NCBI GenBank assembly: GCA_013334655.1
Contig: JAAXXD010000008.1
Coordinates: 1-49,798, forward strand
Direction of reading: 5' to 3'
Length of the DNA stretch: 49,798 bases
Source of the DNA: Chlorobaculum sp.
GTDB lineage: Bacteria > Bacteroidota > Chlorobiia > Chlorobiales > Chlorobiaceae
Below the pieces are notes generated by a model, which saw only the letters and a program-made list of their open reading frames with translations, did not search any database and had not been told where the DNA came from. Of this stretch, positions 1-49,798 are shown piece after piece. The position numbers and the translations under genes were made by a program. Position 1 is the stretch's first letter, and every line of letters starts with the position of its first letter.

Positions 1-2
1 GT

Positions 3-116
3 TTCCGGGAGAGAGTGTTCGCCACCGCGCCTGTGATCGAAGCAGAGGCCGCAGATTCTACGGCGGCGACGCCAATACCGCAGGAGGCCCCCAAAATTCC
101 CGTTGAACATCATTGA
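3..116 (+). CDS. ftsQ: C-terminal end of a cell-division protein, probably FtsQ (partial)
   Basis: Open frame from the window edge (...FRERVFATAPVIEAEAADSTAATPIPQEAPKIPVEHH*) directly upstream of ftsA; assigned by ftsQ-ftsA-ftsZ synteny. Confidence 0.55.
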   Translation, partial: FRERVFATAPVIEAEAADSTAATPIPQEAPKIPVEHH

Positions 117-131
117 AACACTGAACTTGTC

Positions 132-1460
132 ATGCCGAAGAGCAATATTGTCATAGGTCTCGATATAGGAACAACAAAGGTTTGTGTCGTTGTCGCCGAA
201 AAGGATGATCTCGGCAAGCTCAACGTCCTCGGCAAGGGACGAGCCAACTCCGATGGATTGCAACGCGCCACGGTGGTCAACATCAACAAGACCGTCGACG
301 CCATCAGCAAGGCGGTGGCCGACGCGGAGCGCGAGTCCTCGATCAAGATAAAAGGGGTGAACGTCGGCATCTCCGGCGCGCACGTCCACTGCATCTACAG
401 CAACTCCGAAATCAGCGTCAACCAGTCGGGCATCGTCAACGAGTCCGACGTGCGGCGCTTTCTCGAAAAGGCCAAGACCAACATCCGCTATCTCGACATC
501 GACCACGAGATCATCCACGTCATTCCGCAGGAGTTCATCGTCGATGACCAGGATGGCGTGCTCGATCCCATCGGCATGGCGGGCACCATCATGCGTGGCA
601 GCGCATACATCGTCGTGGGGCTGCGCACCAAGATCCGCAACATCAAGCAGTGCATCGAGAAAGCGGGTCTCGAAGTGAGCGCCATGACCTTCGAGCCGGT
701 CGCCTCGGGCCTTGCCGTGATGAAGGAGAGCGAGAAGAAGAGCGGCGTGGTGGTGATCGACATCGGCGGCGGCACGACCGAGGTGGCGATCTACATTGAC
801 GGCGCGATCCGCTACTCCGAGGTGATCAAGGTCGCGGCCAACGACGTGACGCACGACGTGGCTTACGGCATCAAGGCGCTCAACGATGTGGCCGAAGAGA
901 TCAAGATCCGCTACGGATGCGCCTGGTCGAAGGTGCTCGACAGTGACGAGGAGATTCTGATCGAGGGGATCGAGGGGCGTCCGCGCAAGTCGTTCCAGAA
1001 AAGCTCCCTGACGGTGATCGTCGAAGCCCGCATGATGGAGATTTTCGAGCTGGTGCGCGACATCATCAAGCGTTCCGGCTATTACGAATATCTCAACGCA
1101 GGGGTGATCATCACCGGCGGCGGCGCGTTGCTTCCCGGCACAAGCGAGCTGGCGGGCGATATTCTCGGCCTCGATGTACGCACCGGCTATCCCGAAGGGA
1201 TTTCGGGCGGCATCAAGGAGGCGATCAACAACCCGATGTACGCCACCGTCATGGGGCTTGTCGCGCATTCGCTGCAGAACAATCTTTATCAGGATTACGG
1301 AGAGGTCATCCCGGCAAAGCCCGCGCCGCAGGCTCCCGAGCCGATCACGCCGCCGCCGTCGGAGGCCGCGCCAGCGCAGGGCAACGATCAGAATCCCGAT
1401 GCCCAGCAATCCGGCAAGAAATTTGTTGACCGACTGAAAAAGTTCTGGGACCAGCTGTAA
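132..1460 (+). CDS. ftsA: Cell division protein FtsA
   Basis: 442 aa; actin-fold motifs VIGLDIGTTKVCVVV, VVVIDIGGGTTEVAIY, GVIITGGGALLPG; followed by ftsZ. Confidence 0.95.
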   Translation: MPKSNIVIGLDIGTTKVCVVVAEKDDLGKLNVLGKGRANSDGLQRATVVNINKTVDAISKAVADAERESSIKIKGVNVGISGAHVHCIYSNSEISVNQSGIVNESDVRRFLEKAKTNIRYLDIDHEIIHVIPQEFIVDDQDGVLDPIGMAGTIMRGSAYIVVGLRTKIRNIKQCIEKAGLEVSAMTFEPVASGLAVMKESEKKSGVVVIDIGGGTTEVAIYIDGAIRYSEVIKVAANDVTHDVAYGIKALNDVAEEIKIRYGCAWSKVLDSDEEILIEGIEGRPRKSFQKSSLTVIVEARMMEIFELVRDIIKRSGYYEYLNAGVIITGGGALLPGTSELAGDILGLDVRTGYPEGISGGIKEAINNPMYATVMGLVAHSLQNNLYQDYGEVIPAKPAPQAPEPITPPPSEAAPAQGNDQNPDAQQSGKKFVDRLKKFWDQL

Positions 1461-1501
1461 GCTACAAGAGAGAAACGAGAGGATAAACAAGGAAAGAAAC
1501 C

Positions 1502-2797
1502 ATGGCATTCGAACTCGATCCGGGACTGTTCGACAGCGACCAGGGAAGCGGAGTCAACATCAAGATCGTCGGCGTTGGCGGATGCGGCGGCAATGCCGTC
1601 AACAATATGATGGACCGCAAGATATGCGGCACGGAGTTTGTCGTCTTCAACACCGACCGCCAGGCGCTCCTGAACTCGAAAGCGCCGATTCGCGTCCAGA
1701 TTGGCAAAAAGGCGACCAACGGCTTGGGCGCGGGAGCCGATCCCTCCAAAGGGAGGCTCGCCGCCGAGGATGATCGAGAGCTGATCGCTATGCAGTTGCG
1801 CGGAGCGGACCTCGTCTTCATCGCTGCGGGCATGGGCAAGGGCACCGGAACGGGCGCAGCTCCGGTGGTTGCCTCCATCGCGCGGAACATGGGCATTCTC
1901 ACGATCGGCGTCGTCACGCGCCCATTCAGCTTCGAAGGACAGATCAAGTCGCGCATCGCCGACACGGGAATCGCTGAGCTGCGCAAATACATCGACACCC
2001 TCATCATCGTCGAGAACGAGAAAATCCTCAGCATCGCCGACGAAGGGGTCAGCGCTACCGAGGCGTACAACATGGCCAATGACGTGCTTTTCCGGGCGGT
2101 CAAGGGCATTGCCGACATCATTACCCACCATGGCCACGTCAACGTCGATTTTGCCGACGTGCGGAGCATCATGCAGGGAGCGGGTGACGCCGTCATGGGC
2201 TCCGCCGCCGCCGCCGGAGATCGTCGAGCGTTGAAAGCCGCGTCGGACGCCGTGACCAGCCCGCTGATGGAGGGGGTCAAGATGCGAGGCGCAAAGGGCG
2301 TGCTGGTGAACATCACCGGTGACGTGACCATGCGCGACATTGCCGACGCCATGAACTACATCGAGGAGCAGGTCGGCAGCGAGGCGAAGATCATCAACGG
2401 CTATGTCGATGAGCCGCAGGTGGCCGGAGAGATTCGCGTTACGGTGATCGTCACCGGCTTCAGAAGACTCGACCCGGACGAGGAGCGGCAGGTCGGCGCG
2501 CAATCCGGCCCAATGGAAAAGGCCGCGCCGAAAGCTGTGCCGGTGCAAGGTTTCGGACGCCCCGTGCAGGCCTCCGGCTATCCCGAAACGGTGGTCGAGG
2601 ATATGCGCATTCCCGCCTATATCCGCAAAAGCCGTTCCATCCAGGAGCCTTTCGACATTGGCCGCGCATCGAATACCATCTCTCGTCCTGCCGGTTCGAC
2701 CTCGTATGCGCCGGATGATGACAACGAGCAGATTCAGAAAGGCTCGACCGACACACCGGCCTATCTTCGCCGGAAAAACAACCCGCCACTACAGTGA
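1502..2797 (+). CDS. ftsZ: Cell division protein FtsZ
   Basis: 431 aa; tubulin signature [18 protein letters not shown]-terminal [16 protein letters not shown]. Confidence 0.97.
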
Positions 2798-2948
2798 CAG
2801 CTACCGGGAGAAGGGCGCAGCCGCTTTTCCCGGCGTGTCTCCGTTCATTGACAACTTCCCACGAGCTTCGCCGCCAGCAGTTAAAGACTAACTGCATTCC
2901 TCAAGAGGCCGGTGAACCTCCAATCACTTCAAAAAGGATTCCATCATC

Positions 2949-4250
2949 ATGAATTACCGGACAATATCTGCCGAACAGGCCGCCATGGCTATCAAATCGG
3001 GAGATCGTGTATTTCTCCATACGGCAGCGGCCACGCCGCAGCGCCTGATCGAGGCGATGGTCAGCCGGGCCGATCATCTTCGCGACGTCGAGATCGTCAG
3101 CCTGCACACTGAGGGCGACGCCCCCTACGTCAGGCCCGAGTATCAGGAGAGCTTCAGGCTCAACGCCTTTTTCGTTGGCAAGAACGTCCGCTCCGCCGTG
3201 CAGTGCGGCTATGCCGACGCGATTCCGATTTTTCTGAGCGACGTGCCATCGATGTTCTATGACAACATCATGCCGCTCGACGTAGCGCTGGTGCACGTCT
3301 CGCCGCCGGATCGCCATGGCTACTGCTCGCTCGGCGTCTCGGTCGATGCCTCCAGGGCCGCCGTGCATACGGCAAAGCATGTTATCGCGCAGGTCAACCC
3401 GAACATGCCCCGCACCCACGGCGAAGGGCTGCTCCATGTCAGCAAGATTCATTCGCTGGTCGAGGTGGATGATCCGCTGCCGGAAACGCCGCGCCATGAA
3501 CTGACCGGCGTCGAGCGCCAGATTGGCCAGCATATCGCCTCGATTGTCGAGGACGGGGCAACCCTGCAAATGGGCATCGGCGCGATTCCAGACGCGACGC
3601 TCGCCGCTCTGGCCGGGCACAAAGACCTCGGCATCCATTCGGAGATGTTCTCGGACGGCGTGGTCGAGCTGGTTGAAAAAGGGGTGATCAACGGACGCTG
3701 CAAACGGACGCACAACGAGATCATCGTAGCGAGCTTCCTCGTCGGCACCCGAAAGCTCTACGATTTCGTGGACGACAATCCGCTGGTCGAGATGCTTGGC
3801 TCGGACTACGTCAACGACACGAAGGAGATCAGGAAAAATCCCAAGGTCACGGCGATCAACAGCGCCATCGAAATCGACATGACCGGCCAGGTCTGCGCCG
3901 ACTCGATCGGCATCCGCCACTTCTCCGGCGTCGGCGGGCAGATGGATTTCATCCGCGGCGCGGCCCTCTCTCCCGGAGGCAAGCCGATCATCGCCCTGCC
4001 CTCCACCACCAGCAAGGGGGAATCGCGCATCGTGCCGCACCTCAAGCCCGGCGCGGGCGTCGTGACCACGCGGGCGCACGTGCAGTACGTCGTTACCGAA
4101 TACGGCATTGTCAACCTGCACGGCAAGAACCTCCGCCAGCGAGCCGAAGCGATGGCCACCATCGCCCACCCTAACTTCCGCGAAGAGATCCTCCGCCAGG
4201 CCCACGAGCTGTATGGGCGGAAGAGCAATTGTCCAATTGACAATGGATAA
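2949..4250 (+). CDS. Acetyl-CoA hydrolase / CoA-transferase family protein
   Basis: 433 aa; 4-hydroxybutyrate CoA-transferase/acetyl-CoA hydrolase features (GIGAIPDATLAAL, LGIHSEMFSDGVVEL, GVGGQMDFIRGAALSPGGKPIIALPST). Confidence 0.88.
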   Translation: MNYRTISAEQAAMAIKSGDRVFLHTAAATPQRLIEAMVSRADHLRDVEIVSLHTEGDAPYVRPEYQESFRLNAFFVGKNVRSAVQCGYADAIPIFLSDVPSMFYDNIMPLDVALVHVSPPDRHGYCSLGVSVDASRAAVHTAKHVIAQVNPNMPRTHGEGLLHVSKIHSLVEVDDPLPETPRHELTGVERQIGQHIASIVEDGATLQMGIGAIPDATLAALAGHKDLGIHSEMFSDGVVELVEKGVINGRCKRTHNEIIVASFLVGTRKLYDFVDDNPLVEMLGSDYVNDTKEIRKNPKVTAINSAIEIDMTGQVCADSIGIRHFSGVGGQMDFIRGAALSPGGKPIIALPSTTSKGESRIVPHLKPGAGVVTTRAHVQYVVTEYGIVNLHGKNLRQRAEAMATIAHPNFREEILRQAHELYGRKSNCPIDNG

Positions 4251-4350
4251 AGGATACTCAGTGGCTATTGTGGGGCGCTGGCAGCATCTCCGGTTTTCGC
4301 TCTGTTGTCTTTGATATCCCTGTCGTCCTTGTTTTCCTTTTTCCCCAAAA

Positions 4351-4383
4351 ACAAAAGAGCCACATGTTCAGTGGCTCTTTTGT
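4351..4383. terminator. Bidirectional intrinsic terminator
   Basis: acaaaagagccac-atgttca-gtggctcttttgt, perfect 13-bp stem with A/T tracts, between convergent CoA-transferase and fccB genes. Confidence 0.88.
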
Positions 4384-4432
4384 TTCTGAGACAGCCTCGA
4401 TGCTTGTGAAACTCTTGCTTCCTGCTCGCGGG

Positions 4433-5728
4433 TTATCCCCAGATATCCTTGCAGATATTGGTGTACCACCCTTCGGCGAACAGCGCCTCCTGTTCGAGCT
4501 GGTCGTCGCTGGCGTCGGCTGGCGTCAGGCCGCCCGAGCCGGGAATATCGACAATGCCGGTCGCCGAGAGCTGATACACACCAGCTACGGAGACGCCGTA
4601 TTTCGGACCGATCAGGCTGTAGCAGGTGTTGACCAGCGATGGCGGAGCCGGTTCCTGGCCGCGCAGCAGATTGACGATGGCCGCCGCGGCAACCTTGCCC
4701 TGGCTGCTGGCCGCGAAACCGGACTTCGGCATCGCCCCGGCAACGCAGGCGTCTCCGACGATGTGAATGCCCTTGTGAATCGTCGATTCGAACGATGAGG
4801 GATTGATGGGGCACCACCCTTTCTCGTTGGTTAACCCGGCATCGAAGGCGATCTTGCCAGCTTTCTGCGCCGGGATGATGTTGATGACGTCGCCCTTCAC
4901 CGCGCCGAGGTCGGTTTCGAGTGTCATCTTGTCAGCGTCGAGCTTCAACACCTTGCCGCCACCCGTAGCGCTGCGCCATTCAATCATGCCCGGATAGAGC
5001 CGCTCCCATCCTTTCGTGAAGAGTCCCTGCTTGGAGAACTTCTCCTTGGCGTCGAGGATGATGATCTTCGATTTCGGTTTGTTCGCCTTGAGGTAATGCG
5101 CGACGAGGCTTGCCCGCTCGTATGGGCCGGGAGGACAGCGGAACGGATTGTCGGGCGGGCAGATGACCACCGTGCCGCCGTTTTTCATCGCATGAAGCTG
5201 CCGCTGCAACAGAAGCGTCTGCGGCCCGGCCTGCCAGGCGTGAGGAATTTTCGATTCGGCGATTTTCTGACTGTATCCCGGAATGGCGTCAAATTTGAAG
5301 TCGATGCCGGGAGAGACGACGAGACGGTCATAGCCAATCGTTTTGCCGCCAGAGAGCTTGACCGTGCCCTTCGCGGGATCCACAGCGACGACCCGGTCGG
5401 CAATCACATTCACGCCATGCTTGGCGTGGAGCGCCGCATAGGTGTGGGTGATATCCTTCATGGTTTTCAACCCGCCAAGCACCCAGTTGCTGAATGGGCA
5501 GGTCACATAAGCGGCTTTCGGCTCGATGAGCGTAACGGCGAGTGAAGGGTCGAGCTTCCTGAGATATTTGGCCGTAGCTGCGCCGCCGAATCCGCCGCCA
5601 ACCACCACCACATGCTTTTTCGCTCCACCGGCGGCAAACGAAGTGCCGGTCATGCCGAAAAGACCGAACGCCGAACCGGCCACGCCGGAGACAAGCAGTT
5701 TATTGAAATCACGTCTTGAAATACTCAT
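4433..5728 (-). CDS. fccB: Flavocytochrome c sulfide dehydrogenase, flavoprotein subunit
   Basis: [15 protein letters not shown] (Tat-type signal), [20 protein letters not shown] motif, [13 protein letters not shown]; upstream cytochrome partner. Start taken at the ATG of the Tat signal rather than the longer ORF. Confidence 0.9.
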
Positions 5729-5744
5729 GCGTCTTGCCCTCCGG

Positions 5745-6161
5745 TTAGTTTTTCTTTTTCGACAGATTCCCGAAATATTCGGCAATCAGATGAATCTCAT
5801 CATCGGTATACCCTTTGGCATGTCTCGACATCACGGTTGACATACGAGCGCCGGATTTGAAATCGCGAAGGGCGGATTCGATGTAGCCGGTGGTCTTTCC
5901 GTAAATCGACGGAATGATGCTCGCGCTCTTGCCATCGGTGCCGTGGCATCCGGAACAGGAAAGCGCCAGAATCTGGCCTCGTTCACGGAGCTTGACCGGA
6001 TCGGTGATCGGAGCGGGCGCTGGCGGCGCGGCCGGAGCGACAACCGCAGCCGGAGTGGCGGCAGGCGCGGGCGCGTCAGCGGCAATCACGGTACTACTGG
6101 CCTGAAACAACGGAACAACGGCGAACACCAGGCCCAGCATTACGTTCTTTTTTGGAAGCAT
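5745..6161 (-). CDS. fccA: Monoheme cytochrome c subunit of flavocytochrome c
   Basis: Signal peptide, Ala/Pro-rich linker, single CSGCH heme motif; directly upstream of fccB. Confidence 0.85.
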
Positions 6162-6593
6162 AACGGGTTCTCCTTATTTAACATTGCTTGAACTTGATCG
6201 AAGTGAGATGAAACAGGCGAACAATGGACGTTTCCGATCCTCGAAAAAAATGCCAACAGCCTTTACAGACAGAACGTTCTTTTTATTAAAAGGCGAAATT
6301 CGGAAAGAATAGTGTCGAGCTTGAAAGGGTTTTAAAACAATTGTTAATATAAAAAGAAGAGTGCTGCTGCGCAAGCGGAATAACTATACGATCTGATAAT
6401 CATATAGTGGAATGTAAATGCTATAGCTTGCGCTCTGGCGTGGATTGCAAAGTGGAGGCAATCGTCGTAAAACAGGATGCGTAGGAGATTTCGTATTGCC
6501 TTGATAACGACACGAGCGAGCTGTGCTCTCTGTGCCGCGCGGGTCTGGCAAGAACCCGCTTTACGGCATGGAGACGAAGGCTGAAAGGTTCAG

Positions 6594-7926
6594 GAGTCTG
6601 TTCACCCAAGTGTGTAAACGGTCGTTTTCAAAGGTGGACTCGTCCTTCGAATTTAATGGAAAACTGATTGATCACGGCACCCCAATTCTGAAGCGGCATT
6701 GTCCACTTTTTAGCGATGTTTTGCATGGCAAGGTAGATCAGCTTCATGATCGATTCATCGTTTGGGAACGCCCCCTTGGTTTTCAGCACTTTGCGCAGTG
6801 ACCGGTTCAGCGATTCGATGGCGTTGGTCGTGTACATGACCTTACGAATCTCTGCCGAATAGGCGAAAAACGGGATGATGTGCTCCCAGTGCGCGTGCCA
6901 GAGCTTGCTCACCGAGGGATATTTCGCGTCCCATTTGTCGGCAAAGCGGTGCAACTCCACTTCGGCTGCTTCAACGGTTGGCGATCCGTAAATCATTTTC
7001 AGATCGGCACATAACTCCTTGCGGTCTTTCCAGGAAACGAACTTCGTCGAATTGCGAATCATGTGGACGACGCAGAGCTGAACCTCCGTTTCCGGGAACA
7101 CCGCGGCAATGGCATCGGGGAAGCCGACCAGTCCATCGACGGCGGCAATCAGGATGTCCTGAACGCCCCGGTTTTTCAGTTCGGTCATGACGCTAAGCCA
7201 GAACTTTGCGCCCTCGTTCTGCGAAATCCAGAGGCCCAGCAGCTCTTTCTGGCCCTCCATCGTGATGGCTAAAGCCAGGTAAACGGCCTTGTTACAGACC
7301 CGGCCGTCCTGACGACCCTTGACGACAATGCAGTCGAAGTAGACGATGGCATACAGCGGATCGAGCGGGCGGCTCTGCCAGGCGCGCACGTCGTCGAGCA
7401 CCGCGTCGGTCACGCTGCTGATGAGCGCTTCGGAGACTTCGACCTCGTAGAGTTCCAGCAGCATCGCCTGCATGTCGCGCACACTCATGCCGCGAGCGTA
7501 CATGGCGAGTATTTTTTCGTCGAAACCCTTGAATCGCGTCTGGCGCTTGCGAATCAGTTGCGGCTCGAAGCTGCCGTTGCGGTCGCGAGGCGGTCTGATG
7601 TCGAACTGATCCTGATCGACGATGATGGTCTTTTTGCCGTGACCATTGCGGCTGTTGCCGCTGTTCGGCACGATCGGCAGATGCTTCGGATAGCCGAGGT
7701 GTTCGTCCAGCTCGCCTTCGAGCACCGTTTCGATCAAGCGTTTTTTGAGCTGGTCATACAGACCGCCCTTGTCAAAAAGGGCTCGCGGCCCACCGCTTTG
7801 TTGCAGCAGTTGCTTGACCAGCTCGCCCTGGATGTCTTGAATTTTCTCTTTCTTTTTGGTCATCGTTTTACTCCTTTCTTCATGATAGGAAACTCTGACC
7901 GTTTACACAGTTGTTCTTACAGACTC
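6594..7926 (-). mobile_element. IS256-family insertion sequence
   Basis: Mutator-type transposase bracketed by imperfect terminal inverted repeats: left gagtctgttcacccaagtgtgtaaacggtc (6594-6623), right gaccgtttacacagttgttcttacagactc (7897-7926). Confidence 0.85.
6628..7863 (-). CDS. IS256 (Mutator) family transposase
   Basis: 411 aa; DECPxx-type features (IVYFDCIVVKGRQDGRV, AAVDGLVGFPDAIAAVFPETEVQLCVVHMIRNS, TNAIESLNRSLRKVLKTKGAFP). Confidence 0.95.
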   Translation of the reverse strand: MTKKKEKIQDIQGELVKQLLQQSGGPRALFDKGGLYDQLKKRLIETVLEGELDEHLGYPKHLPIVPNSGNSRNGHGKKTIIVDQDQFDIRPPRDRNGSFEPQLIRKRQTRFKGFDEKILAMYARGMSVRDMQAMLLELYEVEVSEALISSVTDAVLDDVRAWQSRPLDPLYAIVYFDCIVVKGRQDGRVCNKAVYLALAITMEGQKELLGLWISQNEGAKFWLSVMTELKNRGVQDILIAAVDGLVGFPDAIAAVFPETEVQLCVVHMIRNSTKFVSWKDRKELCADLKMIYGSPTVEAAEVELHRFADKWDAKYPSVSKLWHAHWEHIIPFFAYSAEIRKVMYTTNAIESLNRSLRKVLKTKGAFPNDESIMKLIYLAMQNIAKKWTMPLQNWGAVINQFSIKFEGRVHL

Positions 7927-7938
7927 GCGTTCCTCAGG

Positions 7939-8445
7939 TCAGTTGTAAACCTCGATTTTAACTTTGCCGATGCCATTGTCAACCAGGTCGAGCTGTTTGG
8001 CTGCCGCTTTCGAGAGGTCGATGATCCGGTTTTTGATGTAAGGGCCCCGGTCGTTGATCTTGACGAAAACCATTTTTCCGTTGTCGAGATTGGTGACCCG
8101 GACGATGGTGCCGAACGGAAGCGAGCGGTGAGCGGCCGTGAACTCTTTTTTGTTGAAAGTTTCGCCGCTTGCGGTTTGCTTGCCGTGAAATTTGCTGGCG
8201 TAAAACGATGCACGCCCCACTGCGACCATAAACCGGTCACCGCCGGGAAGATGCTTTGCAGCAAAATTCTCCGTAGCCTGGCGCTGGACATTGTGGCCGG
8301 TACTGCGGGATGAGTTGTTTTTCTGTGAAACGCTCCGGGTTACGGTACCGGAGTGGCGTGCAAGAGCGTTGAGAGGAGAGGCTGGTACGATGAGTGATAT
8401 CGCCAATACAAGGCGGCTGAGTATGTTGATGTGTTTTTTCTGCAT
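7939..8445 (-). CDS. rlpA: RlpA-like septal ring lytic transglycosylase (DPBB domain)
   Basis: [57 protein letters not shown]. Confidence 0.9.
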
Positions 8446-8803
8446 AATCGCATCCCGGTTATTGCGCCGCTACCTGATCTTGAGCTGTGTATGGTGTCTA
8501 TTCGTGTCATGTGAGTGTTTTCGGTAGTGCGCCGGTTTTTCATGATAATGAAACAGAGTATCGAATATAACAAAAAGGTTTTTAAAGAACGAAATCCTGT
8601 TTTCTGTTTGGGAAAAGTATTGAAAAATGGCGCTACGATTCTTGTTAAGTAAATAATATTATTGAAGTTAGGTGAATCATGGCAATGGTTATCTCGTGTG
8701 AGTGATCGGTCATTATGCGTGAAAATAATTCAGGAAAATCATTGTCCCGTGCAAAATCTTTCAGCTTTTCTGGTGTGCTTTGCAAAGCGCTGATGTGTGA
8801 AGT

Positions 8804-9877
8804 ATGGTAGGTTTTTGCTGTTTTTCGGAAGTTTTTAATCCGTGGTTTCTGTTGGTTCGAGGTGGAGAAAACCTTCGGATCGATCAGTTAACGCATTTTC
8901 ATCGAGTGAGATACAAACGAGCATGGCATGTCGGGCAGTTGTTGGCTGGCTTTATTCTGATGGCGGGTTGCCTGCTGTTTGTCACTCCGGCGATTCATGC
9001 TGCCGGAGCTGCTGGTGATCCGACGGAGCAGGGGATACAGAAGGCTCTTCGGGGGGATTATCCGGGGGCAATCGGTGATTTCAATCGCGCCATTCGCCTG
9101 AATCCCGGCGATGCGGAGGCTTATTACAACCGGGGCCTCGCTCGCGGTTCGATTGGTGATATGAAGGGTGCTTTCGTCGATTATACGAAAAGCATACGCC
9201 TCGATCCCAAGGCATTCAATGCGTACAATAACCGCGGCTTTACCCTCGCGGCGCTTGGCAGGTATGCGGAAGCCATCGCGGATATGACACGGGCGATAAC
9301 CATCATGCCGGAAATGGCGCAGTTGTATAACAATCGCGGCACGCTCAGGATGTCGATGAAGCAGTACGCGCAGGCTATCGCCGATTTTACCCGGGCTGTC
9401 GAGATCGAGCCGCTGCTTGCCGGGGCGTACAATAACCGGGGGCTCGCCAGGAATCTATCCGGCGATTTGCCTGGCGCGGTCGGGGATTACCTCAAAGCGG
9501 TCGGCATCGATCCGCGTTACAAGGTCGCGTGGTACAATCTTGGCAACGCTCGCGTGGCGCTCGGAGAGACCAGGGCGGCCATCGAGGATTACTCGAAGGC
9601 GCTCGTGCTCGATCCTGGAATGATCGCAGCCCGGAACAACCGGGCTTTCGCGCGACTTTCGCTGGCCGATTATTCCGGCGCACTCGAAGATCTGAATCGC
9701 GTTGTGTCGGCCACTCCGCGAATCGCATCCGGCTGGTATAATCGCGGGGTCGTCCGAAAGCTTGCCGGTGATCGAAAGGGGGCCATCGAAGATCTCCGGT
9801 GGGCGTCGGCGCTTGGCGATTCGCTTGCTGCCGAGGCGCTTCGGGAGCTGATGAACCACGGCGCATCTACGCCATAA
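8804..9877 (+). CDS. Tetratricopeptide-repeat protein, probably exported
   Basis: Tandem approx. 34-aa TPR units (YNNRGFTLAALGRYAEAIADMTRAI...). Start codon uncertain; a downstream start with signal peptide is possible. Confidence 0.85.
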   Translation: MVGFCCFSEVFNPWFLLVRGGENLRIDQLTHFHRVRYKRAWHVGQLLAGFILMAGCLLFVTPAIHAAGAAGDPTEQGIQKALRGDYPGAIGDFNRAIRLNPGDAEAYYNRGLARGSIGDMKGAFVDYTKSIRLDPKAFNAYNNRGFTLAALGRYAEAIADMTRAITIMPEMAQLYNNRGTLRMSMKQYAQAIADFTRAVEIEPLLAGAYNNRGLARNLSGDLPGAVGDYLKAVGIDPRYKVAWYNLGNARVALGETRAAIEDYSKALVLDPGMIAARNNRAFARLSLADYSGALEDLNRVVSATPRIASGWYNRGVVRKLAGDRKGAIEDLRWASALGDSLAAEALRELMNHGASTP

Positions 9878-10075
9878 GGCGCGGTTTGCGGAGCCTGTTT
9901 GCAATTGAATGCGATTGTGTATATTCTTTGGTTTTGATTATTTGAAGCCTGTGAGCCTGTACGTCATGCATTCAAAACTGTCAGCCCGATCCGGCATCCC
10001 TCCCGCGAGGGGCATTTGCAGCCGTAACCGGTTTTTTCGCATGAAACCTTTGCGGTAACAAGACCTTCCTTTCCT

Positions 10076-11995
10076 ATGTCAACGACATCCGAAGATTCTC
10101 ATTTATCTTCCCACTCTCACTCCAGCGATCCTGATTTCAAACGTCTTGCCTCCCTGTCGCTTGCCGCGCTTGGCGTGGTGTTTGGAGATATTGGCACCAG
10201 CCCCCTTTACGCCATCCGGGAGTGTTTTCATGGCGAATTCAGCATTCCCGTTACCCATGCCAACGTGCTCGGTGTACTTTCGCTTTTGATCTGGGCGCTC
10301 ATTCTCATCGTTACCCTGAAGTACCTGACCTTCATCATGAGGGCCGATAACGAAGGTGAAGGCGGTATTCTGGCCCTGACCTCCCTGATCATCTCCCACA
10401 GTAAAAAAAACAAAAGCGAGCGCTGGGTGCTGGTCTGGCTCGGTCTGTTTGGCGCGGCGCTGCTGTATGGCGACGGCATGATCACGCCATCGATTTCCGT
10501 GCTCAGCGCTGTCGAGGGTATCCAGGTCGTCGCGCCGAGTTTCAGTCCCTTCATGATACCGGTGACCATCGTGATTCTTGCCGGACTGTTTCTGTTTCAG
10601 CATCACGGCACGGCCAAGGTCGGATCGTTTTTCGGCCCGGTCATTCTGCTCTGGTTCACTTCGATCGGGCTTTGCGGTTTGGTCGAGATCATCCGTTATC
10701 CGCAGATATTACAGGCGTTTTTCCCGTGGTACGGCATTGAGTTTCTCATGAACAATCAGGCCAAAGGGTTTCTGGTGCTTGGCGCGGTCTTTCTTGCCGT
10801 GACCGGTGCGGAGGCGCTCTATGCCGATATGGGCCATTTCGGCAAGCGTCCGATTCGCCTGACCTGGCTGGTGCTGGTGCTTCCATCGCTCTTGATGAAC
10901 TATTTCGGACAGGGGGCTGTGTTGCTTGCGTCGCCGGAAAAGTCATCCAATCCCTTCTATGAGCTGATTCCCTCCTGGGGCCTCATTCCTATGGTCATCC
11001 TGGCGACCTTCGCGACGATCATCGCCTCCCAAGCGCTCATTACCGGTGTTTTTTCACTGACCCAGCAAGGCATACAGCTTGGTTATATTCCGAGGCTGAC
11101 CGTCCGGCATACCTCGGCCAGCCATATCGGTCAGATTTACGTTCCCGCAGCCAACTGGTCGCTGATGTTCGCGACAATCGCGCTGGTCGCCGGCTTCGGC
11201 TCTTCGAGCAAGCTCGCCTCGGCTTACGGCGTTGCGGTGACGGCGACCATGCTGATTTCAGCCATTCTGTTTTATTACGTCGCACGAGATCTCTGGAAGT
11301 GGAACCGCATTGGCGTCGATCTGCTCGTAGGCTTTTTCGTGATCATCGATCTGTCGTTTTTCGGCGCCAGCGTCAGCAAACTGCTCCATGGCGCATGGTT
11401 CCCTCTGGTGATCGGGTTCGTGCTCTTTACGGTCATGCTCACCTGGAAACAGGGGCGGCAGCTACTCATGACGCAGATTCAGGATCGCACCCTCACGCTC
11501 TCCGAGTTCGCCGAAAGCCTCGCCATTCAGCAACCACAGCGGGTAAAGGGACAGGCGGTCTATCTGACAGCCAACCCGGATATTGTCCCGATGGCGCTGT
11601 TGCACAACATGCGCCACAACAAGATTCTTCATTCGGAGGTCGCTCTCTTTCACTTTTCCACCGAGCGGGTGCCGAGAGTGCCGAACAGCAAAAAAGTGGA
11701 GGTCGTCCAGCTCAATTATGGTCTGTACAAGATCATCGCGCGGTACGGCTTCATGGAGTACCCCAATATCCGGCAGGTGCTTGCCCTGGCCAATCAGCAG
11801 GGAATGCATTTCAGGCCCGAGGCGATCAGCTTTTTTCTCAACCGTGAAAAGATCGTGACAGGCATGAAATCTAAGATGAGCAACTGGAGGAAAAAGCTTT
11901 TCGCCCTCATGGCTCGCAACGCGCTGAGCGCTACGGATTACTATGATCTTCCATCAGGACAGGTTATCGAGATAGGTGTACAAGTGCAGATTTGA
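10076..11995 (+). CDS. kup: Low-affinity potassium transporter Kup
   Basis: 639 aa; LGVVFGDIGTSPLYAIRECF and multiple TM segments typical of KUP/HAK. Confidence 0.95.
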   Translation: MSTTSEDSHLSSHSHSSDPDFKRLASLSLAALGVVFGDIGTSPLYAIRECFHGEFSIPVTHANVLGVLSLLIWALILIVTLKYLTFIMRADNEGEGGILALTSLIISHSKKNKSERWVLVWLGLFGAALLYGDGMITPSISVLSAVEGIQVVAPSFSPFMIPVTIVILAGLFLFQHHGTAKVGSFFGPVILLWFTSIGLCGLVEIIRYPQILQAFFPWYGIEFLMNNQAKGFLVLGAVFLAVTGAEALYADMGHFGKRPIRLTWLVLVLPSLLMNYFGQGAVLLASPEKSSNPFYELIPSWGLIPMVILATFATIIASQALITGVFSLTQQGIQLGYIPRLTVRHTSASHIGQIYVPAANWSLMFATIALVAGFGSSSKLASAYGVAVTATMLISAILFYYVARDLWKWNRIGVDLLVGFFVIIDLSFFGASVSKLLHGAWFPLVIGFVLFTVMLTWKQGRQLLMTQIQDRTLTLSEFAESLAIQQPQRVKGQAVYLTANPDIVPMALLHNMRHNKILHSEVALFHFSTERVPRVPNSKKVEVVQLNYGLYKIIARYGFMEYPNIRQVLALANQQGMHFRPEAISFFLNREKIVTGMKSKMSNWRKKLFALMARNALSATDYYDLPSGQVIEIGVQVQI

Positions 11996-12080
11996 TACTG
12001 CATTTTTCCAGTTTGTATTTGTTTTCTATATAAGATTATGTACATTAGCATATAGAAAAAAACAAGCTGTCTGAACCTCG

Positions 12081-12851
12081 ATGCAAGAACTTTTCCAGTC
12101 AATTATCGAGCACCCGGCTTCGTCACTGCTGGTCGTTTTCAATCTCATCGTGATTGAAGGCTTGCTGTCGGTGGACAATGCTGCGGTACTGGCGACCATG
12201 GTTCTCGACTTGCCCCGGCAGGAGCGCCCTGCCGCCCTGAAATACGGTATTCTCGGCGCGTATCTGTTCAGAGGTCTTTTTCTGGTTTTTGCCGCTTCCC
12301 TGGTCAGCATCTGGTGGCTCAAGCCTTTTGGCGGCCTGTATCTGCTCTATCTGGTCTGGAGCTGGTGGAACAGCCGGGGCGCGAAGGATGCGGGCGCGAT
12401 GAACGACGCCAAGCGCGGCAATCGCTTCTATCGATTCATTGCTGGCCAGATCGGACCGTTCTGGGCTACCGTGGCGTTTGTCGAGATGATGGATATCGCT
12501 TTTTCCATCGACAATGTCTTCGCGGCGGTCGCCTTCACGGATAATCTCGTTCTGGTCTGTACCGGAGTTTTCATTGGCATTCTGACCATGCGATTCGTTG
12601 CTTACGGCTTTATACGACTTATGGAAGAGTATGCTTTTCTGGAGAGTTGCGCCTATATCGTGCTCGCGGTGCTTGGCGTGAGACTCGCCTTTTCCGTTTT
12701 CGAGCATCTCTGGCCCGGAATGGCGTTCAGCGATTATCTCGAAGGGCACCAGGCCGATGTCGTGATGTCGATCATCACGGTGACTATTTTTCTTGTGCCG
12801 GTGATAACCAGCACCTTGTTCAACGTGCCCGCAAAGGAGGGCGAGGGATGA
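12081..12851 (+). CDS. TerC/YkoY family integral membrane protein
   Basis: IEGLLSVDNAAVLATMV and EMMDIAFSIDNVFAAVA repeated motifs of TerC family. Confidence 0.9.
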   Translation: MQELFQSIIEHPASSLLVVFNLIVIEGLLSVDNAAVLATMVLDLPRQERPAALKYGILGAYLFRGLFLVFAASLVSIWWLKPFGGLYLLYLVWSWWNSRGAKDAGAMNDAKRGNRFYRFIAGQIGPFWATVAFVEMMDIAFSIDNVFAAVAFTDNLVLVCTGVFIGILTMRFVAYGFIRLMEEYAFLESCAYIVLAVLGVRLAFSVFEHLWPGMAFSDYLEGHQADVVMSIITVTIFLVPVITSTLFNVPAKEGEG

Positions 12852-12942
12852 GGTACGGATTTTTCGGCAGCGCCGTCTGCCAGTCGTTTGTAGTACCCGT
12901 CGTTCAGTGGTGACGAATTATCAACAGCAATAACAGACCATC

Positions 12943-13602
12943 ATGACTACTCATAGCGGATTCAATCATCGTCTCAGAAACTATATCCTCAAAAAGCACG
13001 GTTCGGTCAACGCCTTCTGCCGAGCGGTGGGGATCAAGTATCCGGCGCAGATGACCCCATATCTCAAAGGCAAATGTCTGCCTGGTAAAAAGATGCTTGA
13101 ACGGCTCGAACAGGATGGCGCTGATATCGACTGGATTCTCACGGGCCATGTCGTCGGGGAGCAGGTGAGCCCGATCAGCGACGCGCTGGCGCTTTCCCGC
13201 TACCGCATGGATATCGACAATCTGCTCCGGCAGGTGCGCATGCACATCGGTCGGTTCGAGGAGCGGCTCAAACCGGCCATCGAGGCTTATGCCGTGCTCG
13301 ACGATGAAGAGAAGATCGTCGATCTGAGCAGTTCCATCGAGAAGTTCCTCGGTTACGCGCCGGGCGCTCTTGCGGGCGTTTCGCTTTCGGATATTCTTCA
13401 TCCTGACGATTACCAGCACTTCAAGATCGCGCTCGATCGCCAGAAGCCGCATGAGGCGGTGCTGATGTTTTATTCGCGCTTCAAGACTGGCGATGGCTCC
13501 TGGATGAATGTGGAGTGGAGCCTTTCTGTCAAAAGAAAGCCGATGACCGACCAGAACGAGTACGCGATGATTTTGCGTAAAACCGACAACCAGCTCTTCT
13601 GA
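12943..13602 (+). CDS. HTH (CI-repressor-like) plus PAS-domain regulator
   Basis: N-terminal LKKHGSVNAFCRAVGIKYPAQMTPYLKGKCLPGKKML..GADIDWILTG HTH-like segment, then PAS (KFLGYAPGALAGVSLSDILHPDDY). Confidence 0.75.
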   Translation: MTTHSGFNHRLRNYILKKHGSVNAFCRAVGIKYPAQMTPYLKGKCLPGKKMLERLEQDGADIDWILTGHVVGEQVSPISDALALSRYRMDIDNLLRQVRMHIGRFEERLKPAIEAYAVLDDEEKIVDLSSSIEKFLGYAPGALAGVSLSDILHPDDYQHFKIALDRQKPHEAVLMFYSRFKTGDGSWMNVEWSLSVKRKPMTDQNEYAMILRKTDNQLF

Positions 13603-13805
13603 CCGTTTTCGGCAGGTTTGCGTCGCCTCTGCCGAACATCGTCAGCAAAATTCAAGCCTCTCTGGCCCGTAAGGCGGAGTGGCTTTTTTGCGTTCTCCGC
13701 CATGCCATCCGCGGGCTCACTCTGCGTGATCTGATGGCGCATGAGTTTGTGAACCCAAACTATTTTTTCCCGTCTGTGGTTGGGTAAGGAAAAAAGGAGG
13801 TTCAC

Positions 13806-14990
13806 ATGCGCCTGATTCTCATGACCGGCAAAGGCGGGGTCGGCAAAACGTCCACGGCGGCGGCCACCGGATTGCGTTGCGCCGAGCTGGGTCACAAAAC
13901 TCTCGTGCTGAGCACCGATCCGGCTCACTCACTCGCTGACAGTTTCGACGTGCCGCTTGGCCACGAGCCGCGCGAGGTACGCCACAATCTGTGGGGCGCG
14001 GAACTCGACGTGCTCGAAGAGCTGGAGCAGAACTGGGGCAGCGTCAAGCGCTACATGACCGAGGTGCTTCAGGCCCGCGGCCTGGACGGCGTGCAGGCCG
14101 AGGAGCTGGCGATTCTGCCCGGCATGGATGAGATTTTCGGGCTGGTCAGGGTGTTCCGCCATCACAAGGAAGGCAATTACGATGTGCTCATCATCGATTC
14201 CGCTCCGACCGGTACGGCGCTGCGCCTTCTCAGCATTCCCGAGGTAGGTGGCTGGTACATGCGGCGGCTCTACAAACCGCTCGAAAAGATGGCCGTTTAC
14301 CTGAGGCCGCTGGTGGAGCCAATTTTCAGACCCCTTGCCGGTTTTTCGCTGCCCGACAAGGAGATGATGGATTTGCCTTTCCAGTTCTACGAGCAGATCG
14401 AGGCACTCGGGCGGATACTCACCGACGGCAGCATTACTTCGGTGCGGCTCGTCACCAATCCCGAGAAGATGGTCATCAAGGAGTCGTTGCGGGCGCAGGC
14501 CTATCTGAGTCTCTACAACATCTCCATCGACATGGTCATCTCCAACAGAATCATTCCCGATGAGGTGACCGACCCCTATTTTCAGTACTGGAAAGAGAAT
14601 CAAAAACTGTACCGGCAGGAGATCATCGACAGCTTCAGCCCTCTGCCCGTCAGGGAGGTGCCGCTCTATTCCCGGGAGATTTGCGGGCTTGCGACCCTCG
14701 AAAAGCTCAAGGAGATGCTCTATGGAGACGAAGACCCTTCAAAGGTCTATTATCGCCGAAATCCCTATCAGATCAAGCAGACGGAGCATGGATTCGATCT
14801 CGAACTGCTGCTGCCCGGCATTCCGGACGAGTCGGTGCAGTTGAGCAAGAGCGGCGACGAACTGAACATCAAGATCGGCAACCACCGGCGGAACATGGTC
14901 TTACCGCAGTCGCTGGCCACGCTCAGAACTACGGGCGCGCAGCGGGAGGGCGACCGGCTCGTCATCAAATTTGCGGAGGAAGTGCACTGA
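13806..14990 (+). CDS. ArsA/GET3-family ATPase with C-terminal HSP20-like domain
   Basis: [17 protein letters not shown] deviant Walker [28 protein letters not shown]-terminal beta-rich [26 protein letters not shown]. Strong SD (aaggagg). Confidence 0.92.
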
Positions 14991-15150
14991 ATAGCTGGAA
15001 CGAATCGTGACTATCCGGAAAAAAACGCGGCGTTGTTGGTTTGTATGAAAAAAAGTGTAGATATTTTTTGATTTTTTTAATACAATCAACGTTACTTAAC
15101 ATTTTTTATACGAACCTGTTTACCGTTTTTTCGACGGAAAGGATAGGGAG

Positions 15151-15429
15151 ATGTCGCAATTCAGGGTCGGTGATTCAATCATTTATCACAAACCGAAAAG
15201 CTCCGTGTCGCCAGGCCCGCGAGCCAGGCAGGTCTATGCCCTCGAACACGGCGAGCACTACCACTACGTGGTGGACAAGTTCTGGAAAGTGACCTCCGTC
15301 AACGCCGACGGCACGATCGAGGTTGTGACCCGCACGGGCAAAAAGCATCTCCTGCCGGTCAGCGATCCAAATATCAGCAAGGCGCACCCCTTACAGCAGC
15401 TTCTCTACAGGAAACGCTTTCCGAACTGA
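15151..15429 (+). CDS. Conserved hypothetical protein
   Basis: 92 aa ORF with RBS (gatagggag) and clean intergenic context. Confidence 0.7.
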   Translation: MSQFRVGDSIIYHKPKSSVSPGPRARQVYALEHGEHYHYVVDKFWKVTSVNADGTIEVVTRTGKKHLLPVSDPNISKAHPLQQLLYRKRFPN

Positions 15430-15448
15430 GCAAGCACGCTTCCTGCTT

Positions 15449-15685
15449 TTACCTGTTTTCCCATTCGCCAACCGGCTCCGATCCGGTACGGAGGTGTTTT
15501 GCCTCCGTATCGAACCAGAGAGGCTTTTCCTGCCGGAGCATACTCGCCACGACCTGAAACTCGGCGGGATCCGCGAAAAGATGGTTTTCGATCAGCTGGT
15601 TGCTTGAATCGTACAGGGCGATTCTTCCTTTGTGGTCAGCCAAGTCCCAGCGGCTGTAGTAGCTCGCGACAAGAATGTTAGCCAT
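15449..15685 (-). CDS. Hypothetical protein
   Basis: 78 aa ORF, convergent with the preceding gene. Confidence 0.6.
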   Translation of the reverse strand: MANILVASYYSRWDLADHKGRIALYDSSNQLIENHLFADPAEFQVVASMLRQEKPLWFDTEAKHLRTGSEPVGEWENR

Positions 15686-15721
15686 AAACGCTCATTTTCC
15701 GGTTCATCGTCGTGTCATCGG

Positions 15722-17047
15722 TTATTTATCGGTGAAAACGGCATTGTTGATCGTTGCCCAGCTTCGGGTCGCCTTTTTGCCAGACGGGGTGACGGTGGTC
15801 GATGAAATGATCGCATCGGTCAGGTTCACGCCAGTCAGCGTCGCGCTGGTCAGGTCGGCTCCTTTCAGGGAGGCTTTTTCCAGATTCGCATCGAACAGCG
15901 ACGCATTGGTCAGATTGGCTCCCTCCAGATTGGCCCCGTAAAGCATTGCGCCAAAAAGCACTGCGCCCTTGAGATTGGCATCGGAGAGGTTGGCGTTTTT
16001 CATGTAGGCCCTGTCGAGATTTGCGCCTTCCAGATTTGCGCCGTTCAGATTCGCCTCCTTCATATCGGCTTTTTGAAAGTTGACTCCAGCAAGATTTGCG
16101 CCCGCCAGATTGGCCTTGTCGAGGTTGGCTCGCTCGAAATCGGATTTCGACAGTGAGGCTTTTTGCAGATCGACGCCGGCGAGTTTAGCGTTACCGAGTT
16201 TTTCCTCGCTCATCTCGATTTTTGCATCGGGATTTTTCTGCCGCATCGCGTTCCACTCCTCGACCTCTCTCACATCGGGCACGGGCTGCGCAGGAACTGG
16301 CTGAGCGGAGCTTACGCCAGCAGGCAGGTTTTCGGGAATGATGACCGGCGCGACCACGATCGGCCGCACGAATTCCGGCTGCGCGGCGGGTGCTTCCTTC
16401 ACAAAACGGGCATCGTGCCGCATCGCCCACCCTTTCGAGGCCGGTTCGCCTGAAGGCAGCACGGTGTTGCCAGACACGATCGCATCCTTGAGCACCGAAT
16501 TCTCAAAAAAACTGGCTTTGTTGAGCTGCACGCCCTTGAGGTTTGCCTCTGTAAAATCGGCTTCGAAGAGCACCGCATCCTTGAGGCTCGCCCGTTCAAG
16601 ATCAGCCCCGCTCAATTTGGCCCATCTCATATTCACGCCCGCAAGATTGGCCTCCTTCAGCGAGGCCTCCTTCATGAACGCTCCGTTCATGTTGGCTCCA
16701 GCCAGCCAGGCATGAGCAGCGTTGGCAGATTTCATGTTTGTTTTTTTCAGATACGCCATGCCAAGAATCGCCCCTTCGAGGTTCGCCTCGTCGAGCGTCG
16801 CGCCGCTGAGGTCGGCTTTGGAGAGATTGGCCTTCGCCAGATTCGCCCCTTTGAGGTTCGCGCCAGCGAGGTTCGCCTTGGACAGATCGACGGCAAGCTC
16901 CGGGTGACTGCTGCGCATGGCGTTCCACTCGGCAACGCTTTTCTGAAGCAGCTTCAGCTGGTCGCGGTCATAGGCATGGGCGGTGTTGGTGGAGGAGGCG
17001 ATGACGGCAATGGCGATTGCCGAAACGATATGGCGACGGTGTATCAT
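15722..17047 (-). CDS. Exported pentapeptide-repeat protein with duplicated module
   Basis: Signal peptide followed by A(N/D)LxX repeats; two halves each start with EWNAMR and end with PSG..A..W. Confidence 0.9.
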   Translation of the reverse strand: MIHRRHIVSAIAIAVIASSTNTAHAYDRDQLKLLQKSVAEWNAMRSSHPELAVDLSKANLAGANLKGANLAKANLSKADLSGATLDEANLEGAILGMAYLKKTNMKSANAAHAWLAGANMNGAFMKEASLKEANLAGVNMRWAKLSGADLERASLKDAVLFEADFTEANLKGVQLNKASFFENSVLKDAIVSGNTVLPSGEPASKGWAMRHDARFVKEAPAAQPEFVRPIVVAPVIIPENLPAGVSSAQPVPAQPVPDVREVEEWNAMRQKNPDAKIEMSEEKLGNAKLAGVDLQKASLSKSDFERANLDKANLAGANLAGVNFQKADMKEANLNGANLEGANLDRAYMKNANLSDANLKGAVLFGAMLYGANLEGANLTNASLFDANLEKASLKGADLTSATLTGVNLTDAIISSTTVTPSGKKATRSWATINNAVFTDK

Positions 17048-17275
17048 TGCAGGGCGTTGAAGTGTCTTGAAAAAAGTTGAATTGACCGGCAGGCTGCTCG
17101 CATCGGCCTGACGCTGGTCGGCATTGCTTCAAGGTAATGAAAAAGCGAGAGAGTCCAGCGAACCCTCCTCTGGATGAAGGGGCCATTGAGGTAAAAACAT
17201 GCCGGAAACAGAATGTTTGCGGAAATGGTTCTTTCCGTGGACAGCAGTATGAAACGATAACGGAGCAACGGAATT

Positions 17276-17977
17276 ATGGCTGAACAATCAGGATACGCAA
17301 AGAAAGTGCTCGTCGCCGGAGCGACGGGCAAGACAGGCAGTTGGGTCGTCAAGCGGCTGCTGCATTACGGGGTGCCGGTCAGGGTTTTTGTTCGCTCGGA
17401 ACAGAAGGCGAGAAGCCTGTTTGGTGACGCCGTCGAGGTCGCGCTGGGAAACATCCAGGACGCCGATGCCATCAGCCGGGCGGTCAGTGGCTGCGATGGG
17501 GTCATATCGGCGCTTGGCTCATCCGCGGTGAGCGGCGAGGCGTCACCGCATGAGGTTGACCGCGATGGCGCGATCAGGCTGATCGACGAGGCCGCCAAAG
17601 CTGGCGTGAGGCATGTCGCGATGGTCAGTTCCATCGGGGTGACCAAATGGTTTCATCCGCTCAACCTCTTCGCTGGCGTGCTGAACATGAAGTTTGCCGC
17701 CGAGGAGCATCTCCGGCAGCAATTTTCAGCTGCGGGCCGCTCGTACACCATTATCAGGCCCGGCGGCCTGAAGGACGAAGAGCCGTTGCAGCACCGGCTT
17801 CGCGTGGAGCAGGGCGACCACTTGTGGAACGGCTGGACCAACCGCTCTGACGTGGCTGAACTGGCCGTGCTCTCGCTCTGGGTTGAAAACGCCGCCAACA
17901 AGACCTTCGAGGTGATCAACGAAGAGCTGGAGCCTCAGCAATCACTCGCCGGGTACTACGACAAGCTCTCCGGGTAA
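17276..17977 (+). CDS. Atypical short-chain dehydrogenase / NAD(P)-binding protein
   Basis: KVLVAGATGKTGSWVVKRLL Rossmann motif, VAMVSSIGV, TIIRPGGL. Confidence 0.85.
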   Translation: MAEQSGYAKKVLVAGATGKTGSWVVKRLLHYGVPVRVFVRSEQKARSLFGDAVEVALGNIQDADAISRAVSGCDGVISALGSSAVSGEASPHEVDRDGAIRLIDEAAKAGVRHVAMVSSIGVTKWFHPLNLFAGVLNMKFAAEEHLRQQFSAAGRSYTIIRPGGLKDEEPLQHRLRVEQGDHLWNGWTNRSDVAELAVLSLWVENAANKTFEVINEELEPQQSLAGYYDKLSG

Positions 17978-17992
17978 ACTCAACGCTTGCGG

Positions 17993-18186
17993 CATTCCCA
18001 GCTCCATCAGCTTGCCGAAATCCGTCACGGCATCGTACTTCACCCTGTCGGCCTCGATCTTCTGGTTGAGGCCGTATAAAAAGCGGCGTGCGCATTCGAT
18101 TTTTTCTTTTCGAGCGCACAGAACTGCATGGTTGACATCGATCCTTTGACTTCCGCGACAAAGTAGATGTCTTGATTTCAACAAAT
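17993..18186 (-). pseudogene. Frameshifted C-terminal remnant of a type III restriction enzyme (Res) subunit
   Basis: Minus-strand frames read DIYFVAEVKGSMSTMQ (one frame) then KEKIECARRFLYGLNQKIEADRVKYDAVTDFGKLMEL (adjacent frame), resembling the YFVAE.KGS...KI.CA..F......KYDVV.S...LMEL tail of Res proteins. Confidence 0.6.
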
Positions 18187-18249
18187 GAGGAATATCAAGG
18201 CGAAATATAAAAATAAATCATTTTAAGATTGCCTTTGTGAATCAAATAC

Positions 18250-18801
18250 TCACCATGACAAATGCGTTAGATATGGATTAAGACTAATAAAATTAGAACA
18301 AGCATCTTTTAATTCTGGAGCAACATTGTCCCAAAAAACAACATCTACCGTAAAACCACCTCCGACAAGATCCTTAACAACAGGAACATAATCTTTATCA
18401 CCCGCAACTAAAGTTATAACATCTATACCTTTTCTGACTTTTCCTGTATAGGCATCTTTAGTAATTTGATGTGCAATTGCGACATCGACCTTTTTCTCCT
18501 TACCGGCATAATTTCGTTTAAATGTTTTAACATCAAAACCTTTTTGCTCTACCATTTTCCAGAAACTATCCTTTGGCGGGGGTGATCCCCAAAGATTTGC
18601 ACATCCAATTTCTGCCATTTCGCCACAAACAAACTCATGAAGCTTGCCATAGTCAAGTTGCCATTCCCGATCTGTAACTTTGTTATTCATTGCATCAATA
18701 TAAGTATCAGCCCCCGGTATTTTTTTTGCAACAGCCGATGCGCGACAACCCTCAGCATAAACGTTTGAGTTATCGACATAAGTAAAATTAAGAATCTTCA
18801 T
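18250..18801 (-). CDS. NYN/LabA-like PIN-fold nuclease
   Basis: Acidic motifs YVDNSNVY, KKVDVAIAHQI, LVAGDKDYVPVVKDLVGGGFTVDVVFW. Confidence 0.8.
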   Translation of the reverse strand: MKILNFTYVDNSNVYAEGCRASAVAKKIPGADTYIDAMNNKVTDREWQLDYGKLHEFVCGEMAEIGCANLWGSPPPKDSFWKMVEQKGFDVKTFKRNYAGKEKKVDVAIAHQITKDAYTGKVRKGIDVITLVAGDKDYVPVVKDLVGGGFTVDVVFWDNVAPELKDACSNFISLNPYLTHLSW

Positions 18802-18908
18802 CGTTACACCATAAATAATTTTAATTCATGATTATAATTTCTCTGCGATAATCTACGGAGTATTATAAAGACATTTCTTCTTTTTTGCTAACGGAACCGA
18901 AGAAATGT

Positions 18909-19091
18909 TTACCCTTTGAGATTAAAATATTCATCCTTTTCTAGCAAGCTACTTATAGGCGGTTGAATATCTCTCTCTTCGTAATCCTTAATAGGTAAAG
19001 GTATTTCATGTGCGCCAGCAGAAATCTGAATATCAGTAATTTCATTTTCAGTATTTCTAATAACGTATAAACCTTTGTAATTACTACTCAT
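18909..19091 (-). CDS. Small hypothetical protein upstream of NYN gene
   Basis: 60 aa ORF, AT-rich, good RBS (ggaggttct), same orientation as NYN gene. Confidence 0.5.
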   Translation of the reverse strand: MSSNYKGLYVIRNTENEITDIQISAGAHEIPLPIKDYEERDIQPPISSLLEKDEYFNLKG

Positions 19092-19258
19092 CAGAACCTC
19101 CTTTAATAGATTTGAGTTCAGAAAAAAATACTGCTACAGATACTACTCAGGATACCGCTACGGAAAAGATACGGAATATTTATAAAAAAAATGCTACGCA
19201 TTCAGATTATTTTAGAGAGAGCAGAGCACCTCCTTATAATTTTCACTTTTACCGACAC

Positions 19259-19276
19259 TATACCCGTTCTGGTGTA
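19259..19276. promoter_or_regulatory. Operator-like palindrome upstream of hipB remnant (O0)
   Basis: TATACC-cgttct-GGTGTA, one mismatch from TATACC-N6-GGTATA. Confidence 0.5.
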
Positions 19277-19295
19277 AATTCATTCTACAAGGCTT

Positions 19296-19394
19296 TAGGG
19301 TTGACGCAGCCGGAACTGGTGGAGAAGGCCGGGACGGGGTTGCGCTTTGTTCGTGATCTCGAACAGGGGAAAAAGACGTTTCACCATTTACATT
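19296..19394 (+). pseudogene. Truncated duplicate of hipB
   Basis: LGLTQPELVEKAGTGLRFVRDLEQGKKTFHHLH* matches LGITQPELAEKAGTGLRFIRDLEQGKKTLRLDK of the intact hipB downstream; lacks N-terminus and C-terminal helix. Confidence 0.7.
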
Positions 19395-19399
19395 GATCG

Positions 19400-19417
19400 T
19401 ATACCATAACGGGTATA
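19400..19417. promoter_or_regulatory. hip operator-like palindrome O1
   Basis: TATACC-ataacg-GGTATA, perfect 6-bp arms. Confidence 0.65.
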
Positions 19418-19440
19418 ATTCCGACACTGAGCAGTAAAAT

Positions 19441-19458
19441 TGCACCACATCGGGTATA
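19441..19458. promoter_or_regulatory. hip operator-like palindrome O2 (degenerate left arm)
   Basis: TGCACC-acatcg-GGTATA; right arm runs into TATAAT. Confidence 0.5.
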
Positions 19459-19481
19459 ATCTCGTCAAAATCTCTTGCATC

Positions 19482-19499
19482 TATACCCGAAATGGTATA
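19482..19499. promoter_or_regulatory. hip operator-like palindrome O3
   Basis: TATACC-cgaaat-GGTATA, perfect arms, just upstream of hipB. Confidence 0.65.
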
Positions 19500-19547
19500 G
19501 ATTTATCATAATTCACGTCGCTATATTCGATCAGCTTATCGAATCTT

Positions 19548-19754
19548 ATGAACGCTTTATCCGAATTTGTCCGCAACAGGCGCAAATCTCTGGGCATAAC
19601 CCAGCCGGAGCTGGCGGAAAAGGCCGGGACGGGGCTGCGGTTTATCCGAGATCTCGAACAGGGGAAAAAGACGTTGCGGCTGGATAAGGTGAATCAGGTG
19701 CTTGCCTTGTTCGGCTACGAGCTTGGCCCCGTCAGCCAGAAACGGGAGGAGTAA
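19548..19754 (+). CDS. hipB: HipB-like HTH antitoxin
   Basis: 68 aa XRE HTH: SEFVRNRRKSLGITQPELAEKAGTGLRFIRDLEQGKKTLRLDKVNQVLALFGYELG. Confidence 0.88.
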   Translation: MNALSEFVRNRRKSLGITQPELAEKAGTGLRFIRDLEQGKKTLRLDKVNQVLALFGYELGPVSQKREE

Positions 19755-19757
19755 GCG

Positions 19758-20081
19758 ATGCGAAAAGCCGAGGTGAAATATCTTGACAAAACCGCAGGCT
19801 GGCTCGTTCAGGATGAAGAGGGCTATCATTTCCTGTACGACCAGGCATACCTCGAATCGCAGGATTCAAAACCGGTAAGCCTCACCTTGCCATTAAAGGC
19901 CGACTCATATTCGAGCAAAACCATGTTCCCGTTTTTTGACGGTCTGATTCCTGAAGGCTGGCTGCTTGAAGTTGCCGAACGGAACTGGAAAATCAATCCG
20001 CGAGATCGCATGGGATTGTTGATGAACTGCTGCACGGATTGCGTCGGGGCGGTCAGCGTGCATCCAGTTATCACGGAGTGA
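19758..20081 (+). CDS. hipS: HipS-like protein (free-standing HipA N-subdomain 1)
   Basis: 107 aa; KTAGWLVQDEEGYHFLYDQAYLE..PVSLTLPL...MFPFFDGLIPEGWLLEVAERNWKI..RDRMGLLMNCCTDCVGAVSV, matching HipA N-terminal domain as a separate ORF. Confidence 0.8.
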   Translation: MRKAEVKYLDKTAGWLVQDEEGYHFLYDQAYLESQDSKPVSLTLPLKADSYSSKTMFPFFDGLIPEGWLLEVAERNWKINPRDRMGLLMNCCTDCVGAVSVHPVITE

Positions 20082-20084
20082 TTT

Positions 20085-21038
20085 ATGGAACAGCGCTGCC
20101 TCTATTGCTATGAACCGTTGGCATCCGGCGAGACGGATTTCCATCCGAAATGCAGCCGGAAAATGTTCGGAACTGCGCTTCCGCCACTGTTGCCCTATGA
20201 TGAAAACCAGCTCGATGAACTGGCATTGGAGGTCGTTCGCAGCCACACCGCAATTACCGGCGTGCAGCCAAAACTGTCGCTGCATCTTGACTCTCCCGGA
20301 AAAAACCGTGAACCTCAACGATTCACCATCGTCGGCTTGTGGGGCGGATATATCCTCAAGCCCCCTTCACAACGATTTCCGCAGTTGCCTGAAATCGAGG
20401 ATTTGACGATGCACATGGCTGAAGCGTTACGGATCGCGACGGTTCCGCATTGTCTGATTCGAATGAAGTCAGGAAAACTTGCATATCTGACGCGCCGTAT
20501 TGACCGCACGAAGAAGGGAAAACTGCACATGGAGGATATGTGTCAGATAACCGGTCGGCTGACGGAAAACAAATATGATGGTTCGTATGAACAGATCGCC
20601 AAAGCAATCCTTCGCTTCTCGGTAAATCCGCGCCTCGATGTGATCAACTTTTTCGGGATGGTGTTGTTTTGCTTCTTGACTGGCAATGCCGACATGCACC
20701 TGAAAAATTTTTCATTGATCGATATTCCCGAAAAAGAGGGAGTGAACCTGGCTCCGGCCTATGATCTCCTCTCTACCGCTCTCATGATGCCTTCCGATGA
20801 CGAAGACCTTGCTTTGACGCTGAACGGGAAGAAAAAACGGATAACGTTCAAGGATATGAAAACTGCGCTGCAAACTTTATCGGTTGACGAGGTGGTGCAG
20901 GATCGAATGTTCAGCAAGTTCAGCAAGGCTCGTCCCGTTCTGGAGCATCTGATCGACAAGAGTTTTCTTGACACAAAACTCCAGACAAGGTACAAGGAGC
21001 TTGTCATGAAGAAGTACCGACAGATCGGTCTGGTTTGA
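20085..21038 (+). CDS. hipT: HipT/HipA-like serine/threonine kinase toxin
   Basis: 317 aa; N-terminal CLYCYEPL..DFHPKC zinc-ribbon-like, Gly-rich loop SHTAITGVQPKLSL, GGYILKP, catalytic GNADMHLKNFSLI and LAPAYDLLST. Confidence 0.87.
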   Translation: MEQRCLYCYEPLASGETDFHPKCSRKMFGTALPPLLPYDENQLDELALEVVRSHTAITGVQPKLSLHLDSPGKNREPQRFTIVGLWGGYILKPPSQRFPQLPEIEDLTMHMAEALRIATVPHCLIRMKSGKLAYLTRRIDRTKKGKLHMEDMCQITGRLTENKYDGSYEQIAKAILRFSVNPRLDVINFFGMVLFCFLTGNADMHLKNFSLIDIPEKEGVNLAPAYDLLSTALMMPSDDEDLALTLNGKKKRITFKDMKTALQTLSVDEVVQDRMFSKFSKARPVLEHLIDKSFLDTKLQTRYKELVMKKYRQIGLV

Positions 21039-21075
21039 TGAACTGATTTTTTTGCAATCAAAAAGGACCTCCTTT

Positions 21076-21348
21076 TCAGGCAGTCGTATCTGTCGCGTCT
21101 CGCAGCTTGTCGGTGCGCGGCGACGAGGGCGTTGGCGTTGGCGGCGACGGTTTACTCAAGATCGGCGCCGGTGTGGACGATGCTGGTGAACATGGCGACG
21201 TAACCCCCTTCGAAACGGTAGTAATCTGCCGTTTCTTCTCCGATAAATCAGCAGCATGAGCAACGCCAGCCATGCCACCCGAAATCGCGAACACCAGCAA
21301 CAGCGGCAAGGCAAAGTGAACAAAGTTTCGGAAAATGAGGGTAGTCAT
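21076..21348 (-). CDS. Small Pro-rich exported protein
   Basis: 90 aa; N-terminal TM/signal (FALPLLLVFAISGGMAGVAHAAD), Pro-rich tail. Confidence 0.4.
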   Translation of the reverse strand: MTTLIFRNFVHFALPLLLVFAISGGMAGVAHAADLSEKKRQITTVSKGVTSPCSPASSTPAPILSKPSPPTPTPSSPRTDKLRDATDTTA

Positions 21349-21512
21349 AAAATTCGCGCCGTTGAAATGTTGGGGATTACCGGAACGAAAAACCGACTGT
21401 TCGGCAACAGGCGGTGTGCTGTAAGGTCAAATGCGATGCAAAAAGGTTATGCTGTTGGGCTGGTCTGTCTGTCAGCAAAAGAAGTAAAATAGCGCAAAAA
21501 GATTGTATGAAA

Positions 21513-21541
21513 AAAGCCTGCCGAGAGCTTCGGCAGGCTTT
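21513..21541 (-). terminator. Intrinsic terminator of csmD-like gene
   Basis: aaagcctgccga-gagct-tcggcaggcttt stem-loop; minus-strand T tract. Confidence 0.8.
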
Positions 21542-21577
21542 GCGTTCAGTGGATCGGAATCCGTTGCAGCCTTCAGT

Positions 21578-21937
21578 TCAGGCTTTCTTGCACGGGAAGA
21601 TTCCGCAGACGATGTTCGAGGCGGTGTTGATTCCCGACTGCGCAACCGAAACCGCCGAGTTGACCACGGCTCCGGCCAGATTGACCACCGCGCCGCCGAG
21701 CTGACCCACGGATCCAGTCACGGTTCCGGCAGCGTCAGTCAATGTTTTCACCGACGAACCGAGAATGTCCGTCACGCTCTGGGCAGCATTGGTGATGGTC
21801 GGTACTGCCGACTGGATGGCGTTTGAAACCAGATTGAGCTGGTTAACGCCAAGCTCAGTGACGCTTTTGACCGCGAAGTCAAACGACTTCATCGTGTCGA
21901 TTTTTGCTTCTTCTGCTTTTTTTACCTCTTCTGCCAT
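21578..21937 (-). CDS. csmD: Chlorosome envelope protein, CsmC/CsmD family
   Basis: 119 aa MAEEVKKAEEAKIDTMKSFDFAVKSVTELGVNQLNLVSNAIQ...; located next to csmE. Family membership more secure than the C vs D choice. Confidence 0.6.
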   Translation of the reverse strand: MAEEVKKAEEAKIDTMKSFDFAVKSVTELGVNQLNLVSNAIQSAVPTITNAAQSVTDILGSSVKTLTDAAGTVTGSVGQLGGAVVNLAGAVVNSAVSVAQSGINTASNIVCGIFPCKKA

Positions 21938-22107
21938 GATGGGCCTCCTTTGTTTTGGTAATGAGTTTATCCGTCGTGAAATTCTGTCTGCCCGGCGCTG
22001 TCGGCAAATCAGGAGTTCCGTTCAATGACGCCGTTCTGGGTACTTCTGTAAAAAATGTACTGATTCGCGGCAAACACTTCAAACAGAGTCCGATCAGAAA
22101 ACAAAAA

Positions 22108-22125
22108 AAGGGCTTTTCAGCCCTT
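22108..22125 (-). terminator. Intrinsic terminator of csmE
   Basis: aagggct-tttc-agccctt with A-tract upstream on + strand (T-tract for minus-strand transcript). Confidence 0.8.
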
Positions 22126-22148
22126 CTTTTGCTTACTACTTTTGACGA

Positions 22149-22397
22149 TCAGTCCTGAAAACGGCTCTTCACCTCTTTGGTTGGTGTTGCGTAGCCGGAA
22201 AATTTCGGAGACGATCCCTTCAGTCCGGCGCTTCCGCCATACAGATGCGGGTAGGCATTTGCGCCGAGCCGCTTGGTGGTTTTGCCGATATTCTCAAGCG
22301 CGTCGCCGACTACCCACCAGTGGCCATCGATAAAAACCTCGACAAATCTGCCATAGGCTTCAGCTCCCTGTACGAATGCTCCTGCTGGGTTGTTCAT
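22149..22397 (-). CDS. csmE: Chlorosome envelope protein CsmE (CsmA paralogue)
   Basis: 82 aa GRFVEVFIDGHWWVVGDALENIGKTTKRLGANAYPHLYGGSAGLKGSSPKFSGYATPTKEVKSRF, CsmA/CsmE signature. Confidence 0.9.
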   Translation of the reverse strand: MNNPAGAFVQGAEAYGRFVEVFIDGHWWVVGDALENIGKTTKRLGANAYPHLYGGSAGLKGSSPKFSGYATPTKEVKSRFQD

Positions 22398-22494
22398 GGT
22401 GAAAATCCTTGATTATTGAATGGTCATAATTTAAGCCAAGTTAAAAAAAATAATGTACCGGCGCAACAGATATTCCCCGGCGATTTTACCTTGC

Positions 22495-22857
22495 TCAGGC
22501 CAACATGCGAAGGCACATGAGCAGCTCCTGGCCTCCGAACGGCTTTTTGAGCGTCGCGTTCGCTCCGACGGCATCGGCAAGAAGCAGGAAATTTTCCGGT
22601 CCGGCTTTTCCGCCGCCCGAAATAGCCAGAATTTTCATCGAGGGATTGATCTTGCGCACCTCCATGATGGTTTCGATCCCCTCTTTTTCAGGCATGAGCA
22701 GATCGGTGATGATGATGGAAACGTCTTTTTCCTGCTGAAGTTTTTTCAGCCCTTCATTGCCATTTTCAGCTTCGATTACGACGAAGTTTTCCTTTTTCAG
22801 TGTCGTGGCTATGAACTTCCGGACGGACGGATCGTCGTCGATGACAAGTATTTTCAT
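22495..22857 (-). CDS. CheY-like response regulator
   Basis: ILVIDDDPSVRKFI, IIITDLLMPEKEG, TLKKPF. Confidence 0.93.
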   Translation of the reverse strand: MKILVIDDDPSVRKFIATTLKKENFVVIEAENGNEGLKKLQQEKDVSIIITDLLMPEKEGIETIMEVRKINPSMKILAISGGGKAGPENFLLLADAVGANATLKKPFGGQELLMCLRMLA

Positions 22858-24917
22858 ATGACTTCCGTGGGATTGGTTGATGAGAGTACTTCGTTGACAG
22901 CAGAGGCCAACTGAGCCAGCTTGACCGGTTTTTTCAGCAAACGATTGATTCCGTAGTGTCTCAGCGGCGTATCGTGATCGATGATTTTGCCATATCCTGT
23001 CATCAGAATGACCGGAATCGATGGCGAAATCTTGTGAAGTTCGGTGGTTAGCTGAAGGCCGGTCATATCGGGCATGGTCAGGTCGGTGATGATCAGGTCG
23101 AACTGATCCGGCTGCTTCCTGAATAATTTCAGCGCTTCCAGCGGAGAGTTTTCGGCGCGGATGTTGTATCCGAGCTTGGTCATCATGATGGTGACCATGT
23201 GAATCGCCGCAGGTTCATCGTCGATAAAGAGGACGTTGGCCGCGTATTTTGCTGCCTGCGGCTTCTCCTCCGCTTTGGCGACGGGCTTGTTCTCGACAAT
23301 CGGCAAATAGACATGGAAGGTCGATCCTTTGCCTTGGTTGCTTTCAACGTTGAGCTGTCCGTTGGCTGCGGCGACGATTCCATGAACGACAGAGAGGCCC
23401 AGCCCGGCACCTTTCTCGATCGATTTGGTCGTGAAGAACGGTTCGAAAATTCGCTCTATGGTCGTTTCATCCATGCCGGTGCCGCTGTCGGAAACAGACA
23501 ATTCGATATAGTCGCCTTCGGGCAGTTTCGGCGCGGTTGACGGCATCGCGCTCTGTTCGTTGACTTCCCTGAGGCCGATCCTGAGCACTCCGCCGGTCTC
23601 CTCCATCGCGTGGAAGGCGTTGGTGCAGAGATTGACGACGACCTGGTGCATCTGGGTCGGGTCGGCAAAAACCTTGCGGCACGAGCTGTCGATCTCTTCT
23701 TCGATGGAGATGGTCGATGGCAGCGATGGACGCAAAAGCTGGATGGCTTCAGCAATGACCTCCTGGATGCTCACCTGCTCGCCCTTGCCCTCCTCGGCTT
23801 TACTAAAGGTCAAAATCTGCGCGACAAGCTTTTGTGCTCGTTCGGCGGCAAGCATGATCTCAGAGAAATATTCATGCATCGGATCATCTTCACCGATGCT
23901 GGAGAGCCCCATTTCGGAGTAACCGAGAATGGGCGTGAGGATGTTGTTGAAATCGTGAGCGATACCGCCGGCGAGGGTGCCGATGGTTTCGAGCCGTTGA
24001 GCTTTGCGCAATTGCGATTCGAGTCGTCGGTTCTCTTCCTGGCTGGCGACCCGCTCGGTCACTTCGCACAGGAGTCCTTCGAGGCCTTCATAATGGCCGT
24101 CATCCTGGAATGACGAGCGCATGTGGTCTTCGATCCAGTGCAGAGCGCCGTCAGGGGTGACGATCCGGTAAATCAGCGTCAGGGATTTCTTCCCTTCCTT
24201 GAGTTTGCTGTACGCCTCGGCCACCATGTTCCGGTCGTCCTGATGTATCATTGAGAAGGTGTCGATCAGGGGCGTGCCGTGATGATCGGCGGCGAGCGCC
24301 TTCAGAAATTCGGGAGGTTTGGAGCGTATGGTGGCTTTACCGGTGGCGTCGATGTGGTATATCGCGCCTGGAATATTGTCGATCAGCGCTTGCAGCTCCT
24401 CATGCGCTTTTTGAGCCTGCGACTCGCATTCGCCGTCGAGTGCCTGCCGCGATCCGGCGAGGCACAGCGGTTTGCCGTTCTGGTCGCGCCGGGTGATTTT
24501 GCCGCGATCGAGCACCCGGATCCACTCGCCGCTCTTGTGGAGTACCCGCAACGCTAACTCCAATATCTCCGCGCCGCCGTTCAGTAACCCGTCTAACGAT
24601 TGCGTGATTGCGCCGAGATCGTCCGGGTGGCAAAGCTCGCGCCACTTCTCAATCGTCAGCGCATCGAACTCTCCGGGAGCGTGACCGGTCATGGCCGCCC
24701 ATCGCTTGTTGATTCTAAACGTATCGCGCTCCAAATCCCACTCCCACCATCCCGCCTGGGCTGTTTCAAGGGCCGCTTCCAGAGCCTCGGCGCTTTGTTC
24801 GGCAGTCGAGACCCTGCTTTCAAGCATGGCGATTTTCCTTTCGAGCGCCGCGATAAGTCCGTCGGCCACCCCGTGGTCAGCGCCTTGCGGCGAATCCGGT
24901 TTGTAACTCTCCATCAA
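22854..24917 (-). CDS. PAS-PAS hybrid sensor histidine kinase with C-terminal receiver
   Basis: 687 aa; H-box IAHDFNNILTPILGYSEMG, HATPase G boxes, receiver VLFIDDEPAAIHMV..LIITDLTMPDMTG..LLKKP. Confidence 0.93.
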   Translation of the reverse strand: MMESYKPDSPQGADHGVADGLIAALERKIAMLESRVSTAEQSAEALEAALETAQAGWWEWDLERDTFRINKRWAAMTGHAPGEFDALTIEKWRELCHPDDLGAITQSLDGLLNGGAEILELALRVLHKSGEWIRVLDRGKITRRDQNGKPLCLAGSRQALDGECESQAQKAHEELQALIDNIPGAIYHIDATGKATIRSKPPEFLKALAADHHGTPLIDTFSMIHQDDRNMVAEAYSKLKEGKKSLTLIYRIVTPDGALHWIEDHMRSSFQDDGHYEGLEGLLCEVTERVASQEENRRLESQLRKAQRLETIGTLAGGIAHDFNNILTPILGYSEMGLSSIGEDDPMHEYFSEIMLAAERAQKLVAQILTFSKAEEGKGEQVSIQEVIAEAIQLLRPSLPSTISIEEEIDSSCRKVFADPTQMHQVVVNLCTNAFHAMEETGGVLRIGLREVNEQSAMPSTAPKLPEGDYIELSVSDSGTGMDETTIERIFEPFFTTKSIEKGAGLGLSVVHGIVAAANGQLNVESNQGKGSTFHVYLPIVENKPVAKAEEKPQAAKYAANVLFIDDEPAAIHMVTIMMTKLGYNIRAENSPLEALKLFRKQPDQFDLIITDLTMPDMTGLQLTTELHKISPSIPVILMTGYGKIIDHDTPLRHYGINRLLKKPVKLAQLASAVNEVLSSTNPTEVI

Positions 24918-24987
24918 TGAAAGTTTGTGACTTGATGCAGTTGGCGGGATGATCGGTTTTATGACAAATTGGACGTATCGATTCGGC

Positions 24988-25365
24988 TTATCGGTTCAGC
25001 TCGTCAATGATGCTCAGCAGTTCGCAGCTTTCGAACGGCTTGCACAAGGTGGCGTCTGCTCCGAAGGCTTTGGCCCGGTTGAGATAGTTTTCCGGAATGT
25101 CAATGCCGCCTCCCGAGATGGCTACAATCTTGATCCAGGGAAAATCTTTCCTGAGTTCGCTGATCGTCGCGATACCCTCTTTTTCAGGCATCAGCAGATC
25201 GGTGATGACGATACGGAAATCAGGAGTTTTCCTCAGAATTTGCAGGCCCTCATTGCCATTGGAGGCCTGAACGGTTGCATAGCCATCATCTTCGAGAATA
25301 TCGCAGATCATCTGCCGAATATCTTCCTCATCCTCGATTACCAGGATGGGTTCGTTGGTTTTCAT
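24988..25365 (-). CDS. CheY-like response regulator
   Basis: ILVIEDEEDIRQMI, IVITDLLMPEKEG, TLCKPF; paralogue of 22495-22857. Confidence 0.92.
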   Translation of the reverse strand: MKTNEPILVIEDEEDIRQMICDILEDDGYATVQASNGNEGLQILRKTPDFRIVITDLLMPEKEGIATISELRKDFPWIKIVAISGGGIDIPENYLNRAKAFGADATLCKPFESCELLSIIDELNR

Positions 25366-25484
25366 GGTCAGTGGTGTATTCAGTGTTATTCAAGTACGTT
25401 TTTCGCTCGCTACGGTATGGTTACGACATCGGTTCAGCTCCTGCAATATATGCTCGCAAGATACAGTTTTGTTTGCAAAAATGA

Positions 25485-26894
25485 TTATTTCCTCGACAAA
25501 GAGCCTTCGCCGGGAAGTATCGCTTCGACACCGATGGTCGTCAGGATATTGAGCGTTACCGATACGGCAATGTACCAAGTCCAGGCCAGACCGAGAAATT
25601 TGAGCAGGAACACCACGGCCATGCTGGCGAGAAGTCCCGCGATAAGGCTCTGTGGGCGAAAATGTCTGCTGCTTTTCGAGAGCAGGAAGAGACCGAGCAA
25701 CCCGCCATAGGTGAACGAGGCGATTTCGAGGCCGAGCATGACGATCGCTTCGTTGCTTTCGTCGAACATGAGCGCGATGATGATGAGCACCACCGCCCAC
25801 GCGAGGCTGATGATTCTCGATACCGTCAGCGAAACACGCCCGCCGAGAAGATCGTTCACGGTCGATGAGGCCAGCGAGTTGATGGCCGAGCTGTGGGTTG
25901 ACATGGCCGCCGAGAGCACTCCCGCGATGAGCAGCCCTTTCAGACCGGCGGGCAGGTAGTGCACGATGAACCAGGCGAATTCACGATCCTTCTGCATGGC
26001 AGCGCCGTGCATGAACATCCAGATCAGCGAACCGGCGAGCAGGAACACCGAGAACTGGAAGAGCACGAACACGCCGCTGCCGATCATCGCTTTTCGCGCG
26101 GAGCCGAGGTCGCGGCAGCCAAGCACGCGCTGCACCATCATGAAATCGACGCCGTGCGAGGAGAGCGATAGCAGCGTGCCGCCGATGAATGCGCTGACAA
26201 AAGCGAACGGTTTGGTGAAGATATGCGGATCGGGATTGATGATTTTCAGCTTGCCAGCCTGGACGAGCGTTCCGGCGATCTGTGGCAGCGGCATGTCGAG
26301 GCTCTGGACAAGGAAGGCGACGGAGACGACGCCGCCAAGCAGATAGAGGCCGAACTGAAAGCTTTCGAGCCAGACCACCGCCTTCAGACCGCCGGAGAGC
26401 GTGTAAACGAGCGTCACGGTGCCGATGATGATGACCGAAAGCGGCAGTGACCAGCCGGTGACCACCTGCACCACCACGCCCGCCGCCAGAAAGCGGATGG
26501 CGTCGCCAAGGGTTCGGGTGACAAGAAAAACGACCGAGGCGACCTTTTGCATCTGCACGCCGAACCGGATGCCGATCACCTGATAAATAGAGCTAACGCC
26601 ATGTTTAAAATACATCGGAAGCAGTATTGCGCTCACCAAAACTCTGCCGACGATGTAGCCCATCGCGAGCTGAAGGAATGTCCAATCGCCACGATAAGCC
26701 ACGCCGGGCACGCTCACGAAGGTGAGCACCGAGGTTTCGGAGGCGACGATGGAGAGCATCGCTGCGATCCACGGGAGCTTGTGGCCGCCGAGGAAGTAGT
26801 CGCTTGTGCTTTTGTTACTTTTGCCATGCCAGAGGCCGAAGAGCGTGTTTCCGACGAGAAACAGAATGACAATGGCAAGGTCGATTGGCTGCAT
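25485..26894 (-). CDS. Sodium:solute symporter (SSS) family transporter
   Basis: 469 aa, multiple TM segments; WIAAMLSIVASETSVLTFVSVPG, GVLSAAMSTHSSAINSLASS. Confidence 0.9.
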   Translation of the reverse strand: MQPIDLAIVILFLVGNTLFGLWHGKSNKSTSDYFLGGHKLPWIAAMLSIVASETSVLTFVSVPGVAYRGDWTFLQLAMGYIVGRVLVSAILLPMYFKHGVSSIYQVIGIRFGVQMQKVASVVFLVTRTLGDAIRFLAAGVVVQVVTGWSLPLSVIIIGTVTLVYTLSGGLKAVVWLESFQFGLYLLGGVVSVAFLVQSLDMPLPQIAGTLVQAGKLKIINPDPHIFTKPFAFVSAFIGGTLLSLSSHGVDFMMVQRVLGCRDLGSARKAMIGSGVFVLFQFSVFLLAGSLIWMFMHGAAMQKDREFAWFIVHYLPAGLKGLLIAGVLSAAMSTHSSAINSLASSTVNDLLGGRVSLTVSRIISLAWAVVLIIIALMFDESNEAIVMLGLEIASFTYGGLLGLFLLSKSSRHFRPQSLIAGLLASMAVVFLLKFLGLAWTWYIAVSVTLNILTTIGVEAILPGEGSLSRK

Positions 26895-26906
26895 ATGATT
26901 TCCGTA

Positions 26907-28073
26907 TCAGTTGTCGTACAGGTGGAACGTGGGCTTGAGCGCCGCGAACTCGGCTTCATCCTTCTCCCACGAGCCGATAATGGTTTCCGCCGGAGCGCCA
27001 TCGAGAATCATCGAGCGGATCGCGCCGCTTCCGGCAAGCAGATCGAAGGCCGGAATGTCGTCCCGGAACTCGTACACGCCGTCGAGGAACCTGAGCCTGT
27101 CGGGATACAGCTCCCGTAAGGCGCAGGTCATGGCGACCGCCGTGGCGAAGGGGCGGAAGCGGGCGTGGTCGGTGACGTGCAGATAGATGCCGCCAATCGC
27201 TTCGTTGCCGTATTTGTGGAAGGTCGGGCGGTACCAGGTCGGCCTGAAAATCACGCCGTCGAGCGGCATCGAGTCGAGTCGCGCGGCAAGCACGAATGGA
27301 TCGACGAAAGACGCGCCGGAGAGCAGAAATGGCGTGGTGGTGCCGCGCCCCTCCGAAACGTTCAGCCCCTCGAAGAGGCACATGCCGGGATAGACCTCGG
27401 CGACCTGGAACGACGGCATGTTCGGCGACGGCGGCACCCACGGGAGGCCGGTTTCCGGGAAGAGCATCTCGCGCGACCAGTTCTGCATCGAAATCACGCT
27501 CAGATTCAGGTCGAGCTTTTTGTAGTCGCGGTAGAAGTGAGCGATCTCTCCGGCGGTGAGGCCGTGGCGCACCGGCACCGGCATGACGCCGACGAATGAG
27601 TGAAACGCCGGGTCGAGCTGCGGCCCCTCGACCGTCGCGCCGCCAAGCGGGTTCGGGCGGTCGAGCACCATGATCTCGATGTCCAGCCCCTCGGCGGCCT
27701 CCATGAAGAGCGCGAGCGTGTTGAGGTAGGTGTAGTAGCGCGAGCCGACATCCTGAATGTCGAAGAGCACGAGGTCGAGTCCTTCGAGCAGCTCCCGCGC
27801 CGGGGCGAGCGACTGCTCGCTGTTGCCGTAGAGGCTCACGATTTCGCAGCCTGTGCTTGGCTGATGGCCAACGGCGATCTGATCCTGCTCGACGGCGAAG
27901 AGGCCGTGCTCCGGCGAGAAGATTCTCGTCAGCTCAACGCCCGCGCGGCGAAGCAGCGTCCACGAATAGTCGAGCTGCATCGACACCGAGGTCTGGTTGG
28001 CGATCAGGCCGACGCGCCGGTTCTTCAGCAGTTCGGGATTCCGGAGCAGTATGTCGAGACCGTTGATGACCAT
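26907..28073 (-). CDS. namZ: DUF1343 / NamZ-type exo-beta-N-acetylmuramidase
   Basis: 388 aa; VGLIANQTSV, FSPEHGLF, DIQDVGSRYYTY, LDRPNPLGG, YPGMCLFEGLNVSEGRGT, all DUF1343 hallmarks; no signal peptide evident. Confidence 0.85.
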   Translation of the reverse strand: MVINGLDILLRNPELLKNRRVGLIANQTSVSMQLDYSWTLLRRAGVELTRIFSPEHGLFAVEQDQIAVGHQPSTGCEIVSLYGNSEQSLAPARELLEGLDLVLFDIQDVGSRYYTYLNTLALFMEAAEGLDIEIMVLDRPNPLGGATVEGPQLDPAFHSFVGVMPVPVRHGLTAGEIAHFYRDYKKLDLNLSVISMQNWSREMLFPETGLPWVPPSPNMPSFQVAEVYPGMCLFEGLNVSEGRGTTTPFLLSGASFVDPFVLAARLDSMPLDGVIFRPTWYRPTFHKYGNEAIGGIYLHVTDHARFRPFATAVAMTCALRELYPDRLRFLDGVYEFRDDIPAFDLLAGSGAIRSMILDGAPAETIIGSWEKDEAEFAALKPTFHLYDN

Positions 28074-28100
28074 GCCGTTGCTGTTTGCGCTGTCGGGAGT

Positions 28101-29030
28101 TTACAATGGAATGCGGACGCCTGGCGCGGCGATTGCATTTCGGAGCGTCTCGCCACGCTCGATGATGGTGCCGGGCAGGAGCACCGAGTGCTCCACGACG
28201 GCTCCGGCGGCTATCGCGCAGTTTGCGCCGACCACCGAATTTTCGACGCGGGCTTCCGGGCTGATCGAAGCGTTGTCCGAAATCATATGCGGCAAAAAGC
28301 CGATCTCCCGCTTCATGCGCTCCGCAAGATGAAGGATACGCAAATTATCGTCGAGGTTCGCGCGGTAAAAGTTCGGCAGGGTGCCAATATCCTGCCACAA
28401 TCCGCGATGTTCGAAAAATGCGAGACCTTCGTTGTCCACCAGCCCGCAGAAGCCGGTTTCGACGATACCGGAAAACTCCGCTTTCAGGTGGCGGAAAATC
28501 TCCGGGCTGAAGACCGCCGTGCCGGTGTAGATGAATGATGACGAGAGGCCGGTGCCGCGCCGGTTGTTGAAGTCGAGCACCCGTCCGTCACGCACACCGA
28601 CGTGGCCGATCTCTGCCGCCATCGGGGTTTCGTGTAGCGCGAGCGTACCGCCGCAGCCGGAGCGCTTGTGCGTCTCGATGAGCGCCGTCAGGTCGATGTC
28701 GCTGATGATGTCGCTGTTGATGAGCACGAACTCCTCGCCATCGAGCAGGCGCTCGCACTTCTTCAGTCCGCCGCCCGTGCCGAGGATTTCGCGCTCCTCG
28801 GAGAGCACGATTTCGAGGCTTCCGAAATCATGCCGGTCGAAAAAGCGCTGGAGGCTTTCCGGGTGGTGGTGGATGTTGATGATCGCTTTGCGAATGCCCG
28901 CCGCCTTGAGCAGGAAGAGCGAGTAGCAGAGGCTCGGCACGTTCAGCACCGGCACGAGCGGCTTGGGCATCGTGTCGGTGATAGGTTGCAGGCGGGTGCC
29001 GAAACCGGCGGCAAGGACGAAAGCGTTCAT
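28101..29030 (-). CDS. murU: MurU-like sugar-phosphate nucleotidyltransferase
   Basis: MNAFVLAAGFGTRLQPITDTMPKPLVPVLN, EILGTGGGLKKC; operon with AmgK-like kinase. Confidence 0.75.
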   Translation of the reverse strand: MNAFVLAAGFGTRLQPITDTMPKPLVPVLNVPSLCYSLFLLKAAGIRKAIINIHHHPESLQRFFDRHDFGSLEIVLSEEREILGTGGGLKKCERLLDGEEFVLINSDIISDIDLTALIETHKRSGCGGTLALHETPMAAEIGHVGVRDGRVLDFNNRRGTGLSSSFIYTGTAVFSPEIFRHLKAEFSGIVETGFCGLVDNEGLAFFEHRGLWQDIGTLPNFYRANLDDNLRILHLAERMKREIGFLPHMISDNASISPEARVENSVVGANCAIAAGAVVEHSVLLPGTIIERGETLRNAIAAPGVRIPL

Positions 29031-30043
29031 CGTGAATTTCCGGCCATGAGCGGTTCGAGCAGACGGCCCGCCGCGGCAAGTTCTGGCTGGGCGGCGATGT
29101 ACTCCCGGAGGTAGCCGAGCGTTGGCCCGATGCTGTGCTCGAAGGCGCGGTTGCCGACCACAGTGGTCTGGTAGCAGAAGGTGCCGACCGCCTTGATGTT
29201 GCGCTGGAAGGCCATCAGATCGAACAGGCGGAGGTATTCCGCTTCATCCATCGCCGTGAGTCCGTGCCGGACGAGTTGCTCGAAGTGGTAGCGCTTCAGT
29301 TCATCGACCAGCTCCGAGTCGAGCCGCACATAAGAATCGCGCAGGAGCGACACGGCGTCGTACTGCGGCAGGCCGAGTCGGGCGTCCTGGAAGTCGATGA
29401 TGACCGGTTCGTCGCGAAACAGCATGATGTTGCGGCTGTGAAAATCGCGATGGTTCAGCACGAAGTGCTCCGGCAGCACGAGCAGGCCGGTGATGGCGAG
29501 GAACTCGTCGCGAAGCTGGCCGATAGCATGATCGTCGAGTCGGCCCCCGAAATAGTTTTTCAGGGCGTGTTCGATGAAAAAATCGAACTCGAACATCAGC
29601 TTTTCATGGTCGAAACTCAGCGAGAAGGGAATCATCGCGTCCGTCGATTCGCTGTCAGGCCTGATCGACTGGATGCGGACGAGAATGTCGATGATCTGGC
29701 GGTATCGCGCCGCAAGGTGCTCGCTGTCGAGCTGTGGAACTTCATCCTGGAGCATGAGGTCGCCGCAATCTTCGAGAAGCAGCAGGCCGTCCTCGTTGTC
29801 GATGCCAAGCAGTTCGGGCACAGGGATGCCATGTTGCTCGAAAAGGTTGCGGACAATCAGGAATGGGTAGCGTTCCGGCGCGGTCTCGCTGAAAACCGGA
29901 TCAGCGCAGACGACGAAAGTGCCGCCTGGGCCGGTCACTCTGAAATACTGCCGGTTCGAAGCGTCACCCTTGATGGTGCTGATTTCGAGTTGCGCCCGTT
30001 CTTCGGGCGGAAAGAGGAGGGGGATCGATTCCTGAAGTTCCAT
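29027..30043 (-). CDS. amgK: AmgK-like N-acetylmuramate/GlcNAc anomeric kinase (APH fold)
   Basis: LLLLEDCGDLML, FVLNHRDFHSRNIMLF, IDFQDARLGLPQYDAVSLLRD. Confidence 0.8.
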   Translation of the reverse strand: MELQESIPLLFPPEERAQLEISTIKGDASNRQYFRVTGPGGTFVVCADPVFSETAPERYPFLIVRNLFEQHGIPVPELLGIDNEDGLLLLEDCGDLMLQDEVPQLDSEHLAARYRQIIDILVRIQSIRPDSESTDAMIPFSLSFDHEKLMFEFDFFIEHALKNYFGGRLDDHAIGQLRDEFLAITGLLVLPEHFVLNHRDFHSRNIMLFRDEPVIIDFQDARLGLPQYDAVSLLRDSYVRLDSELVDELKRYHFEQLVRHGLTAMDEAEYLRLFDLMAFQRNIKAVGTFCYQTTVVGNRAFEHSIGPTLGYLREYIAAQPELAAAGRLLEPLMAGNSR

Positions 30044-30075
30044 GTAGCGTGACGGGTGAATGCGAGCCTAAAAAA

Positions 30076-30111
30076 AAAGCACCTTACGCGGGAGGATGCA
30101 TAAGGTGCTTT
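30076..30111 (-). terminator. Intrinsic terminator of csmB
   Basis: aaagcacctta...taaggtgcttt 11-bp stem preceded by A tract on + strand. Confidence 0.85.
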
Positions 30112-30128
30112 GAGGTCGGGAGAGTCGC

Positions 30129-30356
30129 TTACTTTTTCGGTGCGATGGCGGAAGAAACGCTCTGGAGAACCTGGGTGGCGGCACCAGCGAAGTTACCGAC
30201 CAGATCGGTAGCGGTCTTGCCAAGAGGCTCGGCAACGTCGGTCAGCGCTTTCAGGGCGGTGTTGGCCACGTCCATCTGCATCTGGAAGAGTTTGCCGAAG
30301 GTTTCGGTGAGGGTGTTGATTGCACCCGCGACATCGATGTTTGATCCGTTTGACAT
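30129..30356 (-). CDS. csmB: Chlorosome envelope protein CsmB
   Basis: MSNGSNIDVAGAINTLTETFGKLFQMQMDVANTALKALTDVAEPLGKTATDLVGNFAGAATQVLQSVSSAIAPKK. Confidence 0.95.
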   Translation of the reverse strand: MSNGSNIDVAGAINTLTETFGKLFQMQMDVANTALKALTDVAEPLGKTATDLVGNFAGAATQVLQSVSSAIAPKK

Positions 30357-30774
30357 GATGTTTATATGTTTAGTTGTTTAGAAAGCACGTAAGAGAAATT
30401 CTTTTCGCATGCTCAGGCTTTCGTGATTGGACAAAGCTAATATATTTTAAACAGTTGCGCAAGGGCGAGGAGGTAAAAAACGTAATGGCGATTTCTGCTT
30501 TTCGCAGGTATCGTCATCCTCTGCGACGAAGAGGATGGTGGCAGAAATACTCGGTTTCCACGCGCCGGAAACGTCGGCGCGCTCAGCCGTAAATGATTTC
30601 AGGAATGGCTTTTCCGGTTTGCAGCGTTTGTTTGCGGCGGGCGACTTTCATGCGGGGCAACTGCTGCGTGAGCCTGATACGGCGCGTTTCCAGGTTTGCC
30701 GAAGCAAGGAAGCGATCTGTTTTATTGTCATGCTGCTGTAACGGTGTTTGCTGAAGTCACGCGATCAGCCGCAT

Positions 30775-30897
30775 TCAGTTCGGTTTTTTATTCTGCGATT
30801 TGCCGATGAATCTGTTGAGCAGGAGCACCACGAAGATTCCGCCGATGAAAAAGCCGAGGGGGGCGAAAATAGTCGTGTAGTTGAAAGAATCGGTCAT
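30775..30897 (-). CDS. 40-aa single-pass membrane miniprotein (not in ORF track)
   Basis: MTDSFNYTTIFAPLGFFIGGIFVVLLLNRFIGKSQNKKPN*; one TM helix, basic C-terminus. Confidence 0.6.
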   Translation of the reverse strand: MTDSFNYTTIFAPLGFFIGGIFVVLLLNRFIGKSQNKKPN

Positions 30898-31126
30898 GGC
30901 TGATTCGTTATGATGGCAAGGCAGTTACCGGTGCGGTAACCATTTTTTCACCGATCAAAATAAAGAAAAAACGGTCATTCCAACAGCGATTTACCGGGGA
31001 AAGCTTTTGCACTTCCGGCTTTTTCCACCACTTGGCCGGGGGAAAAACCGGGGAACTCTTGTATTTTGAATCATGTTCATGGTAAAATCATAGAAATTCA
31101 TTTCAAGATCAAGCAGAGCAGTACTC

Positions 31127-31756
31127 ATGGAGGTTGTTGGAAGAAGCAGAGCCAAAGTCATCATCGAATCGCATCTGAACGAATCGGTGGTCTATTTCTC
31201 CGATCATGTCAGGATACTTAAGTGCAATCCGTACTGCACCGGAGTCTCCTACCTGAAGGAGCATGGCGTTTATCAGTGGATTTTTCAGGTCAACGACCCT
31301 CGTGAAAATCCCATCACGGCGGTGTTTTTCGTGACGCAGAACGAGGAGCATCTCGATAGCTCCGGCATCGTGCCCGCCGGTCCGGCAGCGCCTGAAGAGC
31401 CGCTGCCCGCGGGAACTATCTCCGGCCGCTGCATCAGGTGGGTCAACGCCTCGAAAGTGCCCGATGTGCCGCTGAACGAAAAAAATACCTTCATCGGACA
31501 GGCCAATACGAGGATTTGCCTTTATCATCTCGACAGTCAGCGCACCGAGGTGCATTTCGAAACCGACATCACGCTCGACTTCGAACTCTCCTTTCCGCTC
31601 AACCTCATGCCGGAGGGCATTCTGAAATTCATGACCGAGGCGATTATGTCCAAGATCATGCAGCAGGCGACCGAAAGTATGCTCTGCCAGGTGCAGAACG
31701 ACCTGTGCTGCATCGCCTCCGAGCTGAACGCATCGGGCGGCAAGATCGAGCACTGA
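31127..31756 (+). CDS. Conserved hypothetical, DUF1997-like
   Basis: 209 aa; VVYFSDHVRILKCNPYCTGVSYLKEHGVYQWIFQVND. Confidence 0.65.
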   Translation: MEVVGRSRAKVIIESHLNESVVYFSDHVRILKCNPYCTGVSYLKEHGVYQWIFQVNDPRENPITAVFFVTQNEEHLDSSGIVPAGPAAPEEPLPAGTISGRCIRWVNASKVPDVPLNEKNTFIGQANTRICLYHLDSQRTEVHFETDITLDFELSFPLNLMPEGILKFMTEAIMSKIMQQATESMLCQVQNDLCCIASELNASGGKIEH

Positions 31757-31905
31757 TACCGGCTTTCCACAAATCCTTGCGCGGCTGATTTCAATTGTTG
31801 CACAGGGATTTGTTTTTTTTTATTTTAATACCCTAAGGGGGTATGGGTAGTTAATGGCGTAAAGGCGAATCAAACGTTTTTTCCGCTCGGCGGGACAGGA
31901 CAGAA

Positions 31906-32157
31906 GTGATGAACGAAGATTGCAGAATGGACGATGTGATCGTCCGGCTCAAAAAGGTGAACGGCCAGGTTCAGGCGTTGATGAGAATGATCGAGGGCGG
32001 TGAGGAGTGCGACAAGGTGCTGACGCAGTTCCTCGCTGCCAAGGCGGCGCTCGACAATACCTACTCTCTTGTGCTGAACCGGAATCTCCAGAACTGCCTG
32101 AACCGGCAGGATGCGGGCAGCGTGGAAAAGATTATCAAACTCATATCGAAACAGTAG
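31906..32157 (+). CDS. CsoR/FrmR/CstR-family repressor
   Basis: 83 aa; RLKKVNGQVQALMRMIEGGEECDKVLTQFLAAKAALDNTYSLVLNRNLQNCL. Confidence 0.9.
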   Translation: MMNEDCRMDDVIVRLKKVNGQVQALMRMIEGGEECDKVLTQFLAAKAALDNTYSLVLNRNLQNCLNRQDAGSVEKIIKLISKQ

Positions 32158-33504
32158 ATGACCAAGATGGTAACCAGAAGGTTTTTCGCGTTGCTCGCGG
32201 CGGGTCTTGTGACCTGTTCGCAGGCCGAAGCGGCAACCATGAAGCTCTCGCTCGACGACGCGCTCAAGATCGCGCATGAACGGAACTCGATGCTCAAGGC
32301 GGCTCGCGCCAAAAACGACCAGGCTGACGCCCGGATCGAGCAGACTCGCCAGGGTTTCCTGCCGAAAGTGACGCTCTCCGAAACCGTGCTGCAAACCAAC
32401 GATCCCGGCGCGGTGCTGGTGTCGAAGCTCCAGCAGGAGTCCGCCTACTACAATTTCAATACCACGCCTCCCGATTTTGGTGACTTCTCGTTGAAAAATC
32501 TCAACCACCCGGGTGCGATCACCGATTTCCAGACATCGCTTCAGGTGATGCAGCCGATCTTCAACAAGGACGCCAACATCAGTCGCTCGATGGCCCGCAG
32601 CGCCCGCAAGGCGCAGGGGTTCATGACCGACCGCGCCGTGGAGACCATCGACCTCAATATCAAGAAGGCCTATTATGGCCTCATTCTCGCCAAAAAGAAT
32701 CTCGACGCCACCGAGCAGTCGATCCGCATCATGCAGGGTTACAGCAGCGAAGCCGCCCGCGGTTACGCCGCCGGGCTGGTAACCAAGTCCGACAAGCTCT
32801 CCACCGAGGTGCGGCTTGCCGAACTGCGAGACCAGAAGCTCCAGATTCAGGACGCCATCCGCAACGCCGAGGATGCGCTCCGTACGATGCTTGCGCTTGG
32901 CCCGGACGATACCGTCCAGCCGGTCGGCGATCTGAATGTCGATGCGAAGCTTTCGGCTTCGAAGGCCAGCGCCGACGGGCGCAGCGACCTCAAGGCGCTC
33001 GCGGCTTTTCAGGAGGTGACCGGCTACCAGCACGACATGGCTCGCGCACAGTATATGCCGAGGGTGAACGCCTTCGCGCAGCAGAACTGGCACGACAACT
33101 CCATTTTCGGCACCGAGGGGTCGAGCTGGACGATTGGTCTGAACGTGCAGTGGAATATTTTCGACGGCATGGCCACCAAAGGCAAGGTGGAGGAGGCGAG
33201 GGCGCAGGCGATGGAGGCCCGGTACAACTACGAGGCGGCCAGGCAGCAGAGCGACATGGAGATCGACATGGCTCGCCGCTCGCTTGTCACCTCCCGCGAA
33301 CGTATCGCCGTGGCAGGCCAGTCGCTCAATGCGGCGAAGGTAAGCTTCGATTTCATCGGCGAGCAGTTCAGAACCGGCATGGCCATGAGTTTCGAGCTGC
33401 TCATGCGCGAACAGGCCTGGACATGGGCGAAGATGCGCCTCAACCAGGCAAAGTATGATTACTGCATCGCCAAAAGCGAGCTGGAGTATTACAGCGCTCA
33501 TTGA
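32158..33504 (+). CDS. TolC-family outer-membrane efflux protein
   Basis: 448 aa; signal peptide, LSLDDALKIAHERN, coiled-coil repeats, C-terminal YDYCIAKSELEYYSAH. Confidence 0.9.
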   Translation: MTKMVTRRFFALLAAGLVTCSQAEAATMKLSLDDALKIAHERNSMLKAARAKNDQADARIEQTRQGFLPKVTLSETVLQTNDPGAVLVSKLQQESAYYNFNTTPPDFGDFSLKNLNHPGAITDFQTSLQVMQPIFNKDANISRSMARSARKAQGFMTDRAVETIDLNIKKAYYGLILAKKNLDATEQSIRIMQGYSSEAARGYAAGLVTKSDKLSTEVRLAELRDQKLQIQDAIRNAEDALRTMLALGPDDTVQPVGDLNVDAKLSASKASADGRSDLKALAAFQEVTGYQHDMARAQYMPRVNAFAQQNWHDNSIFGTEGSSWTIGLNVQWNIFDGMATKGKVEEARAQAMEARYNYEAARQQSDMEIDMARRSLVTSRERIAVAGQSLNAAKVSFDFIGEQFRTGMAMSFELLMREQAWTWAKMRLNQAKYDYCIAKSELEYYSAH

Positions 33505-33566
33505 TTCCGTTTTGATCATGAGCGTACAGCGAACGTCGTGATCGGTCCGGAACAATCCCGCCATTC

Positions 33567-33695
33567 GTGACAGCTTCGGTCGTCACGAATCTGGTCACGA
33601 CACGCATCAAGCCGCCCTCCGCAAAACCGCGCGAGGGCGCGAGAGTTACAACAGACAAGTACACGCAAGACAGAGCGAAGGAGGCTCAACACTAA
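33567..33695 (+). other. Short ORF (42 aa, GTG) overlapping RND start; possible remnant of a lost gene
   Basis: VTASVVTNLVTTRIKPPSAKPREGARVTTDKYTQDRAKEAQH*, TAATG overlap with RND gene. Confidence 0.3.
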
Positions 33696-36600
33696 TGAAT
33701 GAAGGTATAGCCGGGAGGCTTGCAAAGCAGTTCATCAACTCGAAGATAACGCCGCTTCTCATGCTGGCCTCTCTTCTGGTCGGCATCATGGCGACCTTCA
33801 TGACGCCGCGCGAAGAGGAGCCGCAGATCGTCGTGCCGATGGTCGATATTTACATCCCCTACCCCGGCGCGACCGCCGCCGAGGTTCAGGAGCGCGTGGC
33901 CAAGCCTATCGAACGCGCCGTGACCGAGATCAAGGGGGTCGATTACGTCTACTCGACCGCGATGCCCGATTTCGCGCTCGTGACCGTCCGCTACAAAGTC
34001 GGCGACAGCGCCGAGGAGAGCATGGTCAAGCTCTGGGCGACCTTGATGAAGTACATGGACAAGATGCCGCCCGGCGTGCAGATGCCGCTCATCAAGAAGG
34101 TCTCCATCGATGACGTGCCGGTGCTTAACCTCACCATCTGGAGCAAGGACAAGAGTCCGTACGAGCTTCGCCGGATCGCCACGCAGATGGCCGACCAGGT
34201 CAAGCAGACCGAGAATATCGGCGATGTCGAGATCAAAGGCGGCCTGAAGCGCCAGGTCAGAGTGATGCTCGACAAGCAGAAGCTCATGCGTTTCAATATC
34301 ACGCCGCTGCAGATTGCCCGCCAGATTCAGAGCACCAACAGCCAGATGACCTCGGGTGATTTCAAGGACATGAACGAGGCGATTGTCGTCAAATCTGGCA
34401 AGTTCCTGCAAAGCAGGGAGGATGTCGGCAACATCGTGGTCGGCATCTATGGCGCTGCGCCGGTGATGCTGAAGGATGTGGCCGAAGTCACCGACGGCCC
34501 CGAAGAGGTCAACAACTATACCGAGTTCGGCTGGGGCGCGGCTTCCGGCAACAAAGACAGAACCGACTATCCCGCCGTGACCCTCACCGTGGCCAAGCGG
34601 CAGGGGGCGGACGCGACCATGCTGGCCAACAAGGTGATGGAGAAGGTCGAGGGGATGAAGGGTTCGGTCATTCCGGCGGACGTCACCGTGACCGAGACGA
34701 GAAACTATGGCGAGACCGCATCGGAAAAAGTGTTCACCCTCTTGGAGCATCTGCTCATGGCGGTGGTCGCCGTGACGATTGTCGTCGGCTTCTTCCTCGG
34801 CTGGCGCGGCGCGCTCGTGGTGTTCATGTCGGTGCCGATCACCTTCGCCCTCACGCTGCTCGTGTACTTCCTGCTTCATTACACTCTCAACCGGGTGACG
34901 CTCTTCGCGCTCATCTTCGTGACCGGTATCGTGGTCGATGACTCGATCATCATCGCCGAGAACATTCACCGCCACTTCGCCATGAAGCGGCAGCCGAAGC
35001 TGATGGCGGCCATCACGGCAATCAGCGAAGTCGGCAACCCGACGATCCTGGCCACCTTCACGGTTATCGCGGCGGTGCTGCCGATGGTCTTCGTCTCCGG
35101 CCTGATGGGGCCTTACATGAGCCCGATGCCGATTGGCGCGTCGATGGCCATGATCTTCTCGCTGCTGGTCGCGCTCATCGCCACTCCCTGGCTCTCCTTC
35201 CGCCTGCTGAAGACGGACGAGGGGCACCACGAGGAGTACGACATCCGCAAGACCGGTTACTACAAGATGTTCGACAAGGTGCTCACCCCCTTCATCGACA
35301 GCACCTTCAAGACCTGGCTCGCCTTTGGCGTGGTCGGTCTGATGCTGGTTGGCGCTATCGCGATGGTTCCGCTCAAGATGGTACAGATGAAGATGTTGCC
35401 ATTCGACAACAAGAACGAGTTCCAGGTGATCATCGACATGCCGGAGGGCACGGGACTCGAACGGACGGCGCAGGTGGCAAAGGAGATTTCGGGCTACCTC
35501 AAGACCGTGCAGGAGGTGCAGAGCAGCCAGTACTATGTTGGCGTCAACGCGCCGATCAACTTCAACGGTCTGGTGCGTCACTACTATCTCAGGCGCGGCG
35601 ACAACAAGGCCGACATCCAGGTGAACCTGATTCACAAGGGCGAGCGCAGCACGCAGAGCCACGACATCGCCGAGCGCGTGCGTCCCGAGGTGCAGAAGAT
35701 CGCCATGAAGTATGGCGCGAACGCCAAGATCGTCGAGATTCCTCCAGGCCCGCCGGTGCTCTCCACCATCGTGGCCGAGATTTACGGCCCGGATCAGGCG
35801 TCGCGTATCGCGCTGGCCAAAGAGGTCAAGAAGGCTTTCGCCTCGACCCCCGGCGTGGTTGACGTGGACTGGATGGTCGAGGCCGACCAGAAGGTGTACG
35901 ATCTGGTGATCAACAAGGAACGGGCAGCCTTCCGTGGCGTGACCGCCGAGCAGATCGCCCAGACGCTGCGCATGTCGCTCGCTGGCGTCGATGTGGGTCT
36001 CGTCCATCTGCCGGACGAGCGCGAACCGGTCACGATCCAGCTTCGCCTGCCGAAGGCTGACCGCACTTCGCTCCGAGATCTTTCCAACATCTTCGTGCAG
36101 TCGCAGGGGATGAACTCGCTGACTTCGAGGCTGCGCCCGGGAATGCAGATTCCGCTCTCCGAGCTGGTGACGATTCAGGAGAAGGTGCAGGACAAGAGCC
36201 TGTTCCGCAAAGACCTGAAGGATGTGGTCTACGTGACTGCCGACGTAGCGGTCGTGACTGAAAGCCCGGTTTACGCGATGCTCGAACTCGACAAGAAGAT
36301 CGAGGCGCTCAAGCTGCCCGGCGGCTACAAGGTCAGCCCGCTTTACACCGCGCCGCCGAAAAACCAGAACAAGCTCGCCATGAAGTGGGACGGCGAGTGG
36401 CAGATCACCTTCGAGGTGTTCCGCGATCTCGGCACGGCGTTCGCGGTGGTGCTGGTGATCATTTACATGCTCATCATCGGCTGGTTCCAGTCCTTCAAGA
36501 CGCCGCTGATCATGATGATTTCAATTCCGCTGAGCCTGGTGGGCATCATTCCCGGCCACTTTATTCACCACGCCTTCTTCACGGCTACGAGCATGATCGG

Positions 36601-36928
36601 CATGATCGCGCTGGCGGGCATCATGGTGAGGAACGCGGTGCTCTTGATCGACTTCATCCAGATTCGCCGCGAGGAGGGGATTGACCTGAAGCAGTCGGTC
36701 ATCGAATCAGCGGCTGTCCGGACACGGCCCATCATTCTCACCTCGGGCGCGGTGGTTATCGGTTCGATTGTGATGCTTTTCGATCCTATATTTCAGGGAC
36801 TGGCCATCTCGCTCATCTGGGGTGGCGTGCTCTCGACGATCCTGACGCTGGTGGTCGTTCCGCTGGTCTACTACCTGAGCGAGAAGAAGGGCGAGAAAAA
36901 GAGGCTCGAAAACATGAAGTCGGCATAA
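33695..36928 (+). CDS. RND-family efflux permease (AcrB-like superfamily)
   Basis: 1077 aa; REEEPQIVVPMVDIYIPYPGATAAEV, TGIVVDDSIIIAENIHRHF, IALAGIMVRNAVLLIDFI. Confidence 0.93.
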   Translation: MNEGIAGRLAKQFINSKITPLLMLASLLVGIMATFMTPREEEPQIVVPMVDIYIPYPGATAAEVQERVAKPIERAVTEIKGVDYVYSTAMPDFALVTVRYKVGDSAEESMVKLWATLMKYMDKMPPGVQMPLIKKVSIDDVPVLNLTIWSKDKSPYELRRIATQMADQVKQTENIGDVEIKGGLKRQVRVMLDKQKLMRFNITPLQIARQIQSTNSQMTSGDFKDMNEAIVVKSGKFLQSREDVGNIVVGIYGAAPVMLKDVAEVTDGPEEVNNYTEFGWGAASGNKDRTDYPAVTLTVAKRQGADATMLANKVMEKVEGMKGSVIPADVTVTETRNYGETASEKVFTLLEHLLMAVVAVTIVVGFFLGWRGALVVFMSVPITFALTLLVYFLLHYTLNRVTLFALIFVTGIVVDDSIIIAENIHRHFAMKRQPKLMAAITAISEVGNPTILATFTVIAAVLPMVFVSGLMGPYMSPMPIGASMAMIFSLLVALIATPWLSFRLLKTDEGHHEEYDIRKTGYYKMFDKVLTPFIDSTFKTWLAFGVVGLMLVGAIAMVPLKMVQMKMLPFDNKNEFQVIIDMPEGTGLERTAQVAKEISGYLKTVQEVQSSQYYVGVNAPINFNGLVRHYYLRRGDNKADIQVNLIHKGERSTQSHDIAERVRPEVQKIAMKYGANAKIVEIPPGPPVLSTIVAEIYGPDQASRIALAKEVKKAFASTPGVVDVDWMVEADQKVYDLVINKERAAFRGVTAEQIAQTLRMSLAGVDVGLVHLPDEREPVTIQLRLPKADRTSLRDLSNIFVQSQGMNSLTSRLRPGMQIPLSELVTIQEKVQDKSLFRKDLKDVVYVTADVAVVTESPVYAMLELDKKIEALKLPGGYKVSPLYTAPPKNQNKLAMKWDGEWQITFEVFRDLGTAFAVVLVIIYMLIIGWFQSFKTPLIMMISIPLSLVGIIPGHFIHHAFFTATSMIGMIALAGIMVRNAVLLIDFIQIRREEGIDLKQSVIESAAVRTRPIILTSGAVVIGSIVMLFDPIFQGLAISLIWGGVLSTILTLVVVPLVYYLSEKKGEKKRLENMKSA

Positions 36929-36947
36929 CCTCAAACAGATACATCTG

Positions 36948-37256
36948 ATGAAAATGATCGCCATCATCGGTGACGAAGAGACCCGTCCGCTGATTCGCAA
37001 AATGTTCACTGCCAACCAGGTCAGCCTGTTCAGCAGCATCGCCATCCGGGGATGCTCATGCGAGTCGGGCGGAGAGTCACGCGCATGGTGGCCCGCGGGC
37101 AAGGATATTCCGAGCACCTACTCGTCGCTCTGCTTCGCGATTCTCGAAGACGAGAAGGCCGACAGGATCATGAACGAGATCGAGAAGAATCCCGTCGCCG
37201 CCGATCCCGCTTTTCCGGCGAAGGTCTTCATGATGAATGTCGAAAAGATGATCTGA
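36948..37256 (+). CDS. Small PII-like hypothetical protein
   Basis: 102 aa; KMIAIIGDEETRPLIRKMF...IRGCSCESGG...CFAILEDEKADRIMNEI; position after RND gene. Confidence 0.55.
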   Translation: MKMIAIIGDEETRPLIRKMFTANQVSLFSSIAIRGCSCESGGESRAWWPAGKDIPSTYSSLCFAILEDEKADRIMNEIEKNPVAADPAFPAKVFMMNVEKMI

Positions 37257-37267
37257 GGAGCGCAGCC

Positions 37268-37915
37268 ATGGGAGTGAAGGTAGAACAGATCAGGACGGGC
37301 GGAGATCGCAATTTCGGCTATCTCTGCTCGGACGAGGCGACCGGCGAGGCGTTCGCGCTCGATCCCTCGAACTCGCCCGAGGCGCTGGTCGAGGCCGCCC
37401 GTCAGCACGGCTGGCGGCTCGTCCAGGCCTTCTGCACCCACGGCCACAGCGACCACACCAACGGCAACGCGGAGTTCGAGCGTCTGACAGGCCTCCGCGT
37501 GCTGCTTTTCGGCGACCGCTGCGCCCGCACGGGCATCGAGGTCGCGGACGGCGCGAGCTTTCCGCTCGGCGAGGGCAGCATCTCCGTCATCCACACTCCC
37601 GGCCACACGCCGGACTCGATCTGCATTCTGGCGGGCGAGGCGCTCTTCACCGGTGACACGCTCTTCGTGGGCAAGGTCGGCGGCACATGGAGCGACGCGG
37701 ATGCCCGGCAGGAGTTCCGTTCCCTGCACGAGCGCTTGATGACGCTGCCGGAGACGGTTGGCGTATATCCCGGCCACGATTACGGCGTTGCGCCAGCGTC
37801 GACCATCGGTCAGGAAAAAAATACAAATCCGTTTTTGCTTCAGCCCGATGTAGAATCGTTCCTCGACTTGAAAAAAAACTGGGCGGCCTACAAAAAAACG
37901 CACGGAATCGGCTGA
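37268..37915 (+). CDS. Metallo-beta-lactamase-fold hydrolase (glyoxalase II-like)
   Basis: THGHSDHTNG, HTPGHTPDSICI, FTGDTLFVGKVGGT, VYPGHDYG. Start chosen at ATG 37268 downstream of the longer ORF. Confidence 0.88.
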   Translation: MGVKVEQIRTGGDRNFGYLCSDEATGEAFALDPSNSPEALVEAARQHGWRLVQAFCTHGHSDHTNGNAEFERLTGLRVLLFGDRCARTGIEVADGASFPLGEGSISVIHTPGHTPDSICILAGEALFTGDTLFVGKVGGTWSDADARQEFRSLHERLMTLPETVGVYPGHDYGVAPASTIGQEKNTNPFLLQPDVESFLDLKKNWAAYKKTHGIG

Positions 37916-38104
37916 TTTTTTTGTCAGGCTCTTGATTTTTGATTCTTCTTTGCTTTACTTGAATGATTATGCTTTTTGCGGGTTTTTCTCCCGAAAAGCA
38001 GCCCTTCCTTCCGTGATATTAGTCTGACATAGCAACGACGCTATTAGTTTTCAAGCAATAGTAATGGGACAGTCTGTCCTTTTTTTAAACGAGAGAACAT
38101 CGAT

Positions 38105-38551
38105 ATGGATCAGCTCATCACCTTACGGACCCTTCCGGTTTCCGCCCTCATGCAGAAGGATTTCCATACCATCAAGGGCAGTTCGACGGTTGCCGAAGCG
38201 CTGCAGCTCATGAAAAAAACCGGCGAGAGCGGTCTCGTGGTGGAACCTCGCAACGAGGATGACTGCTACGGTATCGTGACCGAAAAGGACATTCTCGAAA
38301 AGGTGATCGATCCGGGCGAAGACCTGCATCGCGATCCGTGGAACACCCCGGTATTCCAGATCATGAGCAAGCCGATCATCAGCGTCAATCCGAGCATGAG
38401 GATCAAGTACGCGCTGCGCCTGATGAAGCGCACCAATGTCCGGCGGCTCACCATCATGGAGGGCAACAAAGTGATCGGCGTGCTCAACATGACCGACGTC
38501 CTTCATGCCGTCGAGGAGCTTCCGGTACACGACGACCATATCGCCTTGTAA
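38105..38551 (+). CDS. Tandem CBS-domain protein
   Basis: 148 aa with two CBS repeats ([18 protein letters not shown]...; [34 protein letters not shown]). Confidence 0.9.
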
Positions 38552-38685
38552 GCTCGTCCTCCGTTCCGGGCTTCAAGCCAGGGCAGTATCATCAAGAAAG
38601 CACGGGCGGCCGCCCAGCGCGGCCAGCCCTTTTTCCAACCAGCATGTTTGCTACGCGGCAGGCGTGCAAGGATTTCCGATTGTCT

Positions 38686-40389
38686 ATGAAACCATTTGAT
38701 ATCGTCATCGTCGGCGGTGGCGGTGCCGGACTTTATGCGGCCATGGAGGCCATGAAGACCAATCCGGGGCTGAACATCGCCGTGCTTTCGAAGATTTACC
38801 CGAACCGCTCTCACACCTCGGCGGCTCAGGGCGGGGCCAATGCGGCGCTGGCCAACAAGGCCAAGGACGACACGGTCGAGATGCACATTTTCGATACCAT
38901 CAAGGGCAGCGACTACCTCGCCGACCAGGATGCGGTCGAGGTGCTCTGCTCAGAAGCGCCGAAGATCATCCGCGAACTCGACAACATGGGCACGCCGTGG
39001 TCGAGGATGGATGACAAAACTATCGCCCAGCGTCCCTTCGGCGGCGCGGGCCGTCCGCGCTGCTGCTACTGCGCCGACAAGACGGGCCACACCATTCTCC
39101 AGACGCTCTACGAACAGTGTCTGCGCAAAGGGGTGATCTTCTTCAACGAATATTTCGCGCTCGACCTTTCCGTCGATGGCAGCCGTTCGCGCGGCCTCGT
39201 CGCCATGAATATCAAGACCGGCAAGATCGAGGCGTTCCCGGCCAAAACGGTCATTTTCGCCACGGGCGGTTACGCCAAGATGTACTGGAACCGCTCCAGC
39301 AACGCGGCAGGCAATACCGGCGACGGTCAGGCGATCACCTACCGTGCGGGTATTCCGCTCAAGGATATGGAGTTCGTGCAGTTCCACCCAACCGGCCTGC
39401 GCAAGAGCGGTCTCTTGGTGACCGAGGGCGCGCGCGGCGAGGGCGGCTACCTGACCAACGCGCTTGGCGAACGCTTCATGAAGCGCTACGCTCCCGAAAA
39501 GATGGAACTCGGTCCGCGCGATCTCGTTTCCCGCTCGCTCGAAACCGAGATTCTCGAAGGGCGTGGCTTCGACAGTCCGGCGGGCAAATATCTGCATCTC
39601 GATCTCCGCCACCTCGGCGCGGATATTATCAAGTCGCGCCTGCCGCAGATTCGCGAGATGTGCATGTACTTTGAGGGTGTCGATCCCATCGACGATCCTG
39701 TGCCGGTCAGGCCGACGGCGCACTATTCGATGGGCGGTATCGATACCGACAATCTGGGACGCACGGTCATGCAGGGGGTCTACGCCGCCGGTGAGTGCGG
39801 CTGCGTTTCGGTGCACGGCGCGAATCGTCTCGGCGGCAACTCGCTGCTCGACATTCTCGTCTTCGGTCGCATCGCCGGAAGGGCCGCCGCCGAAGAGTGC
39901 GGAAAGTTCAATCCGACCTCCATTCCTGAAGGCGAACTGGCCGAAAAGGAGCTGGAGCTGCGCAGCTTCATGCAGCCCAAGGGGCATTACGAACGTTACG
40001 GCGCTCTGCGCGAGGAGCTGGGCCACACGCTTGGCATGAACGTCGGAATCTTCCGCGAAGCCTCGAAGATCAAACAGGGGATCACGGATATCGAACGCCT
40101 CAAGGAGCGCTTCCAGCACGTCAGAGTCTTTGATACGGGCGATATATACAATACCAATCTGCTCCAGGTGCTCGAACTGAAGAACATGCTCGACCTGGCC
40201 GAAACCGTGGCTGCGGGCGCACTCGTCAGGGAGGAGAGCCGCGGGTCGCACACCCGAACCGACTTCCCGACGCGTGACGACGAAAAGTGGCACAAGCACA
40301 CCGTCTACACGATGGAGGGCGGGCATCCGAAGATCGGCTACAAGCCGGTCACGATGGGCCGCTACGAGCTTCAGGAACGAACCTATTAA
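38686..40389 (+). CDS. Succinate dehydrogenase/fumarate reductase flavoprotein subunit
   Basis: 567 aa; FDIVIVGGGGAGLYAAMEA, RSHTSAAQGGANAAL, HGANRLGGNSLLDILVFGRIAG. Confidence 0.95.
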   Translation: MKPFDIVIVGGGGAGLYAAMEAMKTNPGLNIAVLSKIYPNRSHTSAAQGGANAALANKAKDDTVEMHIFDTIKGSDYLADQDAVEVLCSEAPKIIRELDNMGTPWSRMDDKTIAQRPFGGAGRPRCCYCADKTGHTILQTLYEQCLRKGVIFFNEYFALDLSVDGSRSRGLVAMNIKTGKIEAFPAKTVIFATGGYAKMYWNRSSNAAGNTGDGQAITYRAGIPLKDMEFVQFHPTGLRKSGLLVTEGARGEGGYLTNALGERFMKRYAPEKMELGPRDLVSRSLETEILEGRGFDSPAGKYLHLDLRHLGADIIKSRLPQIREMCMYFEGVDPIDDPVPVRPTAHYSMGGIDTDNLGRTVMQGVYAAGECGCVSVHGANRLGGNSLLDILVFGRIAGRAAAEECGKFNPTSIPEGELAEKELELRSFMQPKGHYERYGALREELGHTLGMNVGIFREASKIKQGITDIERLKERFQHVRVFDTGDIYNTNLLQVLELKNMLDLAETVAAGALVREESRGSHTRTDFPTRDDEKWHKHTVYTMEGGHPKIGYKPVTMGRYELQERTY

Positions 40390-40404
40390 TCCGCAGGACT
40401 TTCA

Positions 40405-41442
40405 ATGAGCGATTCAACGATACAGCATCACGAGGAGAGCCGCGATGTGACCTTCAGGGTTCACCGGTTCAATCCACAGGTTGACAGCAAGCCCTATTTC
40501 GACGATTACACGATCAGGCTCGAAAAGGGTATCACCGTGCTCAGGGCTATCAACTATATCAAGGAGCACGTCGATTCGAGCCTGACCTTCAGGGCCTTCT
40601 GCCAGGCAGGCATCTGCGGCTCCTGCGCCATGCGAATCAACGGCATGTCCAAGCTCGCCTGCACCACGCAGGTGTGGGACGAACTCGACAAAGCCCGTGA
40701 ACCGGGAGTCATCAAGGTTGAGCCGCTCCGCAATCTGCCGCACATCAAGGATCTGGTGGTCGAGATGGATCCGCTGGTCGGCAAGATGCAGAAGTACTCC
40801 AACTGGGTCGATTCGAAGATGCCGGAGGAGCAGTGGGGCAAAAAGGAGTTTCTCGTCTCCGAGGAGGAGTTCCTCGCCTACGACAAGGCGACCGACTGCA
40901 TTCTCTGCGCCTCGTGCGTGTCGGAGTGCACCATTCTCCGGGCGCATAAAGAGTACGTGTCGCCTGCCGTGCTGCTCAAATCGTACCGCATGAACGTCGA
41001 CAGCCGCGACTCGATCCACGATCAGCGTCTGGCCGGCCTGGTGCAGGATCACGGTGTGTGGGATTGCACCCACTGTTACCGCTGCCAGGAGACCTGCGTC
41101 AAGAACATTCCGATCATGGACGCCATTCACGGTATCCGGGAGGACGCCATCGAACGGCGCGGCACGAAGGATACGAGTGGCGCTCGTCATGCCGAAGCTT
41201 TCATGGAGGATATCGAGAAGAAGGGCAAGCTGGTCGAGGCGACCCTGCCGATCAGGACCAATGGTCTGGCCTGGACACTGAAGAACCTCTTGCCGATGGC
41301 TTTCAAGATGGTGATGAAGCGTCGCACGCCGCCGCCGCCGCCGCTGGTGAAGGCATCGAAGGGCATCGATGCTCTGCGCAAGGAGTTCAAGGAGATGACC
41401 AGCCATGTGGGCAAGGATCACGAAAAAAAATCCGGAGAATAA
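40405..41442 (+). CDS. Succinate dehydrogenase/fumarate reductase iron-sulfur subunit
   Basis: FCQAGICGSCAMRINGM, CILCASCVSECTIL, WDCTHCYRCQETCVKNIPIMDAI. Confidence 0.94.
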   Translation: MSDSTIQHHEESRDVTFRVHRFNPQVDSKPYFDDYTIRLEKGITVLRAINYIKEHVDSSLTFRAFCQAGICGSCAMRINGMSKLACTTQVWDELDKAREPGVIKVEPLRNLPHIKDLVVEMDPLVGKMQKYSNWVDSKMPEEQWGKKEFLVSEEEFLAYDKATDCILCASCVSECTILRAHKEYVSPAVLLKSYRMNVDSRDSIHDQRLAGLVQDHGVWDCTHCYRCQETCVKNIPIMDAIHGIREDAIERRGTKDTSGARHAEAFMEDIEKKGKLVEATLPIRTNGLAWTLKNLLPMAFKMVMKRRTPPPPPLVKASKGIDALRKEFKEMTSHVGKDHEKKSGE

Positions 41443-41447
41443 GCCGT

Positions 41448-42299
41448 ATGAAGCGTTACGCCTACTATCAGAGCTGCATAAACGAATCGATGACCAAAGA
41501 GGTCGATCGCTCCATCGAGCTGTGGCAGCACGATCTCGGCATCGAGATGGTCAAGATGCATGAGAGCGCCTGTTGCGGTGGAAGCAACCTCGACTATGTG
41601 AGTCCGAAGCATTTCGCGCTCGTCAATGGCCGCAATATCGCCACCGCCGAAAAGCAGGGTCTCGATCTGGTCGTCTCCTGCAACACCTGCCTGATGACCA
41701 TCCGCAGCGCCAAGAAAAAGCTCGACGAATCCGCTGATCTCAGGAACGAGATCAACGAAATTCTGCGCAAGGAGGGACTCGAATATCGCGGCACTTCGCA
41801 GGTGCGCCACCTGCTCTGGGTGCTCATTGACGACGTTGGTCTCGACGTGATCCGCAAGAAGGTGAAGAATCCGCTCTCGAAACTCCGCATCGCCCCATTC
41901 TACGGCTGCCATATTCTTCGTCCCTCGACCGTGCTCGGCAAGGACAATCCGCTGGAGCCGACCTCGCTCGACATGCTGCTCGATGCGCTTGGCGGCAAAA
42001 CGATTCCCTACGAGCACAAGAACCGGTGCTGCGGCTTCCATACGCTGCTGGTCGCCGAGGAGGAGTCGCTGAACGTGGCCGCCGAAGCGCTGCAGGAGGC
42101 GATGGAACAGAAGGCCGATTGCATCGTCACCCCCTGCCCGCTCTGCCACACCGTGCTCGACGGCTATCAGGGCAAGGCGCTCAAGCAGAACGGCATCAAA
42201 GGCTCGATTCCCGTGCTCCATCTCTCCGAGGTGGTGGGCCTCGCGCTCGGCTACTCCGACCGTCAGCTCGGCATCAAACGGCATATTGTAACGGTCTGA
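41448..42299 (+). CDS. HdrB-like (CCG-domain) membrane-anchor subunit of type-E succinate dehydrogenase/fumarate reductase
   Basis: 283 aa; CCG motifs ESACCGGSNLD, CNTCLMT, KNRCCGFHTLL, TPCPLCHTVLDGYQ. Confidence 0.88.
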   Translation: MKRYAYYQSCINESMTKEVDRSIELWQHDLGIEMVKMHESACCGGSNLDYVSPKHFALVNGRNIATAEKQGLDLVVSCNTCLMTIRSAKKKLDESADLRNEINEILRKEGLEYRGTSQVRHLLWVLIDDVGLDVIRKKVKNPLSKLRIAPFYGCHILRPSTVLGKDNPLEPTSLDMLLDALGGKTIPYEHKNRCCGFHTLLVAEEESLNVAAEALQEAMEQKADCIVTPCPLCHTVLDGYQGKALKQNGIKGSIPVLHLSEVVGLALGYSDRQLGIKRHIVTV

Positions 42300-42311
42300 A
42301 AGAATAACTGA

Positions 42312-42335
42312 AGGGCGTCTTCTGAAGGACGCCCT
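42312..42335 (+). terminator. Intrinsic terminator of the frd/sdh operon
   Basis: agggcgtc-ttctgaag-gacgccct followed by cacgtttt. Confidence 0.75.
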
Positions 42336-42444
42336 CACGTTTTAAAATCTGGCTGAAAAAGCGTACCTTTGCACCAGATTTATTTAATGTCCGCTTTATT
42401 TCCGGGACAGCTCTTTTCCCAACATCAATAACCACTCGCACTCC

Positions 42445-43500
42445 ATGCTCAAAAATGATCTTTTTATCAGGGCGTTGAAAAGGCAGGCGACCCCCCGTAC
42501 TCCAATCTGGGTCATGCGCCAGGCAGGCCGTTACCTCCCGGAATATCGCGCCGTCAGGGAGAAAACCGACTTCCTGACCCTTTGCAAAACCCCTGAACTG
42601 GCTTGTGAAGTCACCATCCAGCCGGTCGATCTGATGGGCGTGGATGCCGCGATCATCTTCTCCGACATCCTTGTCGTCAACGAAGCGATGGGCATGAATG
42701 TCGAGATCATCGAGACCAAGGGCATCAAGCTGACCCCTCCGATCCGCTCGCAGGCCGACATCGACAAGCTCATCAACCCGGATGTTGACGAGAAGCTCGG
42801 CTACGTGCTCGACGCGATCCGTCTCACCAAGAAAGAGCTGAACGACCGCGTGCCGCTCATCGGCTTCTCCGGCGCGGCATGGACGCTCTTCACCTACGCC
42901 GTCGAAGGAGGCGGCTCGAAGAACTACGCTTTCGCCAAGAAGATGATGTACCGCGAGCCGCAGATGGCGCACCAGCTTCTCCAGAAGATCACCGACTGCA
43001 TCAGCGCCTACCTCATCAAGCAGGTCGAAGCTGGCGCGGACGCCATCCAGATTTTCGACTCCTGGGCAAGCGCGCTCTCCGAGGATGACTACCGCGAATT
43101 CGCCCTGCCCTACATCAAGCAGAACGTCGCCGCCGTGAAGGCCGTCTACCCGGAGATTCCGGTGATCGCCTTCGCCAAGGACATGAACACCATTCTCTCC
43201 GACATCGCCGATTGCGGCGCCGATGCGGTTGGCCTCGGCTGGAACATCGATATCGCCAAGGCTCGCAAAGAGTTGAACGACCGCGTCTGCCTCCAGGGCA
43301 ACATGGACCCGACGGTGCTCTACGGCACGCCCGAGAAGATCAAGTCGGAAGCCGCCAAGATTCTCCGCCAGTTCGGCCAGCACAACGACCACTCCGGCCA
43401 CGTATTCAACCTCGGCCACGGCATTCTGCCCGACGTCGATCCGGCCAACCTGAAGTGTCTCGTCGAGTTCGTCAAGGAGGAGAGCGCCAAGTACCACTAA
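42445..43500 (+). CDS. hemE: Uroporphyrinogen decarboxylase
   Basis: PIWVMRQAGRYLPEYR and GFSGAAWTLFTYAVEGGGSKNY. Confidence 0.96.
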   Translation: MLKNDLFIRALKRQATPRTPIWVMRQAGRYLPEYRAVREKTDFLTLCKTPELACEVTIQPVDLMGVDAAIIFSDILVVNEAMGMNVEIIETKGIKLTPPIRSQADIDKLINPDVDEKLGYVLDAIRLTKKELNDRVPLIGFSGAAWTLFTYAVEGGGSKNYAFAKKMMYREPQMAHQLLQKITDCISAYLIKQVEAGADAIQIFDSWASALSEDDYREFALPYIKQNVAAVKAVYPEIPVIAFAKDMNTILSDIADCGADAVGLGWNIDIAKARKELNDRVCLQGNMDPTVLYGTPEKIKSEAAKILRQFGQHNDHSGHVFNLGHGILPDVDPANLKCLVEFVKEESAKYH

Positions 43501-43528
43501 GCGCTTCTTCGCTTCTGAAAGTATTCAA

Positions 43529-43566
43529 GGTCGACCCGGGAACTCCTCGGGTCGGCCTTTTTTTTG
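43529..43566 (+). terminator. Intrinsic terminator after hemE
   Basis: ggtcgacccg...cgggtcggcc stem (one G-U) followed by T tract. Confidence 0.85.
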
Positions 43567-43633
43567 ATCCGTCGGATCAGTCCGATCTTTTTTCTTACAT
43601 TGGAAGAAATTTTCAACAAAGAGCAGTTACACC

Positions 43634-44263
43634 ATGACGCAGCAGTGCAAGTGTTCGGAGGGAAGCTGTGGCGGCACCCGGTACGAGGAGCTGGTGCTCG
43701 AACGGCTTTTATACAGCGCGCGACTCAAGGAGAGCGTGGCGCGGCGCGACAATGATGTCATCGTGGCGATGGCCTCGATGATCGCCGATACCTTCAACGC
43801 AGGCGGCAAAGTGCTCCTGTGCGGCAACGGCGGAAGTGCTGCCGACGCGCAGCATCTGGCCGCCGAACTGACGATTCGCTACCGCAGCTCCGTGGATCGC
43901 CCGGCGCTTCCGGCCATCGCGCTTTCGACCGACACCTCGGCGCTGACGGCGGGGAGCAACGATTACGGCTTCGACGAAGTGTTCGTTCGCCTCACCGAAG
44001 CGTACGGCCGTCCAGGTGACATTCTCATCGGCCTTTCGACCAGCGGCAACAGCCTCAACGTGCTCAATGCGCTCCAGTACGCCCGAAAGCATGAGATCAA
44101 AACGCTCGCCCTGCTCGGCGGCGACGGCGGCGCAATCAAGCCGTACGCCGATCTTGCGGTGGTGGTGCCGCACACCGGAAGCGCCGACAGAGTTCAGGAG
44201 TGCCACATCGCCGTAGGCCATGTCATCGTGGAACTCGTAGAAAAAATGCTGGGCTTTGATTAA
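43634..44263 (+). CDS. gmhA: Phosphoheptose isomerase (SIS domain)
   Basis: [36 protein letters not shown]. Confidence 0.9.
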
Positions 44264-44271
44264 TTGATAAG

Positions 44272-44307
44272 GGATAGTTGATAATGGATAGTTGATAATG
44301 GATAATG
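44272..44307. repeat. 14-bp tandem repeat GGATAGTTGATAAT (2.6 copies)
   Basis: ggatagttgataat|ggatagttgataat|ggataatg. Confidence 0.85.
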
Positions 44308-44321
44308 TTGGCTCGTTTCTT

Positions 44322-44357
44322 GTCCACCAAGTCCACAACGTCCACTTAGTCCACCAA
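44322..44357. repeat. 9-bp periodic repeat (GTCCACNNN) x4
   Basis: gtccaccaa|gtccacaac|gtccactta|gtccaccaa. Confidence 0.9.
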
Positions 44358-44383
44358 AGTGAAACACCAAACCAACCAACACC

Positions 44384-44851
44384 ATGCCGGTTCATAACAT
44401 AGAAGGTTCACTCAACGCCTCGGGCATCAGGTTCGCGCTCGTGGTTTCTCGATTCAACGATTTCATCGGCCAGAAGCTTGTCGAGGGCGCAATCGACTGC
44501 ATTGTGCGTCACGGCGGATCGGCTGATGAGATTACCATCATCCGCTGCCCCGGCGCGTTCGAGCTGCCGTCGGTCACGAAAAAAGCGGCGTTCTCGGGCA
44601 AGTACGACGCGATTGTGACGCTCGGCGTGATCATCCGCGGCTCCACGCCTCACTTCGACGTGATTGCCGCCGAAGCGACCAAAGGGATCGCGCATGTCGG
44701 GATGGAGTCGGGCATTCCGGTATCGTTCGGCGTGCTGACCACCGAAAATCTGGAGCAGGCTATCGAGCGTGCAGGCACCAAGGCGGGCAACAAAGGTTTC
44801 GACGCCGCGATGACCGCCATCGAAATGGCCAATCTCTACAAGCAGCTTTAA
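44384..44851 (+). CDS. ribH: 6,7-dimethyl-8-ribityllumazine synthase
   Basis: [53 protein letters not shown]. Confidence 0.96.
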
Positions 44852-45552
44852 GCGAATCCTTCCTTTGAGAGATTGCCGCTGATGACCTCGAAAGAGCGCT
44901 CCATCAGCGCTTCCGCGCTCGGATTTGGGGGTATCGGCTTGCCGATGATCAGCCGGATCGTGCCTTTGTTGATCTTCAGGCTTTTTTTCGGGGTAATCAG
45001 GTGGCTGCCGACAATCGTGACCGGCAGCACCGGCACTCCGGCTTTTTGGGCGATGATGAACGCGCCGCGTTTGAAAGGGAGGATTTTGCCGGTTTCCGAC
45101 CTGGTTCCTTCAGGAAAAATGTGGATCGACTTGCCCTTTTTGAGCGTATCGACCGCCTGCAACATGCTTTGCAGCGCTTCGCGGTTCTGGCCACGCTTGA
45201 CCATGACGTAGCCTCCCGTTTTCAGCGCCCACCCGAACACAGGAATCTTGCCAAGTTCCTCCTTGGCCATGAATCTGATATTGAGCTTCATCGCGCCGAG
45301 AATCAGCGGAATGTCCGCCATTCCGGCATGGTTGCTGACGACCAGATAGTTTTGGCCTGGCTGGTAGTTCTCCTCTCCCTCCACTTCGACGCCAATACCG
45401 AGCAGTCGGGCTGCAAACCGTCCCCACCAGGCGGCAATCCCGTGAAAACGGTCACCGGACTTGTCGAACAGGTTCAGGACGAGCGAGTAGAGCAGTCCGA
45501 AGAACATGACCGGCATCAGAACCAGGAAGAAAAGAAGTGTCTGGAGATTCAT
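44848..45552 (-). CDS. plsC: 1-acyl-sn-glycerol-3-phosphate acyltransferase
   Basis: [14 protein letters not shown] (HX4D), [20 protein letters not shown]. Confidence 0.92.
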
Positions 45553-45571
45553 AAGGTCGCGCCTCTGATGC

Positions 45572-46888
45572 TTAACGGTCGAGTTCTTCGAGGAAATTCG
45601 CCAGCTCGTCGTACTTGCTGCCGACGAGGGTGGCCCTCTTCGGCTTGTTCATGATCTCGTTCATCGATTCCGGAATCGGCACCTCCTTGCCGGTGGCGGT
45701 CATGATCGCTTCGTCAAACTTGACCGGATGGGCCGTCGAAAGCACCACGCCCGGCTTGCCCGCACCGGCGTGATCCGTGCGATAACGGTCGAGCGCCCGG
45801 TATCCGACGGCGGTGTGCGGGTCCATGATATAATCATATCGCTCATAGACTGAGCGTATCGTCTCGACGGTCTGTTCGTCCGAAACCGCGATGCCGGTTA
45901 TCTCCTGGCCCATCTTCCGGAAATCGTCGTCGAAGAAATAGCGCAGCCGCGCGAAGTTGCTCGGGTTGCCGACATCCATCGCCGTGGTCAGCGTACGAAC
46001 GGTTGGTTTCGGTTCGTATCGCCCCTCGTCGAGGTAGCGGGTGACGCTGTCGTTGGCGTTCGATGCGGCGATGAAGTGACCAATCGGGAAGCCCATCATC
46101 TTTGCCATCACTCCGGCGGTCAGGTTGCCGTAGTTTCCGCTCGGCACCGAAAAGATCGGCAGCGCGTCCGGCTGCTGCTGACGTAGTTGCAAGGCTGCCC
46201 AGGCGTAGTAGAACGACTGCGGAATGAGGCGAGAGATGTTGATGGAGTTGGCCGAAGTGAGCGTCAGCTTCTGACGGAGCGTCGGATCGACGAAGGCCTG
46301 CTTGACGAGCCGCTGGCAGTCGTCGAAATCGCCCTGCACTTCGAGCGCATGAACGTTGTCGCCCGCCGTGGTGAGCTGCTGCTCCTGCAAGCGACTGACC
46401 TTGCCCGACGGGTAGAGCAGCACCACGCGGGTGTTCGGAATGCCGTGGAAACCGTAAGCCACCGCGCTGCCGGTGTCGCCCGAGGTGGCGACGAGCACCG
46501 TGATGAGGCGGCTCTCCTCGGAGGCGAAGTAGCCGGTCATACGCGCCAGGAAGCGGGCGCCGTAATCCTTGAAGGCGAGCGTCGGGCCGTGGAACAGCTC
46601 TTCGACGTAAGTTTCGGCATCGAGCTGGCGCAGTGGCGTATCGAAAGTGAAGCACTCGTCGATGAGGTCGGAGAGCCGGTCGAGCGGAATTTCGTCACCG
46701 ACGAATTTCTTGGCGATGGCGAATGCGATGTTGTTGAACGAACCACTCTGAAGCAGCCCGATCTCTTCGGGCGAGAATCTCGGCATGACCGAAGGCACAT
46801 ACAAACCACCGTCAGGGGCAAGCCCTTCGAGGGTGGCTTTTTTCATCGAGACGGGAGCGGAGGCTTTCGTGGTGCTGTAGAAGATCAT
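45572..46888 (-). CDS. thrC: Threonine synthase
   Basis: MIFYSTTKASAPVSMKKATLEGLAPDGGLYVP; FHGPTLAFKDYGARFLARM; internal ATG chosen. Confidence 0.95.
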   Translation of the reverse strand: MIFYSTTKASAPVSMKKATLEGLAPDGGLYVPSVMPRFSPEEIGLLQSGSFNNIAFAIAKKFVGDEIPLDRLSDLIDECFTFDTPLRQLDAETYVEELFHGPTLAFKDYGARFLARMTGYFASEESRLITVLVATSGDTGSAVAYGFHGIPNTRVVLLYPSGKVSRLQEQQLTTAGDNVHALEVQGDFDDCQRLVKQAFVDPTLRQKLTLTSANSINISRLIPQSFYYAWAALQLRQQQPDALPIFSVPSGNYGNLTAGVMAKMMGFPIGHFIAASNANDSVTRYLDEGRYEPKPTVRTLTTAMDVGNPSNFARLRYFFDDDFRKMGQEITGIAVSDEQTVETIRSVYERYDYIMDPHTAVGYRALDRYRTDHAGAGKPGVVLSTAHPVKFDEAIMTATGKEVPIPESMNEIMNKPKRATLVGSKYDELANFLEELDR

Positions 46889-46901
46889 GTCGTGAGGCGA
46901 T

Positions 46902-47876
46902 TCATGGAGTTGTGCTGATGATGCGCGCGCCCTCGCTGCAAATGGGCGAGACCCACATGTCGGACGCAAGCGCAGCCTTCGAGCAGAGGAACGCCTGCTG
47001 CATGGCCGCGCCTACCGTTTCGGCGCTCTGCCGGGACGAGGAGAAGGCGAAGACCGACGGGCCGGAACCGGCGATGCTGCATCCGAGCGCTCCCGAGTCG
47101 AGCGCGGCCTGCTTGACCTCGACGAATCCGGGAATCAGCGGCGCGCGTTTCGGTTCGGCGACCACATCGACCAGCGCCCGACCAATCAGGTCGTAATCCT
47201 CCATCAACAGACCCGTCACCAGCGCGCCGACGTTGCCCCATTGCTGGATGGCTGTCGGCAGCGGAATCGATTTTGGCAGCACGGAGCGGGCGAACGAGGT
47301 CTTGAGTTCGGTGTGCGGATGGACGAGCGTGCAGAAGAGGTTTGCCGGTGGCTTGATAGTGATCAGATCGAGCGGATGGTAGCTGCGGATCAGAATGAAA
47401 TTGCCGAGCATGGCCGGAGCAGCGTTGTCGGCGTGGGCCGAGCCGCAGGCGACCCGTTCACCCTCGATGGCGAAGTGCACCAGCTCCATCTTGGTGCAGG
47501 GCGAGCCGAAGAGTTCGTTGGCCGCGATCAGCGCCGCCGCCGCGCTGGCCGCGCTGCTTCCCATACCGCTGGAGAGAGGCAGGTTTTTTTTAAGCAACAG
47601 ATCGATATGGCCGTTGAAGGCGATGCCCTTCGTGGTGCGGATATATTCAAGGAACTTGAGGACGACGAAGCTCGAAGTGTTTTTTTTCGGATCGAGCGGC
47701 AGCGCGCCGCCATCGCCGATAATCGAGGTGATGGAAACGGGGCAGTCGCTTCGGCGCTCGTCATGCAGCGTCAGAACGACCTCGTCGCCGGGCTCCGTAA
47801 TGGCGAAGCCGAGGACGTCAAAACCGCAGGCAACGTTCCCAACCGTTGCTGAAGCAAATCCAGTGACGGTTTTCAT
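46902..47876 (-). CDS. thrB: Homoserine kinase (GHMP)
   Basis: NLPLSSGMGSSAASAAAALIAANEL; ATVGNVACGFDVLGFAI; paired with thrC. Confidence 0.95.
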   Translation of the reverse strand: MKTVTGFASATVGNVACGFDVLGFAITEPGDEVVLTLHDERRSDCPVSITSIIGDGGALPLDPKKNTSSFVVLKFLEYIRTTKGIAFNGHIDLLLKKNLPLSSGMGSSAASAAAALIAANELFGSPCTKMELVHFAIEGERVACGSAHADNAAPAMLGNFILIRSYHPLDLITIKPPANLFCTLVHPHTELKTSFARSVLPKSIPLPTAIQQWGNVGALVTGLLMEDYDLIGRALVDVVAEPKRAPLIPGFVEVKQAALDSGALGCSIAGSGPSVFAFSSSRQSAETVGAAMQQAFLCSKAALASDMWVSPICSEGARIISTTP

Positions 47877-48086
47877 GGCGTGAAACGGGGCAAAATTACT
47901 GATTCAGTCTGTTGACGGGAGTGTCCGGGGACGGTGATTATCCAAATTGGTTCTTGCATTTGAATAACTGAATGCTTTTCATTAAATTCTGAATCAATTT
48001 TCAGGAGAGTTACGGGCCGTAGCCGGAATCATGAGAAGGTACGGAGAATCTTTTTCTTTTCTTAACAATAACCTATCGAATTCCAC

Positions 48087-49667
<1,581 letters not shown>

Positions 49668-49687
49668 CGGCAGATGCAAGAGTGAGC

Positions 49688-49717
49688 CGGACGCCCCTGG
49701 ACAATCAGGGGCGTCCG
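49688..49717. other. Strong hairpin in atpA-atpG intergenic region without a T tract
   Basis: cggacgcccctg-gacaat-caggggcgtccg, perfect 12-bp stem, followed by caagattaac. Confidence 0.85.
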
Positions 49718-49754
49718 CAAGATTAACGGCAATACCAACCATGTTTCGGAATAC

Positions 49755-49798
49755 ATGCCAACTTTAAAGGACATACGCATACGCCTCAAGGGTATCAA
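49755..49798 (+). CDS. atpG: ATP synthase gamma subunit (5' end only)
   Basis: MPTLKDIRIRLKGI at the window edge, directly after atpA. Confidence 0.85.
   Translation, partial: MPTLKDIRIRLKGI

Follow-up and report, generated by a model that had tools for sequence, protein, structure and literature searches.

In Hip kinases, phosphorylation takes place at Ser150 of Escherichia coli HipA, which precedes the glycine of the Gly-rich loop by three residues, at Ser57 and Ser59 of E. coli HipT, and at Ser54 of Legionella pneumophila HipT. The role of loop autophosphorylation differs between the systems in a conflicting way: it inactivates HipA, E. coli HipT is toxic only with its site in place, and Legionella HipT can do without it. 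The S57A substitution in E. coli HipT, yielding an AIS loop, abolishes toxicity in vivo (PMC10627512), but both S54A and S54D variants of Legionella HipT, a kinase for which ejection of the P-loop has been described, remain toxic (PMC10653801). The target of E. coli HipT is TrpS; with Legionella HipT, neither TrpS nor GltX rescued growth (PMC10653801). As Legionella-like tripartite systems have already been reported to be widespread in the Fibrobacterota-Chlorobiota-Bacteroidota group (PMC10653801), the presence of HipBST in the genome considered here is not new in itself.

The window, that is, the whole stretch of DNA analysed, comprises 49,798 nucleotides from Chlorobaculum sp. (contig JAAXXD010000008.1 of assembly GCA_013334655.1). 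On its forward strand we observed three intact ORFs with both gaps equal to 3 nt, in agreement with the original prediction. The first one, hipB (19548-19754, +, 68 aa), encodes an HTH DNA-binding protein and presumed repressor (HTH_3, E 4.6e-8; TIGR03070 couple_hipB, 87.8 bits, above the cut-off). It is followed by hipS (19758-20081, +, 107 aa), a free-standing HipA N-subdomain-1 and presumed antitoxin (PF13657 Couple_hipA, E 1e-25; TIGR03071, E 2e-30), and by hipT (20085-21038, +, 317 aa), a HipA-like Ser/Thr kinase core without N-subdomain-1 and presumed toxin (PF07804 HipA_C, E 3e-45). The family matches of all three genes exceed the curated cut-offs. Together with homologous operons, these matches confirm the predicted hipB-hipS-hipT operon with a detached N-subdomain and a kinase core lacking it.

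The locus has the features of a HipBST module, namely, the gene order hipB-hipS-hipT, HipS similar to HipA N-subdomain-1, and HipT as a core kinase with the Gly-rich loop, the catalytic motif and the Mg-binding motif. With HipBST of E. coli O127:H6 (PDB 7AB3/7AB4/7AB5) it shares the order of genes, the free HipS, HipT without N-subdomain-1, the catalytic motifs, the PEGW motif of HipS with its Trp wedge, and the N-terminal mini-domain of HipT. HipBA of E. coli K-12 and Shewanella oneidensis has the same kinase fold and catalytic motifs, but the N-subdomain there is fused to the kinase, HipB is the antitoxin, and Ser150 is the single site; since HipS and the kinase are separate in the window, the operon does not belong to HipBA.

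The nearest relatives of the operon are from Chlorobiaceae. In comparison with them, substitutions in hipB, hipS and hipT are strongly synonymous (dN/dS 0.04-0.19), and hence purifying selection maintains all three genes. HipT has a single match in its own assembly, which comprises 146 contigs totalling 2.43 Mb and is 84.5% complete. In a sample of 198 genomes of the phylum, 34 have a match to HipT with E not above 1e-60. The same gene order and split form were observed in dozens of intact loci from Chlorobiota and Bacteroidota and in one locus from Kiritimatiellota. This distribution indicates that the hipS/hipT split is ancient. Along with the original prediction, a strain-specific frameshift of one hipA gene had been considered as the way in which the split could have arisen; however, hipS and hipT are separate ORFs both in the window and in every complete hipBST relative examined, and we rejected this explanation. 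A 434-aa frame in one relative (L084), initially resembling a HipS-HipT fusion, was also discarded, as the HipS match lies in a different ORF, and the frame is merely an extended open one. In three other loci (L011, L013, L068) relatives of hipT contain in-frame stop codons or have their frame split, which suggests that the module has been lost repeatedly.

Among solved structures, HipT is most similar to HipT of Legionella (E 1.1e-46) and then to HipT of E. coli (E 4.7e-17), both ahead of any HipA. The AlphaFold2 model (pLDDT 87, pTM 0.88) yields the same order of best Foldseek matches, with Legionella HipT (7wcf) at TM 0.89 and E. coli HipT (7ab3) at TM 0.76-0.79, the latter being about 24% identical to the window HipT in the structural alignment. 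The kinase motifs listed in the original prediction, GNADMHLKNFSLI and PAYDLLST, are both present. All 41 loci aligned agree at residues G, N, D, M, H, L and K of the catalytic motif GNADMHLKN (20682-20708, +); in the Mg-binding motif PAYDL (20754-20768, +), covered by the alignment with E. coli HipT, D227 is retained in 38 of 41. The kinase motifs together with RxDR are thus conserved across these 41 loci. Free HipT would be a growth-arresting Ser/Thr kinase.

HipS is also closest to its Legionella counterpart (7vkb_B, E 6.5e-15; E. coli HipS, 7ab3_B, 4.8e-9). In the structural comparison, proposed earlier for both proteins, the HipS model (pLDDT 84) had HipS chains as its first matches, although the overall superposition was poor (TM about 0.55, rmsd 8). 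At the sequence level, Glu66-Gly67-Trp68 (19953-19961, +) align without gaps to Glu63-Gly-Trp65 in the PEGW motif of E. coli HipS (7ab3_B). The surrounding motif GLIPEGWLL is nearly invariant, Glu66 being without exception and Trp68 being kept in 30 of 31. In E. coli, Glu63 and Trp65 point into the active site of HipT and wedge the loop outward (PMC10627512), while in Legionella HipS the place of Trp is taken by Ile or Met (PMC10653801). The operon thus joins a HipS whose plug resembles that of E. coli and a HipT with its best score against Legionella HipT.

The Gly-rich loop of HipT, A56-I57-T58-G59-V60-Q61-P62-K63 (20250-20273, +), was assigned from alignments to 7ab3/7ab4 and to Legionella HipT and from column counts, its pLDDT being below 50. 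The register H54-T55-A56-I57-T58-G59 is gap-free relative to both 7AB3 (the S57A variant, M-A-I-S-G) and Legionella HipT (M-S-V-Q-G). Ala56 hence occupies the position of HipA Ser150, E. coli HipT Ser57 and Legionella HipT Ser54, and Thr58 that of E. coli Ser59, so that A56-I-T58 stands against S57-I-S59 in E. coli HipT and S-V-Q in Legionella HipT. Thr55 is situated one residue before the primary phosphosite, in a variable column where T, I, K, V, F, A, H, W and L all occur.

This register bears on the earlier description of the loop as TxIT-type and on the reading that follows from it, in which both Thr55 and Thr58 would be autophosphorylated for regulation. Loops of the TxT/TxP form do constitute a recognised group (PMC10627512) and occur in relatives, and Thr58 is located where E. 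coli Ser59 is autophosphorylated. Nevertheless, Thr55 is out of register, residue 55 varies, and the primary position holds Ala56, so that regulation at both threonines is highly improbable and the TxIT label has to be abandoned. What survives of the predicted regulatory phosphorylation on threonine is the Thr58 position, which could serve as a regulatory phosphosite; Thr55 could not.

Across 41 loci, position 56 is occupied by Ala (19), Thr (19), Ser (2) or Cys (1), and position 58 by Thr (34), Pro (5) or Ser (2). Of 45 relatives, 22 have Ala56. When the tree was computed with the loop columns removed, position 56 switched between Ala and Ser/Thr at least eight times, four of these changes being forced by well-supported branches. 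The loop of L044 is AVT, and in two further relatives (L085, L086) it is A-V-P, with a phosphorylatable residue at neither site and the kinase frame otherwise intact. We therefore dropped the rule that Ser or Thr is always retained at one of the two loop positions, which held in 41 of 41 loci; because of these two relatives, autophosphorylation cannot be assumed. L040 and L041 have an altered loop context (SVSGVLPKLV in L040, PVCELL), and HipS of L040 also lacks Trp (PEGALL); in these two loci, HipS and HipT seem to decay or diverge in parallel.

Ala56 does not by itself place the operon outside HipBST, as known family members also lack Ser/Thr at this position: according to PMC10627512, which lists PsiPsiT members, Ser/Thr at the Ser57/Ser150 position is common in the family, although not universal. 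Ala56 could mean, however, that HipT is a non-toxic or attenuated kinase, comparable to the dead E. coli S57A, and that the operon is an autoregulated regulatory or addiction remnant. The in vivo non-toxicity of S57A and the frequency of Ala56 in relatives agree with such a natural weakening or inactivation of the toxin. On the other hand, the catalytic residues are conserved at low dN/dS, position 56 has alternated repeatedly between Ala and Thr in an otherwise conserved kinase, and Legionella HipT tolerates S54A without losing toxicity. We consider attenuation improbable and prefer to regard HipT as an active kinase independent of primary-site autophosphorylation, a reading suggested against the conflicting experimental record of E. 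coli S57A and Legionella S54A.

The N-terminal mini-domain of HipT contains a CxxC...HxxC motif (C5, C8, H20, C23; 20097-20153, +), a probable zinc ribbon, modelled with pLDDT about 90. In a set of 41 relatives it never varies, and four others have it as well. The original prediction had noted an N-terminal Cys/His motif absent from E. coli HipT, and this proved correct: in the alignment the E. coli mini-domain keeps just the first Cys of the four Cys/His ligands, and the motif is invariant in the clade. No Pfam family was assigned to the mini-domain of the window, while that of a relative gave weak LIM/TRASH matches, and a word search of an open-access literature collection yielded no description of a Cys/His ribbon on HipT. 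As suggested by the spacing of the ligands, the mini-domain would most likely bind one structural zinc, which would stabilise the mini-domain and possibly also its contact with HipB or with the substrate.

Upstream of hipB we observed an array of putative operators, TATACC-N6-GGTATA palindromes. O1 (TATACCCGAAATGGTATA, 19482-19499) is an exact site with perfect palindromic half-sites, conserved in relatives. O2 (19441-19458, two mismatches) lies 41 bp upstream of O1, and O3 (TATACCATAACGGGTATA, 19400-19417, exact) lies 41 bp upstream of O2, so that O1-O3 are exactly 41 bp apart. O4 (19259-19276, one mismatch) precedes a hipB remnant. Apart from O1 and O3, the 2.43-Mb assembly contains no exact site. 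When sites with at most two mismatches were counted in the 400 bp before hipB, we obtained 114 sites in 36 related loci, compared to 0.9 expected from shuffles, and 70 of 77 successive spacings were 40-42 bp, about four helical turns. One locus from Saprospiraceae (L056) contains about 19 operator copies in 40-bp steps, from -25 to -865 relative to hipB, instead of the usual two to four. Scans for sigma-70 promoters and terminators performed no better than on shuffled sequences.

Exact sites among 61 relatives mostly occur at hipBST. The palindromes can be linked to HipB itself, since an orphan hipB (L071, G053:C11:467800-471800; gene at 756-1058), 71% identical to that of the window, retains two exact sites with a spacing of 82 bp, or 2 x 41, and neither hipS nor hipT was found in the 4-kb stretch around it. 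This orphan is possibly a stand-alone regulator or a survivor of a lost module. Three other isolated exact sites were observed in G013, G034 and G043:C7:242990. Legionella HipB binds three operators of 18 nt each, which consist of 6-nt half-sites and follow one another at regular 53-bp gaps (PMC10653801). The arrangement upstream of hipB in the window is similar, with multiple evenly spaced 18-nt sites and 6-nt half-sites, the difference being in the gaps, 53 bp (71 bp start to start) in Legionella and 23 bp (41 bp) here. The HipB of the window would be expected to bind the TATACC-N6-GGTATA sites. The array provides a clear candidate HipB site, none having been described for these bacteria in the literature found.

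By the best PDB hit, the Legionella HipBST (7VKB/7WCF/8EZR) is the closest solved relative (E 1e-46; TM 0.89), and the operon could be filed as Legionella-type. We rejected this assignment, as a scan of the phylum revealed a separate SxQ clade. Six loci of the same phylum (L077-L082) share the split hipB-hipS-hipT operon but have SxQ loops, HipS with PEG without Trp, and no ribbon, the HipT of these Legionella-like relatives starting with CPITY or similar, with the other ligands missing; no TATACC sites with at most one mismatch were found in the stretches fetched. HipT of L077 matches Legionella HipT at E 2e-113. Two related loci (L083, L084) have SxG loops, and all eight (L077-L084) form one group with 95/100 support. 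The window differs from the Legionella type in the A-I-T loop instead of S-I/V-Q, the HipT N-terminus other than CPITY, and the presence of Trp in HipS. As the SxQ-type loci lack all three, the ribbon and the Trp plug go together, accompanied in most loci by the operator array. The ribbon group requires two changes on the best tree, and a branch separates it from the rest in only 70% of bootstrap trees, the branches being long. Of the T[IV][TP] and PsiPsiT groups of HipT (PMC10627512), the former has its counterpart in a part of the ribbon clade with T-I/V-T/P loops, and the A-I-T loop of the window resembles PsiPsiT; having Ala56 rather than Thr at the Ser57 position, the window itself is not of the TxIT, or T[IV][TP], type. 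For these groups, the available part of that paper mentions no Ala at the first site and no Cys/His ribbon.

The surroundings of the operon retain traces of its history. Between O4 and O3 there is a remnant of a second hipB (19288-19380, +), comprising the HTH part with both ends lost. It is 83% identical to hipB over 93 nt and 89% identical to hipB of L064, and, being closer to the latter, it comes from a related second module and not from a recent copy of this one. A repeat element of ~140 bp is located directly 3' of hipT (about 21060-21196), with a second copy (82%) elsewhere in the genome (G000:C115:5735-5887); in two relatives (L002, L003) it flanks hipBST on both sides as direct repeats. 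These observations are consistent with movement of the module between copies of the element. Rfam yielded no match at 17000-23000. About 12 kb upstream of the operon, an ORF on the reverse strand (6628-7863) resembles, by eye, a Mutator/IS256-type transposase. The patchy distribution of the module within one genus fits horizontally spread defence or toxin-antitoxin modules in general, and one could suggest a phage-defence or persistence device and not a plain addiction or stress module. This is rather unlikely, as inspection by eye revealed no defence neighbours, and there is no known activation trigger.

Taken together, the locus is very probably a HipBST toxin-antitoxin operon that resides on the chromosome and belongs to a ribbon-bearing sub-type. 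It would work as follows. Unbound HipT, a Ser/Thr kinase of the HipA family, would arrest growth. HipS would bind HipT and hold the Gly-rich loop outward in an ATP-incompetent state, with Glu66 and Trp68 plugging the active site, as the conserved residues and the E. coli structure suggest. HipB would bind both HipT and the helically phased array, whose sites are conserved, and the complex would thereby shut its own promoter. As Ala56 occupies the primary site, on/off control of the kinase cannot use it, and would rest on HipS and, at most, on Thr58.

The module is best regarded as a variant within the known HipBST kind, characterised by the ribbon-bearing HipT, the Ala/Thr-variable primary loop site, the Trp-type HipS and the 41-bp phased array. 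It is possible, although doubtful, that these features mark a distinct and widespread HipBST sub-type of Chlorobiota and Bacteroidota, controlled by HipS and a zinc ribbon of HipT, possibly sensing metal or redox state, instead of primary-site autophosphorylation, with the phased operator array setting transcription. Since Ala and Thr alternate several times at the primary site, and two members carry A-V-P, the ribbon clade constitutes a natural experiment, whose wild-type proteins make it possible to examine what autophosphorylation does.
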